Assembly: GCA_019247335.1 (NCBI GenBank)
Contig: JAFAPB010000046.1
Span: 1 to 33,594, forward strand
Direction: 5' to 3'
Length of the DNA stretch: 33,594 nucleotides
Origin: Candidatus Kaiserbacteria bacterium
Lineage (GTDB): Bacteria; Patescibacteriota; Minisyncoccia; Phycocordibacterales; UBA2100
Part shown: positions 1 to 33,594 of the stretch, piece by piece
How the letters are laid out: each line of letters begins with the position of its first letter
Position numbering within the stretch: position 1 is the stretch's first letter
Translations under genes and position numbers: made by a program
Notes under the pieces: generated by a model
Seen by the model: only the letters and a program-made list of their open reading frames with translations
The model's database searches: none
Told to the model about the DNA's origin: nothing

Positions 1-1
1 G

Positions 2-1027
2 GTCTCGACCGCGGTCAATCCCGGCAGCGGTGTGAACCTCGGAACGATCACGCTTGTGGGTAACCCCTCGGGCGCGACGATCACCTCGATCCCGCTCACA
101 GTGACTCCGGGCAGCGGCGGCTCGTTCTCGAACCTGTCGAACTGCCAGATCTTTAACAGCTCGGGCCTCTCGGTCACGTCCGGCACGCCGGTCACGATCG
201 GCAGCGGCTCGAATGCGTTCAACTTGAACGCGCCTCTTAACCTCGGTAGCGGCACGACGACCTTGACGGTCCGCTGCGATGTCAGCGCCTCGACGGCTTC
301 CGGCTCGACCTTCCAGGTCATCGCCGGCACCCCGACGCTCACGCCGTCGCTCAACGTCAACCTCGACACCGCCCCGTCCGTTCCGCGCGGCTCGACTGAC
401 GTTGCCCTCGCGAACATCTCTGTCGGCGGCCTTAATTCCGGCGGCACAGTAAATGTCCGCTCTATTCCGCTCACGATCAATGCGGGCTCGGGCGGCTCGG
501 TCGCGAATCTCGCGAACTGCCGCATCCGCGATACGCAGAACGTTGACGGTCAGCTGACAGCCCCGGTATCAGTCTCGAGCGGCACCGCGACGACGTTCGT
601 CTTCTCGAACCCGCTCTCGGTCTTCGCAGGCACGGCTCCGATGCTCGCACTTGCGTGCGATGTCCAGCCGGCGACTCCGATCGGCAGCACCTTCACGATC
701 TCCGCTGATCCGGGCTCCGTTTCGGCGACCAACAGCTCCGGCGGCACAGTCACGGCGACCCCGGTCGTCGGCGTCGGCCCCAATGGCCTTCCTGCTTCGC
801 TCTCCGGCACGGTTATCGTGACTGACACAACCGGCACTGGTACTGGCACAACTGGTACCGGCACTGGTACGACCGGCACAGGTACGGGCACGACTGGCAC
901 CTCGACCGGTACCCCGGGCATCCCGAACACCGGCGTAGGCGATGTTGCGCAGACCTTCGCGATCCTTGCGGCGGCGGCGCTCATCGCGCTCGCCAGCGGT
1001 TTCTACCTCCGCCGCTCGCTCCGCTAG
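2..1027 (+). CDS. Surface/secreted repeat protein, 5'-truncated by window edge; two ~110-aa beta-rich repeats, Thr/Gly linker, IPNTG + TM + Arg C-terminus (sortase-like or other C-terminal sorting signal)
   Basis: Frame stays open to window start; internal repeats (IPLTVTPGSGGSFSNLSNC / IPLTINAGSGGSVANLANC); C-terminus GIPNTGVGDVAQTFAILAAAALIALASGFYLRRSLR. Confidence 0.8.
   Translation, partial: VSTAVNPGSGVNLGTITLVGNPSGATITSIPLTVTPGSGGSFSNLSNCQIFNSSGLSVTSGTPVTIGSGSNAFNLNAPLNLGSGTTTLTVRCDVSASTASGSTFQVIAGTPTLTPSLNVNLDTAPSVPRGSTDVALANISVGGLNSGGTVNVRSIPLTINAGSGGSVANLANCRIRDTQNVDGQLTAPVSVSSGTATTFVFSNPLSVFAGTAPMLALACDVQPATPIGSTFTISADPGSVSATNSSGGTVTATPVVGVGPNGLPASLSGTVIVTDTTGTGTGTTGTGTGTTGTGTGTTGTSTGTPGIPNTGVGDVAQTFAILAAAALIALASGFYLRRSLR
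829..912 (+). repeat. Degenerate ~24-nt tandem repeat encoding TGTGTGTT linker
   Basis: Recurring ggcactggtac(t/g)... units; protein GTGTGTTGTGTGTTGTGTGTT. Confidence 0.75.
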
Positions 1028-1045
1028 TCTCTCCAAGGAGTAAAG

Positions 1046-1076
1046 AAAAAGTCCGCTTCGGCGGACTTTTTCTTTT
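1046..1076. terminator. Bidirectional intrinsic terminator between convergent genes
   Basis: aaaaagtccgc-TTCG-gcggacttttt with A/T tracts on both sides. Confidence 0.9.
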
Positions 1077-1078
1077 GG

Positions 1079-3097
1079 TTATGAAAGTTGCGCAAAGAGC
1101 CCCTGGATGTCGGTAAGTCCGACGGGCTTCGTGAGATGCGCGGTGAATCCCGCATCCTTCGCTTTCTGTACATCGCTCGCAAGGCCGTATCCGGTCAGCG
1201 CGACGACCGGGAGCGTCACGCCGCGCGAGCGGATCTCACGGACCAGCTGGTAGCCGTCCATTTCCGGCATGCCAATGTCGAGGAGGATCACGTCGAAGTG
1301 CGAAAGATCGCTCTCGAGCGTCTCTTTCGCTGAATAGCGTGCCTGGGCGCGCATGTCGATCTTATTGAGAAGCCGCGCGAGCGCGTCGGCCGCGGGAGAG
1401 TTGTCATCGACGATGAGCACGCTCAAACCCTTCGCGGCCGGTGTCGCCGGCGATGCGCTCGTATTTTTGGATTGATCCGCTGCAAGCGGGAGTTCGATGG
1501 TAAAAGTGCTGCCACGTCCGGGGCCATCGCTCTGCGCATAGACGCTGCCATGGTGCAACTCGACAATGCGTCGGACAAGCGGCAGCCCGATGCCAAGCCC
1601 CGTATTCGTGCCGACGCCATGCTTGCCCTGGTAGTACATCTCGAATATCTTTGTGAGATCTTCTTTCGCGATACCCGCGCCGCTGTCGGAAACGATGATC
1701 TTAGCGCGATCATCTTCCGCTTGCACGTCTACTTTTATCGATCCGCCCGCCGGCGTAAATTTGGCGGCGTTGGTCACGAGATTGATGACCGCTTGTTCGA
1801 TGCGGGTCTGATCGACCTCCGCATAGATCGGCTTGCCGGGGAAATGCGTCGAGAGCGTGATGTCGGCGGCGCGGACGAGCGATTCAGCTGACTTGAGCGC
1901 GCGGTCGACAAGCGAGGTCAGCTCGTGCCGCGCGGTATTGATGACGATCTTGCCGCTCGTGAAGCGCGTCACATCGAGCAGGTCGTTCAAAAGGCGTGCC
2001 ATGTGATCGAACTGGTGCTCGATGACATCGATCTCATCGCGGATCTCCGGTGGGATCTCCTTGAAGCGGAGCATCTCGATCGAACTTCTGATCGGCGCTA
2101 AGGGATTTCTCAATTCATGCGAGAGCGAGGCGAGGAAGTCATCCTTCGCCTCATCGCGCTTTTTGATCTCCTCATAGAGCCTCGCGTTATCCAAAAGAAC
2201 GCCGACATGGTGGCAGAATTCTTGAAAGAAAGTCAGGTCCTCTTCGCTGTACACGCGGCCGCTCTCCGCATACGCAAGGGTCATGGCGCCGAGACCTTTG
2301 CCGCGCGAATCGATCGGTATCACCATGACGGATTTGAGCGAGAGCTTGCGGATCGCCTGGTACTGCTCCTCGTCGAGCGCGCTTTCGCGAAGTATTTCAT
2401 CCGTAATGACGGGGACAAACTGCGCTTTTCCGCTTTTGATGACTTGGTAGACGGACCCAGGCGCATTCGGATCCGGCGGATATCGGCGTTCAAATTCGAA
2501 CACGTAATCGATCATTGTCTGATCTCGGTGCACGACGACGACGCGCTCGACCTTGCCGGATTCGTTTATGACATCGATAGCGCACCAGTCGGCGAGCGAC
2601 GGCACCGCGAGCTGTGCTTTTTTCGTGAGACGCTCGCGGAAGTCGTCCGTGAGCGAGAGCATTTTTGCGGACTCGACCATGAAGCGCAGCCTGTCCTCGC
2701 GCGCTTTCTTGCGCGTGATATTGCGCACGGTCGCAACCGCATATTCCAGTTTGCCGTCCTGCTCGATACGTTTGCATGTCACCGAGAGCCACGTATGCGT
2801 GCCGTCCGGCGCAACGTATTCGAATACCTTATCCTCGGTCTCAATGCCATTGAATACCTGTGCGATAGGGAAGTCTTCTCGAAGTATCACGCTGCCTTTC
2901 TCGTCGCGCAGCTGGTGCCGCTCGATGAGATCGTTGAGCGACCAACCGACGCCGTTGTGGCCGCCGGTAATGTGCCGCATGGCATCGTTCACAAAGAGCA
3001 ATTTGCGGTTCGCGTCGAAGACGGCGACGCCCTGATCGAGGGTGGAGAAAAGGGCTTTGAGCGCAGGATCCCGCTCAAAATCATGCGTCATAGCCAT
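1079..3097 (-). CDS. Hybrid sensor histidine kinase: PAS-GAF-HisKA-HATPase_c-REC
   Basis: SHELRNPLAPI H-box, N/G boxes (NLVTNAAKF, GLGIGLPLV), C-terminal receiver (LIVDDN, LLDIGMPEMDG, K in LTKP). Confidence 0.95.
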   Translation of the reverse strand: MAMTHDFERDPALKALFSTLDQGVAVFDANRKLLFVNDAMRHITGGHNGVGWSLNDLIERHQLRDEKGSVILREDFPIAQVFNGIETEDKVFEYVAPDGTHTWLSVTCKRIEQDGKLEYAVATVRNITRKKAREDRLRFMVESAKMLSLTDDFRERLTKKAQLAVPSLADWCAIDVINESGKVERVVVVHRDQTMIDYVFEFERRYPPDPNAPGSVYQVIKSGKAQFVPVITDEILRESALDEEQYQAIRKLSLKSVMVIPIDSRGKGLGAMTLAYAESGRVYSEEDLTFFQEFCHHVGVLLDNARLYEEIKKRDEAKDDFLASLSHELRNPLAPIRSSIEMLRFKEIPPEIRDEIDVIEHQFDHMARLLNDLLDVTRFTSGKIVINTARHELTSLVDRALKSAESLVRAADITLSTHFPGKPIYAEVDQTRIEQAVINLVTNAAKFTPAGGSIKVDVQAEDDRAKIIVSDSGAGIAKEDLTKIFEMYYQGKHGVGTNTGLGIGLPLVRRIVELHHGSVYAQSDGPGRGSTFTIELPLAADQSKNTSASPATPAAKGLSVLIVDDNSPAADALARLLNKIDMRAQARYSAKETLESDLSHFDVILLDIGMPEMDGYQLVREIRSRGVTLPVVALTGYGLASDVQKAKDAGFTAHLTKPVGLTDIQGLFAQLS

Positions 3098-3142
3098 TAA
3101 AAGAAGACTATACCTTCTTTAAGATGAGCGAATCATGAAGAA

Positions 3143-3904
3143 CTACGCCGTGAAAATGAAGACTGCTGCGGCAAGAAGGATCCGGTAGATACCGAACGGT
3201 ACAAAACTGTAGCGGCGGATGGCGGCGAGGAGGAAGCGGATGCCGAGAATAGCGACGACGAACGATACGACAAAACCGACGAGGAGGACGCCGATACCGC
3301 CGCTCTCGATCGTACCGAAGCTCTTCAGGATATCGAGCGCGGACGCTGCGGCCATGGTCGGCACGGCGAGGAGAAATGAGAATTCGACGATCGTCGCGCG
3401 CTTGAGGCCCAAAAGCATGCCGCCGACGATCGTCGCTGCCGAGCGCGAAACGCCGGGGATGATCGCAATCGCCTGGAAGAGGCCGATGAGCGCGGCTTGC
3501 TTGTACGTGATCGAGGAGAGCGATTCTTGGTCGCCCTCGGTATGCAGATATTCAAATGCGATGAGTACGATGCCGCCGATAAGCAGCGCCCACAGGACGA
3601 CGGTTTCGTTGCCAATGAGGTATATCTTTACGATCTTATAGAGCGCAAGCCCGATGATACCGGTCGGGAGGAACGCGACGAATAATTTTTTGAGTATTTC
3701 GATATCGAGAAAGCGACGCCAATAGAGGACAACGACGGCGAGGATCGCACCGAGCTGGATCACGATCTCAAAGCTCTTGAGAAAATCTGTTTGCGGTATT
3801 TGCAACAAGTGGCTTACCAGTATCTGGTGGCCTGTCGAGGAAATCGGCAGAAATTCGGTAAAACCCTCGATGACGCCGAGGATGATCGCGTGGATGATGT
3901 TCAT
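3143..3904 (-). CDS. uppP: Undecaprenyl-diphosphatase (UppP/BacA family)
   Basis: GVIEGFTEFLPISSTGH and IPGVSRSAATI signatures. Confidence 0.97.
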   Translation of the reverse strand: MNIIHAIILGVIEGFTEFLPISSTGHQILVSHLLQIPQTDFLKSFEIVIQLGAILAVVVLYWRRFLDIEILKKLFVAFLPTGIIGLALYKIVKIYLIGNETVVLWALLIGGIVLIAFEYLHTEGDQESLSSITYKQAALIGLFQAIAIIPGVSRSAATIVGGMLLGLKRATIVEFSFLLAVPTMAAASALDILKSFGTIESGGIGVLLVGFVVSFVVAILGIRFLLAAIRRYSFVPFGIYRILLAAAVFIFTA

Positions 3905-3922
3905 GAGAACACTATAGCAAAA

Positions 3923-3946
3923 GCCGCCTGCGTACGCAGGCGGCTC
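3923..3946 (-). terminator. Perfect 24-bp palindrome, intrinsic terminator of the upstream minus-strand gene
   Basis: agccgcctgcgtacgcaggcggct followed on minus strand by TTTTGC. Confidence 0.7.
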
Positions 3947-3960
3947 TGCGGCGAGCGCCC

Positions 3961-4398
3961 TTAGAGCGAAAGCTCGGAGGAGGCGTTCGCGGAATCCGTA
4001 ACGCTCGCGCCGCCTTTGCAGGCCTTAGCGCTTGAGCGGTACTGCTTCCACGCGAGATCGCGCGCGGCGTTGTACGCCTTGCGCGCGTTCTTCATCGCGG
4101 TCGAGAAGTTGCTCCACGCGACTTTGACGGCGGCTTTCACGGTCTTCTGGTTTGTTCCCGTGTAGGCGCTCGCGAGTGCGGAAGCGCGAGCGGAGTACGC
4201 GGCGCTTGCTGCAGAGGTGAAGGTGGCGAGCGAAGAGCCGATGGCCGCTTCACGCGTCGCGACAGCCGCGCCGACGCATTGAATCGTTGTGTTCGATCCG
4301 GCCGCCGGCGATGTCGACGCCTGCGCGTAAGCGATGGCTGCACTGCCGAGAACTACGCTGGCCCCGATTGCTCCCGTAAGAATGAGTTTTTTGAACAT
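3961..4398 (-). CDS. Small secreted Ala-rich helical protein of unknown function
   Basis: N-terminal signal peptide MFKKLILTGAIGASVVLGSAAIAYAQA; two Cys. Confidence 0.75.
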   Translation of the reverse strand: MFKKLILTGAIGASVVLGSAAIAYAQASTSPAAGSNTTIQCVGAAVATREAAIGSSLATFTSAASAAYSARASALASAYTGTNQKTVKAAVKVAWSNFSTAMKNARKAYNAARDLAWKQYRSSAKACKGGASVTDSANASSELSL

Positions 4399-4431
4399 GA
4401 TTGATGAATGATGCAGATAATAATTCGTCGA

Positions 4432-4740
4432 TCAGCCGAGCGGTGGCCCGCGTGATGCGCGTGCTAAACGATCGTATTCAGGCGTCACGATTCGCGCCGG
4501 TTCAGTTCGACGGCGCGTGTGCGACGCCATAAGAGCGGCCCCGAGAACCGACAAGATGAGCGGGAGGATCATCGCGTCGCCCAAAAGGGTTTTCGCGATG
4601 GAGAGCGTGATCGAAGAGACAGCAGCACCGTCTATGTCACTCGCGTCTGTTGCGGTGATCCCGCGCGCCACGCCATAGAGAAAGACAGCAATAAGGAGGG
4701 AAACTATCAGAGCGAACGAGAGGACGTTCTGATACCGCAT
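4432..4740 (-). CDS. Small membrane protein, unknown function
   Basis: 102 aa, two hydrophobic segments. Confidence 0.6.
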   Translation of the reverse strand: MRYQNVLSFALIVSLLIAVFLYGVARGITATDASDIDGAAVSSITLSIAKTLLGDAMILPLILSVLGAALMASHTRRRTEPARIVTPEYDRLARASRGPPLG

Positions 4741-4774
4741 CTATGCAGTATACCGCGCTTATCGCGACGCTTGG

Positions 4775-4879
4775 TCACTCAATATCGTCATCTTCTTCGG
4801 TCGTATCCGCGGTGGTCTCTGGTACGTCGTTCTTGCGACGATCCCGCCATTCGTCCTCACTCTCGGGAGCGTTATCCAT
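4775..4879 (-). CDS. Possible 34-aa acidic microprotein MDNAPESEDEWRDRRKNDVPETTADTTEEDDDIE
   Basis: ATG lies immediately beyond the stop of the VOC gene (possible translational coupling); strongly acidic. Confidence 0.4.
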   Translation of the reverse strand: MDNAPESEDEWRDRRKNDVPETTADTTEEDDDIE

Positions 4880-4880
4880 A

Positions 4881-5297
4881 TCAATTGTTGATGATGGTGA
4901 CACTCGGGGCTGCGGCTGCTTCTTCAGCGGCAGGGTTGGGATCATGATAGACGACCTCGATATTGTTGCCGTCGACATCTTTTGCGAACGCCGCGTAATA
5001 GCCGGGCGAGTAATCCTTGCGGTAGCCGGGCGCGCCGTTATCAATACCGCCTGATGCGAGCGCAGCCGCATGAAATGCATTCACCGTTTCTTTGTCGCGC
5101 GCTCTGAATGCGACATGCGAATGCTCGGCGGCTTCTTTTTGCGAGATCCAAAAATCCGCCTCCGGGTCGCCGAATCCGACGACGGACCACTCTGGCATTT
5201 CCATCTTGATCGAATAGCCGAGCGGCTTGAGCGCCGCCGCGTAAAACGCTTTTGCTTTGTCGATATCGCTCACGTAGATTCCGATGTGATCGAGCAT
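4881..5297 (-). CDS. VOC/glyoxalase family protein
   Basis: MLDHIGIYVSDIDKAKAFYAAALKPLGY ... DVDGNNIEVVYHDP. Confidence 0.92.
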   Translation of the reverse strand: MLDHIGIYVSDIDKAKAFYAAALKPLGYSIKMEMPEWSVVGFGDPEADFWISQKEAAEHSHVAFRARDKETVNAFHAAALASGGIDNGAPGYRKDYSPGYYAAFAKDVDGNNIEVVYHDPNPAAEEAAAAPSVTIINN

Positions 5298-5363
5298 AGG
5301 AGAGAAAGTACTAATTGCTATGTCGTAACTGTAAAACGACCTTTATGCGAAGTCCATGAAGAT

Positions 5364-6689
5364 TCAGGCGCGCGCTTCGGCGGGCTCGTCGAGATGGACG
5401 ATCTGGGCGTTCTTCGCTCCGATCAAGCGCGAGACGGCCGAGAAAAGCGATTGCGGGTCGGTCATCTGCAGCTTGGCACGCTGCCAATCGAACTTGCCGC
5501 GCACGTAGTAGCGCGGATCGCGCACCCCTTCGCGCACATCGAGATTTTCCATCCCGATCTCATCGCCATAATACGTGATGTGCGCGCCCGGCAGGGAATA
5601 GAAGAGTCGATAGAGCTCTTCCATTTTTTTGCGGTCGTTCTGAAAGATGTTCGCGATGCGTATCGCCGTCCTCCCGGAGCGCTCCCAGACGTAGCGGCGA
5701 TCAGGGTCAAGGAAGGCGAGAAGCGCCGCGCGCTCTTCTTCTGGCACGGTGCCGAACGAGACCTCGTCGTGATTGCGCAGAAAGATCGCCCACTGGCAAT
5801 TTTCAGGAATATCGAGCGACTCGAGCAGCGTCTTGCGCACCCGCTCCGGGTCGCTCCGCTGCAGCGAGAGCCAGATCTGTTCCATGAGGCCGAAGTGGTA
5901 GGCCATGTGGCATTCGTCGCCCTTGCCGAAGTATTCCTTGGTCGTTGCGATATCGTGATGCGCTTCGGCGACGAGGATGACCTCGGGGTATTTTTCTTCC
6001 AAGCGCGCGCGGATCTTCTTGAGCATCGCGTGGGTCTCCGGAATGCCTTTGCTCGATGTGCCTTCGCGCTTAATGATGTAGCACGCTGCGTCGAGCCGGA
6101 ATCCGTCGACGCCGATCTCCGCCCAGAATTCCATATTCGCCAGCATTTCTTCGAAGACAGCAGGATTATCCCAGTTGAGGTCGGGCTGCTCGGGGTAGAA
6201 GGTCGCATAGTAATACTCATTGGTCTCGGCGTCGTAGATCCAATTGTTCGGCTTGATGTCGGGGAATGCATTGGTCGCGCCCGCGAATTCCGTGCCCTTC
6301 TCGCTCCAGAGATAATAGTCGCGCTTGGGGCTCTCTTTGGAGCTGCGCGCCTCGATGAACCACGGATGTTCGACGGAGGTGTGGTTGAAAACGAAATCGA
6401 CGATGATACGGATGCCGCAGCCGTGCGCCGCTTTCACGAGCGCCTTGAAATCATCCAGCGTCCCGAGCTCCGGGCGGATGTTGCGATAGTCCGACACGTC
6501 ATAGCCTTCGTCGACTAAAGGCGAGGGGTAATGCGGCAGAATGTGGAGGCAATTGATGCCGAGCTTCGTAAAATAGTCGAGGTTTTCCGTGAGTGTCGGA
6601 ATATCGCCCGCAAATTTATCGATGTACAGCTCGTATATCTTGGCGTCCTTCCACCAATATTTTTTTTGGCCATTTATTTTTTTCGCCAT
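5364..6689 (-). CDS. GH13 alpha-amylase family enzyme, trehalose synthase (TreS)-like catalytic domain
   Basis: VDFVFNHTS, GVDGFRLDAA, EAHHD, FLRNHDE motifs; start placed at MAKKINGQKKYWWKDAKIYELYIDKF rather than the 519-aa ORF start. Confidence 0.9.
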   Translation of the reverse strand: MAKKINGQKKYWWKDAKIYELYIDKFAGDIPTLTENLDYFTKLGINCLHILPHYPSPLVDEGYDVSDYRNIRPELGTLDDFKALVKAAHGCGIRIIVDFVFNHTSVEHPWFIEARSSKESPKRDYYLWSEKGTEFAGATNAFPDIKPNNWIYDAETNEYYYATFYPEQPDLNWDNPAVFEEMLANMEFWAEIGVDGFRLDAACYIIKREGTSSKGIPETHAMLKKIRARLEEKYPEVILVAEAHHDIATTKEYFGKGDECHMAYHFGLMEQIWLSLQRSDPERVRKTLLESLDIPENCQWAIFLRNHDEVSFGTVPEEERAALLAFLDPDRRYVWERSGRTAIRIANIFQNDRKKMEELYRLFYSLPGAHITYYGDEIGMENLDVREGVRDPRYYVRGKFDWQRAKLQMTDPQSLFSAVSRLIGAKNAQIVHLDEPAEARA

Positions 6690-6782
6690 ATTCGCATTGT
6701 TACTATATTCGGTGATAGACGTATGAAAAAACGTATCCACAGGCGGTGCAAATATGCGTGCGGAAGGCGATAGCATGAAGGC

Positions 6783-8060
6783 ATGAGAAAGGGGGTCGTC
6801 GCGCTTATACTCCTCACGTTTTTCGCGACGGCTATCATCTCCGTGAGCGGGCACACCGTCGCGCTCCGGAAACGCCTCTCTGATTTTGCGCTCGCGGCAA
6901 AGACCGCAAGCAATCATCCACATGCGGTGCGCATGCAGGCGGCCTCCGGCGCGATGCTCGCCTACTACGACGAAGAGGGCAATTGGGTCGACGAGCAGCC
7001 TATCATCTATTACGAAACGCCGTACCCCGCTGTTACACCGGATCAGGTCCCGAATACCGTCTCGATCCCGTGGAACAGCATCCAGACCGATCCGTGCGCG
7101 CCGACGACCGTCGAGGAGATGAACGACGGCAGCAGCTGCTATGCGCCGATCCAGGATATTAACTGGGCCGCGCAGTCACCCTGGTACTCCGTGCCGGATT
7201 ACGGTCCCGCTTACGACCCATCGACGTATCAGCCGATGCCCATGGGCGGCGCTGATCAGGGATACGTGCCGACGTCGGATTCGAACGTTCTCTACAACAC
7301 TGATACGCAGACGTATTACGATCCTATCTCCGACACGCATTACGATCCATCTTCGAATACGTACTACGACCCCAACACCGACACGACATACGACGCAAAC
7401 ACCGGCGCAGTCATCGGCTCATCGCAACCGTACGATCAAGCGTACTCGTACTATCAACAGCAGCCGGTGCAACAGAGTTGGTACCAGCGCATGCTGCCTG
7501 GCTTCAGCAGCATCATCACGCCGCTTTTGCCGCCTTTGTACCAGCCGACGAGCGTTTCGCCGATCTACATCGAACCGCAGCCGCCCGCGCCCCAGCCGGA
7601 CTGTCAGGTGGCGGTATCACCGCAGACCATCGCCTACGGTGGCTCGGCTATCGTCTCCTGGATATCTCGCAATGCGACGCGTGCATCGCTAAACAATTAC
7701 GGTTCGATCCCGCTCTCAGGCTCGCAGACATTAAATAATCTTACGAGCTCGCGCACCTTCGGTGTGACAGTCTCGGGTCCGGGCGGCGACAATGCGTGCT
7801 ATGCGACGCTCGTCGTCCAGCCGCAGCCCCAGCCGCCGACCTGTATGATCTCCGCATATCCTGCCGACATCTCTCACGGCCAGAGCGCGAACCTCGCATG
7901 GAACTCATCGAATGCGTCGAGCGCGACGCTCTCCGGTATCGGCCCGGTCGCGCCCTCGGGCGGGACCATGATTGCCCCCACGCAGACGGCAAGCTTTACG
8001 CTCACCGTCTCCGGGAACGGCCGATCGGGCAGCTGCTCGACCCGCATAACGGTGCATTAA
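6783..8060 (+). CDS. Secreted/anchored protein with Tyr-rich YDPxT repeats and two Ig-like domains
   Basis: N-terminal hydrophobic segment; TQTYYDPISDTHYDPSSNTYYDPNTDTTYDANTG; C-terminal repeated CQVAVSPQTIAYGGSAIVSW / CMISAYPADISHGQSANLAW. Confidence 0.8.
   Translation: MRKGVVALILLTFFATAIISVSGHTVALRKRLSDFALAAKTASNHPHAVRMQAASGAMLAYYDEEGNWVDEQPIIYYETPYPAVTPDQVPNTVSIPWNSIQTDPCAPTTVEEMNDGSSCYAPIQDINWAAQSPWYSVPDYGPAYDPSTYQPMPMGGADQGYVPTSDSNVLYNTDTQTYYDPISDTHYDPSSNTYYDPNTDTTYDANTGAVIGSSQPYDQAYSYYQQQPVQQSWYQRMLPGFSSIITPLLPPLYQPTSVSPIYIEPQPPAPQPDCQVAVSPQTIAYGGSAIVSWISRNATRASLNNYGSIPLSGSQTLNNLTSSRTFGVTVSGPGGDNACYATLVVQPQPQPPTCMISAYPADISHGQSANLAWNSSNASSATLSGIGPVAPSGGTMIAPTQTASFTLTVSGNGRSGSCSTRITVH
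7297..7410 (+). repeat. Tandem repeat encoding [ST]xTYYDPx[ST] units (OCRE-like)
   Basis: Five consecutive ~7-8 residue units. Confidence 0.8.
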
Positions 8061-8102
8061 TCTTCATCTTTTCTTACCGATAGCGGGGTATCGTGCCTCT
8101 AT

Positions 8103-8558
8103 ATGAAGCGATATCTGGCAGCACTCTCGGTCGGCGCGGCACTCGTTTTGCCGTTTGCGGTATCCGCACAGAGCTACGTCACCCCGCAGATGTGGGGTGG
8201 GGGAAGCCAGTATGGAAATACCGGCATGCAGTACGGTTCTTCGTACGCCTCGAATTCATACTCCTACAATCAGCAGCAGATGTACTGGTGCAACGGCTAC
8301 TATTCATATAGCCCGTGCCAGCAGCAACATCAGCAAATGTATTGGTGCAATGGCTCGTGGCAGTACGGTCCGTGCAATTACAATCAATATCAACAGCACT
8401 ACCAGCTCTACTGGTGCAATGGATACTATTCGTATAGCCCATGTCAGCAGTACTACTATTACTATCCCTCCTCGTACTACTATTACTACCCGTACTACGA
8501 CTCTTGGGATCCGTACGGATATGACAACTCCTATTATTACGATTACAGCGGCTGGTAA
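8103..8558 (+). CDS. Secreted Tyr/Gln/Cys-rich protein with three QxYWCNGxxxYxPC repeats
   Basis: Signal peptide MKRYLAALSVGAALVLPFAVSAQS; repeats QMYWCNGYYSYSPC, QMYWCNGSWQYGPC, QLYWCNGYYSYSPC. Confidence 0.8.
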   Translation: MKRYLAALSVGAALVLPFAVSAQSYVTPQMWGGGSQYGNTGMQYGSSYASNSYSYNQQQMYWCNGYYSYSPCQQQHQQMYWCNGSWQYGPCNYNQYQQHYQLYWCNGYYSYSPCQQYYYYYPSSYYYYYPYYDSWDPYGYDNSYYYDYSGW

Positions 8559-8648
8559 CAGGGCTGTCAACAGCTTGCGGACAGGAAAGGGTATCTGGTA
8601 TATACTTACGCCGTCGAACTCATTAGAAAGGGCGTAGCAACTTTTAGT

Positions 8649-8906
8649 ATGGTGAGAACAGCCAATCCGGCTTTACTAAAACCGATGGAACTCTCTCCCG
8701 AGCTGGAGGCGGTCGTCGGTAAGGGTCCGATGTCCCGCGGGGAGGTCGTGAAGAAGATCTGGGAGTACATCAAGAAGCACAACCTCCAGAATCCGTCCAA
8801 CAAGCGCAATATCTTGGCGGATGACAAGCTGAAGCCGATCTTCGGCGGCAAGGGGGAGGTCACGATGTTCGAGATGACGAAACTTGTTTCGGCGCATCTC
8901 AAGTAA
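8649..8906 (+). CDS. SWIB/MDM2 domain mini-protein
   Basis: LSPELEAVVGKGPMSRGEVVKKIWEYIKKHNLQNPSNKRNILADDKLKPIFGG typical SWIB core. Confidence 0.95.
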   Translation: MVRTANPALLKPMELSPELEAVVGKGPMSRGEVVKKIWEYIKKHNLQNPSNKRNILADDKLKPIFGGKGEVTMFEMTKLVSAHLK

Positions 8907-8930
8907 GAGAAAGGGTTTTTGAAAAGAAGA

Positions 8931-8958
8931 AGCGCGCGGTCGGAAGGCCGCGCGCTTT
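8931..8958 (+). terminator. Intrinsic terminator after SWIB gene
   Basis: agcgcgcgg-tcggaagg-ccgcgcgctttg. Confidence 0.65.
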
Positions 8959-8978
8959 GCGTTGGCATCAGGCGCTTC

Positions 8979-9563
8979 TCACTCTTCAAGCTGAGTTTCG
9001 CGCCGCTTCGCGATGCGAGACCAGACCCGTGAGCGCGGAGAGCGGACGAACGTCGAGCTCTCCTTCGAAGGCTTCACGAGGAACTGCGTCTCGCCGGTCA
9101 CGGTAACGCCAAGAACGCGCTCTGCAATTCGCGGATGCGCGAGGATGGCATTGCGGTCGAGTACCGCTTTCACCACGATGAACTCCTCGTGGCCGCTCGC
9201 ACGTGCACGCGCGATGAGGGTTTCGTCGTCGACCTCGGCCTTCACCGACGGCCGAATGCGTCGCCAGCCGACGCGGCCGGTGCCGAAGGAGAGTGTACCG
9301 AGATACGCGCGTCCGCTTCGGCGCTTGCTGAAGAGCGAACGGTGATCGAGCGCATAGCGGCGAATGCCGTGCGCGAAGCGTGCGATAAGCCGCTCGCGCC
9401 GCTTGATGCGCCTGTCGGCGTCTGCTTGGATGCGGTTCTTCTCAACGTCCGCCGCGTTCTGGATCTCGATGATCTCCGTGTCGAGCTCACCGATCCGTCT
9501 TTGCGCCGCCAACACCATTTCACTCGTCTGCGGCGCTTCGAGCGCTTCTACTCTTGCTTCCAT
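8979..9563 (-). CDS. Phage Mu Gam-like (host-nuclease inhibitor) protein
   Basis: Coiled-coil N-terminus; GTLSFGTGRVGWRRIRPSVKAEVDDETLIARARASGHEEFIVVKAVLDRNAILAHPRIAERVLGVTVTGETQFLVKP resembles the Gam family fold. Confidence 0.75.
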   Translation of the reverse strand: MEARVEALEAPQTSEMVLAAQRRIGELDTEIIEIQNAADVEKNRIQADADRRIKRRERLIARFAHGIRRYALDHRSLFSKRRSGRAYLGTLSFGTGRVGWRRIRPSVKAEVDDETLIARARASGHEEFIVVKAVLDRNAILAHPRIAERVLGVTVTGETQFLVKPSKESSTFVRSPRSRVWSRIAKRRETQLEE

Positions 9564-9639
9564 TACCGTCTAACTCCGATTTGAGATGATGCCCGAAAGG
9601 GCCTCTTTCGAAATTACGCGATTGAAAATGCCGCGTCAA

Positions 9640-10182
9640 TTATCCGCTCACCTTTTGATCATGAATTTTGATGTATGGCATCGCGGATCGATGGATGAGA
9701 TACGCGCTTCCGAGTCCGATGAGTGCCCCGATCGTCACGTCCGACGGGTAATGCACGCCGGCAGCGACGCGGGCAAGCACGACGAGCACCGAGAGCCCGC
9801 AGAAGACAATGCCGAGGCGCTTGTTATAGAAGTAGGCGCTGCCGCCGATCGCAAAGAGCGTGAGCGCGTGTCCTGACGGGAAGGAATGTGAGAGTTCGGG
9901 GAAGAGCGAATGCAGATTGAGCGCCGTATAGGGGCGTATGCGTGGTAGCAGGTAGCGGATACTCTCGCCCAAGATAAAGCGCGACAGGACGACTGATAAG
10001 AGCGTTGCGATCGACGCCTGGATAAGCCTGCGCCATGGGAGCGTGACCGCCAGGTAAAGAAGCGTCGCAAAGCCGATGAAGTAGGGGAGATAGACCGCAA
10101 GAAATATGATACCGTTGTCGAGTATCGGCGATCGTCCCGAAAGCGAGAAAAGCGCCTGGAAGAGCCATTGATCGAGCATCAT
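9640..10182 (-). CDS. PAP2 family membrane phosphatase
   Basis: RIRPYTALN, SFPSGHALTLFA, ARVAAGVHYPSDV motifs. Confidence 0.93.
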   Translation of the reverse strand: MMLDQWLFQALFSLSGRSPILDNGIIFLAVYLPYFIGFATLLYLAVTLPWRRLIQASIATLLSVVLSRFILGESIRYLLPRIRPYTALNLHSLFPELSHSFPSGHALTLFAIGGSAYFYNKRLGIVFCGLSVLVVLARVAAGVHYPSDVTIGALIGLGSAYLIHRSAMPYIKIHDQKVSG

Positions 10183-10192
10183 CTACAGAAGT

Positions 10193-11071
10193 ATGCCAAA
10201 GATCGCCATCATAGCGAATGAACGCTCAGGCGGTACCGTATGTGCGGCCTGGCTCAAGAAAGCTGAAGGCGGGATGACCGACTATTCGATCTATCGGATC
10301 GGTGAGCACTCGATCGATGAGATCATTCGCGAGGCGCATCAGGCGGGTTGCCGCACGATCGTCGCGGCCGGGGGCGACGGTACGATCTCATCCGTCGCGG
10401 GTGCGATCGTGCGATCAGGGCTCGATCTTCGGCTCGCGGTTCTTCCGCTCGGCACCTTCAATCACTTCGCAAAAGATCTTGGCATTCCGCTCGATCCGAC
10501 CGCGGCGCTTGAGATCGCGAAGAGCGGCGAGACGCGCATGATCGACGTCGCGCGCGTCAATGGCGTCATATTCATCAACAACTCCTCGATCGGTGCCTAC
10601 CCGCTCGCGATCCGCGAGCGCGACGCGTATGTCGAGCGAGGCTGGCGCAAGATCCCCGCCACCGTGATCACCTTTTTACGGATGCTGCGAACGCCGTCAC
10701 CGATCGCCCTCGCGATCGAGAAAGAGAGCGGACGCGTCGAGAAACACACGCCCTTCGTGCTCATTGGCAACAACCGGTATTCGCTCTCCGGGTTTTCTCT
10801 CGGCGCCCGCGCCCGGCTCGACGAGGGCACGCTCTTTATCGCATTCGTGCAGGCGAGCGCCCGGCTTTCGATCGCGCGCCTTCTCTATAAGGCGCTCCTC
10901 GATCGCGCGCTCGAAGAAAAAGAGCTTGACGTCATCGGGCTTCGCTCGTGTAGCATAGAGACGAAACCGCGTCGGATCCATGTCTCGCACGACGGGGAAG
11001 TGAGCTATCTCACGAGCCCGTTGCAATACGAGATCATGCCGCGTACGCTCGCCGTTGCATCTCCGAAATAA
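10193..11071 (+). CDS. Diacylglycerol kinase catalytic domain (DagK/YegS-like lipid kinase)
   Basis: AAGGDGTISSVAGAI, LPLGTFNHFAKDLGIP. Confidence 0.93.
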   Translation: MPKIAIIANERSGGTVCAAWLKKAEGGMTDYSIYRIGEHSIDEIIREAHQAGCRTIVAAGGDGTISSVAGAIVRSGLDLRLAVLPLGTFNHFAKDLGIPLDPTAALEIAKSGETRMIDVARVNGVIFINNSSIGAYPLAIRERDAYVERGWRKIPATVITFLRMLRTPSPIALAIEKESGRVEKHTPFVLIGNNRYSLSGFSLGARARLDEGTLFIAFVQASARLSIARLLYKALLDRALEEKELDVIGLRSCSIETKPRRIHVSHDGEVSYLTSPLQYEIMPRTLAVASPK

Positions 11072-11072
11072 T

Positions 11073-11897
11073 ATGCGGACCATCGTGCATATTTCAGACC
11101 TGCATTTCGGGCGCACGGACCCTCGTGTCATCGAAAAGGTGCTCCATGCGTGCATCGAGGCGCAGCCGCGTCTCTTGGTCATCTCAGGCGATATGACCCA
11201 GCGTGCGCGGATTCACGAATACGAAAGCGCGCGCGCCTTTCTCACTGAGATCAAAAATGCGGGTATCGAATACATGGTCATCCCGGGGAATCACGACATT
11301 TCGCCCCTTTACGCGCCGCTCTCACGGGCACTGAAGCCCTATGAGCGATACCAGAAATACATTTCGACCGATGTCGAACCGCGCTACCGCGACAAAGAGA
11401 TCGCTGTCTGCGCTATCGATACGGTGCGACGTCAGAAGATCTCGAACGGCCGCATCGCCAAAAAGCAGCTCGACCGGGCGCGCGCGTTTTTTGCCGAGCT
11501 CTCGTCGGATATCATCCGCATTGTCGTCACGCATCATCCGCTCGATATGCCCGAGCAGTATGCGCGTTTACGCCTCGTGCGCCGCGCCAAGCGCGCCGTC
11601 TATGGGCTCGCGGGCAGCAGGATCGATCTCTACCTCTCGGGCCATTATCACCAGAGCGGAGTCGTCGAAACGACGGCGCGGTACGCGAAGCTCGAGAATC
11701 CGTCGATCGCGGTGCAAGCGGGGACCGTGTCGCTGCGCGAGCGCGGCGAGGCGCAATCGTTCAACGTACTCACCATCGACCACACGAAGATCCGTATCGA
11801 TATGTATCTGCTCGATCGCAAGACGACCGAGTTTCGGCCGGCATCGACCAAAGAATTCGTACGCGAGCTCGGCCGTTGGCGCGCCTTGAAAAACTAG
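11073..11897 (+). CDS. Calcineurin-like metallophosphoesterase (CpdA-like)
   Basis: HISDLHFGR, GDMT, PGNHD, VTHHPLD, SGHYH motifs. Confidence 0.95.
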   Translation: MRTIVHISDLHFGRTDPRVIEKVLHACIEAQPRLLVISGDMTQRARIHEYESARAFLTEIKNAGIEYMVIPGNHDISPLYAPLSRALKPYERYQKYISTDVEPRYRDKEIAVCAIDTVRRQKISNGRIAKKQLDRARAFFAELSSDIIRIVVTHHPLDMPEQYARLRLVRRAKRAVYGLAGSRIDLYLSGHYHQSGVVETTARYAKLENPSIAVQAGTVSLRERGEAQSFNVLTIDHTKIRIDMYLLDRKTTEFRPASTKEFVRELGRWRALKN

Positions 11898-13528
11898 CGC
11901 TCCGCCGGGAAGCGGACGGTAAAGCAGCTGCCTTTGCCCTCGCCTTCGCTCGTCGCGGTGATCGTGCCCTCATGCATCTCGACGAGCCGCTTCACGATGG
12001 TGAGGCCGATGCCGAGGCCGCCGACGCCGCTTCCGTGTATCTGATGGAAGGGCTCGAATATCTGGCTGATGGTCTCTTTGGGCAAGCCGATGCCGTTGTC
12101 GCACACGTCGATGATGACCTCGCCCTCTTCGCAACGGGCGGAGAGCAGAATGCGGCCGCCCGGCGGTGTATATTTCGCCGCATTCGATAGCAGATTCGTG
12201 ACGATCTGGTCGAGGCGCAAGGGATCAGCGTAGATCTGCACGCGCCCGTCGGGAAGCGAGACCTCGAGCGTGTGCCCGCGCTCCGCGATAAGCGCCGCCG
12301 TGCTTTCGATCGAGCGCGCGATCGTCTCACGGAGATCCACTGTCTCGCGCAGGAGCTCGAACTTTTTCTGCGTGATGCGTGCGATGTCGAGCAGATCATC
12401 GAGGAGGCGCCGCACCTTGCCGACGCCGCGTTCCATGTCGGCGAGCACAGCTTTGCCGCCTTCGTCGATACCTTCTTCAAGCGACAGATATTCGATGCCG
12501 CTCATGACCGGCGCGAGCGGATTGCGAAGTTCATGCGCAAGAATCGCAATGAACTCGCTCTTGGCCTTATCTTCCTGTTCCAGTTTTTTCAGCACGATCT
12601 CCATCTGCTTGATATGCGCTTCGAGCTGGAGGATCGCGTGCCGGCGCTCTTCCGTGATCGCGCTGATCACGAGGAACATGAACGCGAGCACTTCCATGAA
12701 TATTTCGTTCAAAAAGAGGCGCTGGCCGATCGGGATGGTATCGCCCGGCGTCGCGGTGCCGAGCGCGGTCCCGCTGAGCACAAAAAGCGCGGTCACGACG
12801 AGCGCGAGCGTGCTCGCGCGCGTGCCGAGGCGCAGCGACACCCAGAAAAGCGGCACGAGCATGACGTAGACGAGCGGTATGCCACCGACGGATCCCACAC
12901 CGGCAATAAAAATGACCGTATTGATGAGGATGAGGAAGATGAACGCGATCGAGCCTTCGACCAATTCGCGCCGCGAGCGGCTGAAGGTGGGTTTCGCGAG
13001 CCAGCGAATAAGAAACGGCGCGATGATGACAAGGCTCAATACGTGTCCGACCCACCAGTCACCCCAGCCGATCGACACGCCGCTGCCGCCGAACGATTCC
13101 TGGACGTAATAGCCGAGAATGCCGAGCGAGGGAACGATGAGGCTTGTGAGAAGCGCGACGCCGATCAAAAGCAACATGTCTTTCATGCGGTGCAAGAGGG
13201 GATTGAATCCGCTGCGCTTCAAGGCGTAGGCGGCAAGAAGCGCCTGCGCAGTGTTCGCGATCGCGAGCGCGGCGATCGCAATGGGCGCTACGCCGATGTA
13301 AAGATAGACAGCGACCGAGGCGATAAAGATCGCGGGCCAGAGATCAAGGCTCGCAACCGTGAGGACCGCGACACCAAGCCCTGCATGCACGGGAAAGACC
13401 GCTGGCGCGACGTAAAAGAGGCGCGAGAGGGACATCGCGCCGAGATACGTTATGAAAAGCGTGGTGAGCAGTATGGCATGCCGAGCGCGAGGGGAGAGGC
13501 TCCGGTAGCTTTTTGCTAGGTAAGCCAT
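11894..13528 (-). CDS. MASE1-domain sensor histidine kinase
   Basis: Multi-TM N-terminal MASE1-like region; LAHELRNPLAPV; NLLSNAAKYTPPGG; GGLGIGLTIVKRLVE. Confidence 0.92.
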   Translation of the reverse strand: MAYLAKSYRSLSPRARHAILLTTLFITYLGAMSLSRLFYVAPAVFPVHAGLGVAVLTVASLDLWPAIFIASVAVYLYIGVAPIAIAALAIANTAQALLAAYALKRSGFNPLLHRMKDMLLLIGVALLTSLIVPSLGILGYYVQESFGGSGVSIGWGDWWVGHVLSLVIIAPFLIRWLAKPTFSRSRRELVEGSIAFIFLILINTVIFIAGVGSVGGIPLVYVMLVPLFWVSLRLGTRASTLALVVTALFVLSGTALGTATPGDTIPIGQRLFLNEIFMEVLAFMFLVISAITEERRHAILQLEAHIKQMEIVLKKLEQEDKAKSEFIAILAHELRNPLAPVMSGIEYLSLEEGIDEGGKAVLADMERGVGKVRRLLDDLLDIARITQKKFELLRETVDLRETIARSIESTAALIAERGHTLEVSLPDGRVQIYADPLRLDQIVTNLLSNAAKYTPPGGRILLSARCEEGEVIIDVCDNGIGLPKETISQIFEPFHQIHGSGVGGLGIGLTIVKRLVEMHEGTITATSEGEGKGSCFTVRFPAER

Positions 13529-13608
13529 GGCCCGACTATAACAAAACAGCAGCGCTTCGCGACGGCCTCTTCATCATTCCTCCACGCAAAGAGCGGCACA
13601 GTATTCAC

Positions 13609-13947
13609 ATGACGGAATATGTCATAACGCGTCCGTATTATGATTCGCGCATGTATGCGACGCGGCTTTTGAGCGCGATCTTTGGCCTCATTGAATTTCT
13701 GCTCGTACTCCGCTTTGTCCTCGAGCTTCTGGGCGCGAATCCCTCGTCGCAGTTCGTTGCATGGGTCTATTCCGTGAGCGGCTCCTTACTGGCGCCGTTC
13801 GCGGGCGCATTCCCGAATTGGGATCTCGGCGGCTTCACCATCGACCTCTCGGTCATATTCGCAATGATCGGCTATGCGATCATCTTCGGCCTCATCTCGT
13901 GGGTGCTCTCGCTTCTTTTTTCTGCGATGAATGAAGCGCGGCTGTAG
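13609..13947 (+). CDS. YggT family membrane protein
   Basis: FGLIEFLLVLRFVLELLGANPSSQFVAWVYSVSGSLLAPFAG. Confidence 0.85.
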   Translation: MTEYVITRPYYDSRMYATRLLSAIFGLIEFLLVLRFVLELLGANPSSQFVAWVYSVSGSLLAPFAGAFPNWDLGGFTIDLSVIFAMIGYAIIFGLISWVLSLLFSAMNEARL

Positions 13948-13973
13948 TTCATCTCTCCTTCAATCTGACTTCG

Positions 13974-13995
13974 CTACTCTTCAATGAGTAGTTTT
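13974..13995 (+). terminator. Intrinsic terminator
   Basis: ctactc-ttcaat-gagtagtttt. Confidence 0.75.
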
Positions 13996-14015
13996 AGCAG
14001 TAATAAAAAATTTGT

Positions 14016-14150
14016 ATGTCGTTGGAAGATTACATCAAGCAGCAGGAAGCGAAATTACAACGGGGTGCGCAAGAGGTGAAGCACGGGGCCGAAAACGTGT
14101 GGGATGACACTAAGGCGGAGGCGCGCAACATAACGCGAGAAACCGAATAG
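14016..14150 (+). CDS. 44-aa helical microprotein MSLEDYIKQQEAKLQRGAQEVKHGAENVWDDTKAEARNITRETE
   Basis: Complete ATG-TAG ORF, amphipathic, ends exactly where the opposite-strand gene ends (14151). Confidence 0.55.
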   Translation: MSLEDYIKQQEAKLQRGAQEVKHGAENVWDDTKAEARNITRETE

Positions 14151-15002
14151 CTACATTTCGATCGGCTCACCCTTTGCGGCGATCTCGAAGAGTTTTGCCA
14201 GTGTCTCATCTGATATCGACTGCGTGAAGAAGCGGTCAACGGAACCGCGCCAGCTCGGGTCTTTCGGCGCGGGCATGCCGATGATCGGACACGCCACGGT
14301 AAGGAACTTTCGCGCGACTTGTTTCGCCATTTCTTCGCGCTCGGCATCGCGGCTTTCACCTGGCGCCATCGCCAGGACCGCGCGCGAGATGGCCGATGAG
14401 ACCATTGCCGACTGCCCGGAGCGGTAGATCTCGCTAACGCGCATGAGCGCGTCGTTGATGACCCTCTCCGACAGCGCCTCGGCAGGCGCACTGCCTAAAA
14501 ATGACCAATCGGGCGCCGGACCGGCGATTAACGGCCCGTGTGGATCAGGTGGCGCTACTTTCGGCTTCGTTGCTCGCCGTACGGCCGCTTTTTCCCGTGC
14601 GCGCACATTGACTCGCTGACGGCGAAATTCGGCAATCAGCTTAGTCGCTGCCAGACCGGCAGGGACAGGAGTGCCGTAAAGTGCGCGATAGAGCGCTCGG
14701 ACATCTTCTTCTGCCCACGATCTGACGCTCGCCATCGCGTCATTGCCGGCGCCGCCCTGATGCAGGGTGGCGCGGACCAAGCCGGCTTGATAATCAGCTA
14801 TAAGCTGGGCGAATTGCTCATCATTCGGCGCTTTCTCACGAAGAGCGGCTATGTATTTACCGACGATTTCGGCCTGGTGAGCGTCTCGTATTTGAGCGAC
14901 GCGTCGCTCGATCGCCGCGATCTTGTCCTCCGGCTTCTCCGACTGGTCCGTCGGCTTATCGGCTGAAAAGACGGGCTTTTTGTCGAACCGTTCCAATGCC
15001 AT
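14151..15002 (-). CDS. Hypothetical protein, 283 aa
   Basis: Long ORF. Confidence 0.75.
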   Translation of the reverse strand: MALERFDKKPVFSADKPTDQSEKPEDKIAAIERRVAQIRDAHQAEIVGKYIAALREKAPNDEQFAQLIADYQAGLVRATLHQGGAGNDAMASVRSWAEEDVRALYRALYGTPVPAGLAATKLIAEFRRQRVNVRAREKAAVRRATKPKVAPPDPHGPLIAGPAPDWSFLGSAPAEALSERVINDALMRVSEIYRSGQSAMVSSAISRAVLAMAPGESRDAEREEMAKQVARKFLTVACPIIGMPAPKDPSWRGSVDRFFTQSISDETLAKLFEIAAKGEPIEM

Positions 15003-15021
15003 AGCGCGATTTTACCATTTC

Positions 15022-15056
15022 AAAAAAATCATCCGGCGGGCCGATGGCACGCCGGA
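15022..15056 (-). terminator. Intrinsic terminator (minus strand)
   Basis: Minus: TCCGGCG-TGCCATCGGCC-CGCCGGA-TGATTTTTTT. Confidence 0.85.
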
Positions 15057-15081
15057 AGGATAAGAAGAGCGAGGACGGCGG

Positions 15082-15414
15082 CTAAGCAGCCGCGAGCGCG
15101 GGATGCGGCGCGCCGTTATTGGCCTCCTTCACCAAGCGCAAAAGCGTCTTTACCACGCTCGCCGGGCATCCGCTGTGTAGGTGCGGATCGATGATGCGCG
15201 CCATCTTCAGGGTTTGCGCGTCCGGCAGGGGTACGATATGCGCGTCGCGGATCTCGAGTTGCGGCCGCAGCTCGCGCGCGATGCGCATGCCATGCGACCA
15301 AACTTCGGCCGCGCTGTGCGAGACGAACTCGGCGATCACAATGCCGATCTCATCGGCCATGCCGTGCATTCCCACTGTCGCGGTTATCGCGAACTTCCCA
15401 AGGGTGTGATTCAT
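15082..15414 (-). CDS. Hypothetical protein, 110 aa
   Basis: ORF with downstream terminator. Confidence 0.65.
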   Translation of the reverse strand: MNHTLGKFAITATVGMHGMADEIGIVIAEFVSHSAAEVWSHGMRIARELRPQLEIRDAHIVPLPDAQTLKMARIIDPHLHSGCPASVVKTLLRLVKEANNGAPHPALAAA

Positions 15415-15514
15415 TTTTGGCCTCCACTCACGAAACTCTACGATATTTTGAAGGGCGCGTCTATGTGAGCTTGAATCTCGATTTTTGAGAGAAATTGGCT
15501 ATACTCTTCAAGAT

Positions 15515-15586
15515 TCCCCGGTGGCGCAATGGTAGCGCAGCTCGCTGTTAACGAGTTGGTTGTAGGTTCGAATCCTACCCGGGGAG
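15515..15586 (+). tRNA. tRNA-Asn (anticodon GTT)
   Basis: tccccgg...ccgggga acceptor; anticodon loop ctGTTaa; T-arm gtaggttcgaatcctac. Confidence 0.97.
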
Positions 15587-15587
15587 C

Positions 15588-15755
15588 ATGAGAAAGATCG
15601 CAGACATCGTGCTGATCGCGGGTTTTTTGATCGTCGATTTTCTGCTGTTCCACGACCTCTTTAAGCCGGGCGAGAGCTATACCGTCGCGGAGTATCTCAT
15701 CGGCGCCTTGAGCGTGCTCGTCTTTATTACGTCGGCCCGGTCATTACTGAAATAG
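15588..15755 (+). CDS. 55-aa membrane microprotein MRKIADIVLIAGFLIVDFLLFHDLFKPGESYTVAEYLIGALSVLVFITSARSLLK
   Basis: ATG starts 2 nt after the tRNA discriminator; two hydrophobic helices. Confidence 0.6.
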   Translation: MRKIADIVLIAGFLIVDFLLFHDLFKPGESYTVAEYLIGALSVLVFITSARSLLK

Positions 15756-15757
15756 CT

Positions 15758-15982
15758 ATGGGCGTCAAAGACTTTCTGTTCTATATAACCAACAACGAAG
15801 AGACTTCGCGCCACGAGGAATATTTTGATATCGCGTTCTTCATCATCAATACTGCTGTCGTCTTGATCGGCGGTTGGTATCTTATTCACGAAGGGGAATC
15901 GCACTGGCTGCCGTTTCTCATCATCGAATACACTTGGGCGATCGATACCATGCGGCATAACAGACCGAAGGGCGGCCTATGA
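15758..15982 (+). CDS. Small membrane protein, 74 aa
   Basis: Hydrophobic segments; ATGA overlap with the HIT gene. Confidence 0.7.
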   Translation: MGVKDFLFYITNNEETSRHEEYFDIAFFIINTAVVLIGGWYLIHEGESHWLPFLIIEYTWAIDTMRHNRPKGGL

Positions 15983-16686
15983 AATACACCGGCAACGACT
16001 TTTATTGCGACGTCGCGCTCAAAGGGAAAGAGCCGATCGAGAAAGAGTACGAGAGCGATCAGGTGCTCGCATACAAGCATACGCGCCCTCACTGGGAGAC
16101 GCACTATGTAGTCGTGGCGAAAAAGCACATCGATTCGTTCAGCACGTTGAAAGCGGCGGACGCTCCGATCCTTTCAGAGATGCTTGAGGTCGCGCGGAAG
16201 ATCGCGCGCAAGCTCGAAAAAGAGGAGGGCGGCGCTCGCATTCTGACGAACCTCGGGGAATATCAGGATTCAAAGCATCTGCATTTCCATGTGACTGCCG
16301 GCGAGGAGATCGAAGGCTTGAGTCTGGAAGATCTGGAAGATCTTGAGCCTGACACCGAGAGCGAAGATCAGAAAGACCCGAATGATCCGTCAAAGGTCTC
16401 GACCGCTCGCACCGTCTCATACACGATCCTTGGCATTACTTTCGGCGCCGCGATCGGCGCCGCAGGCGCGTCGCAGTTGGTGCAGCCGTCGATCGCGCCC
16501 GCAGTCGCGTGCATGGCTACGACGACCGTACAGGCTCTTACGCCTATTAAAGCGACGCCCGCCGTATCCAAGCCCGCCGTGACGACGCCGAAGTCGCGCG
16601 CGACGACAACCCCTGCCGCGACGAGCTCCGCCGGCGCTATAGCGACCACGTCCGCCGCCACGAGTTCGAGTGCGACCGGGATTTAA
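15979..16686 (+). CDS. HIT (histidine triad) family protein with C-terminal TM and Ala/Thr-rich extension
   Basis: NLGEYQDSKHLHFHVTAGE; C-terminal TVSYTILGITFGAAIGAAGAS then low-complexity Thr/Ala tail. Confidence 0.88.
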   Translation: MKYTGNDFYCDVALKGKEPIEKEYESDQVLAYKHTRPHWETHYVVVAKKHIDSFSTLKAADAPILSEMLEVARKIARKLEKEEGGARILTNLGEYQDSKHLHFHVTAGEEIEGLSLEDLEDLEPDTESEDQKDPNDPSKVSTARTVSYTILGITFGAAIGAAGASQLVQPSIAPAVACMATTTVQALTPIKATPAVSKPAVTTPKSRATTTPAATSSAGAIATTSAATSSSATGI

Positions 16687-16691
16687 GAAAT

Positions 16692-18095
16692 ATGAGGGAT
16701 AAACGCTGGCTCGCGCTTTTTGTACTGTGCCTCGGCACGCTCATGATCGTGCTCGACACGACCATCGTGAATGTCGCACTACCCTCGATCCGTGAGAGTC
16801 TTGGCTTTACGCAAACGGCGCTCGCTTGGGTCGTCAACGCATACGTGCTGACATTTGGCGGCTTCCTGCTTCTCGGCGGGCGGCTCGGTGATCTCTACGG
16901 CAACCGCCGCCTTTTCGTGCTTGGGATCACGCTTTTCACGCTCGCGTCGCTCGCGTGCGGTCTTGCACAGTCGCAAACGTTTTTGATCATCGCGCGAGCG
17001 ATACAGGGTTTAGGAGGCGCGGTCGTATCTGCGGTCGGACTTTCGCTCGTGATGAACCTCTTTGTGGAAGAGACGGAACGTGCTCGCGCGATGGGCGTCT
17101 TTGGTTTCGTCGCCGCCGGCGGGGGAGCGATCGGCGTTCTCCTCGGCGGTATCCTGACGGGCGGGTTGAATTGGCACTGGATCTTTCTCGTCAATATTCC
17201 GGTCGGCATTTTGGTCGTCGCATTATGTTTATGGCTGATTCCAGAGAGCCACGCCGCTGAGAAAACGCATCTTGACGTCGGCGGCGCGGTCACGGTGACG
17301 CTCGCGCTCATGCTCGCTGTCTACTCGATCGTCGGCGGTAACGAGGCGGGCTGGACATCGCTTACAACGATCGGTCTTCTTGTGCTTTCCGCGGTTTTTC
17401 TCGGTATATTCATTTGGATCGAAAGCGTCGTGAAAGCGCCGCTCGCGCCGCTACGTCTTTTTACACGCGGCAATATCGTCGCGTCGAACATCGCAGGAAT
17501 CTTGTGGTCGGCGGGCATGTTCGCGTGGTTCTTTCTCTCGGCGCTCTACATGCAACTCATTCTCGGCTACACGCCGCTCCAGGTCGGCCTCGCGTTCTTG
17601 CCGTCGAATCTCATCATGGCGGCGCTCTCGGTCGGGCTCTCTGCACGGATCGTTATGCGTTTTGGCATTCGTGCATCACTCGCGACGGGGCTCTCGCTCG
17701 TCGCGCTGGGACTCCTTCTCCTTTCGAGAGCGCCGATCGATGGTTCGTTTGTGCGCGATCTTCTGCCGAGCATGACCCTGCTCGGTCTCGGCGCGGGCAT
17801 TTCATTTAATCCGATGCTCCTCGCTGCGATGAGCGATGCCGAGCAAAAAGACAGCGGTCTCGCATCCGGCGTTGTGAACACCGCGTTTATGATGGGCGGC
17901 TCGCTCGGCCTTGCGATCCTCGCGAGCGCAGCCGCGGCGCGCACGGAGAGCCTGCGCGGATCGGGTGCCAATATGCTTGCCGCGCTCAATGGCGGATATC
18001 AACACGCGTTTCTCATCGGATTTTGCTTCGTGGCGCTCGCGGCACTGGTCGCTGCATTCGGATTGCGTTCCAAGACGGTCACCGCGCAAAATTAG
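16692..18095 (+). CDS. MFS transporter, DHA2 (EmrB/QacA-like)
   Basis: LDTTIVNVALPSI, GGRLGDLYGNRRLF motifs, multiple TM. Confidence 0.95.
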   Translation: MRDKRWLALFVLCLGTLMIVLDTTIVNVALPSIRESLGFTQTALAWVVNAYVLTFGGFLLLGGRLGDLYGNRRLFVLGITLFTLASLACGLAQSQTFLIIARAIQGLGGAVVSAVGLSLVMNLFVEETERARAMGVFGFVAAGGGAIGVLLGGILTGGLNWHWIFLVNIPVGILVVALCLWLIPESHAAEKTHLDVGGAVTVTLALMLAVYSIVGGNEAGWTSLTTIGLLVLSAVFLGIFIWIESVVKAPLAPLRLFTRGNIVASNIAGILWSAGMFAWFFLSALYMQLILGYTPLQVGLAFLPSNLIMAALSVGLSARIVMRFGIRASLATGLSLVALGLLLLSRAPIDGSFVRDLLPSMTLLGLGAGISFNPMLLAAMSDAEQKDSGLASGVVNTAFMMGGSLGLAILASAAAARTESLRGSGANMLAALNGGYQHAFLIGFCFVALAALVAAFGLRSKTVTAQN

Positions 18096-18244
18096 CGCGC
18101 CATTTTGCCGCCGCGTCCTTTGTTGGACGACGGCGCTTTGCCTTTTTGTTCCTGGCGGCCGTTCCTGCCGCGCGCCGCTGCCGCATTCCTGCTGATAGTC
18201 TGCTTCACCTTGGCCTGTGCGCGGCTCACGTATTTATTTTGCAT
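18092..18244 (-). CDS. 50-aa basic microprotein MQNKYVSRAQAKVKQTISRNAAAARGRNGRQEQKGKAPSSNKGRGGKMAR
   Basis: Complete ORF whose stop overlaps the MFS stop in convergent orientation; highly Lys/Arg-rich. Confidence 0.5.
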   Translation of the reverse strand: MQNKYVSRAQAKVKQTISRNAAAARGRNGRQEQKGKAPSSNKGRGGKMAR

Positions 18245-18303
18245 GCTGTCATCCTAAAAGTGCGTTGATATAGAACATATGAACGAAGCAGTATACTTTT
18301 CGC

Positions 18304-18888
18304 ATGCGGGGCGCATATCTCATGGTCGGTATCGGCGTCCTTGTGATACTCGTCGGCCTCGCGTTCATTAATAAAAGCTTCACGCGCGCGCCTCATACTG
18401 AAAAAGACGCTATGGCCACCTCGACCTTCTCCATCACAAGCAGCGCATTCGAGCAAAACGGCTCGATTCCATCGCAGTACACCTGTGACGGCGATCAGAC
18501 GCCGCCGCCGCTTTCGATTTCCGGAGCGCCGGAGGGGACGAAATCATTCGCGCTCATCGTGATCGACCCCGACGTGCCTAAGCAAGTGAAGCCGGACGGC
18601 ATATTCCTCCATTGGCTGCTGTTTAATATCCCTGCGTATACGACGACGATCGGCCCGACCGGCTCGATCGGCACAAGCGGCGCGAACGGCATGGGCAAAG
18701 AAGGCTACGTCGGCCCCTGTCCGCCGAAAGAATACGAGCCGTCCGAGCACCGCTATTTCTTCCATCTCTACGCGCTCGATACGATGCTCGGTCTTGAGGC
18801 GGGAGTCTCCGAAGAGGAGGTGCGGCAGGCTATGGAAGGTCACATTGTGGCGGAGGCCCAGCTCATCGGGAAGTACAAGAAGAAATAA
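18304..18888 (+). CDS. YbhB/YbcL-type PEBP (Raf kinase inhibitor-like) protein with N-terminal TM
   Basis: YTCDGDQTPPPLSISGAP, DPDVP, HWLLFNIP, YVGPCPP, HRYFFHLYALD. Confidence 0.95.
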   Translation: MRGAYLMVGIGVLVILVGLAFINKSFTRAPHTEKDAMATSTFSITSSAFEQNGSIPSQYTCDGDQTPPPLSISGAPEGTKSFALIVIDPDVPKQVKPDGIFLHWLLFNIPAYTTTIGPTGSIGTSGANGMGKEGYVGPCPPKEYEPSEHRYFFHLYALDTMLGLEAGVSEEEVRQAMEGHIVAEAQLIGKYKKK

Positions 18889-18917
18889 CGAGCCGCCGAA
18901 TGGCGTACAATAGAAAT

Positions 18918-19280
18918 ATGAATACCCGCATCAAGCAGACCGATTATGAGATGACCGACAAAGTGGCCGATTATCTCGACGGCCGCCTTGCGGCGATCGA
19001 GCGCATGCTCGGCGACGATGCGGACGAGACGCGCTGCGAAGTGGAGGTAGGGAGGGCGACAGGGCGACACAAGCACAGCGACTATCAGTATTTCGCGGAG
19101 ATCATCGTGAAGCGGGGTGCCGCGCCGCGGCTCGTCGCGCGCAATCACGAGCCATCGATCAATGCTGCCATTGATAACGCCAAAGATGAAATGCTCCGCC
19201 AGCTGCGGAAGGAAAAGACCGCGCGTAAAAGCAAAGGGCGGCGCGATGCCGGCAAGGCGAAGCGTTTGATCCGCTCTTAG
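18918..19280 (+). CDS. hpf: Ribosome hibernation promoting factor / RaiA family
   Basis: YLDGRLAAIERML ... FAEIIVKRG ... AAIDNAKDEMLRQLRKEK. Confidence 0.85.
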   Translation: MNTRIKQTDYEMTDKVADYLDGRLAAIERMLGDDADETRCEVEVGRATGRHKHSDYQYFAEIIVKRGAAPRLVARNHEPSINAAIDNAKDEMLRQLRKEKTARKSKGRRDAGKAKRLIRS

Positions 19281-20158
19281 AGCGGCCTTGCTCCCGAGCG
19301 AAGGAATTCCTCATATTTCATTTCGCTCTTGCCCTCGGGCTTTACGGTATCGATCACAAGCGCGCCATTTTCTATATGCGCGTCGAGAATGCCGACGCGG
19401 ATCTGCTTGCCGCCTCTTTCGAAATAGGCGAACGTGCCGGGCCAGCCCTCGAGCGCGCGGATCTTGCGTAGATTCTCGTGCGCGTCGGCATTGAGATCAA
19501 GCAGGCCATCGCTCTTTGTGAACTTGAGCGAATACGTCGCGATGTCGTGATTCTGTTCATGCGCTTCGATCTCACCTCGAGTCCAGTGCGGCAAGATTTC
19601 TGCGAGCAATTTGCCTCCCGCGCGTGCCAGCGTCTCTTCGAGCGCGGCCGCACGCGGCGGCCAGGGTGCGACATCGACCCGCTTTTGTGCGATCACCGGC
19701 CCGTGATCCATTTTCTCGTCGACGAGCATGATGGTGACACCGGTTACTTTTTCATCATTCAATATCGCGGAGCGAATGGGGGAGGCGCCGCGCAAGCGGG
19801 GCAAAAGTGAAGGATGCATATTCAAGGTGCCGCGCTCAGGCAGATCCAAAAGCGCTTTGTGCAGTATCTGACCGTAATCAGCGACGACGAAAAGTTTCGG
19901 CGCACGCGCTCCCATTTCCGCGATGAATGCATCATCAAGCTTTTCCGGCTTCAATATTTCGAGCCGGCGCGACTCGGCCCACTGCGCGATAAGCGACTGT
20001 CCGATCTCCATGCCGCGCCCTTTCGCTTTGTCGGGCGCCGTCACGACGAGCGCGGGCAGATGCCCAGCTGCTTCGAGCTCGAGCGCGACAAAAAGCGCGA
20101 TCCTGCCCGTGCCGAAGAAAACGAACGGAATATCACTCGTCTTCAGGTTCTTCGTCAT
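19277..20158 (-). CDS. fmt: Methionyl-tRNA formyltransferase
   Basis: FFGTGRIALFVALEL, LNMHPSLLPRLRGASPI, ITIMLVDEKMDHGPV-like. Confidence 0.97.
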   Translation of the reverse strand: MTKNLKTSDIPFVFFGTGRIALFVALELEAAGHLPALVVTAPDKAKGRGMEIGQSLIAQWAESRRLEILKPEKLDDAFIAEMGARAPKLFVVADYGQILHKALLDLPERGTLNMHPSLLPRLRGASPIRSAILNDEKVTGVTIMLVDEKMDHGPVIAQKRVDVAPWPPRAAALEETLARAGGKLLAEILPHWTRGEIEAHEQNHDIATYSLKFTKSDGLLDLNADAHENLRKIRALEGWPGTFAYFERGGKQIRVGILDAHIENGALVIDTVKPEGKSEMKYEEFLRSGARPL

Positions 20159-20687
20159 ACAATTCTTTTGCCTTATCGATATAGAGAATACCGTCGAGGT
20201 GATCCATCTCGTGCTGGAAAATGTGAGCGAGAAAGCCGGAGGCGCCCCGCGTGAATTCTTCGCCGCGTTCGTTGTATGCGCGCAGCGTCATTTTTTCCGC
20301 TCGCGGGACGATGCCCCATTTGCCGCGTACCGAGAGGCATCCTTCATGCTTGTCCTTTTTCCCGCGCGAGGTCTTGATGATGACGGGATTTATATACACC
20401 TGGTCAGGAAGCGCCGTGGCAGGTTCGTCGGCTTTTGCCGGCTCGTCCTTGGCGTTGCGCGTGCCGCGCGCGAGCGCCTTGCCGGAGACGATGAAAAGGC
20501 GGAGCGGCTCGCCGAGTTGCGAAGCCGCGAGCGCGACACCGTAGACCTCATTTGAAAGCAGATCTTTCATTTCTTCGATCAAATGCTGTATGCGTGTGCT
20601 CCCGATATCGTCGATCGGTATCTCGCGCGCCGTCTCCCGCAGCGCCGGGTTTTGTTCGTAGGGGATAATGCTCCGCATTGCGTTCAA
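20133..20687 (-). CDS. def: Peptide deformylase
   Basis: GVALAASQLG, EGCLSVRG, FQHEMDHLDGILY. Confidence 0.97.
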   Translation of the reverse strand: MNAMRSIIPYEQNPALRETAREIPIDDIGSTRIQHLIEEMKDLLSNEVYGVALAASQLGEPLRLFIVSGKALARGTRNAKDEPAKADEPATALPDQVYINPVIIKTSRGKKDKHEGCLSVRGKWGIVPRAEKMTLRAYNERGEEFTRGASGFLAHIFQHEMDHLDGILYIDKAKELYDEEPEDE

Positions 20688-20714
20688 CTATAGAGGCGCT
20701 GCGTATAAAAGTGA

Positions 20715-20930
20715 AGCGCCCAATCCGCAAGCAGACTGGGCGTTCAGAGCGGTCGGTAAACTACCGACTGAGGCGGAAGCCTCTACGGCCACGTGACTAA
20801 CGTCGTCGCTCTAAGAAAGTGGCCGGCCGGGTGGCGGCGTGTCATTGAGGAGGCCACTCACACGCTGCCCCCGGACCGGCCGAACCCCACGGGCCTCAGG
20901 AGATGCGGCGGACCTGAGCATTCCGTAGGG
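20715..20930 (+). ncRNA. Candidate structured RNA, four helical domains, family unrecognised
   Basis: By-eye helices: 20717-22/20737-42; junction closed by 20746-51/20807-12 with arms 20752-58/20762-68, 20770-74/20779-83 (GGAA loop) and 20791-94/20800-03; long hairpin 20821-42/20860-81; 20886-92/20923-30 enclosing 20895-900/20913-18. Confidence 0.6.
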
Positions 20931-20973
20931 AACGAAACTTAATGCAATTTAGCAAAAAACAGCGTTTGATACA

Positions 20974-21267
20974 ATGCTTCGCATGAAGCACATCAGTGCG
21001 CATATAAAAAGGAAGGCCGCTGCGACTCGCGAGACGGAGCGGGGAGAACTCATGCAGTATTTCTGCGAACAGCTCAATAAGACCCGTGCGCGCGATGGAT
21101 TGCCCAAGATCACCATGGGTCGCATGGGTTTTATGCTCGCCAAAATCCCGACCAAGGACCTCTACTATCTCAAAAAGGTCTGCGACGACTCCGCAAACTT
21201 CTCCAAAAAATTCTGGTGGGAGATCAATCCGAAGAAACACACAGGCGACGGTACGGATAAAAAGTAG
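20974..21267 (+). CDS. Hypothetical protein, about 95 aa
   Basis: Complete ORF, alternative start at 20983. Confidence 0.6.
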   Translation: MLRMKHISAHIKRKAAATRETERGELMQYFCEQLNKTRARDGLPKITMGRMGFMLAKIPTKDLYYLKKVCDDSANFSKKFWWEINPKKHTGDGTDKK

Positions 21268-21520
21268 ACGGCTCGCGCAAGCGCGAGCCGTTCGACATAC
21301 AAATGCAATGCCCCGCATGTGTCGAAGGTGCGAGATCGGATTCAGCTTTTACCGTTTAGCCAACCTGTCCGGTATTCAGGTCGGGATCCGGTGCCGGAGC
21401 CGCATATCGCTGGCTGGTCGGCGGCCTAGTGCGCTCGCGGTGCCCCCATGCATCCCGGGAGGAGACTCGTTGGTCGGAGGATGCATTAGATTACCTACGT
21501 TTATTCTTGCGCCGGCTAAA
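21268..21520 (+). ncRNA. Candidate structured RNA upstream of mreB1
   Basis: Hairpin cggctcgcg-caa-gcgcgagccg; ttcgaca (21291-97)/tgtcgaa (21320-26); closing helix tttagcc (21355-61)/ggctaaa (21514-20) around acctg/caggt, gccgc/gcggc and atgcatcc (21448-55)/ggatgcat (21479-86). Confidence 0.5.
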
Positions 21521-21523
21521 TCT

Positions 21524-21551
21524 TTGTCAAAGCCGACTGTGCATATACAAT
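21524..21551 (+). promoter_or_regulatory. Putative sigma70 promoter of mreB1 with near-leaderless start
   Basis: TTGTCA - 16 nt - TACAAT, ATG at 21561. Confidence 0.6.
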
Positions 21552-21560
21552 GCGTGCACC

Positions 21561-22577
21561 ATGGCGTTCTCTTTTGCTCCGAAGCTGGGCATCGATCTCG
21601 GTACGACGACGGTCTTGGTTTTCGTTCCCGGCCACGGCATTGTGCTCAACGAGCCCTCGGTCGTCGCCGTCTCGCAGGGTGAGAATAAGATACTCGCGAT
21701 CGGCAACGATGCTAAGAATATGATCGGCAGAACGCCGGAAGAGATCATCGCGTACCGTCCGATGAAAGACGGCGTCATCGCGGATTATCGCGTAACGGAA
21801 GCGATGCTGCGCTATTACATCAAGAAAGCGCTGGGGCGATGGAATCTCTTCCGCCCCGAAGTCATGGTCTCGGTGCCTGCAGGAGTCACCTCGACCGAGC
21901 GCCGCGCGGTCGTCGAGGCAGCGACGAAAGCAGGCGCGCGCGAAGCATATGTGGTGAAAGAGCCGATCCTCGCGGCGATCGGCGCGGGGATTCCCATTCA
22001 GGAGGCGCGCGGACACATGATCGTCGATATCGGCGGCGGCACGACCGACGTCGCGGTCATCTCGCTCGGCGGCATCGTTGCCTCGACTTCGGTCAAATGC
22101 GCGGGCAACCGCATGGACCGCGCGATCGCTGATTACATCAAAAAGACGGCCAATCTTTCGATCGGTGACAAAATGGCGGAGGATATCAAGATTCATATCG
22201 GCTCGGCAGTGCCTGTAGAGGACGAGCTCATGATGGTCATCAAAGGCCGCGATCATCTGACGGGACTCCCGCGCTCGATCGAGATCGGTACCAACGAGGT
22301 CGTGCGCGCGATCGGCAAGGAATTGCGCACGATGGTCGGCGCGATCAAGGATGTATTGCAAGATACGCCGCCGGAACTGGCCGCAGACATCATCGACAAC
22401 GGCATCACCATGACGGGCGGCTCCTCGCAGCTGCGCAATCTGCCGGAACTCATCTATCGTCGCACAGGGGTGAAGGCGCGAATGGCCAAAGACGCACCGT
22501 ACTGCGTCGCGAAGGGGACCGGTGAAGCGCTGAAGCATTTGGACACCTACAAAAAAGCCATCATTTCGAAGCGATAG
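21561..22577 (+). CDS. mreB: MreB-family actin-like protein (copy 1)
   Basis: LGIDLGTTTVLVFV, VDIGGGTTDVAVISLGG, MTGGSSQLRNLP. Confidence 0.95.
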   Translation: MAFSFAPKLGIDLGTTTVLVFVPGHGIVLNEPSVVAVSQGENKILAIGNDAKNMIGRTPEEIIAYRPMKDGVIADYRVTEAMLRYYIKKALGRWNLFRPEVMVSVPAGVTSTERRAVVEAATKAGAREAYVVKEPILAAIGAGIPIQEARGHMIVDIGGGTTDVAVISLGGIVASTSVKCAGNRMDRAIADYIKKTANLSIGDKMAEDIKIHIGSAVPVEDELMMVIKGRDHLTGLPRSIEIGTNEVVRAIGKELRTMVGAIKDVLQDTPPELAADIIDNGITMTGGSSQLRNLPELIYRRTGVKARMAKDAPYCVAKGTGEALKHLDTYKKAIISKR

Positions 22578-22584
22578 GCTGCTG

Positions 22585-22613
22585 TTGACTTCGTCATTAT
22601 ATAATGACATAAT
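22585..22613 (+). promoter_or_regulatory. Putative promoter with palindromic operator
   Basis: TTGACT - 17 nt - CATAAT; perfect 16-bp palindrome GTCATTATATAATGAC at 22593-22608 in the spacer. Confidence 0.6.
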
Positions 22614-22668
22614 AAAGGGAGCGGTGGATACCGACCGGTACCATCGGGGCAACAGGAGCACGACCAAG

Positions 22669-23409
22669 ATGCGCTTCAATGTGATCGGTGCTGCACTTGC
22701 AGCACTTCTCTTCGCCGCACCCATCCAGGCGCAGGCGACCACGACCACGATGATGTCGGAGGACAACAGCGGGTGTCTCGTCAGTGGGCAAGCTGCCTGC
22801 GACGACGACGCGACCGACACGTCGTCGGACCGCGACATGCTGCTCGATTTCATCCGGGGACCAGCGAAAATGCTGGATTATCTCGACGCGGGTCAGATCG
22901 TCGGCAGCGGCGATACGGGCGGCGCGATCCTCTCGACGATCGAGCAGCTCAAGTCCTTGATCGGTGAAGACGGCGTGCTCGAAGCGGTGCGCGATATCGT
23001 CGAGCAACCGCTCATGCTCAACGCGATCTTCTCCGGAATCGAGCCGCACCTTCTCAAATGGGTGCAGACGGCAGGCGTGTATTCGCAGGTCGTCGAGGCG
23101 GTGAACGACCGGCGGGTCATCATCGAGCTCGGCTTCGATACGGCGACCGCTCGTCTCGCGAAACGCTGGATCGATAACCGGTGCTTCGTGACGGAGCCCG
23201 TCGGCGACGTGAAGCCGGCGAGCCTCTGCAAGGAGCTCGGTCCGAAGTTCACCGAGACGTTCAAAGGGGTCTATGAGGTCGATCCAACGTTCAAGACCGC
23301 CCAGACGCTCGTGCTGCTTCTGCACCGGCAAAACCGTGCGGGGCCCGAGAGCGTGAACGGCATCATGGACATCGCGGAACGCATCGCGAAGATCTTCCCG
23401 GCCAACTGA
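22669..23409 (+). CDS. Secreted protein of unknown function, 246 aa
   Basis: Signal peptide MRFNVIGAALAALLFAAPIQAQA; SD-like aggag upstream. Confidence 0.75.
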   Translation: MRFNVIGAALAALLFAAPIQAQATTTTMMSEDNSGCLVSGQAACDDDATDTSSDRDMLLDFIRGPAKMLDYLDAGQIVGSGDTGGAILSTIEQLKSLIGEDGVLEAVRDIVEQPLMLNAIFSGIEPHLLKWVQTAGVYSQVVEAVNDRRVIIELGFDTATARLAKRWIDNRCFVTEPVGDVKPASLCKELGPKFTETFKGVYEVDPTFKTAQTLVLLLHRQNRAGPESVNGIMDIAERIAKIFPAN

Positions 23410-23435
23410 CGGAAACGGAGAGCGATCTCCGGGGG

Positions 23436-23468
23436 CGGACACGACACGTGGCCGCCTTCCTTTTTTAT
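23436..23468 (+). terminator. Intrinsic terminator
   Basis: ggcgg...ccgcc followed by ttccttttttat. Confidence 0.7.
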
Positions 23469-23480
23469 ACAAAAGAGAAA

Positions 23481-23508
23481 CGTCCTGCCGAGCAAGCCCG
23501 GCAGGACG
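23481..23508 (-). terminator. Strong hairpin, likely terminator of the opposing minus-strand gene
   Basis: cgtcctgccg-agcaagcc-cggcaggacg; minus strand followed by TTTCTCTTTTG. Confidence 0.75.
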
Positions 23509-23520
23509 ATCGCGTAAGAC

Positions 23521-23874
23521 TTACGCAAGCCCACGCGCTTCAAGCTCCGCTCGCAGCGATCGCCGCATCAGCATCTCGCGTCCGAACGGGAGCATCACGG
23601 CGAATGCCGCGATTAGCCCGATGCAGAGTGCGATAGCGATCAGCGAGTAGCTGCTTTGCTGCCGCTCAGCGGGCGCGAACAGGTCCTTGATGTGCAGCGG
23701 CGCTGCCAGGCGAAGCGCGACGCGCTTCTCGGCAGGCGAGCGAGTGTCGAAAGAACGCATACCAGTACCCCACGTGCGCGCTCCGATCGACGGATCGACG
23801 GCGCCCACGGCCCCAGTTGTTGTGAAGATTGTGATCGCGGCAGCCGCGATCAATGCCCGAATCTTCATTCCCAA
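23521..23874 (-). CDS. Small secreted/membrane protein of unknown function
   Basis: Signal peptide and C-terminal TM. Confidence 0.65.
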   Translation of the reverse strand: MGMKIRALIAAAAITIFTTTGAVGAVDPSIGARTWGTGMRSFDTRSPAEKRVALRLAAPLHIKDLFAPAERQQSSYSLIAIALCIGLIAAFAVMLPFGREMLMRRSLRAELEARGLA

Positions 23875-23922
23875 GCGACTTCTCCTCAGACTTCTAGTGC
23901 ACCCCGATTTTGAGGCCTTTTA

Positions 23923-23957
23923 ATTATACAACGACGCCATTAACTTGTCTAGTCAAG
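23923..23957 (-). promoter_or_regulatory. Promoter of the 23521-23874 gene with overlapping imperfect palindrome
   Basis: Minus: TAGACA - 17 nt - TATAAT; CTTGTCTAGTCAAG at 23944-23957. Confidence 0.6.
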
Positions 23958-23975
23958 AGTGTTGAGAGACTCGGT

Positions 23976-24461
23976 TTACCGAGATTTCAGTTTCTCAATA
24001 TCGTCCATGAGCTTGCGCAAGTCGGTCTGGATATCGGTAAGGGTTTTCCGTTGCTCCTCGTCTTCGCGCTCTTCCGCCTTATCTTCTTCGGTCATTTCCT
24101 CCACGTCTTCGCCTATGTCTTCGACGTCTTCCTGGAGCTCGTCTACGTCTTCCTGGATCTCTTCGACGTCCTCCTGCATTTCATCGATATCCTCCTGGAT
24201 CTCGTCGATATCTTTGCCGACCTCCTGAATACTTTCGGCCTGCGAATTGACGGTCATTTGAATGAAAAGGGCGAGATAGATCGCCTCGAGAGAGACGGCC
24301 GTATTAAAGACGAGAATAAGTGTGTCGAACGGAAAGACTCTTTTTAGCAGCAAAAAAATCATGATTGCAAAAAATGCTGTATGGAGAAGAATCGACTGCG
24401 TCGATCCGATCCAGCGCGTGATCGCGAGCGCGGCTTTTTCCATTCCTTTCGGCGCTGACAT
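23976..24461 (-). CDS. DUF1003-like membrane protein with long acidic heptad coiled coil
   Basis: Two TM with VFNTAVSLEAIYLALFIQM, then DIDEIQEDIDEMQEDVEEIQEDVDELQEDVEDIGEDVEEM. Confidence 0.7.
   Translation of the reverse strand: MSAPKGMEKAALAITRWIGSTQSILLHTAFFAIMIFLLLKRVFPFDTLILVFNTAVSLEAIYLALFIQMTVNSQAESIQEVGKDIDEIQEDIDEMQEDVEEIQEDVDELQEDVEDIGEDVEEMTEEDKAEEREDEEQRKTLTDIQTDLRKLMDDIEKLKSR
24108..24216 (-). repeat. 21-nt tandem repeats encoding seven-residue units (E/D-D-V/I-D/E-E-I/M/L-Q)
   Basis: At least five units visible in protein and DNA. Confidence 0.85.
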
Positions 24462-24481
24462 GGCGCGATTATACTACTCAT

Positions 24482-25126
24482 ATGGCGCTCTCGGGCAATG
24501 TGCAGCTGATCGCGGGAAATCAGGATGCGGTTCCGGAGGTTTTGGCGTTGCTCGAAGCGGAGGGAATCGAAACGACAGGAAATCCCGATCTCGACGTGCG
24601 CACCTATTCGCAATTTCTCGTGGAAGACGCTCGCTCGCTGTGCGAGCGCGCCTCCGGCAAGGCGCTCGGCACGGGTAGGCGCGTTTTTATCGTCGTCACC
24701 CCGAATCTTACGTATGAGGCGCAGAACACGATGCTGAAGACGCTTGAAGAGGCACCGGGTGATGCGCTTTTTATATTTATCGTGCCGTCACCGTCGCAGC
24801 TTTTGCCGACGGTTCGTTCGCGCGCGCAGATCATGTCGTTCGACGCAGCAGATGAAAGCGCTGCGGCGCGCTCGTTTCTGGCGGCGACTCCGCAGAAACG
24901 CCTCGATCTCCTGAAGCCGTTGCTCGAAAAGGACGAAGCTGACGTGCGTGATATCGGCAATGCGCTCTCGCTCCTTGCGGCGCTCGAGCGTGAGCTTTCT
25001 AAAGACCCGATGAACAACCGCGTCGGCATTGATGCGGTGTATCGCGCCCGCAAATATATCGGAGACAAAGGCTCGCTTCTCAAATCGCTCCTTGAACAAG
25101 TGGCACTTCTTGCCCCGCGTGTATAA
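24482..25126 (+). CDS. holB: DNA polymerase III delta' subunit-like protein, short
   Basis: RRVFIVVTPNLTYEAQNTMLKTLEEAPGDALFIFIVPSPSQLLPTVRSRAQ. Confidence 0.88.
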   Translation: MALSGNVQLIAGNQDAVPEVLALLEAEGIETTGNPDLDVRTYSQFLVEDARSLCERASGKALGTGRRVFIVVTPNLTYEAQNTMLKTLEEAPGDALFIFIVPSPSQLLPTVRSRAQIMSFDAADESAAARSFLAATPQKRLDLLKPLLEKDEADVRDIGNALSLLAALERELSKDPMNNRVGIDAVYRARKYIGDKGSLLKSLLEQVALLAPRV

Positions 25127-25135
25127 TGGTTGCCT

Positions 25136-25690
25136 ATGGCAGATTTCGATCTGAAGCCGCTCGATACCAAACTTGCCGACGCCCGTGAATGGCTCGCCAA
25201 GGAATATCGCGGACTCCGCACCGGCCGCGCAACGCCGGCGATACTCGATAGCGTGCAGGTCTCCGCTTACGGCTCGATGATGCCGCTCAAGCAGGTGGGC
25301 AATGTCTCTGTGGAAGATGCGCGCACGCTGCGTGTCACTGCGTACGATGCAGGTATCGTAAAAGACATCGAGCGCGCGATCACCGCCGCCAATCTCGGCC
25401 TCGGCACGTCATCCGACGGATCGAGCGTCCGCGTCTCGTTTCCGGAGTTGACCGCCGAGCGCCGCGAGCAGCTCGTGAAGCTTGCTAAGCAAAAGCTCGA
25501 AGAGGCGCGCACGAGCGTGCGTCTCGCGCGCGATGAGTCGTGGAAGGAGATCCAGGAGCGCGAGCGCGAAGGGACGCTGACCGAGGACGACAAATTCATG
25601 CTCAAGGACGATCTGCAGAAGCGCGTCGACAAGGCCAATGAAGAACTTGAGAAAGCGTTCGAGGCAAAAGAATCGGAGATGAGTTCATGA
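25136..25690 (+). CDS. frr: Ribosome recycling factor
   Basis: LRTGRATPAILDSVQVSAYGSMMPLKQVGNVSVEDARTL; full length. Confidence 0.98.
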   Translation: MADFDLKPLDTKLADAREWLAKEYRGLRTGRATPAILDSVQVSAYGSMMPLKQVGNVSVEDARTLRVTAYDAGIVKDIERAITAANLGLGTSSDGSSVRVSFPELTAERREQLVKLAKQKLEEARTSVRLARDESWKEIQEREREGTLTEDDKFMLKDDLQKRVDKANEELEKAFEAKESEMSS

Positions 25691-26769
25691 TCGCGCTCTT
25701 AGTCATCGCGATCCTCGTGTTTCTTATTGTCGTCCACGAGCTGGGCCATTTCATCGCTGCGAAGATCTTCGGCGTGAAAGTGACGGAGTTCGGCGTGGGC
25801 TATCCGCCGCGCGCATTTCTCTTCGGGAAGATCGGCGATACCGAATATTCGCTCAACTGGATCCCATTCGGCGGCTTCGTGCGACTCTTCGGCGATGACG
25901 GAGACAAGCAGCACGGGGTAGGGAGCTTTGTCGATTCGCCGCGCTGGAAGCAGGCGGTCATATTAGTCGCGGGCGTCACCATGAACGCACTCGCCGCGTG
26001 GCTGCTTTTCTCGAGTGCGTACGCAGTCGGCATTTTGCATCCGGTTGATTCGCCGAGCCCGACCTCGCGTCTCATCGTCTCCGATCTGGTCGTCGGATCG
26101 CCGGCCGATGTCGCCGGCATCCAAGTAGGGGACGACATAGTTGCGCTGACCGATGATAAGGGTGCGTCGCCCGCGCCGCTTACGCCGGAAACCGTGCTCG
26201 ACTTCGTCAGCGCGAGAGCGGGAGCGGCGCTCTCCATCACCTACAAGCATCTTGATGCGACGACAACCGCGATCGTGCATCCTGCGCACGCCGTAGTCGC
26301 AAGCGAAGCGGGTAGGCCGGCGATCGGTGTAGGGCTCGTTCTCGTCACGACCGAATCGCTGCCATGGAAGCAAGCATTTATAGAAGGGTACTACCAATCG
26401 CTCGGCACGCTTGAGGTTTCAATCGCAGGACTTTGGAACATCATCAAAACGGCGGCGCATGGTGCGCCGGATCTGCAGCACGTGACCGGTCCCGTCGGTC
26501 TCGTGAGCTATGTTGCGGAAGCATCGCGCAGCGGCTTAGGCTACGTACTTTCGCTCGCAGGATTTATTTCGATCAATCTCGCGGTCATCAACCTGATCCC
26601 GATCCCGGCGCTCGACGGCGGCCGCCTACTTATCGTCGGCATCGAAGCTTTGATGCGCCGCAATGCACCGCGGCTTGCGCTGCAATTATTGAATACGCTC
26701 GGCGTCGCGCTCATCATCATGCTTATGGTGACTGTCACGTACCACGATATCATTCGGCTCGTTACATAA
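25687..26769 (+). CDS. rseP: Site-2 protease RseP family (PDZ-containing)
   Basis: VHELGHFIAAKIFGVKVTEFGVGYPPR; NLIPIPALDGGRL. Confidence 0.97.
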   Translation: MIALLVIAILVFLIVVHELGHFIAAKIFGVKVTEFGVGYPPRAFLFGKIGDTEYSLNWIPFGGFVRLFGDDGDKQHGVGSFVDSPRWKQAVILVAGVTMNALAAWLLFSSAYAVGILHPVDSPSPTSRLIVSDLVVGSPADVAGIQVGDDIVALTDDKGASPAPLTPETVLDFVSARAGAALSITYKHLDATTTAIVHPAHAVVASEAGRPAIGVGLVLVTTESLPWKQAFIEGYYQSLGTLEVSIAGLWNIIKTAAHGAPDLQHVTGPVGLVSYVAEASRSGLGYVLSLAGFISINLAVINLIPIPALDGGRLLIVGIEALMRRNAPRLALQLLNTLGVALIIMLMVTVTYHDIIRLVT

Positions 26770-26800
26770 AAAGAAGAAGGCGCCGCGATGCAGCGCCTTC
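26770..26800 (-). terminator. Terminator (best on minus strand)
   Basis: Minus: gaaggcgc...gcgccttc followed by TTCTTTTTA. Confidence 0.7.
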
Positions 26801-26824
26801 AGATCGTTGTTGGGTGAGCGGAGC

Positions 26825-27640
26825 TCAGTCGCCGCTGTCACCTCCGTCGAAATCACCGTCGTCGCGATCTCCGTCATCGCCGGAGTCATCGAAGTCGGCA
26901 TCGTCAGCAGTGTCGTCTTGCTGATCGTCTTCGGTCGCATTCTCCGCCGCCTCGCCTTCGGGCTGCTCGACCGGCTCGGTCAACTCCTTGAGCTCCGGAT
27001 GCTGCTCGAGCAACTGCGCGCGACCCTCATCCGAGGGCGTGAGCAGCCAGAGCATGACCAGCGCCGCGAGAATGAGACCGCCGGAGCTCTGATACGAACC
27101 GTCGTCCTGGCGCTCATAGGTCTCGCCGCGATAGCGCAGCTTCTGCGGCATACCGCGGCCGGATGCGATCAGGTACTGGTTGGCCTGCTCGTCGCTCGCG
27201 AAATAAACTTTGAGCGACCGCTCGTCGCTGTCATAGGTCTCCTTGCCAGTCCCACGATTGCAGTAAGTCATTACCGCGACGGGCTTGCCGCCGTACTTCG
27301 CGACAAGATCGGGATTGATAGCGATTGTGAGCTGCTCCGCGCCCGCCGTGAAGGTCTTGCCATTGATGACATAGCAGACGACCCGCAGGGCGCCGCGGTA
27401 GCCGTTGGCCTGCACAAGACGCAGCACATGCCGGCTGTATTGATACCAGCGGCGTCCGTACTTGCCAGCGAGGACATCCGGATGATCGACTGGTACATCC
27501 GGCCACGACACGGTTTTGGTGCGCTCGACGACGTTCGTTCCCCAGAGCCAGCCCGGTTCTTCGACGCGGGAAGTAGTCTTCAATTCTTCCAGTTGCGCGC
27601 GAACCATCTTCGGCGCAGCAGTCAGATCGAGTTCCATCAT
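26825..27640 (-). CDS. Single-TM protein with extreme Asp-rich C-terminus, unknown function
   Basis: TM GGLILAALVMLWLL; tail DDQQDDTADDADFDDSGDDGDRDDGDFDGGDSGD; SD aaggaggcc. Confidence 0.7.
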   Translation of the reverse strand: MMELDLTAAPKMVRAQLEELKTTSRVEEPGWLWGTNVVERTKTVSWPDVPVDHPDVLAGKYGRRWYQYSRHVLRLVQANGYRGALRVVCYVINGKTFTAGAEQLTIAINPDLVAKYGGKPVAVMTYCNRGTGKETYDSDERSLKVYFASDEQANQYLIASGRGMPQKLRYRGETYERQDDGSYQSSGGLILAALVMLWLLTPSDEGRAQLLEQHPELKELTEPVEQPEGEAAENATEDDQQDDTADDADFDDSGDDGDRDDGDFDGGDSGD

Positions 27641-27679
27641 GCGAATAGGGCCTCCTTGACCCCGTTATACGCTGTGCAT

Positions 27680-27708
27680 ATTATACACCATAAAAATATA
27701 TATGTCAA
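27680..27708 (-). promoter_or_regulatory. Perfect-consensus sigma70 promoter
   Basis: Minus: TTGACA - 17 nt (TATATATTTTTATGGTG) - TATAAT. Confidence 0.85.
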
Positions 27709-27924
27709 ATCAATTTCGTGGCTCAAAATCTATAAAGATAGCCGGTGGCGTTGACCGCCACCGGTGGGGTTCCTCCGCTAGACTTGGGCGTCCGCTGTTG
27801 GAGCTTGCGTCATAGCAACCTGCTTTGTTGTCCCGCTTCCTCGCACAAAAAGAAAAATGGCGCCTTGCGGTGCCACGGAATCATTTCGCGCGCACGAGAT
27901 GCAGAGAATCTAGCAAAAAGAGAA

Positions 27925-27949
27925 TGCCCCGGCAAGCGAGCCGGGGCAA
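27925..27949 (-). terminator. Intrinsic terminator
   Basis: Minus: TGCCCCGGC-TCGCTT-GCCGGGGCA-TTCTCTTTTT. Confidence 0.85.
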
Positions 27950-27972
27950 AGGTCTCCAGTTACGCAGGCTCG

Positions 27973-28347
27973 TCAGTCTGACGACATCGCTGCGGTGATT
28001 CGGCGATCAAACGCCTGCGCGAATTGGTTGCGCATCCACGAAAGAACCTCGCTTTCTTCCGCTCCCGTCTCCGCGACGAAGATGTCGACGCCCTCACGTA
28101 ACAGCTGCATGAAGGCACCGATGAGATTGCCCTCGTCGACCTCCGCGCGGGTCGGGAGTCCGCTCTTCACTGCGGCGTCGAATGCCGAGAGGAAAGCCCC
28201 CGCCACGATCGCGACGGTCTGCGTTTTCTTCAGGATATGCGGGGGTCGGAGAGCACGTTCACAGAGATCATCGACCAATGCGATGATCTCGTCTGCCGTC
28301 TTGGTAGCATGCACACTCGCGCGCCAGTCTTTATCATCAGCCATCAC
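27973..28347 (-). CDS. Hypothetical protein, 124 aa
   Basis: ORF; likely co-transcribed with 28359-28730 (11-bp gap). Confidence 0.65.
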   Translation of the reverse strand: MMADDKDWRASVHATKTADEIIALVDDLCERALRPPHILKKTQTVAIVAGAFLSAFDAAVKSGLPTRAEVDEGNLIGAFMQLLREGVDIFVAETGAEESEVLSWMRNQFAQAFDRRITAAMSSD

Positions 28348-28358
28348 GATCCTGCCTT

Positions 28359-28730
28359 TCAGTGATATGCAGAGATGAGCGGCCGGTGGAATTCGAATGC
28401 CGGCAGCCAGAGAAATGTCCTCGCGTCGTAATCCATACGGATCGGCGACGCCCAGATCAGCTGTCGGGATTCGCCCGGGCAGTGGCGTTCGACCGCGTGC
28501 TGCATCGCATAGAGTTGGGCGAGCGGGTGCCCGGCATACTGCGGTGCACTGTATTCGCGTGCGATCTCTGCTGCCTCGCGGTCATCCGGCAGCAGATAAT
28601 GATGGTCGCGGTTGGTCATGGCGTAATCCAGCAAAGCCTCGCCGAAGCAGTCGGGCTTCGGCAGCGCTATCGCGGGGGTTGAAGCGGCCCACGATTGCGG
28701 TCCGGTTTGTCTAACAATCAGCATGTTCAC
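28359..28730 (-). CDS. Hypothetical protein, 123 aa
   Basis: ORF; TTGACA-like upstream element on minus strand at 28797-28802. Confidence 0.65.
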   Translation of the reverse strand: MNMLIVRQTGPQSWAASTPAIALPKPDCFGEALLDYAMTNRDHHYLLPDDREAAEIAREYSAPQYAGHPLAQLYAMQHAVERHCPGESRQLIWASPIRMDYDARTFLWLPAFEFHRPLISAYH

Positions 28731-28840
28731 TCCGCATCTCTCTGTCGCTTGGGGCGACGTTGCTACTGCCCGTACGATGCATTCGTGTCTCTAAAGTGTC
28801 AAGTACAGTACCTATAAAGTGCGCTAGAATAATCGCCACC

Positions 28841-30088
28841 ATGCGACAATCGCACCTCTTCACCAAGACGCGCAAATCGGCTCCGAAAGACGAGGTCGCG
28901 AAAAACGCGCAGCTTCTCATTCGCGGCGGCTTCATTCATAAGGAAATGGCCGGCGTGTATTCATACCTTCCGCTCGGCGTCCGCGTCCTATCGAAGATCG
29001 AGAACATCATCCGAGAAGAAATGAACGCGATCGGCGGGCAGGAAGTACGAATGGCGACGCTCCACCCGAGCGAGAACTGGAAAAAGACCGGCGGCTGGGA
29101 CAATGTCGACGTACTCTTCAAGATCCAGAGCCGCACGGAAAAAGAATACGCGCTCGGGCAGAGCGAGGAGGAGATCGTCACGCCGATCGCGCAGGAATAC
29201 GCCGCGTCGTACAAGGATCTGCCGTTCGCCATCTACCAGATCGGGCAGAAATATCGCGACGAGCTGCGCGCAAAAAGCGGCATTATGCGCGGTAGGGAGT
29301 TCGGCATGAAAGACATGTACAGTTTTCACGAATCGCAGGCCGACTTCGATCGTTTTTACGAGACGGTGAAGCAGGCGTATTTCCGCGTCTATCAGCGCTG
29401 CGGACTGGACGCCAAGGTCACCGAGGCATCCGGCGGCAGCTTTTCCGAAAAGCTTTCGTACGAATTTATGGTACTCACCGATGCGGGCGAGGATGACATC
29501 GTGTACTGCGATTGTTGCACGCACTGCGCGAATGTCGAGGTATCAAAGGTCGCAGAAGGCGAGACCTGCCCCAAGTGCGGCAAATCAACGCTCAAGAAAG
29601 CGCGCGCGGCGGAGGTGGGCAATGTCTTCGACCTCGGCACGAAATATCCCAAGAGCTTCGGATTCACCTATAAAGACAAAGACGGCAACGATCAGACACC
29701 GATCATGGGTTGTTACGGCATCGGCACGACGCGGCTCATGGGAACGGCGGTCGAAGTGCTCGCCGACGAGAAGGGGATCGTCTGGCCCGAGACGATCGCG
29801 CCGTTCGATGTGCATCTCGTTGCGATTACGGGCGGGAACGCGGAACTGCAGGCCGAAGCGGATAAATTGTACGAACAGTTTAAGGAAAATGATATCGATG
29901 TGCTCTATGACGACCGCGATATCCGCGCGGGAGAGAAATTCGCCGACGCGGAATTGATCGGCATTCCGACGCGACTTGTCATTTCCGAGAAGACCATGCA
30001 GGAAGGCGGCGTCGAGGTCGCTGAGCGCAAGAGCGGCTCAACCACATTTGTATCGGAAAGCGGGATTATCGAGCACTTGCAGAAATAA
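28841..30088 (+). CDS. proS: Prolyl-tRNA synthetase, compact form with CxxC-xn-CPKCG module and no full INS editing domain
   Basis: MRQSHLFTKTRKSAPKDEVAKNAQLLIRGGFI...; MGCYGIGTTRL; HGTP_anticodon domain. Confidence 0.97.
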   Translation: MRQSHLFTKTRKSAPKDEVAKNAQLLIRGGFIHKEMAGVYSYLPLGVRVLSKIENIIREEMNAIGGQEVRMATLHPSENWKKTGGWDNVDVLFKIQSRTEKEYALGQSEEEIVTPIAQEYAASYKDLPFAIYQIGQKYRDELRAKSGIMRGREFGMKDMYSFHESQADFDRFYETVKQAYFRVYQRCGLDAKVTEASGGSFSEKLSYEFMVLTDAGEDDIVYCDCCTHCANVEVSKVAEGETCPKCGKSTLKKARAAEVGNVFDLGTKYPKSFGFTYKDKDGNDQTPIMGCYGIGTTRLMGTAVEVLADEKGIVWPETIAPFDVHLVAITGGNAELQAEADKLYEQFKENDIDVLYDDRDIRAGEKFADAELIGIPTRLVISEKTMQEGGVEVAERKSGSTTFVSESGIIEHLQK

Positions 30089-30090
30089 GT

Positions 30091-31164
30091 ATGTTCAAGG
30101 CATTGCGCGAGATGAAAGACAGGGTGCTCGGTTGGTTTTCGAACGACATTGGCATCGATCTTGGGACGGCGAATACGCTTGTTAACGTGAGCGGACGCGG
30201 CGTCGTTATATCGGAGCCATCGATCGTCGCGATGAACACGAAAACGGGGCAGGTGGTCGCAGTCGGGCAGATTGCCAAAGACATGCTCGGACGCACGCCG
30301 CCGCACATCCAGGCCGTTCAACCGGTCATCGACGGCGTGATCTCCGACTTCGAAGTGACTTCGGAGCTGCTTTCATACCTGATCAATAAGGCGCAGGCGG
30401 GGCACACGAAGCTCCTCGGGCCGCGTGTCGCTGTCGGCGTGCCGTCCGGTATCACCTCCGTCGAGGTGCGAGCCGTGCGCGATGCGGCGCGCGCCGCAGG
30501 CGCGCGCGAGGTACATATCATCGAAGAGCCGCTCGCGGCCGCGATCGGTATCGAGCTGCCGGTGCATGAGCCATCAGGAAGCATGGTGATCGACATCGGC
30601 GGCGGTACGACGGATATCGGAATCGTTAGCCTCGGCGGACTCGTCAACGCGCGCAACGTACGCATCGCAGGCGATAAATTCAACGCAGACATCATCAGCC
30701 ACATCAGGAACGAATATAAGCTCTTGATCGGTGAGAAGACCGCCGAGGAAATTAAGATCGCGATCGCGAATGTTGCGCCCGGCCGCGATCGGCTCGAGGC
30801 GATCGTCCGCGGGCGCGATCTCGTTTCGGGACTGCCGCGGGAGATCCTCATCACCGATCAGGACATCCGCAATGCGATCGACCACTCGATCGACGAGCTT
30901 TTGGAATCCATCAAAGAGGTGCTCGAAACGACGCCGCCGGAAATCGTCGCCGACGTGATGCAGCGCGGTATGTATCTCGCCGGGGGCGGGGCGCTGATCC
31001 GCGGCCTCCCGGATTACATCTCGCGCATGATCGGCATTCCGGTCATCGTCGCGACCGACCCTTTGACCGCTGTCGTCCGCGGCACATCGATCGTACTCGG
31101 CGACCTCGACCGATACCGCGAGGCGCTCCTTAAGAGCGATGACGAGCTCATTCCGACCGAATAG
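30091..31164 (+). CDS. mreB: MreB rod-shape determining protein (copy 2)
   Basis: IGIDLGTANTLVNVSGRGVVISEPSIVA; VIDIGGGTTDIGIVSLGG; LAGGGALIRGLPDYI. Confidence 0.98.
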   Translation: MFKALREMKDRVLGWFSNDIGIDLGTANTLVNVSGRGVVISEPSIVAMNTKTGQVVAVGQIAKDMLGRTPPHIQAVQPVIDGVISDFEVTSELLSYLINKAQAGHTKLLGPRVAVGVPSGITSVEVRAVRDAARAAGAREVHIIEEPLAAAIGIELPVHEPSGSMVIDIGGGTTDIGIVSLGGLVNARNVRIAGDKFNADIISHIRNEYKLLIGEKTAEEIKIAIANVAPGRDRLEAIVRGRDLVSGLPREILITDQDIRNAIDHSIDELLESIKEVLETTPPEIVADVMQRGMYLAGGGALIRGLPDYISRMIGIPVIVATDPLTAVVRGTSIVLGDLDRYREALLKSDDELIPTE

Positions 31165-31166
31165 GT

Positions 31167-31955
31167 ATGGCGGAATTCTCGCACCGATCGCTGCACGGAG
31201 CGCGCGCGGGGCGGCGGCGGCTCCTCGCCGCGACATTTCTCGTCGTTTTTTTGATCGTGCTCGACATCGTAACGGGCGGATCGGTTCGCTCGCTCATTCG
31301 CACGGGCGCGACGACACTGTGGTCGGCGACGGCGCGTGCGCGCGCCGGTATCATAGAGACCGGCTATTTCAGAAGCCATCGTGCGCTCGCGAGCGAGAAC
31401 GCGTCGCTGCGTGATGAGGTCGCATCGTTGCAGGAAAAGGCGGCGCAGTACAATGTCGTCGCCGACGAAAATACGCAGCTGCGCGATCTCGTGCACCTTG
31501 CGTCGACTGAGCGAGGCATCACGGCGCCCGTCGTTTCGTCGTTTCGAAGCTCACCCTATGGGACATTTCTCATCGGCGCCGGAAAAAATGATCCGGTCGC
31601 CGCTGGCGATATCGTGCTCACGCCCGGCGGATTCGTGATCGGCATCATTGCCGACGTGCAGGATCGAACGAGCGCAGTGCGCGGCATCTTTTCATCCGGC
31701 ATGACGAGCGACGTGCTCATCGGTACGACTCCCGTCACGCTCACGGGTGAGGGCGGCGGCAATGCAAAAGGCAGCGCGCCGCGCGGCGTTTCGATCCAAG
31801 CGGGCGATCCTGTTATCGCGCGCCAGTACGGCGGGCGGCCCGTCGGCATCGTCGGCAAAGTGGAGTCTTCGCCGACGAGCCCCGACCAGACGGTCTATGT
31901 GCGCATTCCGGTGAATCTCGAGTCGCTCCGCTTCGTCTACATTCTCCATGCATAA
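31167..31955 (+). CDS. mreC: MreC
   Basis: N-terminal TM, coiled coil, VVSSFRSSPYGTFLIGAGKNDPVAAGDIVLTPGGFVIGII. Confidence 0.93.
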   Translation: MAEFSHRSLHGARAGRRRLLAATFLVVFLIVLDIVTGGSVRSLIRTGATTLWSATARARAGIIETGYFRSHRALASENASLRDEVASLQEKAAQYNVVADENTQLRDLVHLASTERGITAPVVSSFRSSPYGTFLIGAGKNDPVAAGDIVLTPGGFVIGIIADVQDRTSAVRGIFSSGMTSDVLIGTTPVTLTGEGGGNAKGSAPRGVSIQAGDPVIARQYGGRPVGIVGKVESSPTSPDQTVYVRIPVNLESLRFVYILHA

Positions 31956-32199
31956 CGTCCGCCCCGCGCTCGCTGTGATCGGTTTCTTGGGGGCGATGAT
32001 CGCGCCGCCCTGGGTCCCGATCGCGTGCATCGTGCTTTTGGCACTGCGCTTCCGCGCCATCGAAGCGATCGCCATCGGGTTTTTTACCGATATGCTCTGG
32101 ATCGGCGCGCCCGAGACACACGCACTCCCGCTTTTTACGATCGCATCGATCATTATCGTCTGGGGGCTTGAGCCGCTGCGACTCGAATTTCTGCGCTGA
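31948..32199 (+). CDS. mreD: Short MreD-like membrane protein (83 aa)
   Basis: Position after mreC, hydrophobic; weak sequence evidence. Confidence 0.5.
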   Translation: MHNVRPALAVIGFLGAMIAPPWVPIACIVLLALRFRAIEAIAIGFFTDMLWIGAPETHALPLFTIASIIIVWGLEPLRLEFLR

Positions 32200-32229
32200 G
32201 ATTCTCTTAGCCGTAGGCCTTAGAGAATC
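32200..32229. other. Strong hairpin between mreD-like gene and PBP2
   Basis: gattctct...agagaatc with inner gcc/ggc. Confidence 0.65.
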
Positions 32230-32288
32230 CAAGTACTCTCGGGGTGCGGTAATTTTTCGGCCGATGCTTTTTTTGATACAGTGCGGTC

Positions 32289-33594
32289 ATGTTCCGACGA
32301 CGACGGAAGATTCATGAAATAGCGCCTGATGAGATCTTCCTCGATTCGTCCAACCTTCCCGAGTTCAACGCCAAAGCATTCGAAGGACGCGTCGCGCGTC
32401 CCGTTCCCATTCGATCGATCCTGACCGTTGGATTCGTTTTCACCGCGATCGTCTGTCTCTTCGCGTACCGGGCGTTTTCGCTTGAGGTCTCCAACGGCGT
32501 GAAATACGCGGAGATATCGCGCGACAACACGCTCGATCAGAATATTCTTTTCGCGACGCGCGGCCTGATCTACGATCGGACAGGGAAGGAGCTCGCGTGG
32601 AACGAGGCGCAGGCGACAACGAGCGCGACGTCGACCTATGCGCTCCGTAAATACACGACGCTGCCGGGACTCGCGCATCTGCTCGGATTCCTGCAGTATC
32701 CGCGCGCCGACGCGAACGGCACCTGGTGGCGCGAGGATTATTCCGGCGTCTCCGGCGTCGAACTTTCATACAACGATCAACTTGCCGGCGTGAACGGCCA
32801 CACGATGATCGAGCGCGACGCGCACGGCGAGGTGCAGCGTGAAAATATCATCGCGCCGCCGCAAAGCGGCAAAGATATCGCGCTCTCTATTGATGCAGAG
32901 GTGCAGAGCAAGCTCAATACGGTCTTAATGCAGCATGCGAATGACATGGGCTTCCGCGGCGGCGCGGCGGTCATCATGGATGTACGTACGGGAGAAGTGA
33001 TCGCGATCACGAGTTTTCCCGAATACAGCAATCAGGCGTTCACCGACGGCGAGAATGCGGCGGTGCTTGCGGCATCGAACGATTCGCGCACGCCGCTGTT
33101 GAATCGCGCGGTCGCGGGACTCTACACTCCCGGTTCCATCGTGAAGCCGATCTTCGCCGTCGCAGCGCTCAACGAAGGCATCATCTCGCCGGATAAGCAG
33201 ATCCTTTCGACCGGCGCGCTCACGTTGCCGAATCCATATGACCCGGCGCACCCGAGCGTTTTCCATGATTGGACGGTGCACGGCTGGATCGACATGCGCA
33301 CAGCGATCGCCGTTTCCTCCGACGAATATTTCTATACGATCGGCGGCGGCTTCGGTTCGCAGAACGGTCTCGGCATCACAAAGCTCGATGAATATGCGCG
33401 CAAGTTCGGCTTGGGATCGACGACCGGCATCGCGCTCCTCGGCGAGAAATCCGGCATCCTCCCGACCCCTGCGTGGAAAGCGCAGGTCTTCGGCGCGGAC
33501 GACCCGTGGCGCATCGGCGATACGTATCACACTGCGATCGGGCAGTACGGATTCCAGATCACGCCGCTTCAGGCGGTGCGTTATATCGCCGCGA
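32289..33594 (+). CDS. mrdA: Penicillin-binding protein 2 (MrdA-like), 3'-truncated by window edge
   Basis: MFRRRRKIHEIAPDEIFLDSSNLPEF...; RGLIYDRTGKELAWN; GLYTPGSIVKPIFAVAALNEG transpeptidase SxxK. Confidence 0.93.
   Translation, partial: MFRRRRKIHEIAPDEIFLDSSNLPEFNAKAFEGRVARPVPIRSILTVGFVFTAIVCLFAYRAFSLEVSNGVKYAEISRDNTLDQNILFATRGLIYDRTGKELAWNEAQATTSATSTYALRKYTTLPGLAHLLGFLQYPRADANGTWWREDYSGVSGVELSYNDQLAGVNGHTMIERDAHGEVQRENIIAPPQSGKDIALSIDAEVQSKLNTVLMQHANDMGFRGGAAVIMDVRTGEVIAITSFPEYSNQAFTDGENAAVLAASNDSRTPLLNRAVAGLYTPGSIVKPIFAVAALNEGIISPDKQILSTGALTLPNPYDPAHPSVFHDWTVHGWIDMRTAIAVSSDEYFYTIGGGFGSQNGLGITKLDEYARKFGLGSTTGIALLGEKSGILPTPAWKAQVFGADDPWRIGDTYHTAIGQYGFQITPLQAVRYIAA

Follow-up and report, generated by a model that had tools for sequence, protein, structure and literature searches.

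Trans-acting small RNAs (sRNAs) usually turn over quickly and are confined to narrow lineages. In S. meliloti, the loop of the first stem-loop (SL1) of the sRNA EcpR1 pairs with the dnaA and gcrA mRNAs and represses both, with no need for Hfq (PMC4414408). Published EcpR1 is Rhizobiales-wide (PMC4414408; PMC7143759), and a literature search of partial coverage returned no report of it outside the alphaproteobacteria. A divK-pleD or rpmG gene context is common for EcpR1 and lies outside its Rfam definition, and expression of the RNA is induced by stress. The plasmid pSymB of S. meliloti (CP090106.1) carries a second copy beside rpmG (L030, 591-696; 87.9 bits).

Here we describe a member of the EcpR1 family in an unexpected phylum. 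It lies in a 33,594-nt stretch of DNA (the window), contig C67 in a draft genome of 861,556 bases and 94.8% completeness. Sampled genomes of the host phylum range from about 0.4 to 2.0 Mb across many families, and the genome studied here carries bacterial def, fmt and mreB; on these grounds the host appears to be Patescibacteria-like. Two mreB genes lie within 10 kb of each other in the window (21561-22574 and 30091-31161).

An EcpR1 homologue upstream of def

A covariance-model search of the window matched RF02500 (Atu_C6/EcpR1) at 20933..20816 on the minus strand, scoring 80.5 bits where the gathering threshold is 60, with an E-value of 6.1e-10 and coverage of model positions 1-113 of 113. 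This is the sole significant covariance-model match in the folded stretch. Because RF02500 is matched over its full length on the minus strand, strand and identity are settled, and the folded stretch is the known family EcpR1 rather than a new RNA family. A preliminary description had drawn four consecutive folded domains here and taken them for a functional RNA. All four are present at about the positions where it placed them, and they form a structured RNA gene of the functional type. Positions 20700-20945 fold at -121.5 kcal/mol on the minus strand (z = -5.86) and at -115.9 kcal/mol on the plus strand (z = -5.15), with 0 of 200 dinucleotide shuffles as stable in either case. The same description found no known signature, a statement that is right for RNase P, tmRNA, SRP and 5S RNA and wrong for Rfam as a whole. 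Its suggestion of a new family gives way for three of the domains, since its nested hairpin is SL1, its hairpin of about 21 bp is SL2 and its first hairpin is a terminator-like stem; the three-arm junction alone is left without a known relative.

SL1 (20885..20930, minus strand) is supported by the RF02500 alignment, by its fold and by a loop that is invariant in 28 homologues. Its outer stem pairs 20930-20923 with 20892-20885, its inner stem pairs 20918-20913 with 20900-20895, and the loop between them, UCCGCCGCAUCU (20912-20901, minus strand), is identical to the EcpR1 loop in PMC4414408. SL2 (20821..20881, minus strand), identified by the RF02500 alignment, fold and family covariation, is a long stem capped by GAGUGGCCUCCUC (20859-20847), and the UCCUC(G)-type loop motif of EcpR1 is present at this cap as GAGUGGCCUCCUCA. 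A Rho-independent terminator is an EcpR1 feature of the 3' end; here SL2 has no good U run after it, and a separate terminator-like stem follows after the three-arm junction, a lineage-specific insert predicted from the fold at 20745..20813 (minus strand; z = -3.3, and -4.2 on the plus strand) for which no relatives were found in the genus, the genome itself or plasmids. The terminator-like stem and its U-rich tail, CUUCACUUUUA, were recognized from sequence and fold at 20710..20742 on the minus strand; the stem (20742-20717) has 11 pairs, a hairpin energy of -19 kcal/mol and a z-score of -4.75, and the tail is short and interrupted.

At the other end of the gene, a promoter-like site picked out by eye (20946..20974, minus strand) consists of TTGTAT (20974-20969), a spacing of 17 nt and an extended -10 element TGC-TAAATT (20954-20946); it is weak by consensus and falls below the threshold of a promoter scan. 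Of two related genomes that carry the RNA, termed G065 and G027 below, G065 has a better promoter-like site at the same place (TTGACT ... TATATT), and both have stronger terminators there than the window copy.

The downstream gene, def, encodes peptide deformylase (20133..20678, minus strand; PF01327, 1.8e-39). Since def has a -10-like box of its own, TATAGT at 20692-20687, right at the gene start, the RNA appears to form its own transcription unit, flanked by two gene starts that point away from each other. The divergent neighbour is a small conserved open reading frame (ORF; 20983..21267, plus strand) that has a match in 46 of the 52 genomes of the genus and none in Pfam, NCBIfam or PHROG. 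The RNA is thus flanked by def-fmt on one side and by the small ORF and mreB on the other, and the divK-pleD or rpmG context of EcpR1 is absent. Between mreB and the small ORF lies a GC-rich gap (21268-21520) with several hairpins, the folding of which is unexceptional against shuffles (z = -1.6).

Patchy distribution and probable horizontal origin

Within the genus, RF02500 is found above gathering in two of 52 species, the window genome and G065 (95.2 bits). G027, a third carrier, retains SL1 only (51 bits, below the gathering score of 60). Each of the three copies sits in the gap that separates the small ORF from def, and their orientation with respect to the flanking genes is the same; misassembly is unlikely because three assemblies agree in this synteny. 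In the remaining species EcpR1 is absent or unrecognisable, and the gap at this site either spans about 34-100 nt or is filled by a different structured stretch, mostly ending in a terminator. No further RF02500 match turned up in the 387 genomes searched across the class, and among 384 genomes sampled from the host phylum no additional one contains the core 16-mer.

Other RNAs occupy the same site elsewhere in the genus. One species (G073; L159, 1825-1922) has a divergent SL1/SL2-like RNA with CCGCCGCA in its loop and 35.6 bits to RF02500, which could represent either a remote EcpR1 homologue or convergence. Four further species (G008, G034, G070 and G029; L158, L180, L186 and L166) have in common a terminator-ended structured RNA in this gap, the helices of which covary, with two-sided changes in 13 of 36 pairs across four sequences only. 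It has no Rfam match above gathering and is a candidate new RNA family. Weak matches to suhB/mmgR and ar14 at the locus in other species were below gathering and were taken as chance. The locus may be one at which sRNAs can be exchanged.

More widely, a genome scan for both EcpR1 loops yielded at least 120 loci, and the matches listed include 108 in Hyphomicrobiales and six more in Alphaproteobacteria. One listed match labelled Anaerolineae (L097) was rejected as a sign of wider spread: it is a 1.6-kb contig that looks alphaproteobacterial and misbinned, on which EcpR1 is accompanied, as judged by eye, by a GGDEF-type end and a gene resembling L33. The preliminary description had proposed to look for homologues and covariation, and both are found, with homologues in the genus at the def-upstream site and covarying helices across 28 diverse EcpR1 homologues including the window copy. 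In these 28 sequences, two-sided changes that keep pairing occur in 16 of 25 pairs and the 20-nt SL1 core is invariant, an invariance due in part to the scan, which required the core. All 123 folds leave the SL1 loop open.

Comparison of individual copies places the window RNA nearest to EcpR1 of Pseudorhodoplanes/Xanthobacteraceae (score 159) and the G065 RNA nearest to those of Bauldia (165) and a Hyphomicrobiales bacterium (158); the mutual score of the window and G065 copies is only 96. On a tree of MreB and Def, the grouping of the three carriers in a single clade is rejected (p-AU = 0.000187). In the RNA tree, G065 groups with one other sequence at 100/82 support, the nearest sequence being L054. 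On its own this tree is compatible with a shared origin of the window and G065 copies (p-AU = 0.27). What the carriers in the genus have in common with the alphaproteobacteria is confined to the RNA core; the alphaproteobacterial neighbour genes are absent. Horizontal transfer into the Patescibacteria-like lineage is well supported, with Hyphomicrobiales as the probable source. Because the carriers do not form one clade and their nearest EcpR1 relatives are of different Hyphomicrobiales types, the gain was probably horizontal and perhaps repeated within the genus.

Viral contigs offer a possible vehicle. One contig (L003; IMGVR_UViG_3300033233_000697) has a full RF02500 match of 78.8 bits at 897-1005 on the plus strand, directly upstream of a portal gene with 47-49% identity to portal genes of Rhizobium phages. 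The presence of a full EcpR1 on this Rhizobium-phage-related contig suggests that EcpR1 can ride on a phage. A second contig (L005, 5170-5300; IMGVR_UViG_3300045741_000298) contains the exact 20-nt SL1 core with a stem longer by six pairs; its core hairpin is paired, yet it has no RF02500 match. The 16-mer matches in viral contigs L009-L028 have neither an extended stem nor SL2 and look like chance.

Proposed function and alternative explanations

We propose that a separate minus-strand sRNA gene upstream of def, made up of SL1, SL2, an extra junction and a terminator-like end, entered this reduced-genome Patescibacteria-like lineage horizontally from Hyphomicrobiales, possibly on more than one occasion. 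If it works like EcpR1 of S. meliloti, its RNA would be a trans-acting antisense regulator: the open 12-nt loop of SL1 would pair with mRNAs at their ribosome-binding or start regions and block translation without Hfq. Hfq has no match in the host genome, and because of this and the unchanged SL1 loop, Hfq-independent antisense pairing through the loop is likely and the best inference as to its role. The family membership, the conserved place in three species, the patchy distribution and the kinship to Hyphomicrobiales copies are demonstrated; to the explanation as a whole, a stand-alone, horizontally gained EcpR1 gene that would act as a trans antisense RNA, we assign a probability of about 0.7.

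A loop-pairing search found no mRNA target in the host genome. At start regions the SL1 loop beats unconstrained permutations and also those that keep CAU. A start-specific signal is absent, internal ATGs matching as often or more, which is a weak negative given that start calls were heuristic. The computed pairing with the host dnaA is unremarkable, and a candidate target, the ORF starting at 24482, reached a 2% shuffle fit that is not significant after 13 tests. This outcome, like the patchy presence of the RNA and the loss of SL2 in G027, would suit acquired EcpR1 DNA that is drifting without a role. We think such a relic unlikely, as all three species retain an intact SL1 core, the SL2 stem is still paired in the window and G065, and each copy has kept its terminator-like end.

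That the RNA precedes def in the same orientation and closes with a terminator-like stem would also fit a cis-acting 5' leader or attenuator, in which the def transcript begins with the RNA and the stem controls read-through. The -10-like box at the def start speaks against this, as do the many members of the genus that keep def with no such RNA upstream, in a gap of the short kind described above, and the EcpR1 genes that adjoin pleD and rpmG elsewhere; we regard a def leader as quite improbable. The plus-strand, multi-domain new RNA of the preliminary description, for which it had cited two G-U pairs, draws on the good folding of that strand and on the slightly better fold of the junction there. 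The G-U pairs are not decisive, stable hairpins as a rule fold well on either strand, and it is on the minus strand that two of the four domains match a curated family above gathering. We reject a new plus-strand family on the strand of that match and of the U-rich tail, with which the orientation in relatives agrees, and regard this proposal as hardly credible. More specific, and to our minds very unlikely, is a scenario in which an epibiotic Patescibacterium took over the cell-cycle sRNA from the alphaproteobacterium that hosts it, perhaps on several occasions and at one exchangeable site, and would use it to silence the dnaA or gcrA of that host or as a decoy.

To find a rhizobial replication regulator at the same locus in a few dispersed species of a tiny-genome genus from another phylum, as well as on a phage contig, would amount to a clear example of sRNA spread across phyla. 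Its presence hints at the DNA-exchange partners of these uncultured cells, possibly their hosts, and the locus offers a testable system for the role of an sRNA after transfer.

Comparison with known EcpR1 RNAs

Both the window RNA and that of the phage-related contig match RF02500 in full and have both loops; the phage-contig RNA differs in adjoining a portal gene, and its SL2 is not especially close to that of the window. With EcpR1 of S. meliloti (SmelC291) and other Hyphomicrobiales, the window RNA shares SL1 with the invariant UCCGCCGCAUCU loop, SL2 with its CCUCCUC segment, the overall length and the full covariance-model match. Unlike them, it resides in what appears to be another phylum, lies by def rather than pleD or rpmG, and has two additions beyond SL2, a three-arm junction and a distinct terminator-like stem.
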